Origin: Oribacterium sp. P6A1
GTDB taxonomy: Bacteria; Bacillota; Clostridia; Lachnospirales; Lachnospiraceae
Reading direction: 5' to 3'
Assembly: GCF_000702885.1 (NCBI RefSeq)
Contig: NZ_JNKO01000002.1
Coordinates: 1-64,000, forward strand
DNA length: 64,000 nt
Below the pieces are notes generated by a model. The model was not told the DNA's origin. It saw only the letters and a program-made list of their open reading frames with translations, and searched no databases. The translations under genes were made by a program, and so were the position numbers. This document shows positions 1-64,000 of the stretch, one piece after another; the first letter of the stretch is position 1, and the number at the start of each line of letters is the position of its first letter.

Positions 1-125
1 GACCATCTTTGATGGGAGATTGCGATAAGCCCGTCAAGCGCTCTCTTGGGCGTTGAGTTTACACATAAGACCAAGAGAGCATTTGACGGGCAACGCAGAA
101 TCGACCATCTGAGATGGGAGATTGC
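1..125. repeat. Paired 23-bp direct repeats flanking a 20-bp inverted repeat
   Basis: A 23-bp sequence at 1-23 recurs at 103-125 with two mismatches; each copy has a small internal dyad (CCATCT...AGATGG type). Between them, 30-49 and 71-90 are inverted repeats matching at 18 of 20 positions with a 21-nt loop. The arrangement looks like a small palindromic repeat element or the end of an element outside the window. It lies directly upstream of the acyltransferase gene. No transposase is visible, so its nature is unknown. Confidence 0.6.
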
Positions 126-152
126 AAAATTAATGGTTTTAGGGGATGATAC

Positions 153-1235
153 ATGTCTGTGAACAGAAATCTCAGGATGGATAATGCAAAGGGAATTTTG
201 ATAATGCTGGTGGTTATAGGGCATTTTCTTCTTCCGCTGCAGGGAAGAACCGTAGTCTGCACCAATCTGTTCTATGAGATCTATGTTTTCCATATGGCGG
301 CCTTTACCTTTATTTCAGGCCTTTTTTCCCGGAATATTTACAGAGGAAAAGAGAAAAAGTCATTTAATCTCAGGCAGCTGTTTAAGACACTTTGGCTTTA
401 TGTGATATTTGAGATCATAGTGTTCTTTTCCGAGATTCCGGCCTATGGAAGAGCTTCTGCGTGGCCGGATCTTTTTCACGAAGAGGGGGCGCCATGGTAC
501 CTGCTGGCTCTTTTTGTATGGTATCTGTTCATTCCTTTTTTTACAGTACTTAAGGATAAGGTTTTTAAGTCCGGTTCAGTTATTATGCTTTTTATAGTTA
601 TACTTTCCCTTGGGGGAGGATATATAAGCGGAGTGGGAGAGTTTCTGTCAATTGAAAGAATCCTGGCATTTGCCCCCTTTTTTTATGCAGGTCACTTTAC
701 GGGGAGTGAGAAGCTGGAAGCTTTCCTCCGAGGTGAAAAACCGGAGCAGGCTAAAGCAATATGGTATGTGATAGAAGCATTGGCACTTTTTTCGGTGCTG
801 GCTATAGCATTATTTATGTATGACTATCTGCTTCCGTATCATGACATTGTGTTCGGAGTATGGTATGAGAGACTGAGAGCCTATGAACATCCTGAATGTT
901 TTACAGGTATAACAGGACAGTTTTGGTTCCTGAGACTCTTGTGGTATATTTTTGCAGGTGCAGTGACGCTTTCTTTTTTGAGAGTCATACCTGACCGCAG
1001 GATCCCGGTACTGTCTCTCATGGGACAAAGGACATTGCAGATATACATTCTTCACAGGCCTGTCAGGGACCTGATGCTGGCGGCGGGACTTATAACCTGT
1101 TTTGATCCGGGGAAGCCGACGGACCTTATAATGGTTTTACTTTTTTGTACAGTATTGTCCGTTATGCTTTCTGCAGGGATTTTTACAAAGCTTTTTGAGT
1201 TTATACTCACACCTTTCAAAAAGAAACAGCCCTGA
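153..1235 (+). CDS. Acyltransferase family 3 integral membrane protein
   Basis: A 360-residue polytopic membrane protein of the acyltransferase 3 (OafA/YrhL-like) family, which moves acyl groups onto surface glycans or other envelope acceptors. The N-terminus carries the family signature: a MDNAKGILIMLVVIGH segment with His24, then FHMAAFTFISG near residues 46-56, followed by many hydrophobic segments up to the C-terminus. Length fits the family. The ATG at 153 follows an AGGGGAT ribosome site. The next gene starts 34 bp downstream on the same strand and is probably cotranscribed. The acceptor cannot be read from the sequence; the family call is firm, the substrate unknown. Confidence 0.85.
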   Translation: MSVNRNLRMDNAKGILIMLVVIGHFLLPLQGRTVVCTNLFYEIYVFHMAAFTFISGLFSRNIYRGKEKKSFNLRQLFKTLWLYVIFEIIVFFSEIPAYGRASAWPDLFHEEGAPWYLLALFVWYLFIPFFTVLKDKVFKSGSVIMLFIVILSLGGGYISGVGEFLSIERILAFAPFFYAGHFTGSEKLEAFLRGEKPEQAKAIWYVIEALALFSVLAIALFMYDYLLPYHDIVFGVWYERLRAYEHPECFTGITGQFWFLRLLWYIFAGAVTLSFLRVIPDRRIPVLSLMGQRTLQIYILHRPVRDLMLAAGLITCFDPGKPTDLIMVLLFCTVLSVMLSAGIFTKLFEFILTPFKKKQP

Positions 1236-1269
1236 TAATTTGACATAATTACTTTGCTAAGGAATTTAT

Positions 1270-2433
1270 ATGGTTGATTTTTTGGGAAATCTTTCGATTT
1301 TTTCGCAGTACACACTTCTTCAGTGGGCGCTGCTCTTTATGCTTTACTGCATATTCGGATGGGTATTTGAATCCGTATACTGTTCACTTAAGGAGCTCAG
1401 ACCTCTGAACAGAGGCTTCTGTCATGGCCCGTGGCTGCCCATATACGGTGTCGGAGCCATCATGATGCTTATGTTTGCCTGGCCCTACAGAGAAAATCTT
1501 TTTATGGTATATATCATGGGAGCGCTGGTGGGGACTGTGCTTGAGCTTCTAACAGGTGTAAGCATGTATCATATTTTTCATATGAAGTGGTGGGATTACA
1601 GCCACAACCCTTTCAATTTCCATGGTTACATCTGCCTTTATGCATCTCTGGCCTGGGGGATTCTTGCGGTTATATTCACAAAACTCATTCATCCCCATGT
1701 AGCTGCCATATCGGAGGACTGGACATACACCGGTTTTGTTGTGGCAGTTACCATGCTGTACACTCTTTTTATTGAAGATCTGGTTTTTTCCATTATCGGT
1801 GCTCTTGATCTTAAGCGGCGAATTGAGCAGCTCGCTGCGAACAGTGAGGAGATTCAGATGCTTAAACTGAATATCTCAGAGGCCAGATCAAGACTTCTTG
1901 AAATGCAGGAGCAGGCCCGGGCCAATGTCTCCGAAGTTAAGTCAATAGCTGAAAACGAAGGAAATCTGGCGGCAGCAAAGGTGGTCACAGAGGAAACAAA
2001 ACGAGTTATTGCTACCGGAGGCACATTTGTTGCAAAGACCATCGCAAACGGAAGTGTAACGGCTGCAAAAGCAGCAGGAAAAACCGTGGTGGATGCCGGT
2101 AAATCTGCTGTGAGAAAGGCTGCCAATGCAGTGCCGGGAACCAGAGCTTATGAGGAAAAACATGGTGAAAACCGTGAAGGTTTAGAGCTTCGCCGCAGAC
2201 GTATGGAAGAGAGACTCCGTATACTTGAGGATGGAGGAGATGAACGTTCAGGCCGTATGAACTGGTGGGTAGGAAACATGCTCAGGAACAACCCTACACT
2301 GAAGGGCGGTTCAGAGTATTTTGATAAGCTGAGAGAGGCTGCCAGAAAGTACTCTGAAAGTCTGGAAAAGCTGGAAGCCTGCATAGAAATGGAAAGAGAG
2401 AAGCCGGAAGAATTCTGTGATGATGAAAACTGA
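1270..2433 (+). CDS. CmpB-type (putative ABC transporter type IV) membrane protein with coiled-coil tail
   Basis: A 387-residue protein. The first ~175 residues are hydrophobic with the motif FMLYCIFGWVFES and a following NRGF-HGPWLPIYG-G block, typical of the family named putative ABC-transporter type IV (CmpB), whose real function is not established. From about residue 180 it becomes a charged, Ala/Glu/Lys-rich probable coiled coil, then a tail with many basic residues. No ATPase lies beside it, so transport is not supported here. It follows the acyltransferase closely and is followed by a strong terminator, so the two genes likely form one unit. Confidence 0.75.
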   Translation: MVDFLGNLSIFSQYTLLQWALLFMLYCIFGWVFESVYCSLKELRPLNRGFCHGPWLPIYGVGAIMMLMFAWPYRENLFMVYIMGALVGTVLELLTGVSMYHIFHMKWWDYSHNPFNFHGYICLYASLAWGILAVIFTKLIHPHVAAISEDWTYTGFVVAVTMLYTLFIEDLVFSIIGALDLKRRIEQLAANSEEIQMLKLNISEARSRLLEMQEQARANVSEVKSIAENEGNLAAAKVVTEETKRVIATGGTFVAKTIANGSVTAAKAAGKTVVDAGKSAVRKAANAVPGTRAYEEKHGENREGLELRRRRMEERLRILEDGGDERSGRMNWWVGNMLRNNPTLKGGSEYFDKLREAARKYSESLEKLEACIEMEREKPEEFCDDEN

Positions 2434-2526
2434 GCATCATAAGTGAGGGGCAAAATCCGACATGGAATCGTTTCGTCACTAACGCTCTCATCTCACTGAT
2501 GTCATAAAATAAAATAGTAAACGAAT

Positions 2527-2566
2527 GACCCCACCGAAGCTGTTTCGCTTCGATGGGGTCTTTCTG
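2527..2566 (+). terminator. Rho-independent terminator
   Basis: A 14-bp stem with one mismatch (GACCCCACCGAAGC paired with GCTTCGATGGGGTC) and a TGTTTC loop is followed by a T-rich tail. It ends the acyltransferase/CmpB unit. Confidence 0.85.
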
Positions 2567-2590
2567 TCTCTTATTAAATCTATATATGTC

Positions 2591-2742
2591 AAGAGTTCAC
2601 GTAAGGGGAGAAAAGAACTCTTACTAGGTATATTTCAAACGGTCATGCTTGACAGGGAAGATCCGGAAGGATCGTCGATATCATACACATAAGCGACCGT
2701 TGTTTATGAAGGGGGGCTCCGGAGTGTATCACAACTCCGGAG
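2591..2742 (+). ncRNA. Candidate structured RNA in the intergenic region
   Basis: The 608-bp gap 2434-3041 has no convincing ORF but several dyads in a row: an 8-bp stem 2591-2598/2615-2622; a 7-bp outer helix AACGGTC 2638-2644 with GACCGTT 2695-2701 enclosing GATCC-GGAA-GGATC (2660-2673); and a 9-bp hairpin 2717-2725/2734-2742. A T-run follows at about 2759-2765. The order suggests a folded RNA or leader. I do not recognise it: the GGAA-capped stem recalls SRP RNA but the conserved flanking loops are missing. The rest of the gap is AT-rich apart from the operator at 2998-3013. Confidence 0.3.
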
Positions 2743-2997
2743 TATGAGTATGAAAAGCTTTTTTTGTGTTACATTTCTGTAACTGTTTTATATGATACAG
2801 AAGCTTTGTGACTTAAGTATGTCTCACGACTTAAAGAAGTCTAAAAATTCTAAATAAAATATAAAGTACATGGACGCAATTATGAAGAACTGTCTACATA
2901 AAATCTTAAGTACATGTTCGGATTAGGCTTTATTAATCTGTTATAAAATTATCAACAGGCTCTTTACAGATGTTTGCAAATCTGTTAACGTAGCATG

Positions 2998-3013
2998 TGT
3001 CAACCGCTTAACA
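2998..3013. promoter_or_regulatory. LacI-type operator upstream of the kinase gene
   Basis: The palindrome TGTCAACCGCTTAACA has the central CG typical of LacI-family operators. A near-identical site, TGTCAAGCGGTTGACA, lies at 6075-6090 in front of the binding-protein gene. The LacI regulator at 9752-10732 is the obvious candidate ligand. The site sits 28 bp before the kinase start. Confidence 0.65.
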
Positions 3014-3041
3014 TATTTTTGTATGTTAGGAGAAAATATAA

Positions 3042-4049
3042 ATGAATAATAAAATGAGTAAAAGTATGAATACAAATTATAAGAAAATCGATAAGTTATC
3101 AAAGAATTATGCTGAGGAGATCCTCAAGGTACTTCCATGGGAGACAAAGGAAGTTCCGTCAGAGATTCCTCATGGAGATATGCCGGGAGATAAGATTGAG
3201 ATAGGAGAGTCTCACATCGCAAAGGCAAATAAAATCTTCCCTGTACTTGTTAAGGAGATAGCAGAGAAGATGAAAGCAAACGACAACCAGAGAGTTGTAG
3301 TAAGTGTCTGCGGAGGATCAGGAGTAGGTAAGTCAGAGATTGCTTCTGTTCTTGCGTGGTTCCTTAACCAGTCAGGCGTGGGAGCATATATTCTTTCCGG
3401 AGACAACTATCCTCACCGCATCCCTATGTACAATGATGCTGAGAGACTTCATGTATTCCGTGAGAGTGCTGTGAGAAACATGGTTGAAGCCGGAGATTAC
3501 ACAAACGAGAGATTTGCGGAAATCAGAAGCTGGCAGCAGGAGGATACAGATGCGGATAAGAATCATGCAGAGGGAAATGCATGGTTTGAGTCATATCTTG
3601 CAGGCGGACGCAAGGGACTTTCTGAGTATCTCGGAACTCCCAAGGAGACAGATTTTGATGAAGTAAGCAATATTATCAGCGCATTCAAGGATGGAGCAGC
3701 TGACCTCTGGCTCAGACGTATGGGAAGAGATGCAGCAAGTCTCTGGTATGAGGATGTGGATTTTTCTGACAAGCAGGTTCTTATCATTGAGTGGACACAC
3801 GGAAACAGTGATTTTCTTAAGGGAGTTGATATCCCTGTTCTTCTTAACAGTACACCTGCAGAAACTCTTGAGCACAGAAGAGCAAGAAACAGAGACGGAA
3901 AGACCGACAGCGCATTTACAACCATGGTTCTTGAAATCGAGCAGGGTAAGCTCCATGCACAGGCACACAAGGCAAAGATCATCTGCTCAAAGAATGGTGA
4001 GCTCATCAGTTTCGAAGAGTACACAGATCTCATGAAGGATCAGTTCTGA
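3042..4049 (+). CDS. P-loop kinase of the uridine kinase/phosphoribulokinase-like fold, substrate unknown
   Basis: A 335-residue soluble protein with a Walker A loop GGSGVGKS at residues 91-98 (Lys97), followed by LSGDNYPHR, an Asp-containing segment where small-molecule kinases of this fold bind substrate, and LIIEWTHGN, a Walker-B-like strand. A late HRRARNRDGKT stretch may form the lid. It is the first gene of the sugar locus, 128 bp before the GH13_18 phosphorylase, behind a LacI-type operator. Inference: it phosphorylates the acceptor released by phosphorolysis (for example glycerate or a hexose). It could be mis-annotated as adenylylsulfate or uridine kinase; nothing else here supports either role. 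Start ATG follows TTAGGAG. Confidence 0.6.
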   Translation: MNNKMSKSMNTNYKKIDKLSKNYAEEILKVLPWETKEVPSEIPHGDMPGDKIEIGESHIAKANKIFPVLVKEIAEKMKANDNQRVVVSVCGGSGVGKSEIASVLAWFLNQSGVGAYILSGDNYPHRIPMYNDAERLHVFRESAVRNMVEAGDYTNERFAEIRSWQQEDTDADKNHAEGNAWFESYLAGGRKGLSEYLGTPKETDFDEVSNIISAFKDGAADLWLRRMGRDAASLWYEDVDFSDKQVLIIEWTHGNSDFLKGVDIPVLLNSTPAETLEHRRARNRDGKTDSAFTTMVLEIEQGKLHAQAHKAKIICSKNGELISFEEYTDLMKDQF

Positions 4050-4177
4050 TCAGGCATTTGAAACAGAATAACGATCTTGATGATAAAGGGTAAAGGATTA
4101 TCCTTGCAGTTCAAAACAGTTTCCGGACAGATCTTCTTAAACAGAGGTCTGTCTTAGGTATTTAACAGGAGTTTGAA

Positions 4178-5848
4178 ATGGAGAAACATTATACAGATAA
4201 CGGACCTATGCTCAATGCCTACCCTGACAGCATGGGTGGTCGCCTCAGCGATGTTGTGGGATTTCTTGAGAAGAAGGAGATGGAGGATTCTTTCCAGTCA
4301 TTCTATATTCTTCCAAGCATTTTCAATACGGATCTCGACAGAGGATTCTCTGTTATCGATTACAATATAAATAATGAGATGGGAAGTGAGGAGGACCTGG
4401 AGAGACTCCGCAATCTCGGAGTAAATCTGAAGCTTGATTTCATTCTGAATCATGCATCGGTTCTTTCGCCACAGTTCCAGGATCTCATCAAAAATGGCGA
4501 AAATTCAAAGTACAGCGATTTCTTTATCAACTGGAACAAGTTCTGGGAAGGCAAGGGAGAGATGACTCCGGAAGGATACATCCAGCCTGAGGATCAGTAT
4601 ATAAAGGATATGTTCTTCCGTAAGCCGGGTCTTCCTATACTTATGGTCAGAACACCGGACGGAAAGGATGTTCCATACTGGAATACATTCTATCAGGAGG
4701 TTATCTACAAGCGTCCTGATGCCATGGATCTTATGGGAGCCATGGATATTCAGTACCTTACTGCGGAACGTATCTGTGACAGAGTCAATACCGCTCTTGA
4801 TGAGGGTAAGAAACCTTCAGAGACAGACTTCAGCGGATATGAAGCATATCGTGACAAGGTAATAGATTATCTTGAGTCAAACCGTAAGTACCTTGGCCAG
4901 ATGGATCTCAATGTAAAGTCAGATCTTGTATGGGAGCATTATGATAACACACTAAAAGCTCTTTCCGGATATGGTGCTTCCATCGTTCGTCTTGATGCCT
5001 TTGCTTATGCTCCGAAGGAGCCGGGAAAGAAGAATTTCATGAACGAGCCGGATACCTGGGATCTTCTTGCAAAGGTTCGTGAGCTTGCTGATAAATATCA
5101 TGTGACACTTCTTCCTGAGATCCATGCAAGCTATGGCGAGAAGGTTTACAAGAAGGTGGCGGATATGGGATACATGACCTATGATTTCTTCCTTCCGGGA
5201 CTTCTTATTGATGCTATAGAAAAGAAGAACGGCAAAGATCTTGCAAGATGGGCTCAGGAGCTTGTTGATGATAAGATCCGCACAGTAAATATGCTGGGCT
5301 GTCATGACGGAATCCCTCTTCTTGATCTAAAGGGTATCCTTCCTGAGGAGGAGATCCAGAATCTCATCGATACCATCGTTGAAAGAGGCGGACTCGTTAA
5401 GGATCTTCACGGAAAGAAGAATATGTATTATCAGGTTAATGCAACATATTACAGCGCTCTCGGTGAGGATGACAGAAAGATGCTGCTTGCAAGAGCTATC
5501 CAGATGTTTATGCCGGGTAAGCCACAGGTTTGGTATCTTGATCTCTTTGCAGGAAAGAACGACCATGAGGCTGTAAAGCATGCAGGTCCTGCCGGACACA
5601 AGGAAATCAACCGTACAAACCTTTCCATTGAGGAGATGGAGAAGAGACTTTCTTCGGAAGTCGTAGCAAAGCAGATTGAAATGCTCAGGTTCCGAAACAC
5701 CTGTCCTGCATTCTCCTTTGATGCCGATTTCTCTGTTGAGACAGAAGGCACAAAGATGAACATGACATGGAAGAATAATGGAAATACAGCATCTCTTAAG
5801 GTTGATTTTGCAGATTATTCCTATGAGATCTCATCAGAGACTGTATAA
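4178..5848 (+). CDS. GH13 subfamily 18 glucosyl phosphorylase (sucrose phosphorylase-like)
   Basis: A 556-residue cytoplasmic enzyme of the GH13_18 group, which splits alpha-glucosides with phosphate to give glucose 1-phosphate. Visible landmarks are RLDAFAYAPKEPG with nucleophile Asp273, LPEIHASYG with acid/base Glu314, and GCHDGIPLLD with Asp377, plus YQVNATYYSALG and AGKND blocks. Compared with classical sucrose phosphorylases (about 480-500 residues) there is an extra stretch of roughly 65 residues at about 174-240, before the nucleophile. The family includes sucrose, sucrose 6-phosphate, glucosylglycerol and glucosylglycerate phosphorylases, so the acceptor is open. The neighbouring kinase and ABC genes suggest import of a glucoside and phosphorylation of the released acceptor. 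RBS is AGGAG. Confidence 0.85.
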   Translation: MEKHYTDNGPMLNAYPDSMGGRLSDVVGFLEKKEMEDSFQSFYILPSIFNTDLDRGFSVIDYNINNEMGSEEDLERLRNLGVNLKLDFILNHASVLSPQFQDLIKNGENSKYSDFFINWNKFWEGKGEMTPEGYIQPEDQYIKDMFFRKPGLPILMVRTPDGKDVPYWNTFYQEVIYKRPDAMDLMGAMDIQYLTAERICDRVNTALDEGKKPSETDFSGYEAYRDKVIDYLESNRKYLGQMDLNVKSDLVWEHYDNTLKALSGYGASIVRLDAFAYAPKEPGKKNFMNEPDTWDLLAKVRELADKYHVTLLPEIHASYGEKVYKKVADMGYMTYDFFLPGLLIDAIEKKNGKDLARWAQELVDDKIRTVNMLGCHDGIPLLDLKGILPEEEIQNLIDTIVERGGLVKDLHGKKNMYYQVNATYYSALGEDDRKMLLARAIQMFMPGKPQVWYLDLFAGKNDHEAVKHAGPAGHKEINRTNLSIEEMEKRLSSEVVAKQIEMLRFRNTCPAFSFDADFSVETEGTKMNMTWKNNGNTASLKVDFADYSYEISSETV

Positions 5849-5930
5849 GCCGCAAAAACTGTATTCAGGGGTGGGCTGATTATTCTGTCTTTTAGTATTG
5901 AGTATATAAATTTTATATAAAAAAACAGGT

Positions 5931-5965
5931 ACCGTCGAAGGGGTAATCCCTTCGGCGGTATTTTT
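5931..5965 (+). terminator. Rho-independent terminator after the phosphorylase
   Basis: ACCGTCGAAGGG and CCCTTCGGCGGT form a 12-bp stem (one wobble) around GTAAT, followed by ATTTTTG. It separates the kinase/phosphorylase unit from the transporter unit. Confidence 0.85.
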
Positions 5966-6031
5966 GTACAAAAAAGCGCACAAAACGAGTTATATAATAT
6001 TGCACAATATACACAAAAATATGTTATACGA

Positions 6032-6060
6032 TTGACAGAAATTGTGAAAAGAGATATAGT
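6032..6060 (+). promoter_or_regulatory. Sigma-A type promoter for the sugar ABC transporter
   Basis: TTGACA (6032-6037) and TATAGT (6055-6060) are separated by exactly 17 bp. The LacI-type operator starts 15 bp after the -10 box, overlapping the expected early transcribed region, a classic layout for repression. Confidence 0.8.
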
Positions 6061-6074
6061 CGCATTAAGTTAAA

Positions 6075-6090
6075 TGTCAAGCGGTTGACA
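6075..6090. promoter_or_regulatory. LacI-type operator downstream of the transporter promoter
   Basis: TGTCAAGCGGTTGACA is an almost perfect palindrome (7 of 8 half-site positions) with central CG, matching the site at 2998-3013. Its position just behind the -10 box implies that bound repressor would block transcription of the binding-protein gene. Confidence 0.75.
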
Positions 6091-6133
6091 GAGCTGACAT
6101 TATCAATACAATTCAGTCAAAGAGGAGATAATC

Positions 6134-7513
6134 ATGAAAAAAAATTTGAACAGAATGGCTGCGTTACTTATGACAGTGGCATGTGTAAGCTCACTTGCAG
6201 CATGCGGCAGCAGCACAACTGCTGAAACAAGCAAGGCAGCCGATGCAACAACTGAAGCAGCTTCAACAGCGGCAGGAACAGAGGCAGCAGCACCTGCAGA
6301 AAAGTCAGAGCTTGCAGGACAGTCAATCACACTTCTTAATTCAAAGGGTGAGATTCAGACAGCTCTTGAGGAGCTTGCAGGAACATTTACAGAGGAGACA
6401 GGCATCAACCTTGAGGTTCTTGCATGCGGAGCAGGTGAGGTTCCTTATACTAAGGTTACTTCCATGTACAGCTCAGGAACAGCACCAACCATGTCAATTC
6501 TTGATACAACAGACGTTATCGCACTTGGCGCTGAGTACGGACTTGACCTTACAGATCAGGACTGGAACCAGTATTGCGACAGCATGACAACAAAGATCGA
6601 CGGTAAGGTTTACAGCTTCCCGTTCTGTGTTGAGGGTCGTGGAATCATTTACTCAAAGAAGTCAATCGAGGATGCTCTCGGAAAGGATTTCGATCCTGCA
6701 TCCATCAACTCACTTGATTCCTTCAAGGCAATCTGTGAAGAGCTCAGAGCAGCAGGTATGGAGAATCCTGTGGTTCTTTCAAAGGAAGACTGGTCACTGG
6801 GTGCACATCAGCTCGGATATATCTATGATACATACGACGGCACAACAGCCGGTGCTGACAAAATCATGGCAGCTCTTAAGGATGGTTCACAGAAGGTTGA
6901 GGATTATGACCGTTTTAACCAGTTCATGGATACCATGGATGTGATCCTTGAGTACAACTACAACAAGGAAGATCCACTCGGAGCTATCTACGATGAGGAT
7001 CCTATTCACCTTGTTGAGGGTGATGCAGCATTCTGGCCAAATGGTAACTGGGCATGGCCAAACCTTGAGACAGCCGGTGCTGAGACATCTGATGAGTATG
7101 GCTTCATTCCGTTCGTTCTCGGAAATGATTCTTCTGATATTGCCAACACATCAATGCAGGCATCTCCTACAAAGCAGCTTATGGTAGACGCAAAGCAGTC
7201 AACAGAGGAGCAGCAGAAGGCAGCTCTTGAGTTCATCAACTGGCTTGTAAACTCAGAGTCAGGTCAGAAGGGCCTTGTTGAGAAACTCGCACTTATCCCT
7301 GCATGCTCAAACAACACTGTAGCTCCTAAGGATCCGTTAAGCCGTGATATCGTAGCTAAGATGGCTTCAGGAAATACTTACTCTTCAAGCTTCGTAGCAC
7401 CTTCAGATCACTGGTCAGTAGTTGGTGCTGTTATGCAGAAGTATGTTGCAGGTCAGACAGACCGTGCTGGTGCTGCTTCAGAGATCGATGCTTACTGGCA
7501 GTCACAGAAATAA
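6134..7513 (+). CDS. Sugar ABC transporter substrate-binding lipoprotein
   Basis: A 459-residue family 1 extracellular solute-binding protein. The N-terminus is a lipoprotein signal with lipobox LAAC (Cys24), followed by an Ala/Thr/Glu-rich linker of about 30 residues. The mature part has SITLLNSKGEIQTALEELA, typical of maltose/oligosaccharide-binding proteins, and a WPNGNWAWPN segment rich in Trp that may contact sugar. It acts outside the membrane and delivers ligand to the two permeases that follow. Expression is probably controlled by the promoter/operator at 6032-6090. The sugar is unknown; the phosphorylase upstream suggests an alpha-glucoside. Confidence 0.9.
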   Translation: MKKNLNRMAALLMTVACVSSLAACGSSTTAETSKAADATTEAASTAAGTEAAAPAEKSELAGQSITLLNSKGEIQTALEELAGTFTEETGINLEVLACGAGEVPYTKVTSMYSSGTAPTMSILDTTDVIALGAEYGLDLTDQDWNQYCDSMTTKIDGKVYSFPFCVEGRGIIYSKKSIEDALGKDFDPASINSLDSFKAICEELRAAGMENPVVLSKEDWSLGAHQLGYIYDTYDGTTAGADKIMAALKDGSQKVEDYDRFNQFMDTMDVILEYNYNKEDPLGAIYDEDPIHLVEGDAAFWPNGNWAWPNLETAGAETSDEYGFIPFVLGNDSSDIANTSMQASPTKQLMVDAKQSTEEQQKAALEFINWLVNSESGQKGLVEKLALIPACSNNTVAPKDPLSRDIVAKMASGNTYSSSFVAPSDHWSVVGAVMQKYVAGQTDRAGAASEIDAYWQSQK

Positions 7514-7579
7514 TCAAAAGTAACAAGATAAGATTCAGGACCATAACTCTCTGCGAGATATGAGGCATTGAGATATTTT

Positions 7580-7616
7580 ACTTATCCGGCGAGAACGAAC
7601 AGCTTTCCGGATAAGT
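7580..7616 (+). promoter_or_regulatory. Intercistronic hairpin between binding protein and permeases
   Basis: ACTTATCCGG pairs perfectly with CCGGATAAGT around a 17-nt loop. There is no strong T-run. Hairpins at this point often protect the binding-protein transcript and lower expression of permease genes; here that is inference. Confidence 0.55.
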
Positions 7617-7682
7617 ATTTTGGAAGAATTCCAAAACAGGTCCTGATTTTTTTATAGGAAGAATTAAGAAAGGCAGATCAAT

Positions 7683-8573
7683 ATGAATTCTCTAGGCCGT
7701 ACCACCGGTGATAAAATAAAAAGTTTTCTAATGTTTGCACTTCCGGGAACATTCGTTTTTGTATGTGTGGTCATCATACCTTTTCTGTATGGTTTTTATC
7801 TCACATTTACAGACTGGAACGGTGTTGCGGCAGTGAAGAACCTTGTGGGCTTTGATAATTACAAGGCTCTTGCTCAGGATAAGGATTTTTGGAATTCCAT
7901 GGGACTTACACTTAAGTATGTAGTGCTCTCTGTTATTCTGGTCAATGCATTCGGCTTCCTTTTTGCATATTTCCTTTCAGGAAGAATCAAAAAGGGTCAG
8001 AATGTCTTTCGTGCCGGATTTTTCACACCGAACCTTATCGGTGGTGTAGTTTTGGGATTCATATGGCAGTTCGTTTTTTCCCAGCTTCTTGTTAAGTTCG
8101 GAAAGAGCCTCGGAATCGCCTTTTTTTCAAAGTCATGGCTTTCCGATCCGACCAAGGCCTTCTGGGCGCTGGTCATCGTGACCGTATGGCAGCTTAGCGG
8201 ATATATGATGCTCATCTACATTGCAGGATTCACAGGTCTTTCGGAGGATGTACTGGAAGCTGCATCCATAGACGGGGCATACGGATGGTCAAAGATGAGA
8301 CATATCACACTTCCTCTTATGGTTCCGTCTTTCGTAATATGTATTTTCCTGACACTTTCAAGAGCCTTCATGGTTTACGATATCAACCTTACATTGACAG
8401 GCGGTGAACCATACGGCAGTACAAGACTTGTAGCCATGCATGTTTACGAAAAGGCATTTACGGCCAGACAATACGGAATAGGACAGGCGGAAGCGGTATT
8501 CCTTTTCTTCGTGGTCGCCATAATTTCCGGACTTCAGGTATATATCGGTAAGAAGCAGGAGGTAGAAGCGTGA
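7683..8573 (+). CDS. Sugar ABC transporter permease, MalF/UgpA type
   Basis: A 296-residue inner-membrane permease with about six hydrophobic segments. The EAA loop that docks to the ATPase is visible as EAASIDGAYGWSKMRHITLPLM. The N-terminal LPGTFVFVCVVIIPFLYGFYLTFTDW segment is typical of MalF/UgpA-like subunits. It forms the channel with the next gene's product, whose start overlaps or touches its stop codon. No ATPase gene lies in the locus, so a shared MsiK/UgpC-type ATPase encoded elsewhere is expected. Confidence 0.9.
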   Translation: MNSLGRTTGDKIKSFLMFALPGTFVFVCVVIIPFLYGFYLTFTDWNGVAAVKNLVGFDNYKALAQDKDFWNSMGLTLKYVVLSVILVNAFGFLFAYFLSGRIKKGQNVFRAGFFTPNLIGGVVLGFIWQFVFSQLLVKFGKSLGIAFFSKSWLSDPTKAFWALVIVTVWQLSGYMMLIYIAGFTGLSEDVLEAASIDGAYGWSKMRHITLPLMVPSFVICIFLTLSRAFMVYDINLTLTGGEPYGSTRLVAMHVYEKAFTARQYGIGQAEAVFLFFVVAIISGLQVYIGKKQEVEA

Positions 8574-9472
8574 TGAGTGGTCAGGCAAATATTTCCGCAA
8601 AGGATCTGTCACCAAGGGCTGCAGATCGGGTTGGCGGAACAAAAAAACTTGTTAAGGATATCTGTATATATATTCTTCTTGTCATCGGAGCGTTATTTTA
8701 CCTGGTACCGTTCTTTATGGTCATTGCCAACTCCTTTAAGCAGAAAAAGGATATCATAAAGGCTCCGATGGATATCGTCGGTGCTCATGGAATGAGCCTT
8801 GATAACTATTTCAAAGCCTTTAAGCAGATGGAATTCTTAAAAGCATTCGGAAACTCCATTTTCATTACAGGTCTTTCCACCCTGGCGGTCATCGTACTTT
8901 CTTCCATGGTTGCGTACTATATAGTTCGTGCGAACACCAAAATCGCGAAGCTGATATTTGCGCTGATGATCTCTTCCATGATCATTCCGTTCCAGTCTAT
9001 AATGATTCCTCTGGTATCTATCTATGGTGCACAGCTCAGCCTGCTTAATCACAGACTTTCACTTGTATTCATGCATACCGGTTTTGCCATGAGTATGTCA
9101 GTGTTCATGTATGCCGGGTTCCTTAGAAGCGGTGTACCGAAGTCTCTTGAGGAGGCAGCCTACATCGATGGATGTACAAAGATGGAGACTTTCAGGCTTA
9201 TAGTATTTCCTCTGCTTAAGCCTACAACTGCTACACTGGTCATCTTAAATGCCATGCAGTTCTGGAATGACTATCTGCTCCCAAGCCTTGTTCTCGGAAA
9301 GAAGCCCCTTTATACACTGCCTCTTTCCACATACAGCTTCTACGGAACATATAGTTCGGATTACGGCCTTATCATGGCGGCGCTGGTACTTACACTTCTT
9401 CCTATACTTATTCTGTATTTCTTCTTACAGAAGCAGATTATAGCCGGAATGGTTGCAGGTGCTGTTAAGTAA
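8573..9472 (+). CDS. Sugar ABC transporter permease, MalG/UgpE type
   Basis: A roughly 299-residue permease, second subunit of the carbohydrate importer. About six hydrophobic segments are visible, with the EAA loop EEAAYIDGCTKMETFRLIVFPLL. An AGGAGG ribosome site at 8557-8562 serves either GTG at 8570 or ATG at 8573; I chose ATG, though GTG has the tighter spacing. The C-terminus ends AGMVAGAVK, usual for this family. The stop is followed by a terminator at 9574-9604, which closes the transporter unit. Confidence 0.9.
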   Translation: MSGQANISAKDLSPRAADRVGGTKKLVKDICIYILLVIGALFYLVPFFMVIANSFKQKKDIIKAPMDIVGAHGMSLDNYFKAFKQMEFLKAFGNSIFITGLSTLAVIVLSSMVAYYIVRANTKIAKLIFALMISSMIIPFQSIMIPLVSIYGAQLSLLNHRLSLVFMHTGFAMSMSVFMYAGFLRSGVPKSLEEAAYIDGCTKMETFRLIVFPLLKPTTATLVILNAMQFWNDYLLPSLVLGKKPLYTLPLSTYSFYGTYSSDYGLIMAALVLTLLPILILYFFLQKQIIAGMVAGAVK

Positions 9473-9573
9473 GATTCTTATGTATAGAGTATGAGTATTG
9501 GAATAAAAAGTTATAAAACTAATATCTGATATGTTTTTTAAGATTTTAAACAGTTGAAGGTATAGTATAATGA

Positions 9574-9604
9574 AGCCGGACATCAGTGGTGTCCGGCTTT
9601 TTTT
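9574..9604 (+). terminator. Rho-independent terminator after the permeases
   Basis: AGCCGGACA and TGTCCGGCT form a perfect 9-bp stem, followed by a run of T. Confidence 0.9.
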
Positions 9605-9751
9605 CTACATTGCCATGGCAGGATGTATATGATAAAAAACATTTATGGAATCAGGGAAACAGGCTATTATGAAAGCTGTGCTTTGGCGACGGATGATTCA
9701 TGCTTCCGGTTATGGAGATGCGCAAAAAAACAGTAAAGGGAATAGAATGGA

Positions 9752-10732
9752 ATGGCAACGACGTTAAAAGATGTGGCTAAGGAAGCCGGACTGGCAGTGG
9801 AGACTGTATCCAGAGTGCTGAATAACAGGGGATATATCAGTGAGAAGACCAAGAAAAAGGTCTATGATGCCATGCAGAAAATAGGATACAGACCGAATAT
9901 TGTGGCACGAACACTTTCAAAGGGAAGATCCGATGCCATCGCGGTTATCATGCCGCACATGGTTCATCCGTATTTTTCGCAGATGCTCAGCGAGATAGAG
10001 CGTTATGCTGCTGAAAAGCAGTATCAGGTATTTGTCAATAATTCGACAGGGGATCCTCAAAAGGAGACCAGTGTTCTGGAACTGTGTGAAAACAGTCTTG
10101 TTGCAGGAGTGCTGATTTTCAGCCAGCAGGTGAAGCCGGAGACATTAAAAAAATTCAATCTTCCTATTATAACCATCGAGCGTTTCATAGAAGGCGGAAC
10201 AGGCTGCGTACTTTGCGACAACTATAAAGGCGGACAGCTTGCGGCTGAGGAACTCATAAAAAAAGGCTGCAAAAATCTTCTGATGCTGGGAAGTGTATGG
10301 CAGAGCAAGATGCCTGCGGATGTGCGTGAAGACGGTTTCATGGACGTATGCCGTAAGAGTGGTGTCAATGCCAGGGTGCTTACAAGTGATTCAAGAGAAT
10401 ACAAGGAGATGGAGTATCATGAGAGTATAATAAAGGCTCTCAATGAATATCCGGAAACTGACGGAGTGTTCTGCAGCTCGGATCTGATCGCGGCACAGGT
10501 TATACAGGTTGCAGCAATGCTCGGTAAGAAGGTCCCCGATGATTTGAGGATAATCGGATTTGATGATACTGAACTGGCACTTCTCACCACGCCGAGGCTC
10601 ACGACCGTTCATCAGCCCATAAGAGAGATGGCGAGAAAGGCTGTTGATATGATAATCGACACTTTGGAAAACAGAGAAGTCAGTGAGAGAAATGTGATGG
10701 ATGTAAGCCTTGTGGTGCGGGGAACAACATAA
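9752..10732 (+). CDS. LacI family transcriptional regulator
   Basis: A 326-residue regulator. Residues 1-25 form the helix-turn-helix TLKDVAKEAGLAVETVSRVLNN, followed by the hinge region (IGYRPNIVARTLSKGRS) and a periplasmic-binding-protein-like sensor domain (AVIMPHMVHPYFSQML onward). The conserved IIGFDDTELALLTTPRLTTVHQP motif marks the family. It closes the sugar locus and is the likely binder of the palindromes at 2998-3013 and 6075-6090. Its ligand is probably the imported glucoside or a metabolite of it. The gene has its own start after AAAGGGAAT and is separated from the permeases by a terminator, so it is probably transcribed separately. Confidence 0.92.
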   Translation: MATTLKDVAKEAGLAVETVSRVLNNRGYISEKTKKKVYDAMQKIGYRPNIVARTLSKGRSDAIAVIMPHMVHPYFSQMLSEIERYAAEKQYQVFVNNSTGDPQKETSVLELCENSLVAGVLIFSQQVKPETLKKFNLPIITIERFIEGGTGCVLCDNYKGGQLAAEELIKKGCKNLLMLGSVWQSKMPADVREDGFMDVCRKSGVNARVLTSDSREYKEMEYHESIIKALNEYPETDGVFCSSDLIAAQVIQVAAMLGKKVPDDLRIIGFDDTELALLTTPRLTTVHQPIREMARKAVDMIIDTLENREVSERNVMDVSLVVRGTT

Positions 10733-10780
10733 AATATTAAAAAGTTAATATTCGTTTTGCTTTTTACCATAGATTATTAC

Positions 10781-10809
10781 TTTAAAAATCCTGTTCTTTC
10801 TATTATACT
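10781..10809 (+). promoter_or_regulatory. Putative promoter for mreB
   Basis: TTTAAA (10781-10786) and TATACT (10804-10809) with 17-bp spacing lie 73 bp before the mreB start. Confidence 0.5.
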
Positions 10810-10881
10810 ATATGAGACTATGGGTTAAGATGCCTATGGAGTAGTATAGATGCTGAATACGGCATTTTATGGGAGAGTTTA

Positions 10882-11886
10882 ATGTTTTCGTTGATTTCAA
10901 ATGATATCGGAATAGATCTTGGTACATCAAGTGTTCTTGTGTACATTAAGGGCAGAGGCGTTGTGCTGAAAGAGCCTTCTGTGGTTGCAGTGAACAAAGA
11001 CACCAACACTGTCCTTGCCTATGGTGAGGATGCCCGGCTTATGCTTGGAAGAACACCTGAGAATATAGCTGCGGTCCGTCCTCTCAGACAGGGAGTCATA
11101 TCGGATTATACATTGACGGAGCAGATGCTTAAACACTTTATAAATAAGGCTGTTGGAAAGCGTACCTTACGTAAACCCAGGATTTCGGTCTGTATTCCAT
11201 CGGGAGCAACAGAGGTTGAAAAGAAAGCTGTAGAGGATGCCACCTATCATGCAGGGGCAAGAGAGGTTACCATCATTGAGGAGCCTGTTGCTGCAGCCAT
11301 AGGGGCAGGCATAGACATCAGCAAACCTCAGGGGAATATGATCATTGACATCGGAGGCGGAACCTCGGATATAGCGGTTATCGCTCTTGACGGTCCTGTG
11401 GTATCCGAATCCATCAAGGTGGCCGGAGATGATTTTGATGAGGCTATTCTCCGATATATGCGTAAGAAGCACAATCTTCTCATAGGAGAAAGAACCGCAG
11501 AGGATATAAAGATAAACATAGGCTGTGCAAGCAAGAGACCGGAAAATATCACTATGGAAGTCAGGGGACGTAACCTGGTTACGGCACTTCCGAAAACAGT
11601 GGTTGTAAGCGCGGACGAGATTATGGACGCACTGCTGGAGCCGGCAACTATGATAGTTAATGCTGTGCACAATGTATTGGAACGTACTCCGCCTGAGCTG
11701 GCAGCAGACATTTACGAGAGAGGCATCGTTATGACAGGAGGAGGAGCGCTTCTTTACGGACTGGATAAACTGATGCATGAGAAGACCGGTATAAACTGTA
11801 TGCTGGCCGAGGATCCTCTCACTGCTGTTGCTATCGGAACAGGAAAGTTCATCGATATATCAAACGGTGAGGATGACGATCTGTAA
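10882..11886 (+). CDS. mreB: Rod shape-determining actin homologue MreB/Mbl
   Basis: A 334-residue actin-fold ATPase that forms membrane-associated filaments guiding lateral cell-wall synthesis. The phosphate-1 motif IGIDLGTSSV is at the N-terminus, the phosphate-2 motif MIIDIGGGTSDIAVI in the middle and the adenosine motif IVMTGGGALLYGLD near the end. The absence of mreC/mreD directly downstream suggests a Mbl- or MreBH-like paralogue rather than the dcw-linked copy. recD2 and comF follow after a hairpin terminator. Start ATG follows GGGAGAG. Confidence 0.92.
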   Translation: MFSLISNDIGIDLGTSSVLVYIKGRGVVLKEPSVVAVNKDTNTVLAYGEDARLMLGRTPENIAAVRPLRQGVISDYTLTEQMLKHFINKAVGKRTLRKPRISVCIPSGATEVEKKAVEDATYHAGAREVTIIEEPVAAAIGAGIDISKPQGNMIIDIGGGTSDIAVIALDGPVVSESIKVAGDDFDEAILRYMRKKHNLLIGERTAEDIKINIGCASKRPENITMEVRGRNLVTALPKTVVVSADEIMDALLEPATMIVNAVHNVLERTPPELAADIYERGIVMTGGGALLYGLDKLMHEKTGINCMLAEDPLTAVAIGTGKFIDISNGEDDDL

Positions 11887-11901
11887 TAAAAAATTAAAAT
11901 G

Positions 11902-11927
11902 GGGGTGGCCTTTTAGGCTGCCCCTTT
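11902..11927 (+). terminator. Rho-independent terminator after mreB
   Basis: GGGGTGGCC and GGCTGCCCC pair over nine positions (two wobbles) around TTTTA, followed by a short TTT. The tail is short, so some readthrough into recD2 is possible. Confidence 0.6.
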
Positions 11928-12047
11928 GCTGTATAAAAGAGACGGCCCGGGAGCAGAGTTTACTGTGAAGGCATTTAAATTCAGGAAGTGCAGGGAAGTG
12001 AAGGCGCCCATGCCGGATCAGGTTTGTTTACATAAGGAAACGAAGAA

Positions 12048-14408
12048 TTGGATTTTTTTGAAGGTTATATAGATCATATTATATTCAGAAGTGATTCCAC
12101 AGGATATACGGTCATGGTCGGCGTAATGAAGGGTAAGGATTATACTCTTGTGGGAACAGTTCCCGGACTGGAACCGGGAGAGAACATAAAGGCTGACGGA
12201 CATGAGACCACACATCAGATTTACGGAACCCAGTTTGTTATAGATAAATATCAGGTGGTTCCTCCCGAATCAAGTGAAGCGGTGGAAAGATATCTGGGCT
12301 CCGGAGCAATAAAAGGCATAGGGGCCGCCATGGCTTCCCGTATAGTGAAGCAATTCGGTGATGATACCATGCGTATCATTGAAGAAGAGCCTGAGAGACT
12401 TGCGGAGATAAAGGGTATCTCCTCAAGGAAAGCCATAGATATAGCTGCGTCCGTCAACTCTAAAAAAGAGATGCAGTATGCGGTGATGTTCCTTCAGCAG
12501 TATGGCATTTCCATAAATATGGCAGGAAAGATATACGCTCAGTACGGTAATGATATGTACGATATCGTCAGGGATAATCCGTATAAGCTGGCGGAGGATA
12601 TCGATGGCATGGGCTTCAGAACCTGTGATGAGATAGCCAGAAATGCAGGAATAAAGGAGGATTCCGATTTTCGTATAGAATCGGGTATCCTATATGCTTT
12701 GGCGATGTCTGAAAGTAACGGACACTGTTATCTTCCGCTTCCTGAGCTTTTGCAGGCTACAGAGACACTTCTCAATATTTCTGTTCATGATATAAACAGG
12801 TATCTTCTGGATCTTCAGATGCAGGGAAAAGTGGTTGTGAAGAAGACCGGTAAAAAGAAGAGTATAGATGAATACCTGCAGGAAGTTGAGAAAGGCGGAT
12901 CCGTAAATCTGTGTGAAGAAGGGGCAAGCGGCGGGGGTATTATATATGATGCCGATAACAGAAATGTGGATCCCGGGGTAAGGGTCTACAGATCTCTTTT
13001 GTATTATACAGAGCTTCAGGTGGCCACAAAACTTCAGGAACTCAATATAGAAAAAGAACCTGATAAGAACCAGGGTCTTGAAAGAGAGATAGATGAAATA
13101 ACCGAAAAGGAAGGCATAGAGCTTGACGATCTGCAGCGTCAGGCGGTTTCCATTGCGGCAAATTCAGGACTTCTTGTTATCACCGGAGGTCCGGGTACGG
13201 GAAAAACCACCACCATAAACACCATAATCAGAGTTTTTGCCAATGAAGGAAAGACTATACTTCTTGCGGCACCTACGGGAAGAGCAGCCAAAAGGATGTC
13301 TGAATCCACCGGGTGGGCAGCTTCTACCATACATCGGCTTCTGGAGTATCAGGGAAGACCGGAAGAAGAGGGAGATGAAGGGGGTGAACAGATCAGGGGT
13401 CACTTCGAGAGGAATGACAGCAATCCCCTTGAGTGCGATGTGGTGATCATAGATGAGATGTCCATGGTGGATATATTTCTGATGAATTCACTTCTGAAGG
13501 CTATCCATAAAGGAACAAGACTGATCATGGTTGGAGATGCTAATCAGCTGCCTTCTGTCGGTGCCGGAAATGTCCTCAGGGATATCATTGAATCCGGAGT
13601 TATCAGAACCGTCAAGCTCAATCATATTTTCAGACAGGCGGCGGAGTCAGATATAGTCGTAAACGCTCATAAGATAAATGAAGGGCAAAGTGTTGATCTC
13701 AGCAAGAAATCAAGGGACTTTCTTTTCATAAGAAATCAGAACCCTGAGCAGATTTTCAATTCGGTTACGGCTTTGATCCTTGATAAGCTTCCGGGTTACC
13801 TTGGCGTTGATCCTTTTGATATGCAGATCATGACGCCTCAGAGAAAGGGTGCTTTAGGTGTCGAGAGACTTAATCAGCTTCTTCAGGAACGTATCAATCC
13901 TAAAGACGGTAAGAAGCCGGAGAAGGAGATAAACGGCACGCTGTTCCGCCTGGGTGATAAAGTGATGCAGGTAAAGAATGATTACAATCTTATATGGGAG
14001 ATAAAAGGAAGGTACGGCATACCCATTGAAAAGGGAGAGGGTGTGTTCAACGGAGACATTGGCATCATAACGGAGATGAACAATTTTGCCCAGACACTTA
14101 CGGTAAAGTTCGATGACAGATTTGTAGAGTATGAGTTTAAGCAGTGCGACAGTCTGGACCTTGCCTATGCCATCACCATCCATAAGTCTCAGGGATCGGA
14201 ATATCCGGCGGTGATCATACCTATGTATCAGGGACCGCAAATGCTTATGAACCGTAATCTTTTGTATACTGCGGTGACCAGAGCCAAGAGATGTGTATGT
14301 CTGGTGGGAAATCCGCAGATATTCGAACAGATGATAAGCAATGAATCCGAAGCAAAACGGTATTCGTCATTATGGGAACGGTTAAAGGAGATTTCAGATG
14401 CCGGTTAA
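12048..14408 (+). CDS. recD2: RecD2-type ATP-dependent DNA helicase
   Basis: A 786-residue RecD-like superfamily 1B helicase of the type found in bacteria without RecBCD partners, linked to DNA repair and recombination. The N-terminal ~330 residues contain helix-hairpin-helix repeats (AIKGIGAAMASRI, EIKGISSRKAIDI). The motor begins with Walker A GGPGTGKTTT near residue 380, Walker B VVIIDEMSMVD near 465, and ends with LAYAITIHKSQGSEYPAVI and TAVTRAK. The start is TTG at 12048, preceded by AAGGAAA; the next in-frame ATG (about residue 23) would cut the conserved EGYIDHIIFRSDSTGYTV opening. comF overlaps its end by 11 bp. Confidence 0.93.
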   Translation: MDFFEGYIDHIIFRSDSTGYTVMVGVMKGKDYTLVGTVPGLEPGENIKADGHETTHQIYGTQFVIDKYQVVPPESSEAVERYLGSGAIKGIGAAMASRIVKQFGDDTMRIIEEEPERLAEIKGISSRKAIDIAASVNSKKEMQYAVMFLQQYGISINMAGKIYAQYGNDMYDIVRDNPYKLAEDIDGMGFRTCDEIARNAGIKEDSDFRIESGILYALAMSESNGHCYLPLPELLQATETLLNISVHDINRYLLDLQMQGKVVVKKTGKKKSIDEYLQEVEKGGSVNLCEEGASGGGIIYDADNRNVDPGVRVYRSLLYYTELQVATKLQELNIEKEPDKNQGLEREIDEITEKEGIELDDLQRQAVSIAANSGLLVITGGPGTGKTTTINTIIRVFANEGKTILLAAPTGRAAKRMSESTGWAASTIHRLLEYQGRPEEEGDEGGEQIRGHFERNDSNPLECDVVIIDEMSMVDIFLMNSLLKAIHKGTRLIMVGDANQLPSVGAGNVLRDIIESGVIRTVKLNHIFRQAAESDIVVNAHKINEGQSVDLSKKSRDFLFIRNQNPEQIFNSVTALILDKLPGYLGVDPFDMQIMTPQRKGALGVERLNQLLQERINPKDGKKPEKEINGTLFRLGDKVMQVKNDYNLIWEIKGRYGIPIEKGEGVFNGDIGIITEMNNFAQTLTVKFDDRFVEYEFKQCDSLDLAYAITIHKSQGSEYPAVIIPMYQGPQMLMNRNLLYTAVTRAKRCVCLVGNPQIFEQMISNESEAKRYSSLWERLKEISDAG

Positions 14409-15120
14409 AATGCTTTATCAGAGGGCAGTGGACCTGCTTTTCCCGAGAAGATGCCCTATATGTGAGGAGCCGGTGATGCCGAAGGGGGAGCTCATCTGTC
14501 CTGAATGTATTCGTGAGATCCACTTCATAAAGGAACCTTTCTGTAAGGTCTGCGGAAGAGAGATTGGATCACGGGAGGATGAGATCTGCTCGAACTGCAG
14601 GCGTCACAGATTCAGTTTTGAGTACGGATATGCTCTTATGAGTTACAGTGATGTGGTGGCTCATTCCATCACGAGAATAAAATATACAGGGGCAAAGGAG
14701 TATCTTGATTTTTACGGAAAAACGGCAGCGAGAATATACGGTGACCGGATAAAATCCATGAGGGTTGACGCTATAGTCCCGGTTCCTGTTCATAAGAGCA
14801 GATTAAAAAAACGCGGATATAACCAGGCACAGGTTCTTGCTGAAATAATGGGAAGAGAACTTGGGATACCTGTATACGAAGATGCTCTTTACAGAAATAA
14901 AAAAACCGCAGCATTAAAAGAGCTTAATGCTGCGGAAAGACTTAAAAATTTATCCAGCGCATTCTTTGCGGGAGAAATCCCGAAGGATATGCGGTCTGTT
15001 CTCATAGTGGATGATATCTTTACCACCGGCGCAACCATGGAGGCAACAAGCAGGTGCCTGAAAAGTGCAGGTGTGGAAAAGGTATATTGTTTTTCGCTTG
15101 CAATCAAATCAGATATCTGA
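14398..15120 (+). CDS. comF: ComF family protein (phosphoribosyltransferase-like)
   Basis: A 240-residue protein with an N-terminal zinc-ribbon region containing several CxxC pairs (Cys19/Cys22, CPEC, CKVCG, CSNC) and a C-terminal PRTase-like domain with the PRPP loop VLIVDDIFTTGAT near residues 201-213. Members take part in DNA uptake during competence in some bacteria and are widely conserved elsewhere. Translation is coupled to recD2 through an 11-bp overlap; an AAAGGAG site lies inside the end of recD2. Family assignment is firm; the exact role in this organism is not known. Confidence 0.88.
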   Translation: MPVKMLYQRAVDLLFPRRCPICEEPVMPKGELICPECIREIHFIKEPFCKVCGREIGSREDEICSNCRRHRFSFEYGYALMSYSDVVAHSITRIKYTGAKEYLDFYGKTAARIYGDRIKSMRVDAIVPVPVHKSRLKKRGYNQAQVLAEIMGRELGIPVYEDALYRNKKTAALKELNAAERLKNLSSAFFAGEIPKDMRSVLIVDDIFTTGATMEATSRCLKSAGVEKVYCFSLAIKSDI

Positions 15121-15139
15121 GGATGTTTCAGATCCTCAG
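15117..15139. terminator. Hairpin shared by convergent comF and LysR ends
   Basis: CTGAGGAT and ATCCTCAG form an 8-bp stem with a 7-nt loop, overlapping the comF stop and abutting the LysR stop. There is no T-run, so it is only a possible bidirectional terminator. Confidence 0.45.
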
Positions 15140-16050
15140 TCCTGATCTTCGGTCCAGTAATCTCTTGCAAGATCAATGAGGTTTCTCATGGGTTCAGAGA
15201 GGTATTTATCCTTTCTGTATACGGCATAAGCATTCATGACAGGATGGGTTTTCAGCTTTATAAGCTGAACATCATCGGGGATGTCCACATGATGAGATGC
15301 GCCGATGAGAGCCGCACATTCATCTGCGGCTACAAGGGCAAGCTCGTAGTTTATTCCTTCGGCATCCATATATACATCGGGCTCAAAACCTGCCTGCTCA
15401 AAAACCTGCTCTGAAACAAAACGTTCTGTGGAGTCCTTGGGTCCGAGGAAGAAAGGAACATCCTTGAATTTACGGATATCCATGACCATGGTTCCGTCCT
15501 CTTCATACTCCACTTCGTTTACCAGAGGGTTGGAGGAAGCAACAGCCAGCACCATCTCAACATGACTGAGAAGCTCGTACTGAAGACGATAGTTCTGTTT
15601 ATCACCCATGAGGATGATACCGAGATCAATGGTTCCGTTCTTAACAAGTTCCTGGGCTTTCAAACCCTTCATGATGTTGAGCTGTAATTTAACAGTGGGA
15701 TTCATCTTGTGGAACTGACGATATATGGAAGTCATCATGTAATCGGCTTCGATTCCGGCTGCACCTACTGCTATTTCTTCGTTGTGAAGCTTGGCTATGT
15801 CAGAGATGCGGGAATAACAATCCTTCTTCATGGCGATCATCTTTCTCGCGGTATCCACATAGATCCTTCCGGCTTCGGTAATGGACCATTCATTTCCTCT
15901 TCTATAGAAGAGCTTGGTTCCCAGTTCTTTTTCCAGATTGAGAAGCTGAAGATTGAGGGCAGGCTGGGAAATGAATAGTTTGTCCGCAGCTCTGGTGATA
16001 TTTTTTTCCTCTGCGATACGAATTATATTTTCGATACGACGTAGATCCAT
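15136..16050 (-). CDS. LysR family transcriptional regulator
   Basis: A 304-residue regulator. The N-terminal winged helix-turn-helix reads LRRIENIIRIAEEKNITRAADKLFISQPALNLQL, followed by the LysR linker and an effector-binding domain. The ATG at 16050 was chosen because it begins the conserved helix and follows GGAAGAAGG; a longer frame reaching 16224 adds 58 residues unlike the family. The gene is convergent with comF and divergent from the rpmG operon. LysR regulators often act on adjacent divergent genes, but the neighbour here is a housekeeping operon, so its target is unclear. Confidence 0.9.
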   Translation of the reverse strand: MDLRRIENIIRIAEEKNITRAADKLFISQPALNLQLLNLEKELGTKLFYRRGNEWSITEAGRIYVDTARKMIAMKKDCYSRISDIAKLHNEEIAVGAAGIEADYMMTSIYRQFHKMNPTVKLQLNIMKGLKAQELVKNGTIDLGIILMGDKQNYRLQYELLSHVEMVLAVASSNPLVNEVEYEEDGTMVMDIRKFKDVPFFLGPKDSTERFVSEQVFEQAGFEPDVYMDAEGINYELALVAADECAALIGASHHVDIPDDVQLIKLKTHPVMNAYAVYRKDKYLSEPMRNLIDLARDYWTEDQD

Positions 16051-16237
16051 AAAAAGCCTTCTTCCTATTAAATAAGATGTATGCGAATTTTCATAGATTG
16101 CATTTAACAGCGATTGTTTTAATGCAAAACTTAAAATTTCAATATATTTAATAGTATATAAGGTATTATAACTTATTACAATAGAAAGCCTGAATAGTAA
16201 TAAAAATTTTAAATAACGAAGCATAGGGCTGATTAGC

Positions 16238-16266
16238 TTGACGGGTACAGACGGACATGTTATAGT
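16238..16266 (+). promoter_or_regulatory. Promoter of the rpmG-secE-nusG-rplK-rplA operon
   Basis: TTGACG (16238-16243) and TATAGT (16261-16266) are 17 bp apart, 88 bp before rpmG. The rest of the gap 16051-16353 holds the LysR leader and a GGGC/GCCC dyad followed by T residues near 16280-16300; no other gene is seen. Confidence 0.75.
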
Positions 16267-16353
16267 TTGCAGGTAAACAAGGGGCTAAGCCCTATTTTTT
16301 ATGCACTAATTTCGTAGTCATGCGGAGTTAAGAATCATTGGAGGTGAACAGCC

Positions 16354-16503
16354 GTGCGCACAAAGATTATTTTAGCATGTACAGAATGTAAGCAGAGAAA
16401 TTACTTCACGACTAAGGAAAAGAAGAACCATCCTGAGAGAATGGAAGTTCGTAAGTATTGCAGATTCTGTAAACAGCACACGCTTCATAAGGAGACAAAG
16501 TAA
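16354..16503 (+). CDS. rpmG: 50S ribosomal protein L33
   Basis: A 49-residue protein opening [17 protein letters not shown] and ending [10 protein letters not shown], with two CxxC-type pairs (CTEC and CRFC) as in the zinc-binding form of L33. The start is GTG at 16354 after a strong GGAGGTG site. The stop codon overlaps the secE start (TAATG). Gene order rpmG-secE-nusG-rplK-rplA is the usual one in Firmicutes. Confidence 0.95.
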
Positions 16504-16700
16504 TGGACGAAAAGAAGAGTTCTAGTATTCAGGGCTTCTTCAAGGGTCTTAAGACGGAATTTAACAAGATTATTTTCCCGAATAGACAGGACGTTATTAA
16601 GGAAACAACAGCTACAATTGTTGTGAGCTTACTTATCGGAGTTGTTATCGCAGTTCTTGATCTCATCATGAAGACGGGACTTGGCTTTATACTTAAGTAA
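16503..16700 (+). CDS. secE: Preprotein translocase subunit SecE
   Basis: A 65-residue single-span membrane protein, essential clamp subunit of the SecYEG channel. The motif FFKGLKTEFNKIIFPNRQDVIKETTATIVVSLLIGVVIAVLDLIM contains the conserved amphipathic helix and the transmembrane segment. It overlaps rpmG by one base and precedes nusG by 11 bp. Confidence 0.94.
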   Translation: MDEKKSSSIQGFFKGLKTEFNKIIFPNRQDVIKETTATIVVSLLIGVVIAVLDLIMKTGLGFILK

Positions 16701-16711
16701 AGGGGATATCG

Positions 16712-17242
16712 ATGTCAGAAACAAATTCTGCAGCTCGTTGGTATGTAGCACATACCTATTCAGGCTACGAGAACAAGGTTAAGATGGATCTTGAAAAGAC
16801 AATCGAAAACCGTGGTCTTCAGGATCTTATTCTTGAAGTCAGCGTTCCAATGCAGCCGGTCATCGAAATGAAGAACGGCGTTGAGAAGAAGACTGACAAG
16901 AAAATGTTCCCGGGCTATGTTCTTGTAAACATGGTTATGAATCAGGAAACCTGGTACGTTGTGAGAAATACACGTGGCGTCACCGGTTTTGTTGGCCCAG
17001 GATCAGAGCCGACACCTCTCTCAGAAGAGGAGATCAGAGCTCTCGGCTATAGAAAGTCAGAGGTTCTGGTAGACTTCGCTATCGGCGATTCAGTATCTGT
17101 AAATTCCGGATCATGGAAGGGTACAGTCGGCGTAATAAGCGAAATCAATGATCAGAAGAAGACCGTAACTATCTTGGTTGAGATGTTCGGCAGAGAAACT
17201 CCGGTAGAGTTATCATACGGAGAAGTAGAAAAGCTTAGATAA
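16712..17242 (+). CDS. nusG: Transcription termination/antitermination protein NusG
   Basis: A 176-residue protein with the NGN domain (ARWYVAHTYSGYENKVK at the start, FPGYVLVNM in the middle) and a C-terminal KOW domain (GDSVSVNSGSWKGTVGVISEI). NusG binds RNA polymerase and modulates pausing, and links transcription to translation. The neighbours secE and rplK are the standard context. The start ATG follows AAAGGGGATATCG. Confidence 0.95.
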   Translation: MSETNSAARWYVAHTYSGYENKVKMDLEKTIENRGLQDLILEVSVPMQPVIEMKNGVEKKTDKKMFPGYVLVNMVMNQETWYVVRNTRGVTGFVGPGSEPTPLSEEEIRALGYRKSEVLVDFAIGDSVSVNSGSWKGTVGVISEINDQKKTVTILVEMFGRETPVELSYGEVEKLR

Positions 17243-17254
17243 CAAAGTTTGGGA

Positions 17255-17279
17255 GGGTTAGCGTCTCAGACGGCTACCC
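17255..17279 (+). promoter_or_regulatory. Hairpin in the rplK leader
   Basis: GGG-T-TAGC pairs with GCTA-CCC (one bulged T), and the loop contains a further GTC/GAC pairing. It lies between nusG and rplK. In many bacteria L1 represses translation of rplK-rplA by binding a leader structure here; that role is inference. Confidence 0.45.
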
Positions 17280-17305
17280 CGCAATTACCACAAGGAGGTG
17301 CCTCA

Positions 17306-17731
17306 ATGGCAAAGAAGGTAGAAGGTTACATCAAGTTACAGATTCCAGCTGGTAAAGCAACACCAGCTCCACCAGTAGGTCCTGCTCTTGGACAGCATGG
17401 TGTAAATATCGTTGCATTCACAAAGGAATTTAACGCAAGAACAGCTAACGAGGGAGATGTTATCATCCCTGTAGTTATCACTGTTTATGCTGATAGAAGT
17501 TTTAGCTTCATCACAAAGACTCCTCCAGCTGCAGTCCTTATCAAGAAGGCTTGTAAGCTTCAGAAGGCTTCTGGTGAGCCAAACAAGAACAAGGTTGCTA
17601 CAATCAGTAAGGCTGATCTTCAGAAGATTGCAGAGACAAAGATGAAGGATCTTAACGCTGCATCACTTGAAGCTGCTATGTCTATGATCGCTGGTACATG
17701 CAGATCTATGGGCGTTGAAGTAGAGAAGTAA
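17306..17731 (+). CDS. rplK: 50S ribosomal protein L11
   Basis: A 141-residue ribosomal protein of the GTPase-associated centre. Landmarks are [26 protein letters not shown] and the C-terminal rRNA-binding part ending SMGVEVEK. The start ATG at 17306 follows AAGGAGGTG; a longer in-frame extension to 17249 has no family similarity and is rejected. rplA follows after 18 bp. Confidence 0.96.
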
Positions 17732-17749
17732 TAGGGAGGTCAACTGATT

Positions 17750-18442
17750 ATGAAAACAGGTAAGAGATATAATGCAGCTGCTCAGGGCGTTGACAGAGCT
17801 GTTAAGTACAGCGCAGTAGACGCAATTGAGCTTGTAAAGAAGAATGCAACAGCAAAATTCGACGAGACCGTTGAACTTCACATCAGAACAGGTTGTGACT
17901 CACGTCACGCTGATCAGCAGGTTCGTGGTTCCGTTGTACTTCCTGCCGGTACAGGTAAGAAGGTTAGAATCCTCGTATTTGCAAAGGGCGCTAAGGCTGA
18001 TGAAGCTCAGGCAGCCGGTGCAGATTTCGTAGGAGCTGAGGAGCTTGTTCCTAAGATTCAGGGTGGTTGGTTCGATTACGATGTAGTAATCGCTACTCCT
18101 GATATGATGGGTGTTGTAGGACGTATCGGACGTCTTCTCGGACCTAAGGGTCTCATGCCTAACCCTAAGACAGGTACTGTTACTATGGACGTTGCCAAGG
18201 CTATCGCTGATACTAAGGCAGGTAAGGTAGAGTATCGTCTTGATAAGGCTAACATCATCCACGTTCCTGTAGGAAAGGCTTCATTCGAGACAGAGAAGCT
18301 TCAGGAGAACCTTAACACACTCATGGCAGCTATCGTTAAGGCAAGACCTGCAACACTTAAGGGCCAGTTTATGAAGTCAGCAACTCTGACATCTACAATG
18401 GGTCCTGGAGTTAAGCTTGATACTGTTCAGTTCGGTGCTTAA
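17750..18442 (+). CDS. rplA: 50S ribosomal protein L1
   Basis: A 230-residue two-domain ribosomal protein of the L1 stalk. Typical blocks are [25 protein letters not shown] and a C-terminal GPGVKLDT segment. L1 is often an autoregulator of its operon. It closes the rpmG-to-rplA unit; the next promoter lies 20 bp after its stop. Confidence 0.96.
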
Positions 18443-18461
18443 TTTATTTTAAAATAAGCTA

Positions 18462-18490
18462 TTGACAATCCATTTGATGGATGTTAATAT
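18462..18490 (+). promoter_or_regulatory. Promoter of rplJ-rplL
   Basis: TTGACA (18462-18467) and TAATAT (18485-18490) with a 17-bp spacer precede the L10 leader. Confidence 0.85.
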
Positions 18491-18494
18491 ACGC

Positions 18495-18616
18495 AACGTA
18501 TTAACCCGAAGACAGCAGGTGGTGCCGTAAGGTACCGTAAGACAGAACGCCTGCCGAGGAAAGATACAAACTATTTTGTTTGTTCTACCCCATGTCTTTT
18601 GGCATGGGGTTTTCCT
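18495..18616 (+). ncRNA. Ribosomal protein L10 leader
   Basis: Between the rplJ promoter and gene lies a typical L10 leader: an AGCAGG...CCTGC-closed structured domain with GGTGCCGTAAGGTACC inside, followed by a stem-loop terminator, ACCCCATG...CATGGGGT (18587-18610) with a TTTTCCTTTT tail. L10 (with L12) binds such leaders and promotes premature termination. The match is by layout and partial sequence memory; a covariance search would confirm it. Confidence 0.8.
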
Positions 18617-18662
18617 TTTAGAAAGGTTTATACGAAAATCTTATAAGGAGGAAAAACCGTAA

Positions 18663-19157
18663 ATGGCAAAGGTTGAAATTAAACAGCCAATCGTTGACGA
18701 GATCAAGGCACTTTTTGATGGTGCTGTAGCTGTTACTGCTATTGATTACCTCGGAATTACTGTTGAGCAGGATACACTTCTTCGTAAGCAGTTAAGAGAG
18801 GCCGGTGTTCAGTACAAGGTTTACAAGAACACTCTTATCAAGAGAGCAGCAGAGGGTACAGATTTCGCACAGCTTGATTCTGTACTTGAGGGACCTACAG
18901 CTATTGCAGTATCAAAGGATGATCCTGCAGCAGCAGCTAGAATCATTGCAAAGTTTGCTAAGGATGCTCCTAAGCTTGAGCTTAAGGCAGCAGTTGCTGA
19001 GGGCAAGCTTTATGATCAGAAGGAGGTTCAGGCTCTTGCAGCTATCCCTTCAAGAGAAGAGCTTCTCGGAAGACTTTGTGGTTCTCTTCAGAGCCCAATC
19101 GCAAACTTCGCACGTGTTATCAATCAGGTTGCGGAGAAGAGCGAGCCAGCAGCTTAA
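18663..19157 (+). CDS. rplJ: 50S ribosomal protein L10
   Basis: A 164-residue base of the ribosomal stalk that carries the L12 dimers. The start MAKVEIKQPIVDEIKA and the blocks VQYKVYKNTLIKRA and EGPTAIAVSKDDP are typical. The ATG follows TAAGGAGGAAAAACC. Regulated by the leader upstream. Confidence 0.95.
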   Translation: MAKVEIKQPIVDEIKALFDGAVAVTAIDYLGITVEQDTLLRKQLREAGVQYKVYKNTLIKRAAEGTDFAQLDSVLEGPTAIAVSKDDPAAAARIIAKFAKDAPKLELKAAVAEGKLYDQKEVQALAAIPSREELLGRLCGSLQSPIANFARVINQVAEKSEPAA

Positions 19158-19175
19158 TTATAAGCTTATGGCATC

Positions 19176-19196
19176 CTGAAGCGGCTTAAGCTTCAG
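19176..19196 (+). promoter_or_regulatory. Hairpin between rplJ and rplL
   Basis: CTGAAGC and GCTTCAG form a perfect 7-bp stem. A structure at this junction may help produce more L12 than L10 from one transcript (four or more copies of L12 per ribosome); this is inference. Confidence 0.4.
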
Positions 19197-19290
19197 TCGT
19201 GGTCGAGAGATCACAAAGCAATGAAAATTGTAAATATATATTAAATTTGATATGTGCAATGCACGATATTTCTAAATGGAGGAAATTAAA

Positions 19291-19662
19291 ATGGCTAAGT
19301 TAACTACAGAAGAGTTTATCGCAGCTATCAAGGAGCTTTCTGTTGTAGAGCTTAATGACCTTGTAAAGGCTGTTGAGGAAGAGTTTGGCGTTTCTGCTGC
19401 TGCAGGCGTTGTTGTTGCAGGTGCTGCTGCTGCAGCTCCAGCTGAGGAGAAGACTGAGTTCGACGTTGAGCTTACAGAGGTAGGCGCAGAGAAGATCAAG
19501 GTTATCAAGGTTGTTCGTGAGGCTACTGGTCTTGGACTTAAGGAAGCTAAGGAAGCTGTTGAGTCAGCTCCAAAGATCCTTAAGGAGGCTGCTCCTAAGG
19601 CAGAGGCTGAGGAGCTCAAGAAGAAGCTTGAGGAAGTTGGCGCTAAGGTTACTCTTAAGTAA
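19291..19662 (+). CDS. rplL: 50S ribosomal protein L7/L12
   Basis: A 123-residue stalk protein that recruits translation factors. The N-terminal dimerisation region, the Ala-rich hinge ([22 protein letters not shown]) and the C-terminal domain with [20 protein letters not shown] are all present. The ATG at 19291 follows GGAGGAAA; an extension to 19276 lacks its own ribosome site. A terminator follows at once, so rpoB is not in this transcript. Confidence 0.96.
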
Positions 19663-19691
19663 TTCTGACTTTATTAAAAGCTTAAATACAG

Positions 19692-19723
19692 AAGGTGTAT
19701 GGATTTATCCATGCACCTTTTTT
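19692..19723 (+). terminator. Rho-independent terminator after rplL
   Basis: AGGTGTATGGA and TCCATGCACCT pair around TTTA, followed by TTTTT. It ends the stalk operon. Confidence 0.88.
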
Positions 19724-19732
19724 AGTATAAGA

Positions 19733-19755
19733 AAGCCGGTGCAGTGCACCGGCTT
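19733..19755. terminator. Palindromic hairpin between convergent rplL and TetR genes
   Basis: AAGCCGGTGCA and TGCACCGGCTT make a near-perfect 23-bp palindrome. With A- and T-rich flanks it probably serves as a terminator for the TetR gene on the minus strand. Confidence 0.5.
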
Positions 19756-19793
19756 AGATAAATAATATACTTATTTGATGAATTTTGTTCATA

Positions 19794-20372
19794 TCAGGCA
19801 GTCATGCTGTAAAAGCTGAGTACTTTGGAAATTTCGGATTCCAAAACGGATCTGATATCGAATTGTTCTTTGCCGGTTGCCCAGCAGTATGCAATTCCCC
19901 TGAAGGTATAGAGAATGGAATTTGTAATGATTTCCGGAGTATATTCGGAAGAAAGCTCTTTTTTGTTTATAGCATCACTTACCAGATTGGTAAGAGTTTC
20001 CTCAAGACTTTTGGACCTGTTTATATTCAGGTCTCTTCCCCACATACGTATAGCACAGATTTCAGGCCCTTCAAATAATATGAAGTCGGCAATCAGAGTT
20101 GTGAAGAGAGACAGAATCTGACCTTTTCTTGTGGGGATGGAAGGGTCATAGGCTTTTTGCCTGATTATATCCTCGTTTCCGACGGTGCGATTTATAATAA
20201 TATCCGCTTTGTTTTTAAAATGATAATACAGTGCACCTGTAGTGATATCAAGCTCGGCAGCTATCTGACGAACACTTACATTGTCGTAACCATGCTCTTT
20301 AAACAACTGGAAAGCCTTATCGGAGATTTTTTCTTTAGTGGTTTTTTGTAATGTTTCCTTGGAATTGTTCAT
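19794..20372 (-). CDS. TetR family transcriptional regulator
   Basis: A 192-residue regulator. The N-terminal helix-turn-helix reads KISDKAFQLFKEHGYDNVSVRQIAAELDITTGALYYHFKNKADI, the TetR hallmark, followed by an all-helical ligand domain of unknown specificity. It is divergent from the FMN-binding lipoprotein gene, with a 594-bp AT-rich gap between. A large inverted repeat at 20420-20456, 48 bp before its start, may be its own operator. Target genes cannot be told from sequence. Confidence 0.9.
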   Translation of the reverse strand: MNNSKETLQKTTKEKISDKAFQLFKEHGYDNVSVRQIAAELDITTGALYYHFKNKADIIINRTVGNEDIIRQKAYDPSIPTRKGQILSLFTTLIADFILFEGPEICAIRMWGRDLNINRSKSLEETLTNLVSDAINKKELSSEYTPEIITNSILYTFRGIAYCWATGKEQFDIRSVLESEISKVLSFYSMTA

Positions 20373-20419
20373 TTTGTCTACCCGTATTCTGATAAAAAAA
20401 TATTCTAGTAAAACATAGT

Positions 20420-20456
20420 GCCATGTGAAATTTCATACAATAAAATTTCACATGGC
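20420..20456. promoter_or_regulatory. 14-bp inverted repeat upstream of the TetR gene
   Basis: GCCATGTGAAATTT at 20420-20433 is repeated in inverse orientation at 20443-20456, with a 9-nt spacer. Reading the minus strand, a TAGAAT -10-like box follows shortly after it, so the repeat sits where a repressor operator would. It could instead be a transcribed hairpin. The remainder of the gap 20373-20966 is AT-rich with no ORF of note, apart from a second perfect dyad (AAAGTAA-TG-TTACTTT, 20700-20715) and the promoter at 20807-20835. Confidence 0.5.
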
Positions 20457-20806
20457 TTATTATAAGTTAAAAAAGAAATTAACGACATAATATATGGAAA
20501 TATTTATGAAAAAAACAGAAAAAATCAGTTGAATTAAAGCTATTGGTTATTCTTATTTACTAAGTAAAAAAATAGAGAGGCGTTTCAAGGGCCGTTTTAC
20601 TGATTTAATAAAAATGAAAGAAATATTCTGTCATGATTAAAAATAAATAAAATGAAAAAAATTTGAAAGAAAAGATGCATATAATATGTACAAATTGCAA
20701 AAGTAATGTTACTTTGAAGAAGAAAAAAAGGCAAAAACGTTTAATTGTGTCAAATATTGACTCTTAAGAATTTTTTCCTACAGTTATCCGGGAGTGGAAA
20801 ATAAAT

Positions 20807-20835
20807 TTGACTTTAAATTAAGTGGAGTGTATTAT
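20807..20835 (+). promoter_or_regulatory. Putative promoter of the first FMN-binding lipoprotein gene
   Basis: TTGACT (20807-20812) and TATTAT (20830-20835) with 17-bp spacing lie 132 bp before the start, leaving a leader of about 125 nt. Confidence 0.55.
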
Positions 20836-20966
20836 ACGTTCTTGTCTTAAACAGATGTGCATGGTTTCCGAAACTATTTGAAGAGAAACCGGTCACGGAT
20901 TGTCATCCTTATGCCTTGGGCAGTTTTTATTGAGGATGATGTTTAATATTAGGAGGATTTAAAATT

Positions 20967-21470
20967 ATGAAGAAGTTAGTTATGATGACTGCATCAGCAG
21001 GTCTTATGCTCGCACTCGCAGCATGTGGTTCAACATCAGCACCAGAGGCTACAACAGCAGCAGCTACAACAGTAGCAGCAGAGGAGACAACAGTAGCAGC
21101 TGAAGAGACAACTGCAGCAGCAGAGGAGACAACAGCAGCAGCTGAAGAGACAACTGCAGCAGCAGAGGAGACAACAGCAGCTGAAGAGACAACAGTAGCA
21201 GCTGAGGAGAAGGCTGAGGGCGAGACTCTTACAGCTACAGCCAAGGGCTTCGGCGGTGATGTTACTGTAACTCTTACAATGGATGGAGACAAGATCGTTG
21301 CAGCTTCTATCGAGGGCAAGGATGAGACTCCAACAGTTGGCGGTGCAGCTCTTGCGGATCTTGAGAAGCAGATCGTAGAGGCTGGTTCAGCTGATTTCGA
21401 TGGTGTTTCAGGTGCTACTGTAACATCAACAGGTGTTAAGGAGGCTGTAAAGGCAGCTCTTTCCAAGTAA
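20967..21470 (+). CDS. FMN-binding-domain lipoprotein with Ala/Glu/Thr repeat linker
   Basis: A 167-residue exported lipoprotein: signal peptide with lipobox LAAC (Cys20), a linker of heptads of the AAEETTA type (about residues 28-75), then a small FMN-binding domain (TLTATAKGFGGDVTVTLTMDGDKI). The DGVSGATVTS motif, with Thr151 in SGAT, matches the site where ApbE covalently attaches FMN in this family. It likely serves in electron transfer outside the membrane. The linker is a tandem DNA repeat (about 21-bp units), probably a spacer through the wall and prone to length change. A paralogue follows 300 bp downstream. Confidence 0.85.
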   Translation: MKKLVMMTASAGLMLALAACGSTSAPEATTAAATTVAAEETTVAAEETTAAAEETTAAAEETTAAAEETTAAEETTVAAEEKAEGETLTATAKGFGGDVTVTLTMDGDKIVAASIEGKDETPTVGGAALADLEKQIVEAGSADFDGVSGATVTSTGVKEAVKAALSK

Positions 21471-21559
21471 TCATAAGCTCATAGATTTTTGAGATATTAA
21501 TAGCGTAATATACCGGGGTTCATATCAGACTGTTATGAAATAATACCCGGTAAGCATTG

Positions 21560-21606
21560 ATCCCTTTCGGAACAGCTTATAAGGCTGTTATCCGGGAGGG
21601 ATTTTT
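21560..21606 (+). terminator. Rho-independent terminator after the first FMN-binding gene
   Basis: A nested hairpin, ATCCCT...AGGGAT outside with CGGA/TCCG and ACAGC/GCTGT inside, is followed by TTTTT. Confidence 0.8.
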
Positions 21607-21769
21607 GCATGTGAAGAAATATTAATAATATTTTCCGGGATTATGCCTTGTTATAGTGGAATTACTTTGGCATCATTAAGGTAAGGTTCTACAGGAGATC
21701 CTGTTCAGGAAAAGATATTGTCCCGGATTATCCCGGACGGTCTTAAGTATAAATAGCGGAGGATGGATT

Positions 21770-22192
21770 ATGAAAAAATATATAATTACTGCGGCCGTTG
21801 GAATGGCTATTTCACTTGCAGCCTGCGGTAACAATGATGTGCCTGCTTCAACAACACAGGCGGAGACTGTGAAAAATGAGTCATCAGAAGAAGCCGTAAA
21901 GGAGCTTAGCGGAAGCGCTGAAGGCTTTGGCGGAACCATCACGGTTACTCTCAAGATGAAGGGTGATGATATAATTGAAGCATCCATACTGGGTAACGAT
22001 GAGTCTCCGGAAATAGGTGGAAAAGCTCTTTCGGAGCTTGAAAAACAGCTTGTGGAGAAGGATGGCTTCGAGATAGACGGAGTTTCCGGGGCTACATATA
22101 CATCTGAGGGTGTAAGAAACGCAACAAAGGATGCTCTTGGACTATTCCTTCCGGATATGGAGGAATCAAAGACTGAATCCGAAAAACAGTAA
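21770..22192 (+). CDS. FMN-binding-domain lipoprotein, short-linker paralogue
   Basis: A 140-residue lipoprotein with lipobox LAAC (Cys19) and an FMN-binding domain closely similar to the preceding gene (SAEGFGGTITVTLKMKGDDI, then IGGKALSELEKQLVEKDGFEIDGVSGATYTSEGVR). The covalent-FMN motif SGATYT is kept. It lacks the AETT repeats, has a plain Ser/Thr/Glu linker, and carries an extra acidic C-terminal tail. The pair is probably a tandem duplication that has diverged. RBS is GGAGGATGG. Confidence 0.85.
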   Translation: MKKYIITAAVGMAISLAACGNNDVPASTTQAETVKNESSEEAVKELSGSAEGFGGTITVTLKMKGDDIIEASILGNDESPEIGGKALSELEKQLVEKDGFEIDGVSGATYTSEGVRNATKDALGLFLPDMEESKTESEKQ

Positions 22193-22370
22193 AAAATGAC
22201 GGATGTTGATGTGGGAGGAACGCGGGAGTGCAAAGAGCGAAGCGTTCTGATAAGGACTTTTGAATCTCAGGTCATAAACTGATAATCACTATCATGATGT
22301 TCCGACATGTAAAAACAGTCAGAAGCTGTGTGAATTCTTTTTAAACGATATATTAACAGCGAAGCAAAAA

Positions 22371-22405
22371 GGTGAAGTGTTCTTATGAGTACTTCATCTT
22401 TTTTT
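22371..22405 (+). terminator. Rho-independent terminator before the MBOAT gene
   Basis: GGTGAAGTGTTC and GAGTACTTCATC pair over 12 positions (with wobbles) around TTAT, followed by TTTTTTT. The rest of the gap 22193-22499 shows nothing else that I can identify. Confidence 0.85.
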
Positions 22406-22499
22406 GCAGTCACGGGCTCTCGATTTGTAGGAATTTATTAGGTATAATGCTGTAAGCAATCGTATTACCTACAGCATAGTATTTGGAGATGTATACCGG

Positions 22500-23969
22500 A
22501 TGGTTTTCAGTTCGACACTTTTTTTGTTTTGTTTTCTGCCTGTTACACTTGCAGGCTACTATATAAGCTTAAGCCTGGATAAAAAGATTTTTGGCTGCCG
22601 AAAAGAGTTAAGCAACCTGTGGCTCCTTATAATGAGTGTTATCTTTTTTTCCTGGTCACAGATAGGCTGCCTGTGGATCATTCTTCTCAATATACTCATA
22701 AACTATACCGGCGGGAGGCTCGTGGATCTTGAGAAAAAAAGATGCCGCTCAGGCGCTGCCGGGATTCTTTTGGCTCTGACTGTTGCAGCAAATCTGGGAA
22801 TACTTTTTTATTTTAAGTATTTTGATTTTACTGTGGATACCGTGAACATGGTTTTCGGGAGACAAATTCCGCTTCGAAACATTATACTTCCCATAGGAAT
22901 CAGTTTTTTTACATTTCAGGCCATGTCCTACACTGTTGACGTCTACAGAGGCAAGGCGGGAGTTCAGAAAAATCCTTTAAAGCTTGCGCTATATGTGATG
23001 CTTTTTCCGCAGCTCATCGCCGGACCTATAGTTCGTTATACCGATGTGGAATCGGAAATTGACGAGAGAAAAGTAAGCCTTGATGATTTTTATGCCGGTG
23101 CAGAAAGGTTCACCATGGGACTCGGCAAGAAGGCGCTGATAGCCAATACAATGGCAGTGACGGTGGACAGTATCTTTTCTCAGGGAACAGAGAATAACAC
23201 GGTGGCCATAGCATGGCTGGGAGCAGTGGCCTATGCCCTTCAGATATATTTTGATTTTTCGGGTTATTCCGATATGGCTATAGGTCTCGGAAGGATGTTC
23301 GGCTTTCATTTTCTTGAGAATTTCAACCATCCGTATATATCCCGTTCCATTACGGAATTCTGGCGCAGGTGGCATATTTCCCTTTCCACATGGTTCAGAG
23401 ATTATGTCTATATCCCGCTGGGAGGAAACCGTCGGGGAACTCTTGTGACCTACAGGAATCTGCTTATTATTTTTCTGTTGACAGGAATATGGCACGGCGC
23501 TGCATGGCACTATATTTTCTGGGGCATCTGGCATGGTGTGTTCATGCTTGCGGAACGTTTCTTCGGAAATGGGGATCATAAGCCACAGACATTTTTGCGT
23601 GACATCATAGGACATTTATACACTCTTTTTGTGGTTCTTACAGGCTGGGTATTTTTCAGAGCGGATTCTCTGACCCATGCCATCATGTACCTGAAAACCA
23701 TGTTCGGTCGGGCACTGGGAGCGGAGCCGGGATTCTCCGTTATGTGGTATCTGGACGGATGGACAGCACTTATGCTTTGCCTTGGTATAATGTTTTCGAC
23801 GGAGCTTCCGGAAAAAGCTGCGGGGTTTCTCAGGGCGAAGTGCGAAGATGCTTCGAAACTTACGGTATATGAGGCTTTAAGAGATATTTTACTGCTGGCA
23901 CTTCTTTTTCTTTCATCAATGAGAATAGTATCCGGAACTTATAATCCTTTCATATATTTTCAGTTCTGA
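22500..23969 (+). CDS. MBOAT family O-acyltransferase (AlgI/PatA-like)
   Basis: A 489-residue polytopic membrane protein opening MVFSSTLFLFCFLPVTLAGYY, the usual start of AlgI-like proteins. Family landmarks include PIGISFFTFQAMSYTVDVYRG, DFSGYSDMAIGLGRMFG, FWRRWHISLSTWFRDYVYIPLGG and the catalytic-His segment GIWHGAAWHYIFWG (His332, His337). These enzymes pass acetyl groups across the membrane to a surface SGNH partner that acetylates an exported polysaccharide. The next gene encodes such a partner. No glycan synthase lies nearby, so the acceptor is unknown. No strong ribosome site is seen before the ATG (GGAGATGTATACCGG is closest). Confidence 0.9.
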   Translation: MVFSSTLFLFCFLPVTLAGYYISLSLDKKIFGCRKELSNLWLLIMSVIFFSWSQIGCLWIILLNILINYTGGRLVDLEKKRCRSGAAGILLALTVAANLGILFYFKYFDFTVDTVNMVFGRQIPLRNIILPIGISFFTFQAMSYTVDVYRGKAGVQKNPLKLALYVMLFPQLIAGPIVRYTDVESEIDERKVSLDDFYAGAERFTMGLGKKALIANTMAVTVDSIFSQGTENNTVAIAWLGAVAYALQIYFDFSGYSDMAIGLGRMFGFHFLENFNHPYISRSITEFWRRWHISLSTWFRDYVYIPLGGNRRGTLVTYRNLLIIFLLTGIWHGAAWHYIFWGIWHGVFMLAERFFGNGDHKPQTFLRDIIGHLYTLFVVLTGWVFFRADSLTHAIMYLKTMFGRALGAEPGFSVMWYLDGWTALMLCLGIMFSTELPEKAAGFLRAKCEDASKLTVYEALRDILLLALLFLSSMRIVSGTYNPFIYFQF

Positions 23970-24062
23970 CGGTGTCGGATCTGACAGTTAATCTGCCGGG
24001 TCTGATATACAAATCTGCATGATTATAGATCATATATTTTAAAAAGGCGTTTTACTAATAAT

Positions 24063-25238
24063 ATGAATCTGAGTAATAAAACTAAAATTCGAAAAATGAT
24101 ATTTGCCCTGTCTTTCATGATGGTCATCTCGGTTCCGCTTCTATCGGTGAACAGAGAAAATGGTGCCATCTCCTACGATGAGAACAGATATCTCGCAAAA
24201 AGACCTTCTCTATGGGATGAGGATGGGCAGATAAGCAGGACATTTGCAGCTGACTTTGAGAATTGGATAAACGATAACATCGGACTGAGACCTCTTTTTG
24301 TAAAGGCCAATGCAAAGCTCCAGTACCATGTGTTCGGAAATCTTTCGGCAGCGGGTTCCGGAAGCTCTGACTATTATCTGGGGCCTCATGGCGAGTTCAA
24401 TTATGCGGAAAAGGATATGCTGAGAGATTATCAGCATAAAAATCTCTACTCACAGGAACAGTTGGACGAGCTTTCCTCAGCGTATGAGAAAATAAGAGAG
24501 ACATTGGAAAAAAGGGGAATAAGATACTATTACATGCAGTGCAGGGACAAGCACAGCATCTATCCAGAACAGTTCATGACATCGGTCTTTCAGTATGGGG
24601 ACTGCTCGCTGGTGGATCAGGTCATGGCTGATTTGAAGGCGAATACAGGAGTGAAGGTGGTAGATACAACGGAGGTTCTCTGTGAAGGTAAGAAGGATGG
24701 TGATACTTTCGGGAAATATACCGATCCTTCCCATTGGACGGAAAGAGGTGCTTATCTTGCCTACAGATCTTTGATGGAGGCTTTGAATGCTCCGGAAGGA
24801 AACTATCGTGTTCTTGAAACTTCGGACTATACATTAACATTAAAAGATCAGGGCACCACACTTTTTGGAGGTATCCATGAGGCGGATATGCAGGAGGATT
24901 TTCTTATAAATGATCCAAAGGCTGTGGAGGATGATATGGAAACTACTCCCCTTGAGGGAACAGGCCACAGGATTTTTACCTGTGAAGAAGCCGATAATGA
25001 TGAAGTTGTCCTGATTATAGGTGACTCCTACGTGGAGAACTATATACTTGATGATCTGGCGGAGAGCTTTCATAAAACGATTTTTGTATGGGGCGACTAC
25101 AGCTCACATTTTATGGAGTTTATAGACCTTTATGAGCCTACAATCGTGATAAATGAAAACGCGGAGCGCTGCAGCTACAGATTCCCGATGATTGTGGATG
25201 TGGCTCAGAAAATGGAGGATGAATATGGATCTTTTTGA
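24063..25238 (+). CDS. SGNH/AlgJ-AlgX-like O-acetyltransferase partner, membrane-anchored
   Basis: A 391-residue protein with a single N-terminal membrane segment (FALSFMMVISVPLLS) and an extracytoplasmic catalytic domain of the AlgX/AlgJ (DHHW-like) type. The nucleophile block is GDSYVENY with Ser322; the catalytic dyad lies in DPSHW with Asp221 and His224, out of order as in AlgX. It is expected to take acetyl groups from the MBOAT protein and place them on an exported glycan. The gene follows the MBOAT gene by 93 bp and its 3' end overlaps rarA by 14 bp, so the three may be cotranscribed. Confidence 0.82.
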   Translation: MNLSNKTKIRKMIFALSFMMVISVPLLSVNRENGAISYDENRYLAKRPSLWDEDGQISRTFAADFENWINDNIGLRPLFVKANAKLQYHVFGNLSAAGSGSSDYYLGPHGEFNYAEKDMLRDYQHKNLYSQEQLDELSSAYEKIRETLEKRGIRYYYMQCRDKHSIYPEQFMTSVFQYGDCSLVDQVMADLKANTGVKVVDTTEVLCEGKKDGDTFGKYTDPSHWTERGAYLAYRSLMEALNAPEGNYRVLETSDYTLTLKDQGTTLFGGIHEADMQEDFLINDPKAVEDDMETTPLEGTGHRIFTCEEADNDEVVLIIGDSYVENYILDDLAESFHKTIFVWGDYSSHFMEFIDLYEPTIVINENAERCSYRFPMIVDVAQKMEDEYGSF

Positions 25239-26508
25239 ATATATGGCAGAGAAAAACAAAGAAGATGATGCGCCCCTTGCATCGAGACTGCGACCCGAGA
25301 CCCTTGAAGAGGTTGTGGGTCAGGAGCATATCATCGCACCGGGAAAACTGCTTTATCGTGCCATAAAGGCGGATAAGCTGGGTTCCATCATTTTTTACGG
25401 TCCCCCAGGAACCGGGAAGACAACACTTGCAAAGGTAATTGCACATACCACCAGCGCGGATTTTGAATCCGTAAATGCCACGGTGGCGGGAAAGAAGGAT
25501 CTTGAGGACGTGGTGGCAAGAGCCAGACAGAATCAGGGGGGCTACGGACGAAAGACCATTCTTTTTGTAGATGAGATTCACCGCTTCAACAAGGCCCAGC
25601 AGGACTATCTTCTTCCCCATGTGGAGGACGGAACGGTGACACTTATCGGCGCAACAACGGAGAATCCGTATTTTGAGGTGAACAGCGCTCTTATCTCCCG
25701 TTCACGTATATTTGAGCTTCGTCCCCTTTCGGCTGATAGTATAGGTACACTTATAGACAGGGCTCTTACGGATACAAAAAAAGGTGTTGGTTCCTTCCGC
25801 GGCTATATTGATGATGATGCCAGGGAGTTTCTTTCCCATACTGCAAACGGGGATGCCAGAGCCGCTCTCAACGCCATAGAGCTTGCGGTTCTGACAACAG
25901 ACAGGGATCCTGACGGACGTATACATATAACTCTTCCTGTGGCTGCGGAGTGTATACAGAAAAGAGCGGTGAGATATGATAAGGACGGGGATAATCATTA
26001 TGACACTATTTCGGCCTTTATTAAGTCCATGAGAGGTTCCGATCCTGACGCGGCGGTATATTATCTTGCAAGGATGCTGAAGGCAGGAGAGGACATAAAG
26101 TTCATAGCCCGCCGTATGGTTATCTGCGCTTCCGAAGATGTGGGTAATGCAGATCCAAGGGCGCTTCTTGTGGCTACCAATGCATTTCTTGCCATAGAAC
26201 GTGTCGGCATGCCGGAGGCTCAGATCATTCTCTCCCAGGCCTGCACATACATCGCATCTGCGCCTAAGTCCAATGCCTGCTGTACAGCTATATTTGAAGC
26301 CATGGACGAGGTTGATAGATCAGGAGGGCTGCCTATACCGCCTTATCTTCAGGATGCGCATTACAAGGCAAGCGCGGAGCTTGGAAGAGGAGTCGGATAT
26401 AAATACCCCCATGACTATCCCGGAAACTGGGTTGAGCAGCAGTATCTTCCGGATGAGATAAAGGACAGGGAGTTCTATCATTTCCGCCATGACCACAAGA
26501 AAACTTAA
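25225..26508 (+). CDS. rarA: Replication-associated recombination protein RarA (MgsA)
   Basis: A 427-residue AAA+ ATPase related to clamp-loader subunits, acting at stalled replication forks. Early block DDAPLASRLRPETLEEVVGQEHI, Walker A YGPPGTGKTTLAK (Gly59-Thr66), Walker B ILFVDEIHRFNKAQQD, sensor LIGATTENPYFEVN and the C-terminal RarA domain (DYPGNWVEQQYLPD) are all present. The ATG at 25225 sits 6 nt after GGAGG; the in-frame ATG at 25219 is too close to that site and a further start at 25192 is unlikely. Overlap with the preceding gene is unusual for rarA. Confidence 0.94.
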   Translation: MDLFEYMAEKNKEDDAPLASRLRPETLEEVVGQEHIIAPGKLLYRAIKADKLGSIIFYGPPGTGKTTLAKVIAHTTSADFESVNATVAGKKDLEDVVARARQNQGGYGRKTILFVDEIHRFNKAQQDYLLPHVEDGTVTLIGATTENPYFEVNSALISRSRIFELRPLSADSIGTLIDRALTDTKKGVGSFRGYIDDDAREFLSHTANGDARAALNAIELAVLTTDRDPDGRIHITLPVAAECIQKRAVRYDKDGDNHYDTISAFIKSMRGSDPDAAVYYLARMLKAGEDIKFIARRMVICASEDVGNADPRALLVATNAFLAIERVGMPEAQIILSQACTYIASAPKSNACCTAIFEAMDEVDRSGGLPIPPYLQDAHYKASAELGRGVGYKYPHDYPGNWVEQQYLPDEIKDREFYHFRHDHKKT

Positions 26509-26601
26509 TAAAGAGTTAAGGTGAAAGCAGTGGAAGAAAAAAATCTTTAGTGCTATTTTAATTATCGCTTGATTTTTAGATTACATTGAGGAGATTAAAT
26601 T

Positions 26602-27504
26602 ATGAAAAAATGGTTATATACAGCCCTTGCAGCCATGATGGTGGTTTCACTTGCGGCATGCGGCGGAGAAAAGAAGGAAGAGACAAAGGCCCAGGAGACT
26701 GTGGCAGCAACAGAGAATGCAGCAGAAAAAGACGGAATCGGTGTTGACGGTGACAGCAGCATCGCAGGTCCTGTTGACATATCCGGTATGTCGGAGTTTC
26801 AGGCTACAGTTCAGAAGGTTGATGATAAAAAGCTTACAGTTGAATACGAAGACGGTACAAGCATTACAGTCGATACAACAGATGCATTTATAAATCCTGC
26901 ATGGGAGCTTATGCCGGGGGATGAGGTTAATATCTTCTTTGAAGGCGATTCAGATGTTCCTGCAGACGGAACAAAGGTTGCAGAGGTTGTTATGGCAGTG
27001 CCTTATGAGTATACTTCAGAGGAGTACTCTTCAGAGCCTCAGGTTTACGGAAAGATAGTAAAGATGGATGACAAGTCCATAACTATCTGTGAGGAAGAAG
27101 GTATTAACGGTGACAACGGCCCTAAGGACGGCGTAGAGTATACTTTTAAGATCACTTCATACGCAACTACAGTCGGAGAGCCAAAGGTTGGTGATTACGC
27201 TCAGGCGCTTTATATCGGAGAGCTTGGTTCTGACAGTGCTGTTACATATAGAATCTGCACAGAAGATATGATGGAGGATCCTGCATCAGATGTATTTGAA
27301 ATCAAGGGAACACTTGCCCAGTTTAAGACAGGTATAGTTTATCTCAAGACAGATGACGGAGATGTTTTCGGATTCACAGTTGATGGAGATGAGGCTCTTG
27401 CGAAGCTTGCTCAGGAGTCAACAGGCAAGAAGGTTAAGATCAGTTATACCGATTCCATCCGTATGAGAGTTTCAACATGTAACGGAATCACTGTTATCGA
27501 GTGA
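26602..27504 (+). CDS. Exported lipoprotein of unknown function
   Basis: A 300-residue lipoprotein with signal peptide and lipobox LAAC (Cys20), followed by an acidic linker. The mature part appears to hold repeated small beta-rich units with the pattern V-K(M/V)DDK-(L/S)-T(V/I) (FQATVQKVDDKKLTVEYEDGT and YGKIVKMDDKSITICEEEG), perhaps OB-like modules. I do not recognise the family. It stands alone between rarA and a strong bidirectional terminator. Confidence 0.75.
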   Translation: MKKWLYTALAAMMVVSLAACGGEKKEETKAQETVAATENAAEKDGIGVDGDSSIAGPVDISGMSEFQATVQKVDDKKLTVEYEDGTSITVDTTDAFINPAWELMPGDEVNIFFEGDSDVPADGTKVAEVVMAVPYEYTSEEYSSEPQVYGKIVKMDDKSITICEEEGINGDNGPKDGVEYTFKITSYATTVGEPKVGDYAQALYIGELGSDSAVTYRICTEDMMEDPASDVFEIKGTLAQFKTGIVYLKTDDGDVFGFTVDGDEALAKLAQESTGKKVKISYTDSIRMRVSTCNGITVIE

Positions 27505-27536
27505 CAGATATCAGAAATATACAATAATAAATAAAA

Positions 27537-27581
27537 CCTCTATATCCGGTTTCGGGTCTGAAACCGGATATAGAGGTTTTT
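27537..27581. terminator. Strong terminator between the lipoprotein and DUF4250 genes
   Basis: CCTCTATATCCGGTTTC and its exact complement form a 17-bp stem around GGGTCT, followed by TTTTT on the plus strand and a T-rich tail on the minus strand, so it can stop both convergent genes. Confidence 0.92.
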
Positions 27582-27585
27582 CTGT

Positions 27586-27762
27586 TTATTTAAACTGATT
27601 TGTAGAAGAGTTATAGTGCAGGTCAACAGAGGCCAGAGTCTTCTCCAGAGATGCTCTGTCGAGATCCAAAGCCGAACACAGACTCTCCAGAGAATCGTAG
27701 TTGTCACGAAGCTGGGTGTTTATGTAGCTCATAAGTATAAAAGGATCCTTTGGAATGGACAT
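27586..27762 (-). CDS. DUF4250 family small protein
   Basis: A 58-residue protein beginning MSIPKDPFILMSYINTQLRD and ending STNQFK. The pattern IPKDP...LLS(Y/F)(I/V)NT-LRD-Y-SL--LC--LD matches the DUF4250 family, common in Clostridia and Bacteroidetes; function unknown. An AAGGAG ribosome site lies 7 nt before the ATG and a promoter-like pair lies upstream at 27858-27885. It is convergent with the lipoprotein gene. Confidence 0.85.
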   Translation of the reverse strand: MSIPKDPFILMSYINTQLRDNYDSLESLCSALDLDRASLEKTLASVDLHYNSSTNQFK

Positions 27763-27857
27763 GTCATACTCCTTTTCTGTATCAATGAAGGGCCGTAGCT
27801 CAAGTGTGAGAACAGGAACATATCCTGTGCCCCGTATTTACTGTTTTGTAATATCCC

Positions 27858-27885
27858 ATTGTAAAACCTCCGGAGCATTTGTCAA
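27858..27885 (-). promoter_or_regulatory. Putative promoter for the DUF4250 gene
   Basis: Read on the minus strand, TTGACA and TACAAT are separated by 16 bp, about 95 bp before the start codon. Confidence 0.6.
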
Positions 27886-27914
27886 TGATTACATGCTTAT
27901 AAATATCCTATGAC

Positions 27915-27943
27915 TTGTGTAAGAATAAACATGATACTATAAT
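27915..27943 (+). promoter_or_regulatory. Putative promoter for the HIT-murG unit
   Basis: TTGTGT (27915-27920) and TATAAT (27938-27943) are 17 bp apart, 56 bp before the HIT gene. Confidence 0.7.
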
Positions 27944-27999
27944 GTTTTTAGTTTTTAAAAATAAGAAAAAATACTTTCCATGAGTTAGGAGAACAGACC

Positions 28000-28416
28000 A
28001 TGAAAGACGATAATTGCATTTTTTGTAAATTGGCAAACGGAGTCATTCCCACCACAACCCTTTATGAGGATGATACCTACAGGGTTATTTTTGATGCGAA
28101 TCCTGCAACGGACGGACATGTGCTCATCATACCTAAGGAGCATTATGCAAATCTTACGGAGCTTCCCTATGAGATCGCTTCAGATGTTATGCCCCTTGCC
28201 GGAAAGATAGGAAAGGCTATGATTTCCGGTCTTGGAGCCAAGGGATATAATGTTGTTCAGAACAACGGAGAGGCAGCAGGCCAGACAGTGCATCATTTCC
28301 ATACACATATTATTCCGAGATACGGCATTGAAAAGGAAATGGTTTTATGGAAGCCCAATGAGGTTTCTTCCGGAAAACTTGCCGAAACCTGTGAAAAACT
28401 TAAAAAAGCACTTTGA
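28000..28416 (+). CDS. HIT family nucleotide-binding hydrolase
   Basis: A 138-residue histidine-triad protein. The active-site motif HHFHTHIIP spans His98 to His103 region, and the N-terminal CIFCK and FDANPATDGHVLIIPKEHY blocks are typical of the HinT/Hit branch, which hydrolyses purine nucleoside phosphoramidates or dinucleotides. A cysteine pair CIFC at the start is common in this branch. The next gene begins 14 bp after its stop. Confidence 0.92.
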   Translation: MKDDNCIFCKLANGVIPTTTLYEDDTYRVIFDANPATDGHVLIIPKEHYANLTELPYEIASDVMPLAGKIGKAMISGLGAKGYNVVQNNGEAAGQTVHHFHTHIIPRYGIEKEMVLWKPNEVSSGKLAETCEKLKKAL

Positions 28417-28430
28417 TAAGGAGAAGTGAG

Positions 28431-29528
28431 ATGATAGGAAAAGTAGTGCTGACAGGAGGCGGAACAGCAGGACACGTTACTGCCAATATCGCACTTTTGC
28501 CAAGGATGAGGCAGGATGGTTATGAGGTATATTACATCGGCTCCTATGACGGCATAGAGAAGCAGATGATGGAAAAGGAGAATGTTCCCTATACGGGTAT
28601 CGCAACAGGAAAACTCCGCAGATATTTTGATATCAAGAATTTCTCTGATCCCCTGAGGGTTCTTAAGGGCTACTGTGAAGCAAGAAAGACACTGAAGGAA
28701 ATCAGGCCTGACATCGTATTCAGTAAAGGCGGATTTGTAGCAGTTCCTGTAGTGTGGGCAGCCCACAGCCTCCATATTCCGGTGGTTACTCATGAGTCTG
28801 ATATGACTCCGGGGCTTGCCAACAGACTCTGTCTTAAGGCGGCAGAGAAAATATGCTGTAATTTTCCCGAAACCCTTAAGTCATTGCCTAAGGGGAAAGC
28901 TGTTCTTACAGGTTCTCCCATCAGAGAGATACTTCTGAAGGGCACAAGGGAGGAAGGACTGGAAATGACCGGATTTTCCGGCAAAAAACCTGTGCTCATG
29001 ATAATCGGAGGTTCTCTTGGATCCGTAGCCATCAACAACGCAGTAAGAGAACTTCTCCCGAGGATTCTGGAAGAGTTTGATGTAGTGCATGTATGCGGCA
29101 AGGGAAATCTGGACAAAGCTCTTGAAGGTACAGCCGGATACAGGCAGTATGAATTCATAACCAACGGATTACGCAATCTGTATGCTCTTGCGGATGTAGT
29201 CATCTCCAGGGCAGGTGCCAATGTTATCTGCGAGCTTCTCGCACTGAAGAAACCTAATATACTCATTCCGCTGCCTAAAGAAGCCAGCAGAGGAGACCAG
29301 ATACTCAATGCGGAGTCATTTGCAAAACAGGGATTCAGTTATGTTCTTGACCAGCATGATATGGAGAAGGACATAGAACTTCTCTTCAATGCCATAAAGG
29401 AAGTTCATCTCAAAAAGTCCGGATATATCATTGCCATGCAGAACTCAAACCAGAGTAACGGAGTGGATCACGTTATTCAGGTGCTTAGAGATGTAGTCAG
29501 GGAAGATCAGGCAAAAAAGAAAAGCTGA
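28431..29528 (+). CDS. murG: MurG-like UDP-GlcNAc:lipid I N-acetylglucosaminyltransferase
   Basis: A 365-residue GT28 glycosyltransferase. N-terminal GGGTAGHVTANIALLP, VFSKGGFVAVPVVWAA, HESDMTPGLANR and ISRAGANVICELLALKKPNILIPLP are MurG signatures, the last binding UDP-GlcNAc. MurG converts lipid I to lipid II at the inner face of the membrane. It is away from the dcw cluster, so it may be a second copy or the only one. The ATG at 28431 follows AAGGAGAAGTGAG; a start at 28413 would overlap the HIT gene and adds six unrelated residues. Confidence 0.85.
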   Translation: MIGKVVLTGGGTAGHVTANIALLPRMRQDGYEVYYIGSYDGIEKQMMEKENVPYTGIATGKLRRYFDIKNFSDPLRVLKGYCEARKTLKEIRPDIVFSKGGFVAVPVVWAAHSLHIPVVTHESDMTPGLANRLCLKAAEKICCNFPETLKSLPKGKAVLTGSPIREILLKGTREEGLEMTGFSGKKPVLMIIGGSLGSVAINNAVRELLPRILEEFDVVHVCGKGNLDKALEGTAGYRQYEFITNGLRNLYALADVVISRAGANVICELLALKKPNILIPLPKEASRGDQILNAESFAKQGFSYVLDQHDMEKDIELLFNAIKEVHLKKSGYIIAMQNSNQSNGVDHVIQVLRDVVREDQAKKKS

Positions 29529-29613
29529 TGATCTATTGCAGGAAGTCACTCATGCCTTTGGCGTAAAATGAGAGATACAGGCGGATTTACCGTATTAAAA
29601 CAAAGGAGAAAGT

Positions 29614-30306
29614 ATGATAGGAATAATCGGAGCAATGGACGAAGAGGTTGAGAAGCTTAAGGCTTCCATAACCGACGCGAAGACAGAGGAACATAACGGG
29701 CTTACATTTGTAACAGGAAAGTTTAATGGTAAGGATGTTACGGTTGTACGTTCTGGAATAGGTAAAGTTAATGCCGGAGCCTGTACAGCCGTTCTTATAG
29801 ACAGGTATAAGGCTGAGTATGTCATAAATACCGGTATAGCAGGATCTTTGGATGCTCATATTGATATCGGAGATATAGTTATTTCGGAGGACGCAGTACA
29901 GTATGACATGGATGCAACAAACTTCGGATATCAGCTTGGAGAGGTTCCCAGGGTCGGCACCCTGGCATTTAAGGCAGACGACAGACTTATAGCTTTGGCG
30001 GAAGAAGAGAACCGTAAAGTTAATCCGGATATACATACCTTTATCGGACGTGTATGCAGCGGAGATAAATTTGTATCAGACGGAGAAACAAAGGAATGGA
30101 TCATCAAACATTTCCAGGGAAAGTGCTGCGAGATGGAAGGAGCAGCCATAGCTCAGGTGGCATGGCAGAATAAGGTTCCTTTCGTTATCATCCGTGCCAT
30201 TTCCGACAAGGCAGATGATTCGGCTCATGTGGATTACCCTACTTTTGAAAAGAAGGCCATTGAGCACTGCGTAAGACTTACAGAAGCACTTGTGGGAAGA
30301 CTTTGA
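29614..30306 (+). CDS. mtnN: 5'-methylthioadenosine/S-adenosylhomocysteine nucleosidase
   Basis: A 230-residue nucleosidase that removes adenine from MTA and SAH, recycling products of SAM metabolism. Signatures are MIGIIGAMDEEVEKL, INTGIAGSLD, CCEMEGAAIAQVA (Glu173-Glu175 region) and IRAISDKADDSA with the catalytic Asp. It is a complete family-length protein, unlike the longer relative at 59944. The RBS is AAAGGAGA. Confidence 0.94.
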   Translation: MIGIIGAMDEEVEKLKASITDAKTEEHNGLTFVTGKFNGKDVTVVRSGIGKVNAGACTAVLIDRYKAEYVINTGIAGSLDAHIDIGDIVISEDAVQYDMDATNFGYQLGEVPRVGTLAFKADDRLIALAEEENRKVNPDIHTFIGRVCSGDKFVSDGETKEWIIKHFQGKCCEMEGAAIAQVAWQNKVPFVIIRAISDKADDSAHVDYPTFEKKAIEHCVRLTEALVGRL

Positions 30307-30372
30307 TGTTATTCGGCAGATAGGATGACTTCTATTGCGAAGTACCACTAAAATATACGTATGAAAACAAAG

Positions 30373-30415
30373 AACCTCAAAAAACGGATCCAAACCGTTT
30401 TTTGAGGTTTCTTTT
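30373..30415. terminator. Bidirectional terminator between mtnN and the CDF gene
   Basis: AACCTCAAAAAACGG and its exact complement form a 15-bp stem around ATCCAAA, followed by TCTTTT. It lies directly after the stop of the convergent CDF gene. Confidence 0.88.
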
Positions 30416-30416
30416 A

Positions 30417-31544
30417 TCAGTCACTTATATCCGCATCCATGGTAAGCTCGATTTTGTATCCCGGGAATTCTGTCTGTATCCGGTTCACGATTTCTTCGAA
30501 GATTTTTCTTCTGTCCTCTGCGGCAAATTCTATGATTACGTCAAAATTAATGATCTTTTTTATATCATCGATATAAAATCCATGCATCTGAAGCACATGA
30601 TCATTGGACATGACTATCTCTCTGCAGCGGCTAAGTATGCCCTGTGCCTTATCATCGCTTGTGTTTATGGAATATATGCTTATTCCTTCCATGATGACTT
30701 TGTGTTCATCATACACCTTATGGGTAATGTCTCGCATGAGCCTGTCCAGTTCTCTTGCACTCATGGTGTCTACCACTTCTATATGTACTGAGCCCATATA
30801 GGTATCTGGACCGTAAGAATGAAGAACAAGATCGTAAGCCCCTCTTACCTCGGGAAAGCTTGCGATAGTCATCTTTATGGACTTGCTGAAATCGGAATCA
30901 ACTCTTTCTCCAAGTATCTGGGATACGGTGTCACGAAGCATTTCAAAGCCCGCTTTCATGATGATGACTGAAATTACAGCTCCGAGCCAGGCTTCCAGAG
31001 AGATTCCGCTGTAAATGAAGATCACGGCAGCAACGAGGGTTGAAGCGGAGATGACAGCATCAAAGGTGGCATCCGAGCCGGAGGCGATAAGTGAGTCGGA
31101 ATTGACCTTTTCGCCTATACCTTTTACATATCTTCCCAGGAGTATCTTAACCACTACACCCACAGCGATTATGACCAGTGTGACAATGCTGTAATCCGGT
31201 GTTTCAGGGTTAATGATCTTTTTTATTGATTCCACAAAGGAGGTTACACCTGCATAAAATACGATGACCGCAATTATGGTTGCAGTGAGATATTCGACTC
31301 TGCCGTGCCCAAGGGGGTGCTTTTTATCGGGCTGCTTTCTAGCGAGCTTTGTACCGATTATGGTTATAACCGATGAAATGGCATCAGAGAGATTATTTAC
31401 AGCATCCAGCACGATGGCTATGGAATTGGACATAAGTCCTATGACAGCCTTAAAAGCCGCCAGAAAAACATTGGCAACTATTCCGATGATACTTGTTCTT
31501 ATGATGATTTTTCCGCGATCGTTGTCCTTACTTAATTGAGCCAT
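30417..31544 (-). CDS. Cation diffusion facilitator, Mn-type metal site
   Basis: A 375-residue CDF exporter with six predicted membrane segments and a C-terminal cytosolic domain (VRGAYDLVLHSYGP...HIEV). The A-site residues read N-x-x-x-D in TM2 (DAVNNLSDAIS) and D-x-x-x-D in TM5 (SGSDATFDAVIS). That N-D/D-D set matches Mn exporters such as MntE, not the D-D/H-D set of Zn exporters, so manganese efflux is the best inference. The ATG at 31544 follows GGAGGAATT; the longer frame to 31613 lacks similarity. Confidence 0.85.
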   Translation of the reverse strand: MAQLSKDNDRGKIIIRTSIIGIVANVFLAAFKAVIGLMSNSIAIVLDAVNNLSDAISSVITIIGTKLARKQPDKKHPLGHGRVEYLTATIIAVIVFYAGVTSFVESIKKIINPETPDYSIVTLVIIAVGVVVKILLGRYVKGIGEKVNSDSLIASGSDATFDAVISASTLVAAVIFIYSGISLEAWLGAVISVIIMKAGFEMLRDTVSQILGERVDSDFSKSIKMTIASFPEVRGAYDLVLHSYGPDTYMGSVHIEVVDTMSARELDRLMRDITHKVYDEHKVIMEGISIYSINTSDDKAQGILSRCREIVMSNDHVLQMHGFYIDDIKKIINFDVIIEFAAEDRRKIFEEIVNRIQTEFPGYKIELTMDADISD

Positions 31545-31776
31545 AATTCCTCCTGTAAATGCGTAATGTGAAATGAGTGTCGTGAAGTCTGTCTCCCTCT
31601 TTTGTGCGGGCACAAGTGTGAGAAACAGACTTATGACACTTATGTCATTATATTACCAAAGATAAGTGTTTCTCAATGTATATTAATTAGCTGATCAGGA
31701 AACAATATGCTAAACTTTAGGATATGTAAATTAACAGAGGCCGGCAGAGTGCCGTGCCTTTTGGAAAGAGGTCAAT

Positions 31777-32232
31777 ATGAGATGTGTGGTTCAGGTAGTT
31801 CAGCATGCTTCGGTAACCGTAGATGATGCTGTTATAGGAAAGATAGGCAGAGGATTTCTGATATTTCTCGGTGTTTCCGACACCGATACAGAGGCGATAG
31901 CCGACAAGATGGTAAAGAAAATATGCAGCCTGCGTATCTTTCCCGACGAGAACGGAAAGACCAACTGTTCTCTCTCGGATGTAGGAGGATCAGTGCTTGT
32001 AGTCAGTCAGTTCACGCTTTATGCAAACTGCCGTAAAGGCAACCGTCCGAGCTTTATAGAAGCAGGAGAGCCGCAAAAGGCGGATGATCTGTACAGATAC
32101 TTTACGGAAAGATGCAAAGATTACGTACGTAAAGTCGAGCATGGAGAATTCGGAGCGGATATGAAAGTTGAGCTTCTGAATGACGGCCCATTTACTCTGA
32201 TGCTTGATTCCATGCAGTTATTTAACGAGTGA
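31777..32232 (+). CDS. dtd: D-aminoacyl-tRNA deacylase
   Basis: A 151-residue protein that removes D-amino acids wrongly attached to tRNA. It opens [17 protein letters not shown] and holds the [17 protein letters not shown] motif with the catalytic Thr, plus [12 protein letters not shown] near the end in place of the GPVT-type motif. Length is standard. The gene is followed by a convergent small gene 4 bp from its stop. Confidence 0.94.
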
Positions 32233-32236
32233 TGTC

Positions 32237-32503
32237 TCACTCCTCAATTACTTCTATCCTGAGATAATCAAAATTTATGGGTTCAACAAAGGAATCTGAC
32301 CGGAAGCAGGTTATGGATTTGCGTTTAAATTCCCTGATATTCGGCTCCAGCCAGATGGGAACCGCAAGGTCCATGTATTCGCAGATTTCTTTAAGAGCAG
32401 TGAGGACTCTGTCTGTACGTGACATAGAGTAGTCTTCCTGACGGGAAACGCAGTCCTTGAGCATCTGCCCATCCCGATATATGGTTCCATTCATTCTAAA
32501 CAT
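32237..32503 (-). CDS. Conserved hypothetical small protein
   Basis: An 88-residue soluble protein with no recognised domain. It is acidic toward the end (YLRIEVIEE) and has a mid-region DRVLTALKEICEYMDLAVPIWLEPNI that looks like a folded helix-strand unit. An AGGAGAAATCT site just before the ATG and codon use like its neighbours support it as real. It ends 4 bp from the dtd stop on the opposite strand. Function unknown. Confidence 0.7.
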   Translation of the reverse strand: MFRMNGTIYRDGQMLKDCVSRQEDYSMSRTDRVLTALKEICEYMDLAVPIWLEPNIREFKRKSITCFRSDSFVEPINFDYLRIEVIEE

Positions 32504-32694
32504 AGATTTCTCCTAAAAATTGATAGTGATAATAATACATAATTCATCCACGCAATTCAAACAGATTTTCCGGCGGGGATTTTTGTGGAAAAGTGTTAAA
32601 AAATGAAAAAAAATGAGTTTTGTTAATAAATAATTCACAAAAGAGCTATACTATTATAGTAGTCTTAATTTTATGACATTAGGAGGCGTACATA

Positions 32695-33804
32695 ATGGGA
32701 ATGGAGATAGAGAATCCCCGGGCATTTCTGGAGGAAGCCAAAAATGCTATTGCTGAATATCAGAATGTAAGTACCCAGCTTACAAATATGAGGGAAACGG
32801 AGAAACAGACTTCAGTGCTTTTGGACAAAACAAGAAAAGAAGTGCAGGACAAGATTGACAAGACTCTTAAGCAGAGAAGCGAGGATCTTACAGCCACCTA
32901 TGATCGCCAGATAAGTCAGGCGGAAGCCCGCCTTAAGAAACGTCAGGCCGAAAGAGAAAAAGCTAAACAGGAAGGTGTCAAGGGCCGTATAAAGAGTGAG
33001 ACTGAACCTCTGAAAATCGAGAACAAAGAGCTTAGACGTCAGATAGCAGCAGTCATGAAGAAAGACAATGCACCTAAGTTTTACAGCACGAATATATTCT
33101 ATACGCTGTTTCATCCCTCAGGGCTCGGTGAACTCTTATCTTTTCTGCTTGTGTTCATAGTTATATTTGCCCTGCTTCCATTCGGAATATATTTTCTTAT
33201 TCCGAATCATCAGATTTTATATCTTGTGGCAATCTACATCGCTGACATAATGGTTTTCGGTGGTATTTATGTTGCTGTCATGAATATATCAGGAAGGCAT
33301 GCGGGAGCGGTACAGCAGGGACGCGATATCAAGAATCGTATAAAACTTAACAGGAAAAATATCAGGAAAAAGATAAAACTCATTCAAAAGGATTCCAGTG
33401 AAGCTGGCTATAATCTGGAATCTTTCGATGATGATATAGCAAAGATACAACAGGAAAGAAGCGACATTATCAGCCAGAAGCAAAGCGCACAGAATACCTT
33501 TGATACAGTCACAAGAAATATCATCATTGATGAGATTGAGACTGCGGCCAAGCCCAAGGTGGATGAGCTGTCACTTGCATTTACCAATGCGGTGAATCAG
33601 CGTTCCGAGCTTGAAACCAAAGAGAAGGAGCAGGCACTTAATCTTTCCAGAAATTATGAACAGTATCTCGGAAAGGCTCATATGAATGCAGAGTCCATAG
33701 ACAAAATCAATGCTCTTTTGGAAAGCGGTGATGCCTCATCTATTATAGATGCGGTAACAAAGCTCGATCATCCGAATACAGAAGCCCAGGCAGCAGTAAA
33801 GTAA
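32695..33804 (+). CDS. Coiled-coil membrane protein of unknown function
   Basis: A 369-residue protein: an N-terminal coiled coil (about residues 10-120, rich in Lys/Glu/Gln with KKRQAEREKAKQ), two hydrophobic segments at about residues 140-200 (LLSFLLVFIVIFALLPFGIYFLI and ILYLVAIYIADIMVFGGIYVAVM), then a second coiled coil to the end. It has no enzymatic motif. It lies 37-360 bp before a terminator, a 41-bp repeat array and the membrane-anchored SMC-like gene on the other strand; a structural link to that system is possible but unproven. RBS is AGGAGGCG. Confidence 0.75.
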   Translation: MGMEIENPRAFLEEAKNAIAEYQNVSTQLTNMRETEKQTSVLLDKTRKEVQDKIDKTLKQRSEDLTATYDRQISQAEARLKKRQAEREKAKQEGVKGRIKSETEPLKIENKELRRQIAAVMKKDNAPKFYSTNIFYTLFHPSGLGELLSFLLVFIVIFALLPFGIYFLIPNHQILYLVAIYIADIMVFGGIYVAVMNISGRHAGAVQQGRDIKNRIKLNRKNIRKKIKLIQKDSSEAGYNLESFDDDIAKIQQERSDIISQKQSAQNTFDTVTRNIIIDEIETAAKPKVDELSLAFTNAVNQRSELETKEKEQALNLSRNYEQYLGKAHMNAESIDKINALLESGDASSIIDAVTKLDHPNTEAQAAVK

Positions 33805-33846
33805 AATTTTTTATTTCGGGATATTACCTCAGAATTAAATAGTGAT

Positions 33847-33883
33847 AAAAAAGTGCGGCTCCATCAGGAACCGCACTTTTTTT
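33847..33883 (+). terminator. Rho-independent terminator after the coiled-coil gene
   Basis: AAAAAAGTGCGG and CCGCACTTTTTT pair over 12 positions with a 12-nt loop and end in TTTTTTT. Confidence 0.9.
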
Positions 33884-33894
33884 GGAGTAAAACC

Positions 33895-34154
33895 GACTCA
33901 ACTTTCAGATTTTCGGAGCCGAAACCGGAAAAAAAGACTCAACTTTCAGATTTTCGGAGCCGAAACCGGAAAAAACGACTCAACTTTCAGATTTTCGGAG
34001 CCAAAACCGGAAAAAACGACTCAACTTTCAGATTTTCGCAGTCAAAACCGGAAAAAATGACTCAACTTTCAGATTTTCGCAGTCAAAAACGGAAAAAATG
34101 ACTCAACTTTCAGATTTTCGGAGTCAAAACCGGAAAAAATGACTCAACTTTCAG
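33895..34154. repeat. 41-bp tandem repeat array (six full copies plus a partial)
   Basis: GACTCAACTTTCAGATTTTC recurs at 33895, 33936, 33977, 34018, 34059, 34100 and 34141, always exactly 41 bp apart. The second half of each unit varies: early copies read GGAGCCGAAACCGG, later ones GCAGTCAAAACCGG or GGAGTCAAAACCGG. Units end in A-tracts. The last partial copy ends 4 bp from the stop codon of the SbcC-like gene. The period is not a multiple of three, and there are no spacers, so it is neither a coding repeat nor a CRISPR array. Confidence 0.95.
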
Positions 34155-34158
34155 TTTA

Positions 34159-36084
34159 TCAGAGCTCAATAAAATTGAAATCGTCGTTTGCATCCTTCAG
34201 TATCCTCTTTTCACGGGTGTGGCAGGTGAAAAGAAGTATCTGACCCTTATGTATATCCATGATGAAGTGAAGAGCGGAATTGAGACGCTTTTCATCATAC
34301 ATGGCAAAAGAATCATCGAAGATAAGAGGAAGCCGGTCTGTTTCTATTTTTGAGTGGACAGCGAGCTTACCGTTTTGCATGAGACGTGATGCGGCAAGTC
34401 TGAGGGCCAGATAAATCTGGTCCATGGTTCCGCTGGAAACGTCCTCGATGGGAACAAGCTTTGTGGGTGTATTCATGTAGATTTCCAGATTCTGGTCGAT
34501 CCACATGGAATCATATACACCTCCGGTGATTCCCGAAATCAGATCTCCGGCTTCTTTGTTCAGATAGTGACCAAAGCTCTGCTTTATGCTGGTTTCCAGT
34601 TCTGTCATGGTCTCGTAAGCCAGGTTGATAGCATCTATCTCTTCTGCGACGGCATCGTTTTCGCTGATGGTATGTTTCAGCATTTCGGCTCTGTTTTTAA
34701 CATTAACGAGATGCTGGAGTTTGCCTTCCAGTTCAGTCTGCTTTTCGTTCTGTTTCTGAAGCGCAACATCGTACTTACGCTCATTATCATTGAGACCCTG
34801 TATTTCCAGAGTCAGGGCTTCAAGCTGTGCTCTGTTGGTGTCCAGTTCGTTATAGACTTTAAGAAGCTCTTCCATATGAGTCTGAAAGCTGTTTACTGCA
34901 TCATCGTTTATGTCCGAGAAACCTATATATCTTGTGAGAAGCTCTCCGAGTTCCCTGGTTGATCTTGTAAGATTCTTTCCGCCGTTGACATTGTTATGAA
35001 GTGCCAGTGAACCAAGCATGAAGAACAGCACGAAGAAGAATGTGCAAACAGCTACCGGAACTGTTGCGCCCAAAGTTGAATTATCAACGATCCCTTTAAA
35101 AAAGGACAGCTTCTCCGGAGTTATATGGAACGCCGAAGCAAAACCCTGTGAGCCGGCAGCGGCAAACAGCATATCTGTGACGATACTGAGTAATGCCAGA
35201 GCCATAAAGGCAGAAGGGATGATGATCCTTGACGGCTGAGATCTCCTTTCGGTCTCTTCTTTGCAGGATTCGTACAGGTTAAGCCCCCTGTCCAGAGTAT
35301 TCTGGATTTCAACATCGTCTTTCAGGCCCGATTGAAGCAAGGTGGCTTCCTGAGCAGCGACCTTCTGAAGCATTTCCTCCTTCTTGGTTTGCCTGTCCAC
35401 CTGCTCGGTTCGAACCTCAGTGCGAAGATTCTGATACTTGCGCAGCTGATTTTCGTATTCGGGCTGTTGTATGTCTCTCTCGATGTTTCTTATTTCACCT
35501 ATAAGCTGGGCATAGGTTTTTGCAGCATCGGGAACGATTTTTGTCTGAAGGTGTTCCTTCTGCCTGTCCAGTATCCTGAGAGCGCTGGAGCTGTCCAAAG
35601 ACATATCACCGGTGGAATTGAGATTTCGTATGCAGGACTTAAGCTCATTTATCATGCCTCTGCTGGTGGCGCTTCTCAGCTGTCCTATGGAAACTGTGTT
35701 TTCGAAGGCTGTTTCGGAGATGCCGTCCAGCATCTGATTGAGCCATGTTTCCGGATTTTCAACATCGGTTCTGTCGGTTTCGTTTCTGATGGAAAGACTG
35801 TCCAGATTGAAATCTCTGCTTATAAGGTAAATTTTGCCAAGGTGCTCTATCCGGAGAGTTCCGCTGTAATCGTCGGGATATTCCCAGGACTGGTATTTCT
35901 TTGAGAGCTGCTTTCCGGAGCGTCTGCCCAGACCGTAAAGCATAGCCTGAAGGAAGGAGTGAAGTGTAGATTTACCGGCTTCATTATGGCCGTAAATGAT
36001 ATTCATGCCATCCTTCAGCTTCAGATCGAATTTATGGAATTTTCCGAATCCCTCGATGTGAATGTCGATAAAACGCATGATCAT
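34159..36084 (-). CDS. SbcC/YhaN-like ATPase with membrane segments
   Basis: A 641-residue SMC/Rad50-like protein. Walker A GHNEAGKST lies at residues 32-40, the ABC signature SSGTMDQIYLALRLAA and Walker B LPLIFDDSFAMYD in the last 100 residues. Between them are coiled-coil stretches and two hydrophobic segments near residues 285-305 and 340-360, which suggest membrane anchoring as in YhaN-like proteins. It is much shorter than SbcC (about 1000 residues). Its start overlaps the SbcD-like gene by 3 bp, so the two form a complex-encoding pair. A second ATG at 36078 is also possible. Confidence 0.85.
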   Translation of the reverse strand: MIMRFIDIHIEGFGKFHKFDLKLKDGMNIIYGHNEAGKSTLHSFLQAMLYGLGRRSGKQLSKKYQSWEYPDDYSGTLRIEHLGKIYLISRDFNLDSLSIRNETDRTDVENPETWLNQMLDGISETAFENTVSIGQLRSATSRGMINELKSCIRNLNSTGDMSLDSSSALRILDRQKEHLQTKIVPDAAKTYAQLIGEIRNIERDIQQPEYENQLRKYQNLRTEVRTEQVDRQTKKEEMLQKVAAQEATLLQSGLKDDVEIQNTLDRGLNLYESCKEETERRSQPSRIIIPSAFMALALLSIVTDMLFAAAGSQGFASAFHITPEKLSFFKGIVDNSTLGATVPVAVCTFFFVLFFMLGSLALHNNVNGGKNLTRSTRELGELLTRYIGFSDINDDAVNSFQTHMEELLKVYNELDTNRAQLEALTLEIQGLNDNERKYDVALQKQNEKQTELEGKLQHLVNVKNRAEMLKHTISENDAVAEEIDAINLAYETMTELETSIKQSFGHYLNKEAGDLISGITGGVYDSMWIDQNLEIYMNTPTKLVPIEDVSSGTMDQIYLALRLAASRLMQNGKLAVHSKIETDRLPLIFDDSFAMYDEKRLNSALHFIMDIHKGQILLFTCHTREKRILKDANDDFNFIEL

Positions 36085-37160
36085 CTACCACCCTTCTGAG
36101 ATTTTAGTAAAGCATTGATGCCGTAGTATAAGGCCTTTTTTTCCACGTAGCTCATATCATTGGGATCTTCCCTGAGAAGCTTTCGTATATAGAAGCCTAT
36201 GATATCGGATGGATGTTCCTTGTAGATGGCGGCAAAATCATACTGTGGCTCGGAATCGTCATGTACACTTACGACTCTGTATTCGTGGGTTATGGATGAT
36301 AAATTGAAACGAACATCCGGACTTCGTTTTCCGAAGATGCGTACCATGTAGATATTATCCGTGCCCTTTGATTTGATTTCACCGAGAATGCGATTCACCA
36401 GAGCATCATTGGAGGTTTTGTCCGTAACATCGAATTCCAGCGGTATGTAGGAAACCTTTGCGATGTCCATAAAAGTGAGACGCTGTACTTTATGGGTTAT
36501 AGGGTTTATGTCTCCGAAATAAAATCCATGGGGACCGGTTTCACTCATATCCAGAGGTTCCGGTGAACCCGAATATATAACTCTGCGCTCCACTATCTCC
36601 ACAGGTTTGTGAAGATATCCTAAAGCCACATAATCAAAAGGAAGCTTTGCCAATGTCTCCACATCCACAGGCATGTGATCCTGATCTCCTCCATGTGCAA
36701 GGAGTATGTGAATGTGTCCGTCGTTCTCCGGCTCTATGGTGTCGATTACGGTTTCCCTAAGCTCTCTGGTGTGATATGAGAATCCGTAAACCCTGGTATT
36801 AATGTCATCAAAATAAACAGACTCGGGGCTGTCACTGAGAATCCATGTGACATTGGCACTCCAGTTAAAGCTGAGTAAGGCTGAGTTTGAACTGATACGG
36901 TCGTTCTCACCGGAAATGATCACCACATGTGTAGATGGGATGGAGCTGAACAGATAGTTCAGTTCCTGAAGGTCTTTGTTCATGGGCTGACGATGAAAGA
37001 GATTGCCTGCTATGAAAAGGCAGTCAACACTGAAATCACGACACTTCTCGATGATCTTACGGAAGGAGGTCTTGATATCGTTTGCGCGGTCTTTGCCCCA
37101 TGCCTGATCGGAATCCGGCACCATGCCCCAATTGACATCTGATGTGTGAATAAAACGCAT
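36081..37160 (-). CDS. SbcD/YhaO-like protein with degenerate nuclease site
   Basis: A 359-residue protein of the Mre11/SbcD calcineurin-like fold. The usual metal motifs are altered: DxH reads D8-V-N10; GDLF reads G-N53-L-F; GNHD reads G-E85-N86-D87; GHxH reads G-Y182-L-H184. LLAHGGD (His156) is intact. Four of seven expected metal ligands and the catalytic His position are changed, so nuclease activity is probably lost or reshaped. The rest (AGNLFHRQPMNKDLQELNYLF, VYGFSYHTRE, IYSGSPEPLD) clearly matches clostridial YhaO-type proteins. It is translationally coupled to the SbcC-like gene. The product may be a structural or regulatory subunit. Confidence 0.85.
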   Translation of the reverse strand: MRFIHTSDVNWGMVPDSDQAWGKDRANDIKTSFRKIIEKCRDFSVDCLFIAGNLFHRQPMNKDLQELNYLFSSIPSTHVVIISGENDRISSNSALLSFNWSANVTWILSDSPESVYFDDINTRVYGFSYHTRELRETVIDTIEPENDGHIHILLAHGGDQDHMPVDVETLAKLPFDYVALGYLHKPVEIVERRVIYSGSPEPLDMSETGPHGFYFGDINPITHKVQRLTFMDIAKVSYIPLEFDVTDKTSNDALVNRILGEIKSKGTDNIYMVRIFGKRSPDVRFNLSSITHEYRVVSVHDDSEPQYDFAAIYKEHPSDIIGFYIRKLLREDPNDMSYVEKKALYYGINALLKSQKGGR

Positions 37161-37241
37161 TTGCTGCTCCTACAAATAATTAAAATAATATAAGATATAT
37201 TTTAACTTAATAATAATAAATAAAAAAGTGCTTATCGCATA

Positions 37242-37267
37242 AAAAAACGGGCAGATAAATCTGCCCG
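37242..37267 (-). terminator. Rho-independent terminator of asnS
   Basis: CGGGCAGA and TCTGCCCG make an 8-bp stem; on the minus strand it is followed by TTTTTT, directly behind the asnS stop. Confidence 0.88.
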
Positions 37268-37274
37268 ATTAGCT

Positions 37275-38663
37275 TTAAATATCACAATTTCCAACTGTTC
37301 TTGGGAATGGAAGTACATCACGAATATTCTGAACACCTGTCAGGTACATGACAGCTCTTTCAAAACCGAGGCCGAATCCGCCGTGTCTTGTTGTACCGTA
37401 TTTACGAAGATCAAGATAGAACTTGTACTGTTCCATATCCATACCCATCTCTTCCATACGTGCAACAAGCTTGTCGTAATCCTCTTCACGCTGTGAACCG
37501 CCCATGATCTCTCCGATACCCGGAACGAGACAGTCAACTGCGGCAACAGTCTTTCCGTCAGGATTCTGCTTCATATAGAAGGCCTTGATATCCTTAGGAT
37601 AGTCGGTTACGAAAACAGGCTTCTGGAAATGCTTTTCTGTGAGGTAACGCTCATGCTCTGTCTGAAGATCAACGCCCCAGGATACCTTGTACTCAAATTC
37701 ATCGTTGTGCTCCTCAAGAAGCTTGACGGCATCTGTGTATGTGATACGGGCGAAATCGGAATTCATAACGTGAGTAAGACGCTCGATAAGTCCCTTGTCA
37801 ACAAACTGATTGAAGAATGCCATCTCTTCCGGTGCATTTTCAAGAACATACTTGATGATGAACTTGATCATATCTTCCTCACAGGCGATGACGTCATCGA
37901 GATCTGCAAATGCCATCTCGGGCTCAATCATCCAGAACTCTGCAGCATGACGCTGGGTGTTTGAGTTCTCTGCACGGAATGTAGGTCCGAAGGTGTAGAT
38001 GTTTCTGAAAGCCTGTGCAAATGTCTCGCCGTTAAGCTGTCCTGAAACAGTAAGTGAGGTCTTCTTGTTGAAAAAATCCTGTGAATAGTCAATCTGTCCG
38101 TCAACCACAGGAGCCTCATTAATAGGAAGAGTTGTTACCTGGAACATCTCGCCTGCACCCTCTGCATCAGATGAGGTGATAAGCGGTGTATGAACGTATA
38201 CGAAGCCTCTTTCCTGGAAGAATACGTGAATAGCGTAAGCGATGAGTGAACGTACACGGAACACTGCCTGGAAAGTGTTTGTTCTGGGACGAAGATGTGT
38301 CATGGTACGAAGATACTCAAGTGTATGTCTCTTTTTCTGAAGAGGATAGTCAGGAGTAGTGGCACCTTCTACCGTAACCTCTGTTGCCTGAAGCTCGAAT
38401 GGCTGCTTGGCATCCGGAGTGGCAACAATCTTTCCTTTTACGACTGCAGCGGCTCCTACTCCAAGCTTTGCGATCTCTGCGAAATTGTCCATGTCATCAT
38501 GGTAAACCACCTGAAGCGGTGTAAAGAATGTACCGTCTGAAATGACAAGGAAACCAAACTGCTTGGAATCACGATTGGATCTTACCCAGCCGCCTACGGT
38601 GACTTCCTTATCATAGAAGGCCTCTTTATTTTTGAAAATTTCTCTTAAAGCAGTAACTTCCAT
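37275..38663 (-). CDS. asnS: Asparaginyl-tRNA synthetase
   Basis: A 462-residue class IIb synthetase that charges tRNA-Asn. The N-terminal OB-fold ([24 protein letters not shown]) binds the anticodon; class II motif 2 lies in [22 protein letters not shown] and motif 3 in [15 protein letters not shown] near the C-terminus. Length is standard. It is a monocistronic minus-strand gene with a promoter at 38723-38751 and terminator at 37242-37267; no T-box is seen in the leader. Confidence 0.95.
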
Positions 38664-38722
38664 AATTTTCCCCTGTTCTAAATTAATATAAGTATCGGGA
38701 TCCGAATCTCGATTGATTTAAG

Positions 38723-38751
38723 ATTATACTTTAAACATATCGTGTTTTCAA
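38723..38751 (-). promoter_or_regulatory. Promoter of asnS
   Basis: On the minus strand TTGAAA and TATAAT are 17 bp apart, giving a leader of about 55 nt. Confidence 0.75.
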
Positions 38752-38896
38752 TGTTTCTCGTAATTTGTGGGTGTTGAATTGTATGCAATTTCTTAAAAAT
38801 CCGGCTCAAATGATAAAATCCGATTATTTTTTATGTTATTTCGACAAAATACAGGTTTGAATCGTTTTAGTTGTGGTTATTTTTACCATTTTTGAG

Positions 38897-38925
38897 TTAA
38901 CAGAGAGGAAATAGGGTGCTATAAT
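38897..38925 (+). promoter_or_regulatory. Promoter of glgC-glgD
   Basis: TTAACA (38897-38902) and a perfect TATAAT (38920-38925) are 17 bp apart. The rest of the gap 38664-38896 holds the divergent asnS promoter and AT-rich sequence with no gene. Confidence 0.8.
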
Positions 38926-38976
38926 GGAGAAAGCTTGATAATTTTAACACTTTTTTTACAACTATGAGGTGATGAC

Positions 38977-40251
38977 GTGATTAAAAAAGAAATGATCGCC
39001 ATGCTGCTAGCAGGCGGCCAGGGTTCACGCCTTGGTGTACTAACAAAGAATGTCGCAAAGCCTGCAGTTTCTTTCGGTGGAAAGTATTCAATTATCGACT
39101 TCCCATTGTCAAACTGCATTAATTCCAGTGTAGATACTGTCGGAGTATTGACACAGTATAAGCCTTTACGTCTGAATGCCCATATCGGAATCGGTATTCC
39201 ATGGGATCTTGACCGTAACAGAGGTGGTGTAACCATCCTTCAGCCGTATGAGTCACAGACCGGCGCGGACTGGTTCTCAGGTACTGCCAATGCGATTTAT
39301 CAGAATATTGAGTACATCGATAATTATCATCCAGATTATGTTTTGATTCTTTCAGGCGATCATATCTATAAGATGGATTATGAGGTTATGCTTGAGTATC
39401 ATAAGGCTATGAATGCGGATTGTACCATCGCATCTATGCCTGTTCCTATGGAGGAGGCAAGCCGCTTCGGAATCACGGTTACTGATGAGCAGAACCGTAT
39501 CATTGATTTCCAGGAGAAGCCAAAGGAGCCAAAGTCGAATCTCGCATCTATGGGTATCTATATTTTCTCATGGCCGGTACTTCGCGAGGCACTTATCACA
39601 AACAAGGATGTTCCGGGAGAGGATTTCGGTAAACATATCATTCCTTATCTGTTCCAGGGCGGAAAGCGTATTTTCGCTTATGAGTTCAACGGTTACTGGA
39701 AGGATGTAGGAACACTTCAGTCATACTGGCAGGCAAACATGGAGCTGGTTGCCATTATTCCTGAGTTCAACCTCTATGAGGAGTACTGGAAGATCTATAC
39801 AGATACCAAGAATCCTGCACCGCAGTTTATTTCGGAGAACTCTCATGTTGAGAGATGTCTCATTGCAGAGGGCTGTGAGATTCACGGAGAGGTTCACAAT
39901 TCAGTCATTGGTGAGGGCGTAAGGATTGAGTCCGGTGCAGTGGTAACGGATTCTGTTATCATGTCTAACGCAGTTATCGAAGCCGGAACAAAGATCGATA
40001 AGGCAGTTATCGCTCAGGATGTAAAGATCGGTAAGAACTGTGATATCGGTGTCGGCGAGTTCGCACCCAGTACGTATGACCAGAGAGTATACAACGCAGA
40101 TCTTGTTACTGTGGGAGAAAATTCAGTTATTCCCGACAATGTAAAGATCGGCAGAAACACCGCTATCTATGGCGTTACAACAGCAGAGGATTATCCTGAC
40201 GGATTACTCGCAAGCGGCGGAGCAATCATTAAGGAGGACAGCGAGATATGA
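38977..40251 (+). CDS. glgC: Glucose-1-phosphate adenylyltransferase GlgC
   Basis: A 424-residue ADP-glucose pyrophosphorylase, the committed step of glycogen synthesis. It has the nucleotide-binding start [24 protein letters not shown], the [14 protein letters not shown] block, [11 protein letters not shown] and a C-terminal left-handed beta-helix. The start is GTG at 38977, preceded by GAGGTGATGAC; an upstream ATG at 38972 runs into a stop. The next gene, glgD, overlaps by 4 bp, consistent with a hetero-oligomeric enzyme as in other Firmicutes. Confidence 0.94.
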
Positions 40252-41369
40252 GAGCGATAGGTATTATTTTAGCAGGTGGTAACAACAAGCGTATGCGTGA
40301 GCTTTCAAACAAGAGAGCGATTTCAGCCATGCCTGTTGCAGGTTCATTCAGAGCTATCGATTTTTCACTTTCCAATATGTCCAACTCACATATTCAGAAA
40401 GTTGCAGTTTTGACACAGTACAATTCAAGATCCCTTAACCAGCACCTTTCATCATCAAAGTGGTGGGATTTCGGACGTAAGCAGGGCGGTCTGTATGTTT
40501 ATACACCGACTATTACCGCAGAGCACAGCGACTGGTTCAGAGGAACAGCCGATGCACTTTATCAGAACCTGGAGTTCCTTAAGGCATCACATGAGCCTTA
40601 TGTTATCGTTGCTGCAGGTGATGGTATCTATAAGCTTGATTACAACAAGGTTCTTGAATACCACATTGAAAAGAAGGCCGACATTACTGTAGTTGTAAAA
40701 ACTATGGAGCCGAACACAGACGTATCAAGATTCGGATGTGTAAAGCTTAACGATGACGGACGCATAGTTGATTTTGAGGAGAAACCTATCTCTACAGATG
40801 CCAATACCATTTCCTGCGGTATCTACGTGGTTCGCAGACGTCAGCTTATTGAGCTTCTTGAGAAGGCACATGAAGAAGACCGTACAGATTTCGTAAACGA
40901 TATTCTTGTTCGCTATAAGAACGTAAAGAGAATCTACGGATATAAGATCGAGACCTATTGGTCCAACATCGCTTCGGTAGAGTCATATTACAAGACAAAT
41001 ATGGATTTCCTGAAGAGAGACGTACGTGATTATTTCTTCCGTACATTACCGGGAGTTTATACAAAGCTTGAGGACAACCCTCCTGCAAAGTACAATCCGG
41101 ATTGTAATGTCCGTCACTCCATTCTTGCAAGTGGATGTATCATAAACGGAACCGTTGAGAATTCTGTTCTGTTCCGTAAGGTATATGTCGGAAACAATTG
41201 CGTGATCAAGAATTCCATCATTCTTAATGATGTCTATATCGGAGACAATACGGTTATCGAGAACTGTATTGTAGAGAGCCGCGATACTATCCGTGCAAAT
41301 ACTACATACATCGGAAAACCGGATGATATTAAGATTGTGGTTGAGAAAAACGTTAGATATCAGATGTAA
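40248..41369 (+). CDS. glgD: Glucose-1-phosphate adenylyltransferase subunit GlgD
   Basis: A 373-residue GlgC relative, the GlgD subunit that pairs with GlgC in Firmicutes and modulates it, with weak or no catalysis alone. The N-terminal loop is altered ([17 protein letters not shown] instead of the usual GGxGxRL-xLT-xRAKPA), as expected for GlgD. The C-terminal half carries the beta-helix repeats. It overlaps glgC by 4 bp (ATGA), so translation is coupled. A terminator follows. Confidence 0.92.
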
Positions 41370-41402
41370 TATATCTGGGTTTCGAAGATAGTCTAATCAG
41401 AT

Positions 41403-41444
41403 GAAAATGCCCTGCGTTATTTTATAAATGGGCATTTTCTCTTT
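41403..41444 (+). terminator. Rho-independent terminator after glgD
   Basis: GAAAATGCCC and GGGCATTTTC form a perfect 10-bp stem around a 17-nt loop, followed by TCTTT. Confidence 0.8.
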
Positions 41445-41504
41445 ATAAACTAACCAAAATACGTGACCGAAGTAATGACAACCGGGGTCAGGGAAGGGAG
41501 CAAT

Positions 41505-41780
41505 ATGCAGGTAACAGACGTGCGGATTCGCAAAGTGGACAAAGAAGGAAAGATGAAAGCCATCGTATCCATCACTTTTGATAACGAGTTCGTAATTCAT
41601 GACATCAAGGTAATTGAAGGTGAGAAGGGGCTCTTCATTGCCATGCCGTCCAGAAAGACTGCTGATGGAGAGTATAGAGACATCGCTCATCCTATCAAGT
41701 CTTCGACCAGAGACGCTATTCAGAGCATTATTCTCGACAAGTATCAGGCTGAGATGATCTCTGAAGCTGAGGGATTTTGA
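41505..41780 (+). CDS. spoVG: Septation protein/RNA-binding regulator SpoVG
   Basis: A 91-residue protein starting [33 protein letters not shown], with the IAMPSRK motif. Named for sporulation in Bacillus, SpoVG is also found in non-sporulating bacteria, where it binds nucleic acid and affects regulation. The ATG at 41505 follows AAGGGAG; an upstream in-frame ATG at 41463 adds unrelated residues. Confidence 0.94.
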
Positions 41781-41806
41781 TCTCTGACACATATTTAAAA
41801 TGATTT

Positions 41807-41835
41807 GGAGTCGCTGTATTACGGCGGCTCCTTTT
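41807..41835 (+). terminator. Rho-independent terminator after spoVG
   Basis: GGAGTCGC and GCGGCTCC pair over eight positions (one wobble), followed by TTTT. Confidence 0.75.
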
Positions 41836-42014
41836 CAGTGTGGGGAAAATCTCCTTTTGCTTGCTTTTGGGGTGTAAAAAATATAAAATGCACAAAGTCA
41901 AAATGGAATAAAGCGACATTTGCAGGCAGATAAGGCTGCGGAAGGATGAGGCTTTTTGTATATATTGATTCAGATGCTTAAGACAGTGAACTATCGACTA
42001 ACGGAGGAAATGAT

Positions 42015-42599
42015 ATGTATTTAATTGCAGGACTCGGAAATCCCGAGAGAAAATATGAAGGAACACGCCATAATGCAGGCTTTGCAGCCGTAGATGCCCT
42101 TCTTGATAAGATGGGGGGAGAAAAGCTGAATGAAACAAAGTTTAACGGTGCCTATACAAAGCTTCGCTACCAGAGTGCTCACGGACTTGAACAGATAATA
42201 GTTGTTAAGCCCCTTACATATATGAATCTTTCGGGAAACTGCATTGCGCCTTTGGCTAATTTTTATAAAATAGAACCAGAGCATATTATCGTATTCTCCG
42301 ATGATATAAATCTCGATGTGGGACGTATGCGCATCAGACCTTCCGGCTCTGCGGGAGGACATAATGGACTGAAATCCATCATTTCAAGTCTGGGCTCCGA
42401 TAAATTCGGAAGGATACGTGTCGGAGTGGGTATGAAGCCGGATAATATGGATCTTGCAGTGCACGTTCTCGCAAAGTTTAACCAGACTGACGAAAAAATC
42501 ATGAAGGAAGTTTATGATGAAGCTGCGTCGGCAGCCTTTGACATAATTGATAACGGCGTCGAACATGCTATGAACAGATATAATCCAATGAAGCTTTGA
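42015..42599 (+). CDS. pth: Peptidyl-tRNA hydrolase
   Basis: A 194-residue hydrolase that frees tRNA from stalled peptidyl-tRNA. The first residues MYLIAGLGNPERKYEGTRHNAGF contain the conserved Asn and catalytic His; the PLTYMNLSGN and FSDDINLDVGRMRIRPSGSAGGHNGLKSI blocks confirm it. It precedes mfd by 24 bp, as in most Firmicutes. RBS is GGAGGAAATG. Confidence 0.95.
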   Translation: MYLIAGLGNPERKYEGTRHNAGFAAVDALLDKMGGEKLNETKFNGAYTKLRYQSAHGLEQIIVVKPLTYMNLSGNCIAPLANFYKIEPEHIIVFSDDINLDVGRMRIRPSGSAGGHNGLKSIISSLGSDKFGRIRVGVGMKPDNMDLAVHVLAKFNQTDEKIMKEVYDEAASAAFDIIDNGVEHAMNRYNPMKL

Positions 42600-42623
42600 T
42601 TTAACGATTCAGAAGGAAGGTAC

Positions 42624-45600
42624 ATGGTTAATCCGTTTTTAAGAACAAAAGACTATGAAGAACTGCAGAAGGCCCTGGCATCAGGAAAGGGTCCAGTTAC
42701 GGTTACAGGAACCGTTAATACTGTCAAGGCCCAGCTTCTTGTATCGCTGGAGAGCGCCCCGGAGGTTTCAGCTGAAAAGGCGGGGGTGAAGTCCGGAAAA
42801 AACTGGAAGCTCATGGTTGTTAAGGATGAGGTAACGGGAAAACAGTTCGTGAAGGATATTCATGCTTTTTCCGAGAATGCATGGTACTATCCGGCGAAGG
42901 ATTTTCTTTTTTATCAGGCGGATACTCAGGGCAATCTCATTACCAGACAACGTGTGGAGGTGCTTAAGCATCTTATGGAAGAGGACGGGGGAGTAATAGT
43001 CGCAAGCATTGACGCTCTCATGGATAAGGTCCTTGGAAAAGAGACTTTTTCGGAAGCTGTCCTTTCCATAAGACCCGGTATGGTCATGGAGATGGAGGCC
43101 CTGTCAAAAAAGCTCAGGGATCTTGGGTATGAGCGTATGACAGAGGTTGAGGCTATGGGAGAGTATTCTGTTCGCGGAGGCATCGCGGACATTTATCCCT
43201 TTACGGCGGAAAATCCTGTCAGAATAGAGTTTTGGGATACTGAGGTTGATAATATCCGAAGCTTTGATGTGGAAAGTCAAAGGTCCATAGAGACTCTGGA
43301 GGAAGCTGAGATATATCCGGCATCCGACAGGGCAAGCGGGAAGGAAAGCGAAGGGAAAGAAGTAAGTCTTCTTGATTATTTCGGGGAAGACGATATTTTT
43401 TTCCTGGATGAACCTGACAGGCTTAAGGAACGCGGAGAAATGGTGGAGACGGAATTCAGAGAAAGTTTTGAGGCCCGTCTCAGTGAAATGCAAAAGCATG
43501 CAAAGCTTACTGCTGTACTGGAAGCAAACGGTATGGGAGTTCAGGATGAGAAAGATCCCGATAAGCTTATCTATGGAATAGACCAGATCATGGAGAGACT
43601 CTGTGACAGAAGGACAGTTGCCTTCAGTACATTGGGTACAAATGTCAGAGAGCTCCATTCGAAGAAAACATTTCATTTTGAAACTACTGAAGTGGTTCCC
43701 TACAAAGCGGGCTTTGAGCTTCTGATAAAAGATCTTAAACATTGGCAGAAGGAAAAGTATGAGATAGTGCTTCTCAGTCCGTCAAGAACCAGAGCTTCAA
43801 GACTCGCCCAGGATCTGAGGGATTATGAGCTGAGAGCATATTGCCCTGATACAAGGGAAAGCTCTGAAAAGGATGCGGCAGAATCATCATCCGGAAGCGG
43901 ACTGATTAATTCGGGAAAGGGAACCAAATCTGAAAGCGGAGAAAGATATGGCGGTTTAAGCGGAAAGAGCGGACTATCGGGGAATTCCGGTTCCGGTGCA
44001 CTGCGTGCAGCAAGAGAGGAAGCTGAGAGGGGAGCCATTCAGGTAAGATTCGGCGTTCTTAACAGTGGTTATCAGTTCCCCGGGGAGAAATTTGTACTGC
44101 TTACGGAAGGAGATATGTTCGGTAATGCCAACATTGTAAAAAAGAAGCGTAAGCAGAAGAAGTTTGACGGTCAGAAGATTTCCAAACTTAGTGAACTTTC
44201 CGTAGGGGACTATGTGGTACATGAGAATCATGGAATAGGAATCTACAGAGGAATTGAACGTATCAGAACCGAAGGTGTGACCAAGGATTATATAAAGGTT
44301 GAGTACGGTGATGGCGGCAATCTCTATCTTCCTGCCACAAAGCTTGATGGAATACAAAAGTATGCCAGCCAGGATATAGGAAAGGCTCCAAAACTGAATA
44401 AGCTTGGGGGAACGGAATGGCAGAAGGCCAAGAGCCGGGTTCAGCACGCGGTCAAGGAAATCGCCAGGGACCTGGTTAAACTCTATGCGGCAAGACAGAG
44501 TACTGCCGGATACAAATTCGGCAGTGATACTGTGTGGCAGAAGGAATTCGAGGAAATGTTCCCCTATGATGAGACTGTGGACCAGGAGCTGGCTATAGAC
44601 GCCACAAAGGCGGACATGGAGAGCCATAAGATCATGGACCGGCTCATCTGCGGAGATGTGGGTTACGGCAAGACGGAAATAGCACTTCGCGCAGGTTTTA
44701 AGGCTGTGCAGGATTCTAAGCAGGTTGCGTATCTGGTGCCTACCACTATACTTGCCCAGCAGATATACAACACCTTTGTGGAGCGTATGAAAGGATTTCC
44801 TGTTAATATTGCTTTGCTGTGCAGATTCAGGACTCCCCAGCAGATAAAGAAATCCATAGAGGATATAAAGAACGGAAGGGCCGATATCGTCATAGGCACC
44901 CACAGACTATTGAGCAAGGATGTAAAGTTCAGGGATCTGGGACTTCTTATCGTAGATGAGGAGCAGAGATTCGGCGTGACTCACAAGGAAAAGATAAAGA
45001 ATCTGAAACAGAATGTGGATGTTCTGACTCTTTCCGCGACGCCTATACCCAGAACTCTCCACATGTCTCTTGCCGGTATAAGGGATATGTCTGTTCTTGA
45101 GGAGCCTCCTATAGACCGTCAGCCCATACAGACCTATGTAATGGAGTATAATGATGAGCTTATCAGAGAGGCCATCAGCAGGGAGCTTTCCAGAAACGGA
45201 CAGGTGTACTATGTCTATAACCGGGTGAATAACATAGCCGATGTTGCGGCCCATATTCAGAAGCTGTGCCCGGATGTAAGAATAGCCTATGCCCATGGAC
45301 AGATGTCCGAGAGTCAGCTTGAGGATATCATGCTTCAATTTATAAATGGAGAGATTGATGTCCTTGTATCCACAACTATCATAGAAACAGGACTTGATAT
45401 CCCCAATGCAAACACTATGATAATTCAGGATGCGGAGAGAATGGGTCTCTCACAGCTGTATCAGCTGAGAGGCAGAGTGGGCAGATCCAGCCGGACCGCT
45501 TACGCTTTTCTTATGTATCGCCGAGGAAAAATGCTGAGTGAGGAGTCGGAGAAGAGGCTTAAGGCAATAAAGGAATTTACCCAGCTTGGTTCAGGTATAC

Positions 45601-46229
45601 GTATCGCTATGAGGGATCTGGAGATAAGAGGTGCCGGTAATGTACTGGGAGCGGAACAGCATGGGCACATGGAAGCAGTGGGGTACGATCTTTACTGTAA
45701 ACTTCTTAATACGGCTGTCCTTCAGGAAAAGGGAGAAGCAGAGGAGATTCCTGAGTTCGATACACAGATAAACTGCGATATAGATGCTTTTATTCCGGAC
45801 TCCTATATATCCAATGAGGCACAGAAACTGGATACCTATAAGAGGATCTCGTCTATTACCGGTGATGAAGACTACAGTGATATGCAGGACGAACTTATAG
45901 ATCGTTTCGGAGAGCTTCCGTTGGAGTGCGAGAATCTTCTTCATATCGCCAGACTGAAAGCTCTTGCCCATCAGTGCTATGTGACCGAGGTGAATATACA
46001 AAGAGGTATGTTTAAAATACTGTTCGATAAAAATGCGGACATTCAGGTGGATGCAATCCCTGAGGTTGTCAGAGAGAACTTCGGACAGTTAAGGTTCTCA
46101 AACGGAAATGCGCCTATGATGGTATTCCGCCAGAGTACCAGAGAGAAGACCTGGGGGATGATGGAAACCATAGAACATCTTGAAGGAATTCTGAGAAGGA
46201 TAAGAAAAACTCCTGTAACGAAGGCGTGA
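42624..46229 (+). CDS. mfd: Transcription-repair coupling factor Mfd
   Basis: A 1201-residue SF2 translocase that removes stalled RNA polymerase and recruits UvrA. The UvrB-homology part lies in the first ~400 residues, the RNA polymerase interaction domain near VGDYVVHENHGIGIYRGIE, Walker A GDVGYGKTEIA near residue 676, DEEQRFGV, and the TRG/RGRVGRSSR region; the D7 domain is C-terminal. An atypical Ser/Gly/Lys-rich insert of about 48 residues occupies residues 410-457, between the UvrB-like part and the polymerase-binding domain. It has repeats of SG-x-SG type and looks like a flexible linker. Confidence 0.94.
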   Translation: MVNPFLRTKDYEELQKALASGKGPVTVTGTVNTVKAQLLVSLESAPEVSAEKAGVKSGKNWKLMVVKDEVTGKQFVKDIHAFSENAWYYPAKDFLFYQADTQGNLITRQRVEVLKHLMEEDGGVIVASIDALMDKVLGKETFSEAVLSIRPGMVMEMEALSKKLRDLGYERMTEVEAMGEYSVRGGIADIYPFTAENPVRIEFWDTEVDNIRSFDVESQRSIETLEEAEIYPASDRASGKESEGKEVSLLDYFGEDDIFFLDEPDRLKERGEMVETEFRESFEARLSEMQKHAKLTAVLEANGMGVQDEKDPDKLIYGIDQIMERLCDRRTVAFSTLGTNVRELHSKKTFHFETTEVVPYKAGFELLIKDLKHWQKEKYEIVLLSPSRTRASRLAQDLRDYELRAYCPDTRESSEKDAAESSSGSGLINSGKGTKSESGERYGGLSGKSGLSGNSGSGALRAAREEAERGAIQVRFGVLNSGYQFPGEKFVLLTEGDMFGNANIVKKKRKQKKFDGQKISKLSELSVGDYVVHENHGIGIYRGIERIRTEGVTKDYIKVEYGDGGNLYLPATKLDGIQKYASQDIGKAPKLNKLGGTEWQKAKSRVQHAVKEIARDLVKLYAARQSTAGYKFGSDTVWQKEFEEMFPYDETVDQELAIDATKADMESHKIMDRLICGDVGYGKTEIALRAGFKAVQDSKQVAYLVPTTILAQQIYNTFVERMKGFPVNIALLCRFRTPQQIKKSIEDIKNGRADIVIGTHRLLSKDVKFRDLGLLIVDEEQRFGVTHKEKIKNLKQNVDVLTLSATPIPRTLHMSLAGIRDMSVLEEPPIDRQPIQTYVMEYNDELIREAISRELSRNGQVYYVYNRVNNIADVAAHIQKLCPDVRIAYAHGQMSESQLEDIMLQFINGEIDVLVSTTIIETGLDIPNANTMIIQDAERMGLSQLYQLRGRVGRSSRTAYAFLMYRRGKMLSEESEKRLKAIKEFTQLGSGIRIAMRDLEIRGAGNVLGAEQHGHMEAVGYDLYCKLLNTAVLQEKGEAEEIPEFDTQINCDIDAFIPDSYISNEAQKLDTYKRISSITGDEDYSDMQDELIDRFGELPLECENLLHIARLKALAHQCYVTEVNIQRGMFKILFDKNADIQVDAIPEVVRENFGQLRFSNGNAPMMVFRQSTREKTWGMMETIEHLEGILRRIRKTPVTKA

Positions 46230-46382
46230 TACTGCGGAAGAGAAGAACATACAGCAGAAACCGGAGTTTGGGAATTAAACCTTTGAAAAGGCCTGCCGGC
46301 CAGGGAATATTAAAATTATCTGAAATATACCTTTCGAAAGGGTCAAAAACGGCCAAAAACCGCGAGATTATGCGGTTCTTGG

Positions 46383-46411
46383 TTGACATGGTGGATATAT
46401 AAATATATAAT
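46383..46411 (+). promoter_or_regulatory. Promoter of hup
   Basis: TTGACA (46383-46388) and TATAAT (46406-46411), both consensus, are 17 bp apart. A weak hairpin (AACCGC...GCGGTT, 46358-46377) just upstream may stop mfd transcripts. Confidence 0.9.
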
Positions 46412-46498
46412 TTCAGAGGTAAAACAAAGTATAAGATACATCGGAAGCTTGACATGATCAGGTAATATAAATCTGATGGTATTACGGAGGAAAATAAC

Positions 46499-46771
46499 AT
46501 GAATAGAGTAGAATTAGTAGCAGAGGTTGCTAAGAGAGCTGATCTTTCAAAGAAGGATGCTGAGGCTGCTGTAAAGGGCATTTTCGATGCTATTTCAGAT
46601 GCACTTGCAAACGGTGATAAGGTTCAGCTTATCGGATTTGGTACATTCGATGTTGCTGAGAGAGCTGCTCGTGAGGGTAGAAATCCTAGAACTGGTGCAA
46701 CAATGAAGATTGAGGCTTCAAAGGCTCCAAGATTCAAGGCCGGTAAGGCTCTTAAGGACAAGGTTAACTAA
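46499..46771 (+). CDS. hup: HU family DNA-binding protein
   Basis: A 90-residue histone-like protein. [32 protein letters not shown] forms the helical body; [26 protein letters not shown] holds the DNA-binding arm with the RNP turn. It coats and bends DNA without sequence preference. Strong promoter, GGAGG ribosome site and a following terminator fit a highly expressed gene. Confidence 0.96.
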
Positions 46772-46820
46772 TTTTAGGTTTTGAACTCAAAACATGTTTT
46801 ATAACTATAGTTAACATTAA

Positions 46821-46849
46821 GGATGGTTGCATTGCAGCCATCCTTTTTT
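46821..46849 (+). terminator. Rho-independent terminator after hup
   Basis: GGATGGTTGC and GCAGCCATCC pair over 10 positions (one wobble) around ATT, followed by TTTTTT. Confidence 0.88.
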
Positions 46850-46881
46850 GTCACAGAATGTGGTTTTCGGATAGGAGATTT

Positions 46882-47121
46882 ATGCGTTTAGATAAATATC
46901 TTAAGGTATCAAGACTTATAAAAAGACGTACTGTTGCCAATGAAGCCTGCGATACGGGCCGTGTTATGATAAATGATAAAGTGGCGAAGGCAGGTACAGA
47001 AGTTAAGATCGGAGACATTATCGAAGTATCCTTCGGTACAAAATCCGTGAAGGTAAAAGTTACTGCAATTCAGGAGACTGTTCATAAAGAAGACTCAAAG
47101 GATATGTATGAATATCTTTGA
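46882..47121 (+). CDS. rqcP: S4-domain RNA-binding protein RqcP
   Basis: A 79-residue S4-domain protein (MRLDKYLKVSRLIKRRTVANEACDTGRVMIND...), the Hsp15/YabO-like factor RqcP of bacterial ribosome quality control, which assists RqcH in adding Ala tails to stalled chains. The ATG at 46882 follows ATAGGAGATTT. In spore formers yabP and yabQ follow; here divIC is next. Confidence 0.9.
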   Translation: MRLDKYLKVSRLIKRRTVANEACDTGRVMINDKVAKAGTEVKIGDIIEVSFGTKSVKVKVTAIQETVHKEDSKDMYEYL

Positions 47122-47203
47122 AAGTGTACCGGATTTGACACAGAGGCTTCAATTCTTGCTATTTGTTTTTTAAGAGTTTATAATCCAATCAGAGGATAAA
47201 GAT

Positions 47204-47515
47204 ATGAAGAACAGACGAAGGAATAAAAATGAAACATCAAACCGTCTGGCAATCATTGGAATTACGATAGTTGTTCTGTGTATAGCTTTTGCGATACACA
47301 TGCGTAGTGTGACTCTGAGGGAACAGGCTCACGAGTATCAGCTGCAGGAGGAAAGTCTGCAGGCTGACATAGATGAGCAGAAGCGGCTGTCGGAAGAACT
47401 GGAGCAGAAAAAGATATACGTAAAGACAAAAGAGTTCACTATGGAAAAGGCCAGAGAGATCTTTGGACTTAAATTGCCGGATGAGATCATCATAAAACCG
47501 GACACGGAAAAGTGA
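47204..47515 (+). CDS. divIC: Septum formation initiator DivIC/FtsB
   Basis: A 103-residue bitopic protein: short basic N-terminus, one membrane segment (LAIIGITIVVLCIAFAIHM) and an extracytoplasmic leucine-zipper-like coiled coil, ending with a MEKAREIFGLKLPDEIIIK segment. It acts with FtsL in the divisome. Gene order hup-rqcP-divIC-tilS is the usual one but lacks the sporulation genes found between these in spore formers. Confidence 0.9.
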   Translation: MKNRRRNKNETSNRLAIIGITIVVLCIAFAIHMRSVTLREQAHEYQLQEESLQADIDEQKRLSEELEQKKIYVKTKEFTMEKAREIFGLKLPDEIIIKPDTEK

Positions 47516-47524
47516 TATTATTTA

Positions 47525-47547
47525 AGAGGGCTTTATGCCCTCTTTTT
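47525..47547 (+). terminator. Rho-independent terminator after divIC
   Basis: AGAGGGC and GCCCTCT form a 7-bp stem around TTTAT, followed by TTTT. Confidence 0.85.
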
Positions 47548-47684
47548 GTTTGCGTGGGAAAGAAAATTTAATAAAAATGTCATTAACTATAGATTAAAGG
47601 TTAATGAAATGGCAGTTTATTGGTATAATAGTATGTATGGGAATTGTACATTTCAAGAAAAAAGATATAAAAACGGACAAGCAG

Positions 47685-48785
47685 ATGCTTGAAATAAGAA
47701 ATTATATTCTGGAGCATCGGCTTGTGGAAAAGGGAGACGACATACTGGTAGGGCTGTCGGGAGGACCCGATTCGGTCTTTCTGCTTTATGCTCTTGATAT
47801 GTTTAAAGAGTCTCTGGGCTACAGCCTTCATGCGGTACATGTTCATCATGGGATCCGCGGGGAGGAAGCCGACAGAGATATGAAGTTTTCCGAAGAGCTT
47901 TGCAATAACCTGGAAATTCCTTTTAAAAAGGTATTTGTTGATGCTCCGAAACTTGCCGGAGAAAAGGGGATGAGCCTTGAGGAAGCGGCAAGGATACTAA
48001 GGTATGAAGCTTTTGAGACAACAAGAAAAGAAATAGAGGATAAGCTTACGGCAGTAACCGGAGGGCAGGAGACTGAAAACTCCAGGTGCCTGATTGCCGT
48101 GGCCCATCATATGGATGATCAGGCTGAAACGGTTCTTCACAATCTGGTGAGAGGCTCCGGCATACGAGGGCTGTCAGGTATGGAGCCGAAGAGAGGATTT
48201 ATCATTCGTCCGTTGCTTTCGGTGAAGAGAGAATATATACTGAGTAAGCTTAAAGATAACGGTATTCCCTATGTGATCGATTCCACAAATCTTGATACCA
48301 GGTATACAAGAAACCATATTAGAAGCGAGATACTTCCGGGCCTCAGAGAGATAAATCCGGAAGCAAGTTCCCATATAGCCCGTACGGCTGACATCCTCAG
48401 GGAGGCTGATGACTTCTTTGGGAGACTTGCGTCTATGTATGTAGATAAATATGCAGAAATCAGGAATGGAGAAATGACGGGGCAGGAGGGGACGGAGATA
48501 TCTCTTCCTGTTACGGAACTTAAGACTTATCCCGAACTGGTGAGACAGTATGTGATGATCGAACTTATCAGGCGTATAGGAACACCGCTTAAGGATTGGG
48601 GAGCAGTTCACTTTCGTGACATGGATAAATTGATTCATGGCCCGGGAAATGCCCATTTGGATCTTCCATATAAGATGAGCGCCGATTATCGAAAAAAGCG
48701 TCTGATTTTGAGGATAAATCAGGAGATTTTCAGCATTAAAAGGAGAAAGAATAATGACGGAGCGAGTAAGAGTTCTGATTCCTGA
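47685..48785 (+). CDS. tilS: tRNA(Ile)-lysidine synthase TilS
   Basis: A 366-residue enzyme that converts C34 of tRNA-Ile(CAU) to lysidine, so that it reads AUA. The N-type PP-loop is LVGLSGGPDSVFLLYAL near the N-terminus, followed by HVHHGIRGEEADRD and a HMDDQAETVLHNLVRGSGIRGLSGM block. Start choice is uncertain: ATG 47685 begins the family's conserved MLEIRNYILEH region but has a weak ribosome site; ATG 47637 or 47604 would add up to 27 unrelated residues. A TATAAT box lies at 47624-47629, consistent with the 47685 start. It overlaps hpt by 32 bp. Confidence 0.9.
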   Translation: MLEIRNYILEHRLVEKGDDILVGLSGGPDSVFLLYALDMFKESLGYSLHAVHVHHGIRGEEADRDMKFSEELCNNLEIPFKKVFVDAPKLAGEKGMSLEEAARILRYEAFETTRKEIEDKLTAVTGGQETENSRCLIAVAHHMDDQAETVLHNLVRGSGIRGLSGMEPKRGFIIRPLLSVKREYILSKLKDNGIPYVIDSTNLDTRYTRNHIRSEILPGLREINPEASSHIARTADILREADDFFGRLASMYVDKYAEIRNGEMTGQEGTEISLPVTELKTYPELVRQYVMIELIRRIGTPLKDWGAVHFRDMDKLIHGPGNAHLDLPYKMSADYRKKRLILRINQEIFSIKRRKNNDGASKSSDS

Positions 48786-49284
48786 GGGACAGATCGAAGA
48801 GAAGATTGTTGAGATAGCAGAAAAGATATCAGAGGAGTACAAGGGAAGATCCCTGCATCTGATATGCATTCTTAAGGGCGGAGCCATGTTTATGTGTGAG
48901 CTTGCCAAGAGAATTCATGGTGTAGACATTTCTTTCGACTTTATGTCGGTTTCAAGCTATGGTGCCGGAACGACTTCCAGCGGAATCGTAAAGATAGTAA
49001 AGGACCTTGATGAGCCTCTGGAGGGAAAGAATGTTCTTATCGTTGAGGATATCATTGATTCCGGACATACACTGAGCCACTTAAGCAAGCTTCTTCTGGA
49101 CAGAAATCCAAAATCCATAGAGATCTGTACACTGCTTAACAAGCCGTCACGTCGTGAGAAGGAAGTTCCCGTAAAGTATTCATGCTTTGAAATACCTGAC
49201 GAATTTGTTGTGGGTTATGGTCTTGATTATGATCAGCGCTACCGTAATCTCCCTTATATCGGAGTAGTTGAGTTCGATAAATAA
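48754..49284 (+). CDS. hpt: Hypoxanthine phosphoribosyltransferase
   Basis: A 176-residue purine-salvage enzyme making IMP/GMP from hypoxanthine/guanine and PRPP. The PRPP loop is VLIVEDIIDSGHTLSHL; ILKGGAMFMCELAKRI and YGLDYDQRYRNLPYIGV are further hallmarks. Translation is coupled to tilS through the overlap. The usual downstream ftsH is not here; a glycoside hydrolase gene follows instead. Confidence 0.95.
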   Translation: MTERVRVLIPEGQIEEKIVEIAEKISEEYKGRSLHLICILKGGAMFMCELAKRIHGVDISFDFMSVSSYGAGTTSSGIVKIVKDLDEPLEGKNVLIVEDIIDSGHTLSHLSKLLLDRNPKSIEICTLLNKPSRREKEVPVKYSCFEIPDEFVVGYGLDYDQRYRNLPYIGVVEFDK

Positions 49285-49357
49285 TAAATGTAGCATTGTG
49301 GGATCAACATATCCCACAGAGTTCCAGTATTTGCAAGAAAGAAGAGTATAGAGCTTC

Positions 49358-51445
49358 ATGGCAATGAGTGAAATCAACTGGGATTCGCTCTACACCGCGG
49401 GAACCGATGACTATCGTTCGCCTGCAGAGCAGAATCCCGGAGATACCGTGAAAATACGATTCAGAACTAAATATAAGGATGTAGACGCAGTTTACATTTA
49501 TTTCCACGAGAGCAATACCAAAGATCGTATGCGCCGTATTTTCAGCGACGATTATTTTGATTTCTTTGAGTATCAGGTTGTCGTGGGTAATGCCATGCTC
49601 AGCTATAGCTTCTTCATCGAGAAACAGGGGGAGGAGCTGCACTATAACAGGCTTGGTGTTTCGGCGGATATGAATCCTCAGATGGCGTTTCATCTTATGC
49701 CGGGATTCCATGTACCCGATTGGGTCAAGGGTGCCATCATGTATCAGATCTTTATTGACAGATTTTATGATGGTGACAAGAGCAACAATGTAAAGAATAA
49801 CGAGTATATCTATCTCGGCAGAGCGGTAAAAGGCATAGAGAACTGGGAAACACCGGTGGAGCCTTTTGATGTTCACAGATTCTACGGCGGAGACCTGCAG
49901 GGTGTTATGGATAAGCTTGACTATATTCAGTATCTTGGGGTTCAGGTCATATATTTCAATCCTCTGTTTGTTTCTCCGTCAAATCACAAATATGACATTC
50001 AGGACTACGACCATATCGATCCGCATATCGGAAAGATAGTAAAAGACGGCGGATCTGTGGTTGAGGACTGGGAGACCGATAATGCCCGTGCCACCAAGTA
50101 TTCGGTACGCACCACACATCACGAAAACCTGGAGGCAAGCGACAGGCTGTTCCTTGAGTTTGTTCAGGAATGCCATAAGAGAGGGATGCGGGTCATTATT
50201 GACGGCGTTTTCAATCACTGCGGTTCATACAACAAATGGATGAATAAGTCCAATTTCTATAACTACAAGGATAAGTCCAATGATTATCAGGCCGGAGCTT
50301 ATCAGTTAAAAGATAGTCCGTATCATAATTATTTTGCCTTCGGGGACAATGCTGACGAAGCGTGGCCGAAGAATAACACTTATGAGAAGTGGTGGGGCAA
50401 TGACACCCTTCCGAAACTTAACTATGAAGGCTCCATGGAGCTTGAAAACAAGATACTGGCGGTTGGAAAGAAGTGGGTCAGCCCTCCGTACAATGTAGAC
50501 GGCTGGCGTCTTGATGTTGCCGCCGATCTCGGTCATACAGGTGATTACAATCATTTATTCTGGAAGAGATTCAGAAAAGTGGTGAAACAGGCCAATCCGA
50601 ATGCGGTGATACTGGCTGAGCATTATGGAGATCCTTTCTGGTGGCTTCAGGGAGATGAATGGGATACCATCATGAACTATGATGCGTTTATGGAGCCTAT
50701 AACCTGGTTCCTTACAGGCATGGAGAAACATTCGGATTCCAGAGACGAGAGACTGAAGGGGGATGGAAAGAGGTTTTTTGATTCCATGACCTATCATATG
50801 TCGCGCATGCCGGAGGTGTCGGTGCTGTGCTCCATGAATCAGCTCTCAAATCACGACCACAGCCGCTTTATGACCAGGACTAACATGAAGGTAGGGCGTA
50901 TAGGCACCTGCGGCTCATATGAGGCTGATCAGGGCACAAATGTGGCTTTGTACAGGCTCGGAGCCATGATGCAGATGACATGGCCGGGAGCACCTACGCT
51001 GTATTACGGAGATGAGGCCGGAATGACGGGCTGGACTGAGCCTGATTCCAGACGTCCTTATCCCTGGGGGCATGAGGATCTGGAACTTATAGAGTACCAT
51101 CATTATCTTGCCGGAATACATAAAAGGTATGATGTTTTCAAGTACGGCTCCGTAATGAAACTGATGGCAGGATACAACTATGTAGTTTATGCGCGAATAT
51201 ATAAAAATGAGGTTTCAATCATAGTTATAAACTGCGGTGAAGATGAATTCACCCTGCAGATTCCTGTATGGCGTACCGGCATAAAGGAAAACAACCAGAT
51301 GGTGAGACTGCTTCTTACAGAGAAGGAACGATATAATGCTGGTCAGACCAGGCATTATATCAGGGAAAAGGGCATTTATAAGAGTAACTGCCGTCCGTAT
51401 ACCGGAAAGATATATTATTGCAATCTGGCGGCAAGGAACATGTAG
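49358..51445 (+). CDS. Intracellular GH13 alpha-glycosidase (neopullulanase/cyclomaltodextrinase-like)
   Basis: A 695-residue enzyme without signal peptide. An N-terminal beta domain of about 120 residues precedes the TIM barrel (PDWVKGAIMYQIFIDRFYDGD). Catalytic landmarks are VDGWRLDVAADLG with nucleophile Asp386, LAEHYGD with acid/base Glu421 and NHDHSRF with Asp500. Such enzymes hydrolyse maltodextrins, pullulan or cyclodextrins inside the cell and would complement glycogen turnover (glgC-glgD lie 8-10 kb upstream). The exact subfamily (20, 39 or near) cannot be set by eye. ATG at 49358 or 49364; the ribosome site is weak. Confidence 0.86.
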   Translation: MAMSEINWDSLYTAGTDDYRSPAEQNPGDTVKIRFRTKYKDVDAVYIYFHESNTKDRMRRIFSDDYFDFFEYQVVVGNAMLSYSFFIEKQGEELHYNRLGVSADMNPQMAFHLMPGFHVPDWVKGAIMYQIFIDRFYDGDKSNNVKNNEYIYLGRAVKGIENWETPVEPFDVHRFYGGDLQGVMDKLDYIQYLGVQVIYFNPLFVSPSNHKYDIQDYDHIDPHIGKIVKDGGSVVEDWETDNARATKYSVRTTHHENLEASDRLFLEFVQECHKRGMRVIIDGVFNHCGSYNKWMNKSNFYNYKDKSNDYQAGAYQLKDSPYHNYFAFGDNADEAWPKNNTYEKWWGNDTLPKLNYEGSMELENKILAVGKKWVSPPYNVDGWRLDVAADLGHTGDYNHLFWKRFRKVVKQANPNAVILAEHYGDPFWWLQGDEWDTIMNYDAFMEPITWFLTGMEKHSDSRDERLKGDGKRFFDSMTYHMSRMPEVSVLCSMNQLSNHDHSRFMTRTNMKVGRIGTCGSYEADQGTNVALYRLGAMMQMTWPGAPTLYYGDEAGMTGWTEPDSRRPYPWGHEDLELIEYHHYLAGIHKRYDVFKYGSVMKLMAGYNYVVYARIYKNEVSIIVINCGEDEFTLQIPVWRTGIKENNQMVRLLLTEKERYNAGQTRHYIREKGIYKSNCRPYTGKIYYCNLAARNM

Positions 51446-51536
51446 TTTGAAGCTAAAAACCCTTTTGGGATATTCTGACTGATTTGGGTTTGCGGATGCG
51501 GGTTTAAAAAGTTTTTTAGAAATTTTTTATTGTTTG

Positions 51537-51565
51537 TTGACAAACGGGTTTTTCTGGTGTAATAT
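51537..51565 (+). promoter_or_regulatory. Promoter of the tRNA cluster
   Basis: TTGACA (51537-51542) and TAATAT (51560-51565) are 17 bp apart. A leader hairpin (CGCGTC...GACGCG) lies between it and the first tRNA. Confidence 0.82.
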
Positions 51566-51603
51566 AACACTCGCGTCACAGATGAGCGACGCGAAAGACC
51601 TTC

Positions 51604-51674
51604 GCGGGTGTAGTTCAATGGTAGAATGTCAGCCTTCCAAGCTGAACATGTGGGTTCGATTCCCATCACCCGCT
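51604..51674 (+). tRNA. tRNA-Gly(TCC)
   Basis: A 71-nt cloverleaf: acceptor GCGGGTG/CACCCGC, D-arm with AGTTCAATGGTAGAA, anticodon loop CTTCCAA (TCC), T-arm GTGGGTTCGATTCCCAT. No CCA is encoded. First of three tRNAs transcribed together. Confidence 0.97.
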
Positions 51675-51679
51675 GCGTT

Positions 51680-51752
<73 letters not shown>

Positions 51753-51809
51753 TTCAGAGAGATTCGAACTGATGACGAAGATTATCGGTTTGCTCTTAAC
51801 TGAATATAT

Positions 51810-51881
51810 GCGCGAGTAGTAGAGTGGTACTACGTCGCCTTGCCAAGGCGAAGATCGCGGGTTCGATCCCCGTCTCGCGCT
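51810..51881 (+). tRNA. tRNA-Gly(GCC)
   Basis: A 72-nt cloverleaf: acceptor GCGCGAG/CTCGCGC, anticodon loop TTGCCAA (GCC), T-arm CGGGTTCGATCCCCG. It is followed by a terminator. Its last 14 nt and the following 6 nt are duplicated exactly at 52077-52096. Confidence 0.97.
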
Positions 51882-52096
51882 TCTCAAGAGCCTCAGGTAT
51901 AACCTGAGGCTCTTTTCGCGACTCAACGAGGATCGAACCTTCGGTTCGTCTCGTGACTGCCCCCGATCTATGATCGGGGGAGCCACGCGGCTTTGAGCGC
52001 TTCATAGGAATCCATTAGGATTCCTTCTCCTGCCGGCTCGGTCGGCGCTAAGCGCATGCCAAAGGGCATGCAGCGCCCCCGTCTCGCGCTTCTCAA
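51868..52096. repeat. 20-bp direct repeat of the tRNA-Gly 3' end bracketing a palindrome-rich segment
   Basis: CCCCGTCTCGCGCTTCTCAA occurs at 51868-51887 (end of tRNA-Gly(GCC)) and again exactly at 52077-52096, each followed by an unrelated terminator hairpin. Between the copies are perfect dyads: 51960-51980 (CCCCCGATC/GATCGGGGG), 51996-52015 (AGGAATCC/GGATTCCT) and nested 52044-52077 (GGCGCT...AGCGCC around GCATGCC/GGCATGC). A T-arm-like GGTTCGATCC also lies on the minus strand near 51930-51940. This could be a decayed tRNA duplicate or the att scar of a lost element. Confidence 0.85.
51887..51916 (+). terminator. Terminator of the tRNA cluster
   Basis: AGAGCCTCAGGT and ACCTGAGGCTCT form a perfect 12-bp stem with a 3-nt loop, followed by TTT. 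Confidence 0.9.
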
Positions 52097-52129
52097 CAGC
52101 CCAGAGGAAAAGCCTCTGGGCTGTTTTTT
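52096..52129 (+). terminator. Second terminator behind the duplicated tRNA end
   Basis: ACAGCCCAGAGG and CCTCTGGGCTGT form a perfect 12-bp stem around AAAAG, followed by TTTTT. Confidence 0.9.
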
Positions 52130-52272
52130 GGTGTAAAAAAATAAGATGAATTAAGCATTGCGCAGCGAGTATAATATAGGATGTGAATAATCGGGCGAAA
52201 GAGAAGGAATACAGGCTTTTGGTTCATGATTATGATAAGAATGGTGATGATGATTTTTTGAGAGGGGGCATT

Positions 52273-53712
52273 ATGAAATTTAGGCATTGTATGGCGATGC
52301 GGAAGGAAGGAAAGATATTTAGAAGGGCTGCGGCTGCGGCGGGAATTGCGGCCATGCTGATGATGCGGCCGGTTGGAGCATTGGCAGCAGTCTCCTATAT
52401 GCCTGATGTGACTGCTGAGATGAACACTCCGGAATTTTGGCTGGCACTTAGAGGAGGAGAGGCTGATGCCATTCTTGCTGATGCCGGAACGATTCAGAGA
52501 ATAAATGCGGCAAACCTTATGAATGAAAAAACCAACATGAATGATCTTCGGAATTACAGTGAGATTACGGATATCATGAGTCTCAATGCCAAGTTCCTGG
52601 AGTCGTCAACAGAGGATCTGAAAAAATATCAGGAAAAGGGATATTTTGATCAGTATGGTAATGTGCTGAGCGACGATCTGATATATTTTATCGCCCAAAA
52701 CACCCAGAATCAGACGGGATTGCAGAATATGTCACCGATGTACGGCGTAGTTGTCGAGAGGTCGGTGCTATGCGCGTTTCCGACGGACTACATCATAACA
52801 GACGAGCAGGGAGATCTTAACTTTGATTACAACGCTCTGTCTGCGGTAAGAGTAAACGAGCCGCTTATAATCAGGTCGGTTTCAAGCGATGGACAGTGGT
52901 ACTATGTGTTGTCGGCAAATTGTAACGGATGGGTAAAAGCTTCTGATGTGGCTATATGCTCATCCAAGGCGGAGTGGCTGAATGCATGGGATATACCGTC
53001 AGAACGCTGTATAGTGGTTACAAGCCCTAGATTGATGCTCGCGGAGTCTGATACCAACCCTGATGTATCCAATCGTGTTATTACCCTGGGAACGGTCCTT
53101 GAACAGGCTCCTGCGGGTTCGTATGGGGCGAGAGTCACTAATCGTTCCGCTGTCGGTAATTATGTGGTTTATGTTCCTGTAAGAGGTGCAGACGGAAGGT
53201 ACAGAAAGGAACTTGCTCTTGTGAGCGAAAAGGCGGGGGTCCATGAAGGATATCTGCCCCTTACAACAAGAAACATCATAACGGTTGCTTTCAATATGCT
53301 TGGAGAGACATACGGATGGGGAGGGATGCTTTCTTCGAATGACTGTTCGGGCTATATGACGGATGTGTACAGATGTTTCGGACTGGTGCTTCCGAGAAAC
53401 ACCACATGGCAGGCGGCATCGAATGCCTTCAATTTTGACGTTACGGACTATGCGGACGAACAAAAGGCTGCAATACTCAATAATATGCCCATAGGAAGCA
53501 TATTGTTTTTTAAAGGGCATGAGATGATGTATCTTGGCATGGTCAACGGGAAGTATTATGTTATAAGCTCTGTGAGTTCGATAGGAAGCTTCGATGGGAC
53601 AGGCACCATGAGGGCGAGATCTGTTATCATCAATACTCTGGATATACAAAGAGCGAATAAAACCACCTGGATGAGTAATATATATAAGATTCAGATTCCG
53701 TACTGGATGTAA
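52273..53712 (+). CDS. Secreted NlpC/P60 peptidoglycan hydrolase with SH3-like domains
   Basis: A 479-residue exported protein. Signal peptide: RRAAAAAGIAAMLMMRPVGALAA. The middle has SH3-like cell-wall-binding segments (EPLIIRSVSSDGQWYYVLSANCNGWVKASDVAIC). The C-terminal NlpC/P60 domain begins YGWGGMLSSNDCSGYMTDVYRCFGL with the catalytic Cys, and the His lies in FKGHEMMYLGMV. It likely cuts stem peptides of the wall. The ATG at 52273 follows AGAGGGGG; a GTG start at 52183 would add 30 charged residues before the signal and is less likely. Confidence 0.87.
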   Translation: MKFRHCMAMRKEGKIFRRAAAAAGIAAMLMMRPVGALAAVSYMPDVTAEMNTPEFWLALRGGEADAILADAGTIQRINAANLMNEKTNMNDLRNYSEITDIMSLNAKFLESSTEDLKKYQEKGYFDQYGNVLSDDLIYFIAQNTQNQTGLQNMSPMYGVVVERSVLCAFPTDYIITDEQGDLNFDYNALSAVRVNEPLIIRSVSSDGQWYYVLSANCNGWVKASDVAICSSKAEWLNAWDIPSERCIVVTSPRLMLAESDTNPDVSNRVITLGTVLEQAPAGSYGARVTNRSAVGNYVVYVPVRGADGRYRKELALVSEKAGVHEGYLPLTTRNIITVAFNMLGETYGWGGMLSSNDCSGYMTDVYRCFGLVLPRNTTWQAASNAFNFDVTDYADEQKAAILNNMPIGSILFFKGHEMMYLGMVNGKYYVISSVSSIGSFDGTGTMRARSVIINTLDIQRANKTTWMSNIYKIQIPYWM

Positions 53713-53753
53713 TAAGCGGAGTCTGCTTATAAAAACAATTAAAAGAAGAAAAA

Positions 53754-53790
53754 ATCAAAATTTCAAAAGTCATAATTTTGAAATTTTGAT
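53754..53790. repeat. Perfect 15-bp inverted repeat in an AT-rich gap
   Basis: ATCAAAATTTCAAAA at 53754-53768 is exactly inverted at 53776-53790, with a 7-nt loop. A hairpin ATAAGC/GCTTAT sits at the NlpC stop. The gap 53713-54183 is otherwise AT-rich without ORFs. The stem could terminate the NlpC transcript, bind a regulator or be a nuclease-protected end. Confidence 0.8.
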
Positions 53791-54183
53791 AAGAGGCTAT
53801 AGTTAATTTCTCCGTATTTTTTTGACTTTTAAGGCAAAAAAACCGGATGAGAAAGGCTATAGCCTTAATTTTTGTAAAAAATTATATGCATATACGTATA
53901 AAATGTGTTAAAAAAATCAAAAAATAAGATATTTTTTTCGGGAATCACAGAATTGTGCAATTTTAATCCCTTTTATAATATATCACCTGCTTATGGTAAA
54001 AATGCAAAAATAATTACGTTTTTCTGCAAAATATGGTTCAAATTATCCGAAAACCATGTATAATAATTACTGAAAAGTTACATTGTTAATTTGAGTAATG
54101 ACATGTGACGATGGTCGTGAATTTAAAGTACAGCTTTGGAGTAATTATTTCAAAAGTCAGAATTATGCAAGGAGATCAGTAAA

Positions 54184-54771
54184 GTGAAACAGTATGTTGT
54201 TCATGGCAGTACAGTAAGGACTGTGGATACAGAAGAATTTAAGACTGCTGACGGTACTGTTGTCATCGAGCAGAAGGGTCACCGTGATAAGCTGCATATT
54301 TACAGAACGAGAACAGGACAGCTTAAGATGGAATATACCGAGGACAGAAGTGTTATAAAACCTGTTCTTCGCAGAATTCCGGCAGTTGTGATAGATCGTG
54401 TATGTTATACTGCTTTGGTATTTTCTCTGATTGTTATTTTTTTCTCCTGCTACCAGTGCATAAAGCTTGATACACAGGTTTCGACAAGTCTCAGAAACAT
54501 TGAGCAGATGAGGTCGGAGCTGGAGGATATTAGGCTTCAGAATAATGAGCTTAAAGCAATTATAGACAGTGCGGTGAATCCGGATGAGATATATCGTGTG
54601 GCTACACAGGAGTACGGTATGGTGGCACCTGTCAGTTCTGAGGTTATTACATTCAAAAAAACCGACACCGGTTATGTTCGTACATGGGATGACATACCAA
54701 GCGGTAAGGTTAAAGATGAAAGTATGATGGCTGTACTTGCCAACCGTATCATGAAGTTGTTCGGAAAATGA
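54184..54771 (+). CDS. FtsL-like septum protein
   Basis: A 195-residue bitopic protein: ~75-residue cytosolic N-terminus, one membrane segment (YTALVFSLIVIFFSCYQCI), then an extracytoplasmic coiled coil (NIEQMRSELEDIRLQNNELKAIIDSAV) and a IYRVATQEYGMVAP motif shared by FtsL/DivIC-type proteins. It probably works in the divisome with DivIC. Start is GTG at 54184 after AAGGAGATC. It is a single gene followed by a terminator. FtsL assignment is by architecture; no dcw neighbour supports it. Confidence 0.72.
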   Translation: MKQYVVHGSTVRTVDTEEFKTADGTVVIEQKGHRDKLHIYRTRTGQLKMEYTEDRSVIKPVLRRIPAVVIDRVCYTALVFSLIVIFFSCYQCIKLDTQVSTSLRNIEQMRSELEDIRLQNNELKAIIDSAVNPDEIYRVATQEYGMVAPVSSEVITFKKTDTGYVRTWDDIPSGKVKDESMMAVLANRIMKLFGK

Positions 54772-54790
54772 GTATTATGATTTTATAGAG

Positions 54791-54819
54791 GGGCGTCCGT
54801 TTTATCGGACGCTCTTTTT
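54791..54819 (+). terminator. Rho-independent terminator after the FtsL-like gene
   Basis: GGGCGTCCG and CGGACGCTC pair with one wobble around TTTTAT, followed by TTTTT. Confidence 0.85.
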
Positions 54820-54947
54820 GCGTGATAATAGCTTTGATTGAAGAGCACCTTGTAATGCGGGGATCAAGGAGAAAGAAAAAGAAGAAATTTCGCTCAAAAG
54901 GAATTAGAAAAAGCATTAAAATAAAAATAATTTCCGTAAAATAAAAC

Positions 54948-54976
54948 TTTACAAATCAAATATTCGCTGTTATTAT
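54948..54976 (+). promoter_or_regulatory. Promoter of the large non-coding transcript
   Basis: TTTACA (54948-54953) and TATTAT (54971-54976) are 17 bp apart. No start codon with ribosome site follows for over 650 nt, so the transcript would be non-coding. Confidence 0.65.
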
Positions 54977-54982
54977 AAGTAC

Positions 54983-55645
54983 AACAGAACAAGATAAGTC
55001 AACAGAAAAGTTCACTTGACGAGAAAGAGTGAAGGGCCGGTTGACAAAAGTGCAGGAGATGAACCTGCGAAACAAGATCGTAGAAAGTAAGAGGTACAAA
55101 GACATGACACCAGATCAGTCAGTCAATAGTATCCTCTGGACCGCTTAAAAAGAAGAAAATCGTGAGAACGGCATCGAACCGTACATTCGATGAAAAACAG
55201 TTCAAATTATTAGAGAAGTGCATCTTCGGATTATTTCTTACTAAAGCCCAGATGATATTATTGCAAAAGAGAAATCGACATATAAATAGTTATCGAATGA
55301 TATAAATAACTGAAACAGTTCAGAAAATAAATTAGTTGAAGACCTTTAAGGAGGGTCATAAAAAATCTGAAAAGAAGAATACTTTGAAAGATTAGAATAG
55401 TAATTAATAAAATAAAGTGTCGATTTTACAATTGAATATCAAAACTGAATAAAGAAATAATCTATTTATAGATGATATCCATAAGATATAAAAGATTTAT
55501 CGAAGAGATATTTATAGAATTTAAATAGAAATCTAAGAAAAGAGGTACAAACCGAAGTACAATTAAGTAATGGAACTTATTACCGGGTTCCAGGGTTGAG
55601 TAAATAAAATATATAGGGGTTGCCGTAAGGCAACCCCTTTCTTTG
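54983..55645 (+). ncRNA. Candidate large structured non-coding RNA (about 660 nt)
   Basis: The stretch has no ORF of note, begins at the predicted start site of the promoter at 54948-54976 and ends in a strong terminator. Visible helices include 55011-55016/55028-55033, 55052-55056/55064-55068, 55090-55097/55129-55137 (one bulge), 55172-55178/55186-55192 (perfect, 7-nt loop), 55288-55293/55306-55311, a long-range 9-bp helix 55272-55280/55418-55426, and alternative pairings at 55567-55592. Size, lack of coding capacity and closeness to tRNA genes recall the ornate large RNA classes ROOL and GOLLD described from Firmicutes and rumen sources. That link is inference; I cannot match a consensus by eye. 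Confidence 0.6.
55616..55645 (+). terminator. Terminator of the large non-coding transcript
   Basis: GGGGTTGCC and GGCAACCCC form a perfect 9-bp stem around GTAA, followed by TTTCTTTG. Confidence 0.92.
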
Positions 55646-55760
55646 TGTGTAAATATATTAAAGATCGAATCTCCAAAGTTTAGATCCCGGCTTTCAGAGG
55701 CTCCAGCTTTAAATCTGCGGGTTCTGTGAAGCGCCGGAATCCGGGGATATATGAGCCGGA

Positions 55761-57152
55761 TCAGTGCAGCTGCTTAAGCTCTTTCCGAACCCTCTTGATC
55801 ACAAAAGTATAGGAAACTGCAGTGAAGACACCTGCGGCAATCCATGCTGCGGGATCGCAGAATACTGCAAGAGGGAAGCTCATAATGTACATTGCGATGA
55901 GAGCAACTATGAGTCTCGCGAAAAACTCGACTACACCGCCCATCATCGGAAGAAATCCGTGCCCGCATCCCTGCATTGCATTTCGGAATATAAAAATAAA
56001 ACTTAACGGGATATAGAACATGGTTACTATATGTATATATGTACTTGACCATGGCATCATTAGTGAAATGGTATCAAGACTTTCAACTGCGCCTGCAGCA
56101 GCTTCTGCGGAGCCGGATCCGGCAAAGAACAGAGACATGACAGGCTGCAGAAGGGCGTTGCAAAGTAGGGCTGCGATTATCGCATAGGTGACTTCTATCA
56201 CGATGGCCGCATGAACACCCTTGTTTATTCTGTCGCTGTCTCCTCCTCCGTAATTCTGACCACAGTATGTGGCTACGGCCTGTCCCATGGCGAGCATTTC
56301 CTGTATCATAAGGCTGCTTAGCTTATTTGCGGCAGTGTATGCGGCAACAGCGGTTGAACCGAAAAGGTTTATGGCTGACTGCATTACCATGGTTCCGGAA
56401 GCTGTGATTCCGAACTGGAGAGCCATCGGAATACCGACTGCCATCTGATGCTGGGTATCGGTTTTATTTATGCGCCAGTCTGAACGTTCTGGCCAAAGCA
56501 CCTTTGCTTTTGAATGGATATATAAAAGACAGAGGATGGCTGATATTCCCTGAGAAAGATTTGTGGCCCAGGCCGCACCGGCGACGCCCATCTTTCCAAC
56601 TATAATAAACAGGAGATCCAGGCCTACGTTGAGGCTAGCACTGAAAAGCAGAAAATAAAGAGGCACCCTGCTGTTTCCTATGGAACGGATAAATGCTGAA
56701 AACAGGTTATAGTACACACTTGCCACGGTTCCGAGGCAGATAATGGTAATGTAGGTAAGCGAGTCGTGGAAAATATTTACCGGAGTGTTCATGAGATGGA
56801 GCAGGGGGCGCATTAGCGAAACTGACAGAATAGTTACTATCACTATGACTATTAGCGCCAGAAGGATGCCGTTGGCAACGCTTCGTTTAACTCTTTTAAA
56901 GTTCCGGGCACCGTAAGCCTGCGAGGTAAGAACCGTAAAGCCTGTGCAAAGCCCCTGGGAAAAGCCGAGAACCAGAAACATGATATTTCCTGTAGCTCCT
57001 ACTGCTGCCAATGCATCTGCACTTACATAACGACCGACAATGATGGTGTCGGCCATGTTGTAGAGCTGCTGAAAAACATTGCCGATAAACAGCGGAATCA
57101 TAAACTTCAATATAATAGGAAAGGGATTTCCTTTAGTCATTGTTACTTCCAT
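55761..57152 (-). CDS. MATE family efflux transporter
   Basis: A 463-residue multidrug/toxin extrusion protein with about 12 membrane segments. The start MEVTMTKGNPFPIILKFMIPLFIGNVFQQLYNMADTIIVGRYV is typical of the DinF/NorM-like branch in Clostridia. The ATG at 57152 follows GGAGG; a longer frame to 57260 adds 36 residues without similarity. The substrate is unknown. It stands alone; a promoter is visible upstream on the minus strand. Confidence 0.9.
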   Translation of the reverse strand: MEVTMTKGNPFPIILKFMIPLFIGNVFQQLYNMADTIIVGRYVSADALAAVGATGNIMFLVLGFSQGLCTGFTVLTSQAYGARNFKRVKRSVANGILLALIVIVIVTILSVSLMRPLLHLMNTPVNIFHDSLTYITIICLGTVASVYYNLFSAFIRSIGNSRVPLYFLLFSASLNVGLDLLFIIVGKMGVAGAAWATNLSQGISAILCLLYIHSKAKVLWPERSDWRINKTDTQHQMAVGIPMALQFGITASGTMVMQSAINLFGSTAVAAYTAANKLSSLMIQEMLAMGQAVATYCGQNYGGGDSDRINKGVHAAIVIEVTYAIIAALLCNALLQPVMSLFFAGSGSAEAAAGAVESLDTISLMMPWSSTYIHIVTMFYIPLSFIFIFRNAMQGCGHGFLPMMGGVVEFFARLIVALIAMYIMSFPLAVFCDPAAWIAAGVFTAVSYTFVIKRVRKELKQLH

Positions 57153-57179
57153 AATAACCTCCCTGATTGATGAATGAGC

Positions 57180-57208
57180 ATTATAATATTTTGATTCTGA
57201 TTTTTCCA
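57180..57208 (-). promoter_or_regulatory. Putative promoter of the MATE gene
   Basis: On the minus strand TGGAAA and TATAAT are 17 bp apart, 28 bp before the start codon. Confidence 0.55.
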
Positions 57209-57337
57209 TAGTAATATTTGTATTTCTGGAAAAAACATAAAAACTCTTAAATATAATCATCGCTAAGCTAAAATTAATGTTGTATAATTACTATATCGTA
57301 GCTGTTTTTTTGTTTGATAGTATGTTAACAATAGAAC

Positions 57338-57784
57338 ATGAAGATAGTTATGAAAAAAGAATGGAGTGGAACATTGAGAAAGTGGAAATCAGATATTGAA
57401 GCTATGGGCATCATAATATGTTTTTATCTGATTCTGGAGATTGTCCTTGGCATTACCTGCCCCATCAAGTTCATGACGGGGATTTCGGATGCGGGCTGCG
57501 GCATGAGTCGTGCATGGATGTGCGTGCTCAGACTGGATTTTGAAGGTGCATTTTACTATCACCCTTTATGGATGCTGCCTGTTCCTGCTGTGCCGGTATT
57601 TATAGTCAGGGAAAAGCTTCCGAAAAGAGTATATCAGATGCTTGTTGCGGCTTTTATCGCGGCTTTCATCATAGTTTATCTGTATCGTATGTTCTTTATG
57701 CCGGATCAGGATATAGTTGTATTCAGACCCTGGGAAGGCTTCATATGGAGAACGGTACAGTTTTTCTCCGGCTTTTTGAAGTAA
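57338..57784 (+). CDS. DUF2752 small membrane protein
   Basis: A 148-residue protein with about three membrane segments. The motif CPIKFMTGISDAGCGMSRAWMCVL is the DUF2752 signature (CP...TG--CPGCG-TRA). Function unknown. ATGs at 57338, 57350 and 57361 are all possible; none has a strong ribosome site. The hairpin at 57801-57839 after it (GACCCT...AGGGTC with ACAGC/GCTGT inside) has no T-run. Confidence 0.8.
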   Translation: MKIVMKKEWSGTLRKWKSDIEAMGIIICFYLILEIVLGITCPIKFMTGISDAGCGMSRAWMCVLRLDFEGAFYYHPLWMLPVPAVPVFIVREKLPKRVYQMLVAAFIAAFIIVYLYRMFFMPDQDIVVFRPWEGFIWRTVQFFSGFLK

Positions 57785-57913
57785 ATTACATAACAATAAA
57801 GACCCTGCGGCGTTACAGCCAAAGTGCTGTTGAAGGGTCGTTATGGAGTCGGTTGTTTGCGGAATTAATTTAAAGGACGCCTTTGTGGGAAGGCGGCCGG
57901 AAGAGGGGTAATT

Positions 57914-59854
57914 ATGTTTTGCACGAATTGCGGAACCGAAGTAAATGATGGATCGAAATTCTGTCCTGTCTGTGGCAACAATTTGCAAGCGCAGAATAAT
58001 GCTCAGGGTGTTGCAGGCGAAGCTGCGGAAGATACTGCAGCAGTAGTGAATGAAGCAGCAGAATCAGCTGAGGCTGCTGTGAATACAGTGGATGGGGCAG
58101 CGTCTGCAGAAGATGCTGGTGCTGCTATAGCTGAAGAGACAGCGGATAATGCTGCAGAAGGCGCAGGAACTGTTGATACTGCTGCATCAGAAAATATTCC
58201 GGAGGCTGGTGTTAATACGGCGGGAGTTGCAGCAGGTTTTGCGGCCGGAGCGGCGGTTGTCGGAAATGCTGTTTCGGATATGACTGAAGCGGCTGTACAG
58301 CCGGAGGGAGAGGCAGTTTCAGGATCCGATGCTTCAGGAAATGTAACTGCTCAGTATGCAAAACGAATCGAGGAGCAGAAAGCGGCATATTCAGGATCAT
58401 ATACAGGCAATCAGTCGGCCCAGAACAGCCAGTACGGCGCACAGCAGGACCAGTTCAACGGTCAGAACAGCCAGTACGGCGCACAGCAGGACCAGTTCAA
58501 CGGTCAGAACAGCCAGTATGGTGCACAGCAGGGCCAGTTCAACGGTCAGAACAGCCAGTACGGCGCACAGCAGGGCCAGTTCAACGGTCAGAACAGCCAG
58601 TACGGCGCGCAGCAGGGCCAGTTCAACGGTCAGAACAGCCAGTACGGTGCACAGCAGGGCCGGTTCAGCGGTGAGACAGCACAGTTTAACTCACAGCACA
58701 GTCAGTTTAATCAGGGACAGGCAAATAGTGGTTTCAATGGGGCACCTTATGGTAATCAGCAGTTCAATACAGCCGCAGCTCAGCCTAAGAGCGGTATAGT
58801 GACTGCGGGAATGGTGCTTTGCATTATCGCTCTTGTTCTTTCCTTCTTCCAGATCTTCTATGTGCTTGGAGGAGTTTTTGGAATATTCGGCGGAATAGGC
58901 GATGAAGGATTCTTCGGATTTATTTTCGGTGTCATAAGTTTTGTTCTCCATGTGATCAAGCTTTGCGGTCTTCTGGGTTCAGCTCTTATCATGTATCTCA
59001 TCTGGAAGAAGTGGGATGACAGCAAAGCAGAGCCGCTTATGGCCGGAGCGCTTACAGGCGGTCTTGCAGTGATTTTGACAGTGGTTCTGAGAGCGATATT
59101 TACTGCTGTTTTTAACGGCGTAATTTTCGGATATACCTATGCCGGTATGTTTTCGGGAGCTTTCCTGAGCGTTGTGTTTGCTATCGCCATGATGGTTGCT
59201 ACTTATGTTCTTATCAATGAGAAGAAGATAAATCCTATTGCGGGTCTTCAGGGAGGAAACCCCGGTGATGTTCTGAAGAACGATCTTAAGGCGGTCTACG
59301 ATATGGCTATGGAAGCAAAGGACGAATTTCAGTCAGGGAAGAACGGTTCTGCCAATGCCGGCGCTTACAGCAATGTGAACCAGAATGCCGGATACGGAAA
59401 TCCTGTGAACGGTCAGCCTCAGCCAAACAACTTTGGCGGTGGTATGCTTTCAACAGACAGAAGCATAGTTGCATATATCCTTCTCGGTCTTGTTACCTGT
59501 GGTATCTATGATCTGTATATGCTTCACTGCATCATTCAGGATGTGAACATTACCTGTGCGGGCGACGGAAAGAAGACTGCTGGAATTCTGGAGTACATCC
59601 TTTTTGGTATTCTTACCTGTGGAATTTACGATTACATCTGGCTGTACAATCTCGGAAACCGTCTTCAGAACAATGCTCCGCGCTATGGAATGAATTTCCA
59701 GGAGGGTGGTGCAACTATCCTTTTGTGGTGGATATTCGGAGCATTCCTTTGCGGAGTCGGTCCGTTTGTGGCAGCTAACATCATTATCAAAAATTCAAAT
59801 GCATTAAATGCAGCGTATAACAACATGGCTGCACAGCAGAACGGAAATTTCTGA
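57914..59854 (+). CDS. Zinc-ribbon membrane protein with Q/N/Y-rich repeats and DUF4234-like C-terminus
   Basis: A 646-residue protein with a modular build: N-terminal zinc ribbon (CTNCGTEV...CPVCGNN), an Ala/Glu-rich acidic stretch to about residue 165, six tandem 14-residue repeats NSQYGAQQ(D/G)QFNGQ (residues 171-254, six 42-bp DNA units from 58424), a block of four or more membrane segments (about 290-440), a linker, and a C-terminal domain with two LVTCGIYDLY/ILTCGIYDYI motifs typical of DUF4234. The repeat part is uncharged and low in complexity, like prion-like or phase-separating segments. Membrane topology and role are unknown. It starts after AAGAGGGG. Confidence 0.8.
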   Translation: MFCTNCGTEVNDGSKFCPVCGNNLQAQNNAQGVAGEAAEDTAAVVNEAAESAEAAVNTVDGAASAEDAGAAIAEETADNAAEGAGTVDTAASENIPEAGVNTAGVAAGFAAGAAVVGNAVSDMTEAAVQPEGEAVSGSDASGNVTAQYAKRIEEQKAAYSGSYTGNQSAQNSQYGAQQDQFNGQNSQYGAQQDQFNGQNSQYGAQQGQFNGQNSQYGAQQGQFNGQNSQYGAQQGQFNGQNSQYGAQQGRFSGETAQFNSQHSQFNQGQANSGFNGAPYGNQQFNTAAAQPKSGIVTAGMVLCIIALVLSFFQIFYVLGGVFGIFGGIGDEGFFGFIFGVISFVLHVIKLCGLLGSALIMYLIWKKWDDSKAEPLMAGALTGGLAVILTVVLRAIFTAVFNGVIFGYTYAGMFSGAFLSVVFAIAMMVATYVLINEKKINPIAGLQGGNPGDVLKNDLKAVYDMAMEAKDEFQSGKNGSANAGAYSNVNQNAGYGNPVNGQPQPNNFGGGMLSTDRSIVAYILLGLVTCGIYDLYMLHCIIQDVNITCAGDGKKTAGILEYILFGILTCGIYDYIWLYNLGNRLQNNAPRYGMNFQEGGATILLWWIFGAFLCGVGPFVAANIIIKNSNALNAAYNNMAAQQNGNF

Positions 59855-59881
59855 TCCTGAGATAAAGCGGTCGGAATTGTG

Positions 59882-59926
59882 AAAATCCCTGTGAGAGTTT
59901 GAGGCATCATTCTCCGCAGGGATTTT
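59882..59926 (+). terminator. Possible terminator after the zinc-ribbon gene
   Basis: AAAATCCCTG and CAGGGATTTT form a perfect 10-bp stem with a 25-nt loop; the last T residues are inside the stem. Confidence 0.65.
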
Positions 59927-59943
59927 GCTAATGGAGAAAATAA

Positions 59944-60906
59944 ATGGTTTTCATTTTTACAGCATTGTACCCTGAGGCGAAGCCTCTCATAAAAATGTTT
60001 GGATTGAAAAAACGTACAGACAGAAGCAGGTTTCAGCAGTTTGTGCCGGAGGATTATATCAAAGCGGCGTCCGGAACTGATGGAATGGAGAAGGAGAACA
60101 AGGAAGGAAAAATAAAACCCGGAATGGTGCTTGCAATTACGGGAGTCGGACCGGTCAACGCGGCTGCGGCGGTTTCTTCTGTTCTCACGGAATATAATGC
60201 GGGATCCGGAGACCAGCTTCTGTCCTTCGGAACTGCGGCGGCTTTGCATGGACGGAAAGAAGGCTCTGAGAATCCTGAGGGGACTATGTTCCTTCTTAAT
60301 AAGCTGTTGGATCAGAATTCTGACAGATGCTTTTATCCGGATATGCTTATTGATGCCATGGTCCCTGAGGCATCAGCGGTAACGGGCAGCTCGGTTCTTT
60401 CTGAAAGGGCTGCCGCGTTTATGGATATGGCGGCCCGGGACTATGATCTTTATGACATGGAGGCGGCAGCTGTGTATCAGACAGGAGCATTTTATATGGG
60501 GCCTCATCAGATGAGCTTCATGAGAGTAGTCACTGACATGGGCGTTTCTGATAATGTTTCTGACGTGAGGATGCTGTCTGACCGGGTAACCGGATCCGTC
60601 GAAAAGAATGTGGAGCAGATCCTTGGTTATGTGGAAAAGCTTCGCGAGATTTCTCTTGAGGATGAGAAAAGAATGAAGATATTCGGGGATGGTGAGGAGA
60701 AATATGTGGAAAAAGTCATTGCAGATGCACATTTCTCAAAGGTTATGAAGGACAGTTTTACACAGTATGTGAAGTATGCGGCTCTCAGCGGCATAAACTG
60801 GAGAAGGATAGTGGAAAAGCTCTATGATGAGGGCGTGCTTCCGACTATAGATAAACGTAACGGAAAGAAGGTGCTTGATGTTGTCAGAAATGTCATTTCG
60901 GAATAA
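59944..60906 (+). CDS. Nucleoside phosphorylase/MTA nucleosidase-like protein with C-terminal extension
   Basis: A 320-residue relative of the nucleoside phosphorylase family. The first ~225 residues keep GVGPVNAAAAVSSVL, YDMEAAAVYQTG (the base/ribose site like EMEGAA of MtnN) and VVTDMGVSDNVS at the place of the SDxAD motif. The last ~95 residues form a helical extension not seen in mtnN (compare 29614-30306). It overlaps the radical SAM gene by about 30 bp, so the two are coupled and probably work together. Substrate unknown; nucleoside or 5'-deoxyadenosine handling is possible. Confidence 0.75.
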   Translation: MVFIFTALYPEAKPLIKMFGLKKRTDRSRFQQFVPEDYIKAASGTDGMEKENKEGKIKPGMVLAITGVGPVNAAAAVSSVLTEYNAGSGDQLLSFGTAAALHGRKEGSENPEGTMFLLNKLLDQNSDRCFYPDMLIDAMVPEASAVTGSSVLSERAAAFMDMAARDYDLYDMEAAAVYQTGAFYMGPHQMSFMRVVTDMGVSDNVSDVRMLSDRVTGSVEKNVEQILGYVEKLREISLEDEKRMKIFGDGEEKYVEKVIADAHFSKVMKDSFTQYVKYAALSGINWRRIVEKLYDEGVLPTIDKRNGKKVLDVVRNVISE

Positions 60907-61918
60907 ACCTTTTTCTCATATATATGTTGAGGAAAAGGTTATGGCGGATCCTTTATGCAGGGAAAAAGCTGAAGAAATAATCAGACATTTTCCAAAGGCG
61001 GAGATCATTAAAATAAACCATTATAAGGATGTATTTAACAGACACAAACAGAACTGTGTCAGGCAGCATGAATCCCAGGCATTGATACTTGCAGTGAAAC
61101 AGGGAAAACTTGTCTATCCCGGTGCGGAGGTGTGCCAGAATATGGGACATAAGCATTTTTACTATACCTCCTGCATGATGAACTGTCTTTTTGACTGCGA
61201 GTACTGCTACCTTAAGGGCATGTACCCTTCCGGGAATATGGTGATATTTCTGAATCTCGGGGACATCTTCAAAGAGGTGGAAGATCTTCTTTCCGAACAT
61301 CCTGTTTATCTCTGCGTTTCCTATGATACCGATCTTATGGCTATAGAGGCACTAACGGGATATGTGGGAGAATGGATAAGGTTTACAGAAGAACATCCGG
61401 ATCTTGTGATAGAGGTGAGGACAAAGGCCGGAAATATTGATTTTGGAAAACTGCCGGCAAAGGGTACAGGAAAAAGCATTTTTGCATTTACGGTATCGCC
61501 GGATTATGTTGTGGAGCATTATGAACACAAGACCGGAAGCCTCTCTGACAGGATCAAAAGCATTAAAAGGGCTATGGAACTGGGATTTACCGTAAGGCTG
61601 TGTTTTGACCCTATGATTTATTGTCCGGACTGGAAGACGGAGTACGGGAAAATGATGGATAGAATAACTTCTGAGATAGACATGGACAGGATCCATGATG
61701 TCAGCGTGGGGAGTTTCAGACTGTCGGAAGATTATCTCAAGGCCATGCGGCGAAATATGCCTGGAAGTGCGGTTGTACAGTATCCGTATCAGAATGACCA
61801 TGGAGTTTATCATTACAGTGAGAAACTGACGAATGAGATGGAAAACTGGATGGTGAATCGTCTCAGGGAGTTTATTCCTGATGAACGGATTTTTCGCTGG
61901 AAAGAGCAGGAGGGATAG
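60878..61918 (+). CDS. Spore photoproduct lyase-like radical SAM protein
   Basis: A 346-residue radical SAM protein of the SPL family. The cluster motif is C-LFD-C-EY-C in CMMNCLFDCEYCYLKGMYP, and CVSYDTDL, EVRTKAGN, FTVSP and CFDPMIYCPDW blocks follow the SPL pattern. True SPL repairs the thymine dimer of spores; many relatives occur in non-spore formers with unknown roles. Here it is coupled to a nucleosidase-like gene that could remove 5'-deoxyadenosine, an SAM by-product (inference). The ATG at 60878 follows AAGAAGGTG; TTG 60875 and ATG 60890 are alternatives. Confidence 0.82.
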   Translation: MLSEMSFRNKPFSHIYVEEKVMADPLCREKAEEIIRHFPKAEIIKINHYKDVFNRHKQNCVRQHESQALILAVKQGKLVYPGAEVCQNMGHKHFYYTSCMMNCLFDCEYCYLKGMYPSGNMVIFLNLGDIFKEVEDLLSEHPVYLCVSYDTDLMAIEALTGYVGEWIRFTEEHPDLVIEVRTKAGNIDFGKLPAKGTGKSIFAFTVSPDYVVEHYEHKTGSLSDRIKSIKRAMELGFTVRLCFDPMIYCPDWKTEYGKMMDRITSEIDMDRIHDVSVGSFRLSEDYLKAMRRNMPGSAVVQYPYQNDHGVYHYSEKLTNEMENWMVNRLREFIPDERIFRWKEQEG

Positions 61919-62060
61919 AGGCGGTTTACGATAAGCGTTAAAATCCGGCATTGAAGCGATTTGTGCTGAGGGCTACCGGGAGACAGGCTTATGATACTTA
62001 TGTCATAAAACAAACGCTATAGCTGATATGTAAAAATTGGTATGAATTATGTGAAGGAAA

Positions 62061-62801
62061 ATGGGGTATAGTATGAATGAAACAGCAAAAAAGAAAACTG
62101 CCATCGTGACCGGAGCCTCATCGGGTATCGGAAAAGCCATAGCACACAGGCTCGTGAAAATGGGGTATGAGGTTTACGGCATAGGAAGAAACTTTGATGA
62201 GGAAGAAATACCGGGATTCCATCACGTTATCTGTGATCTGAGAGAAACCCGGGAGATGCTTGCGGCTATAAAGCGGATAGTTAAGACTCCTGGCACTGAA
62301 CCGGAGGTTCTGGTAAATAATGCCGGTTCCGCATACTATGGCCTTCATGAAGAATTGAATCCGGAGAAGATACAGGAGATGGTGAGAGTCAATCTTGAGA
62401 TTCCCATGGTCATCACCCAGCAGCTTCTCAGAATTCTGAAAGAGAATAAAGGGTATATCTTCAATATCTCCTCTGTTACGGCCATATCCAGCAATCCCCA
62501 CGGAGCGGCATATGGTGCAACCAAAGCAGGGCTCCTGAGTTTTGGCCGAAGCCTTTTTGATGAGGCGAGAAAATACGGAATAGGCGTTACTTCTATTCTG
62601 CCTGATATGACGGATACGGCACTTTATCGAAATGCTGATTTTGAAGCTGATGCTGCCATGGATGCCCATCTGGAACCGGAAGATGCGGCAGATGCCGTGG
62701 AGTATGCATTAAGCGTGAGAAAAGGAGTTTGCGTGCCTGAGATAGTTATAAGGCCACAGCTTCACAGAATTAAAAAGAAAAGCAGGGATTTTTGCAGATA
62801 A
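62061..62801 (+). CDS. Short-chain dehydrogenase/reductase
   Basis: A 246-residue classical SDR. The NAD(P) loop is TGASSGIGKAIA, the structural motif LVNNAG, and the active site has Ser in NISSVTAISSNPHG with YGATK as the Tyr-Lys pair. The C-terminal DMTDTALYRNADF follows the usual pattern. Substrate unknown. ATG at 62061 after AAGGAAA, or 62073; the conserved part begins at AKKKTAIVTG either way. Confidence 0.88.
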   Translation: MGYSMNETAKKKTAIVTGASSGIGKAIAHRLVKMGYEVYGIGRNFDEEEIPGFHHVICDLRETREMLAAIKRIVKTPGTEPEVLVNNAGSAYYGLHEELNPEKIQEMVRVNLEIPMVITQQLLRILKENKGYIFNISSVTAISSNPHGAAYGATKAGLLSFGRSLFDEARKYGIGVTSILPDMTDTALYRNADFEADAAMDAHLEPEDAADAVEYALSVRKGVCVPEIVIRPQLHRIKKKSRDFCR

Positions 62802-62955
62802 AAAAAGTAAGGATCCAGCTCATGGACAAAGGGGGATTTGTCTACAAGTTAGACCCTACTATCTATGATTTTAATCTTAAATCAATGAAAGTCAAATAAA
62901 TAAAGTATAAAATTTATTCAAAATATTGCGGTTTTTACGGAGGAGAGGTGCGGTA

Positions 62956-63903
62956 ATGGAGAATATGAAAATAACGGTTGCCGGAGTCGGAGCCATCGGA
63001 GGATTGCTCGCGGCTATGCTTGGAAGAAAGTATGAAGACCGTATTACGCTCATTGCGAGAGGCGAACATGCAAAAGCCCTGAGAGAGAAGGGACTCACCA
63101 TGGAGAGCGAGTTTTACGGTGACAGCTTCATGAAACCGGCGGCGGTAGCGGAAAAAGGAGAGGAGATACCGGTACAGGATCTGGTGCTGATATGCTGCAA
63201 GAATTATTCTCTTGACCAGCTTTCAGAGCAGATCAGGCCATGTATAGGTCCTGATACCATAGTGATGCCTGTTATGAACGGTGTGGAGCCGGGGGACAGA
63301 GTACGTGAGAAGTTTCCGGAAGCCATATGCATAGATGCGCTTATTTATACCATAACAGCAAAGGCTTCCGACCATTCTGTTAAACAGTCGGGTCCTTACA
63401 CGCACATGTTCATCGGCTCAAAGTTAAAAGATGAGCGCCATACCGAAGCTGCGAAAAAGGTACATGAGCTTTTTAAAAGCGTGGGATTTGATGCAAGATA
63501 CAGTGATGACATCATGTCGGAGATATGGCAGAAGTTCATCCTGAATTGCGGTTTCAATGTCATAACCGCGAGATATCTCACCAATACGGGAGGTGTCCGC
63601 AGAAACAGTGAGTGGGCAAAGGATTTTCATGAGCTTATGAAAGAGGCGGAAGCAGTCGGACGTATGGAAGGCGTGAATATTCCGGAAGGAACAGCAGAGA
63701 AGAAATATGAGTATTGTATGGAAAATCAGAAAGATGATGCTACCTCTTCTCTAAAGAGGGATGTGGAAGCCGGAAGGCAGGCGGAACTTGATGCCTTTCT
63801 CGGGGCTGTGATCAGAAAGGCCGGGAAATACGGCATAGAGGTGCCGTATTCCGAAAAGTACCACAGGGAACTGTCGGGAATGATAGATGCATACATGGCA
63901 TAA
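62956..63903 (+). CDS. Ketopantoate reductase family protein (PanE/ApbA-like)
   Basis: A 315-residue NADPH-dependent dehydrogenase: Rossmann start KITVAGVGAIGGLLAAML, PVMNGVEP, and a C-terminal helical domain with EIWQKFILNCGFNVITA and SSLKRDVEAGRQAELDA. Fits the 2-dehydropantoate 2-reductase family, but many members act on other 2-oxo acids and no pan genes are near. The ATG at 62956 follows GGAGGAGAGGTG; an in-frame start at 62926 lies before that site. Confidence 0.85.
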   Translation: MENMKITVAGVGAIGGLLAAMLGRKYEDRITLIARGEHAKALREKGLTMESEFYGDSFMKPAAVAEKGEEIPVQDLVLICCKNYSLDQLSEQIRPCIGPDTIVMPVMNGVEPGDRVREKFPEAICIDALIYTITAKASDHSVKQSGPYTHMFIGSKLKDERHTEAAKKVHELFKSVGFDARYSDDIMSEIWQKFILNCGFNVITARYLTNTGGVRRNSEWAKDFHELMKEAEAVGRMEGVNIPEGTAEKKYEYCMENQKDDATSSLKRDVEAGRQAELDAFLGAVIRKAGKYGIEVPYSEKYHRELSGMIDAYMA

Positions 63904-63929
63904 GTGTTATATCATAAATAATAATTAAC

Positions 63930-63978
63930 GGAGACTCCAATGGCGGATGAACAATCTGCAGATGGAGTCTCCTTTTTT
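63930..63978 (+). terminator. Rho-independent terminator
   Basis: GGAGACTCCA and TGGAGTCTCC form a perfect 10-bp stem with a 23-nt loop, followed by TTTTTT. Confidence 0.9.
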
Positions 63979-64000
63979 ATCTGCCATAAGGCTGTCATGT

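Follow-up and report, generated by a model that had tools for sequence, protein, structure and literature searches.

Positions 54,948 to 55,645 of the window (the 64,000-nt stretch of DNA that was analysed, from contig 2 of a 3.7-Mb Oribacterium genome, family Lachnospiraceae) read, by sequence, as a stand-alone transcription unit on the Oribacterium chromosome whose product almost certainly represents a new class of large structured RNA; our preferred reading, to which we give a probability of roughly 0.6, is that the class is a large, stand-alone and probably dual-function RNA of the Lachnospiraceae. Comparison of its copies shows a unit of ~660 nt in which a 5' domain, formed by helix P1 around hairpin P2, is followed by a short open reading frame (mini-ORF) led by a Shine-Dalgarno (SD) sequence, and shows also that two helices, P4 and P5, compete for the same ORF bases and that helices further downstream covary. 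To our knowledge few bacterial RNA classes are as large and as conserved, and most of them have no known role; this RNA lies beside conserved chromosomal genes, has paralogues across Oribacterium and a likely relative in other Lachnospiraceae genera, and the ORF inside its main helix would offer a concrete handle on its state, partner or phenotype. An earlier sequence-only reading had proposed a large ornate RNA in a Lachnospiraceae genome, and the homologues, compensatory changes and kept ends described below bear this out. Its remark that the region holds no usable ORF is correct for long ORFs, but not for the SD-led 14-codon ORF at 55104–55148, which has a counterpart in 26/26 copies of the two Oribacterium types, A and B.

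Both ends of the unit lie where that reading had placed them. The promoter TTTACA-17-TATTAT (54948–54976, plus strand) has an extended -10 with TG ahead of it, matches the consensus at 10/12 positions and ties for best among the seven promoter-like sites in 54700–55800 (shuffles, 3.6 ± 2.3); the A/T-rich stretch upstream of it is similar among type A copies. From the -10 element the RNA, a type A copy of ~660 nt, is predicted to run from 54983 to 55645 on the plus strand, an extent in line with its homologues and with alignments A2 and A8, and it ends in a 10-bp intrinsic terminator (55615–55638, plus strand) that is called on the other strand too, facing a convergent MATE transporter gene. 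By eye, all nine type A copies have a promoter-like upstream stretch and end in a hairpin and T-tract, with variable stem sequences. With a minimum free energy of -146.2 kcal/mol the fold is more stable than those of 20 dinucleotide shuffles (-110.9 ± 6.8; z = -5.2).

Upstream, on the same strand, stands a DivIC-like gene (54184–54771; PF04977, 25.4 bits, under the cut-off of 28.9) and downstream the MATE gene (55761–57260, convergent to the RNA; PF01554, 167.8 bits); within ~1.5 kb on each side the former is found at 8/9 type A loci and the latter at 7/9. A terminator-like hairpin after the DivIC-like gene (~54789–54820, plus strand), noted by direct reading and absent from the list of the terminator scan, is consistent with independent transcription of the RNA. 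A tRNA cluster a few kb away had been read as a setting reported for the ROOL RNAs: three tRNAs do lie at 51604–51881, ~3 kb upstream with two genes between, but the ROOL setting is not matched, the locus being syntenic and chromosomal. At Rfam gathering scores the whole window gives these three tRNAs and one ribosomal protein L10 leader (18488–18625; RF00557, 65.6 bits), and no other family. The phage and plasmid collections contain no match to the window RNA, and viral contigs gave none in a pattern search for type C (below). A phage or plasmid origin was rejected; the one viral-contig match looks by eye like coding sequence and has no match at E ≤ 0.1 to the covariance model R1.

Type A was found by BLAST (E ≤ 1e-4) in 9/17 genomes of the genus, that of the window included; eight copies are near full length, with 79–100% identity, and the ninth, in genome G003, is shorter and diverged. 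R1, a covariance model built from the first 159 nt at the 5' end, gave, besides the nine type A copies, one accepted locus per genome of a diverged paralogue, type B, for all 17 genomes, nine of which carry both paralogues and eight type B without A; strains NK2B42 and WCC10 are among the Oribacterium genomes concerned. The type B copy of the window's own genome is on contig 2 at 228237–228403, minus strand (47.5 bits, E 7e-7), flanked by a convergent M20 peptidase (pepT-like) gene and a divergent 5-formyltetrahydrofolate cyclo-ligase gene. Within ~1.5 kb on each side the pepT-like gene recurs at 14/17 type B loci and the cyclo-ligase gene at 11/17, with neither at two loci (L044, L046); the three weakest of the 17 (L049, L026, L050; 28–33 bits, E 8e-4 to 0.009) all have the pepT-like flank. 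Eight further R1 hits (L025, L028–L034) were judged by eye to be chance, L059–L062 (E 0.08–0.7) were set aside without inspection, and four hits outside the Lachnospiraceae were taken as chance without study.

Several features of individual type B loci may be recorded here. One copy (L048, ~1560–1690) has an insertion of ~90 nt in the P3 region, and another (L045) has a SAM riboswitch (1998–2102, 65.5 bits) a few hundred bases away on the other strand. The own-genome copy (6400–7027 of locus L191) adjoins the 5-formyltetrahydrofolate cyclo-ligase gene, which in proteobacteria is a neighbour of 6S RNA; a search of locus L035 at E ≤ 1 gave no 6S RNA match.

Evidence for the fold comes from two kinds of comparison. 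The eight-sequence type A alignment (A8) was scored against a 77-pair structure that was itself partly drawn from those sequences: 94.1% of paired cells can pair (shuffles, 90.9), 15/77 pairs change on both sides (6.6 ± 1.5), cells with two-sided change number 25 (9.2 ± 2.2) and the covariation score is 0.169 (0.116). On these four of five measures 0/500 shuffles were as high; the fifth, the number of further pair types, does not exceed the shuffled level (29 vs 29.6; 390/500). Pairing falls to 32–43% (at most 43.2%) when the partners are slid, a control that leans toward the drawn structure because of its partial origin in the same sequences. As drawn, 81% of the cells of P9, 86% of those of P8 and 76% of those of the terminator are paired, and P9 fails in three type A copies as aligned. 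Since divergence between types A and B precludes a single reliable alignment, a cognate-arm test was used between them, in which the pairing of each copy's own arms is compared with that of arms from other copies in 5000 permutations, phylogeny being ignored; the sets were 19 chosen A+B representatives, 13 B copies and 7 A copies. Two control pairings were null (permutations as good: 2793 and 3549 for B, 3598 and 4547 for A+B, 2030 and 4233 for A). Because the tests are not passed within type A alone, the support they give is that of type B and of A versus B.

The 5' domain is closed by P1 (54998–55003, GUCAAC, with 55040–55045, GUUGAC; plus strand, as are all the elements below), for which 0/5000 permutations were as good in the A+B set, 1/5000 in B and 714/5000 in A; the helix is mostly broken in the G003 copy. 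Within it stands the P2 hairpin (55011–55033), whose conserved 11-nt loop, UGACGAGAAAG at 55017–55027, is common to types A, B and C and whose stem changes on both sides (0/5000 in A+B, 0/5000 in B, 412/5000 in A). An H-type pseudoknot at the 5' end (GUCA/UGAC crossing P2) was dropped, as type B shows P1 covarying, though it is possible in the G003 copy; a hammerhead ribozyme, considered from CUGACGAG..GAAA, was rejected on paper, as the two flanks of the motif pair together. The P3 hairpin (GCAGG/CCUGC, 55052–55068) has one pair changed on both sides and passes the A+B cognate test at 0/5000.

The next two helices involve the mini-ORF. P4 would pair the SD (55091–55097) with the ORF (55129–55136), and permutations as good number 15/5000 and 12/5000 in A+B, 47/5000 in B and 689/5000 in A. 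P5 is long-range and joins the 3' half of the ORF (55124–55139) to 55248–55263; in the 19 A+B representatives its energy is -25.9 kcal/mol for cognate and -17.3 for non-cognate arms (0/5000), with 0/5000 in the 13 B copies and 263/5000 in the seven A copies, and a single pair is broken in 3/8 type A copies. The best P5 partner starts 105–179 nt 3' of the ATG in the 19 copies (stretch searched, 105–245, with L026 and L050 at its edge).

Further downstream, the P6 hairpin (CAUCGAA/UUCGAUG, 55172–55192) has two pairs changed on both sides and is gapped in three copies. The 9-bp long-range helix of the sequence-only reading, P8 (AAAUCGACA at 55272–55280 with UGUCGAUUU at 55418–55426), stands at exactly the proposed site, and its second pair, A-U in three copies and G-C in four, is changed on both sides; its ninth pair is kept in only 3/8 type A copies, and the G016 copy, off by one base in the alignment, would pair UCGGC with GCCGA after a shift made by eye. 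The P13 hairpin (55572–55591) has arms GGAAC, GAAAC or GGGAC with the complement matched each time, and P11 (CUAUUUA/UAAAUAG, 55462–55528) is invariant and hence neutral as evidence. Sequences like the AAUUGAAUAU element (55430–55439) occur by eye near the 3' end of several type B and C RNAs. The GAGGUACAAACCGAAGUAC module (55542–55560) is doubled in the G003 copy (L009, ~1200–1300, where AGGTACAAACC..AAGT stands twice in tandem and once in other type A copies) and resembles by eye a GGU...ACC-AUG motif in several type B RNAs. In five of these (L026, L050, L045, L047, L051) a second start-like motif near the 3' end, approximately GGU..ACC/UCC-(A/G)AUG, was seen by eye; a stop follows within a few codons, and type A has AAG instead of AUG.

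The mini-ORF of the window copy, MTPDQSVNSILWTA, has 14 codons plus a stop (55104–55148) and is preceded by the SD sequence GAGG (55091–55094, found by script). In 25/26 A/B copies the script picked up GAGG with an ATG after it that opens a frame of 12–19 codons, and the remaining copy (L047) has, by eye, GAGGTATCCAGCGATG and MIPAQSFDDTEGQR. The 3' half of the frame, from ATG+20 onward, forms the 5' strand of P5; P4 draws on part of that stretch (55129–55136), so that P4 and P5 are mutually exclusive, and P4 would sequester the SD. The P1–P2 domain, the SD-led ORF and P5 are all present in the type B paralogue. Across the 26 copies SD and ATG are kept while flanking bases change, and the mini-ORF is probably translated in types A and B. 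The peptides have strongly diverged, from MDEEQYFYWRLN to MIPAQELNNISRLSKGTKL. The codons CCA-GCA-CAG are mostly identical, and for this reason what is kept may be the RNA and not the peptide.

A third form, type C, was found in other genera. Locus L027 (genus g52) matches R1 at 25.7 bits (E 0.03), below the 30.1 bits of L025, a presumed chance hit; it is a promoter-to-terminator unit of ~700 nt with the P2 hairpin. R2, a covariance model trained on A, B and L027, added four loci (L086, L088, L090, L091) with the same hairpin and start region. R2 hits in long open frames (L087 and L089, 29 bits) are as strong as the accepted type C loci (25.5–30.6 bits), and type C was therefore accepted on shared elements, not on score. 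The R2 hits L087, L089, L093–L103, L113 and L117–L122 are chance by eye, most of them overlapping long open frames; L104–L108, L110, L123, L124 and hits without a locus were left out of the inspection. With a type C query (L137), BLAST matches at E ≤ 1e-5 occur in 37/378 genomes of the family, representing 34/334 genera, of which 28 fall in the core from the ORF to GATGTGT, seven near the promoter only and two in the 3' part only; one promoter-only match (L178) and one 3'-only match (L181) both have the ORF, and the other seven of these nine were left out of the closer inspection. Two Oribacterium genomes searched (G000, G009) gave no type C BLAST match.

Among 22 hand-picked type C loci from 22 genomes the ORF has 27–36 codons and starts with TTG (16), ATG (5) or GTG (1), whereas the other two frames are open for 3–25 and 1–20 codons, and the spacing from start to CARTAT is 24, 27 or 30 in 22/22. 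An ORF that holds its frame through insertions and deletions has the pattern of a translated frame, and translation is very probable here; many third positions of the core hardly vary, which points to constraint on the RNA as well. Pfam and NCBIfam gave no match for the four peptides tried. The type C SD pairs with a stretch close to the 3' end of its ORF (cognate -12.7 vs permuted -11.6 kcal/mol, 0/5000), although in L136 and L179 the best site for the duplex lies elsewhere, and a long-range UCGGAG/CUCCGA pairing covaries by eye (L128, L169). This sequestered-SD design is common to type C and types A/B, and two type B copies (L026, L050) have the CC(A/C)-ATGGAC start context seen in type C. 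Type C is a likely relative of A/B, its kinship resting on the hairpin, the layout and the weak R1 match to L027 given above; the two may be wholly homologous or may share modules only.

The P2 hairpin occurs in further settings. As a bare 13-mer, CTGACGAGAAAGG is not enriched, with 39 matches in 250 genomes vs 45 for the reversed control pattern. In 30 fetched loci its 31 exact matches (eight of the 39 were left out) have a flanking stem of 1–2 bp in 18 cases and of 4–11 bp in 13, and only the latter were taken as hairpins. Nine of the 13 are type C-like (L127, L128, L131, L135, L136, L137, L140, L146, L147), and the rest are the own-genome type B (L148), two copies of a short unit of genus g84 (L132) and L150. 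The g84 units (L085, L092, L109 / L132) are ~200 nt long and have the P2 hairpin, an SD, the mini-ORF MIEPVQQ and a terminator, two of them standing ~850 bases apart in one genome; L150 (G101) is a shorter unit with the P2 hairpin and the elements CCTCCGATT and AACTGAATAG, and no mini-ORF was seen in it. In five genomes of genus g170 the hairpin precedes the ileS start by 25–26 nt, measured from the matching 17-mer (L111, L112, L114, L115, L116; hairpin at ~1517, ileS ATG at ~1560); Pfam was run on L115 only (PF00133, 276 bits), and other g170 genomes are outside this count.

These elements suggest how such an RNA might work. The mini-ORF would be translated in A and B, as it most likely is in type C, and a ribosome on the ORF would remove P5, leaving the RNA in one state; without translation P5 or P4 would form, and with P4 the SD would be shut. 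The overlap of both helices with the ORF suggests that translation and fold control each other, and covariation outside the ORF would accord with an RNA function separate from the peptide, though it is no proof of one. By itself or together with a protein, the folded RNA would then act in trans, which is a guess made because the next gene is convergent both for the window copy (MATE) and for the own-genome type B (pepT-like), with no obvious cis target; and the P2 hairpin may be a docking site for a shared factor, because the same hairpin stands just upstream of ileS in another genus. In its fullest form the proposal, which we regard as speculative and rather doubtful, would be a translation-gated device of many Lachnospiraceae genera: a ribosome on the mini-ORF would pick one of two exclusive folds of a 550–800-nt RNA whose P2 loop also marks ileS leaders, and the RNA would report the state of translation, perhaps the supply of charged tRNA, in trans.

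Two other readings were weighed. A purely non-coding ornate RNA, a particle or RNP scaffold like ROOL or OLE in which the mini-ORF is a chance by-product of conservation in a hairpin region, would account for the large share of the RNA that lies outside the ORF, for helices that covary in several parts, for a 3' half of the A/B ORF that is bound by P5 pairing and for core codons that vary little; we consider it unlikely, since the SD and ATG persist in the 26 A/B copies amid changing flanks and since type C combines starts that vary among TTG, ATG and GTG with a start-to-CARTAT spacing in multiples of three at all 22 loci. The second reading, in which the unit is an mRNA whose product is a tiny peptide and the RNA, with its long structured 3' UTR, serves only to control that peptide's synthesis and decay, is improbable: it is suited by an SD-led ORF close to the 5' end in all three types, by the conserved frame of type C and by an SD-sequestering helix, but ~500 nt of conserved sequence and structure past a 14-codon ORF seems excessive, the A/B peptides diverge strongly and many third positions of the type C core show little variation.

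A cis-regulatory leader or attenuator of a neighbouring gene, to which the leader-like ORF, the competition of P4 with P5 and the P2 hairpin just upstream of ileS in another genus would lend themselves, is very unlikely for an RNA that ends in a terminator and faces a convergent gene (pepT-like in the case of the own type B); past the MATE gene the first same-strand ORF of at least 60 aa starts only at 57338. Membership in ROOL, GOLLD, OLE, HEARO, raiA or another described family, which like size and tRNAs a few kb off in a Lachnospiraceae genome had suggested, is scarcely credible. Searched against Rfam 15, neither the window RNA nor any of the 27 related loci gave a matching family at gathering scores: the best hit to 54700–55800 at E ≤ 10 is GibS, at 31.7 bits vs a cut-off of 115, with no ROOL; at E ≤ 1 the 27 loci gave only the SAM riboswitch described above and four hits that fall far short of their cut-offs; neither ten type C loci nor L027 gave a family at cut-off; and the whole genome at E ≤ 1 gave no ROOL match, nor did control genomes, so that this last search is weak taken by itself. 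Of the two outcomes that the sequence-only reading had held open, a ROOL member finds no covariance-model match and the wrong setting, a syntenic locus beside chromosomal genes, and the best fit is a new class, amended to include a conserved mini-ORF.

The literature covered, PMC8040213 and PMC11109978 included, neither names this RNA nor describes an RNA class built as a translation-gated two-fold device, although an entry within a supplementary candidate table, for example that of PMC8040213, is possible. ROOL is described as phage- or prophage-borne, often near tRNA islands (PMC12286853); assembly into a homo-octameric RNA cage is a further feature of that family. The window RNA resembles it (RF03087, 574 model positions) in size class, many helices, the lack of a long protein gene and tRNAs within a few kb; it differs in having no covariance-model match and no phage or plasmid match, in its syntenic place beside chromosomal genes and in its SD-led ORF. 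OLE, GOLLD, HEARO and raiA, whose models belong to the Rfam library, are likewise large or structured stand-alone RNAs with a role that is unknown or partly known, but searches of the window RNA and of the 27 related loci reported none of them. The lncRNA of Lactobacillus salivarius is also a long bacterial non-coding transcript of a gut Firmicute (520 nt, abundant; PMC5643018), but it is described as species-specific and as borne on a megaplasmid, and the window RNA has no match in the plasmid collection.

Dual-function RNAs also offer a comparison. Staphylococcus aureus RNAIII, 514 nt with hld, and Bacillus subtilis SR1 are of this kind, and Vibrio cholerae VcdRP is a dual-function RNA encoding the 29-aa VcdP. 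All three resemble the window RNA, as predicted from its sequence, in being a stand-alone transcript with a short ORF, and RNAIII has a large fold too; what sets the window RNA apart is that its ORF forms a strand of the main long-range helix and that the SD would pair with the ORF's own codons.
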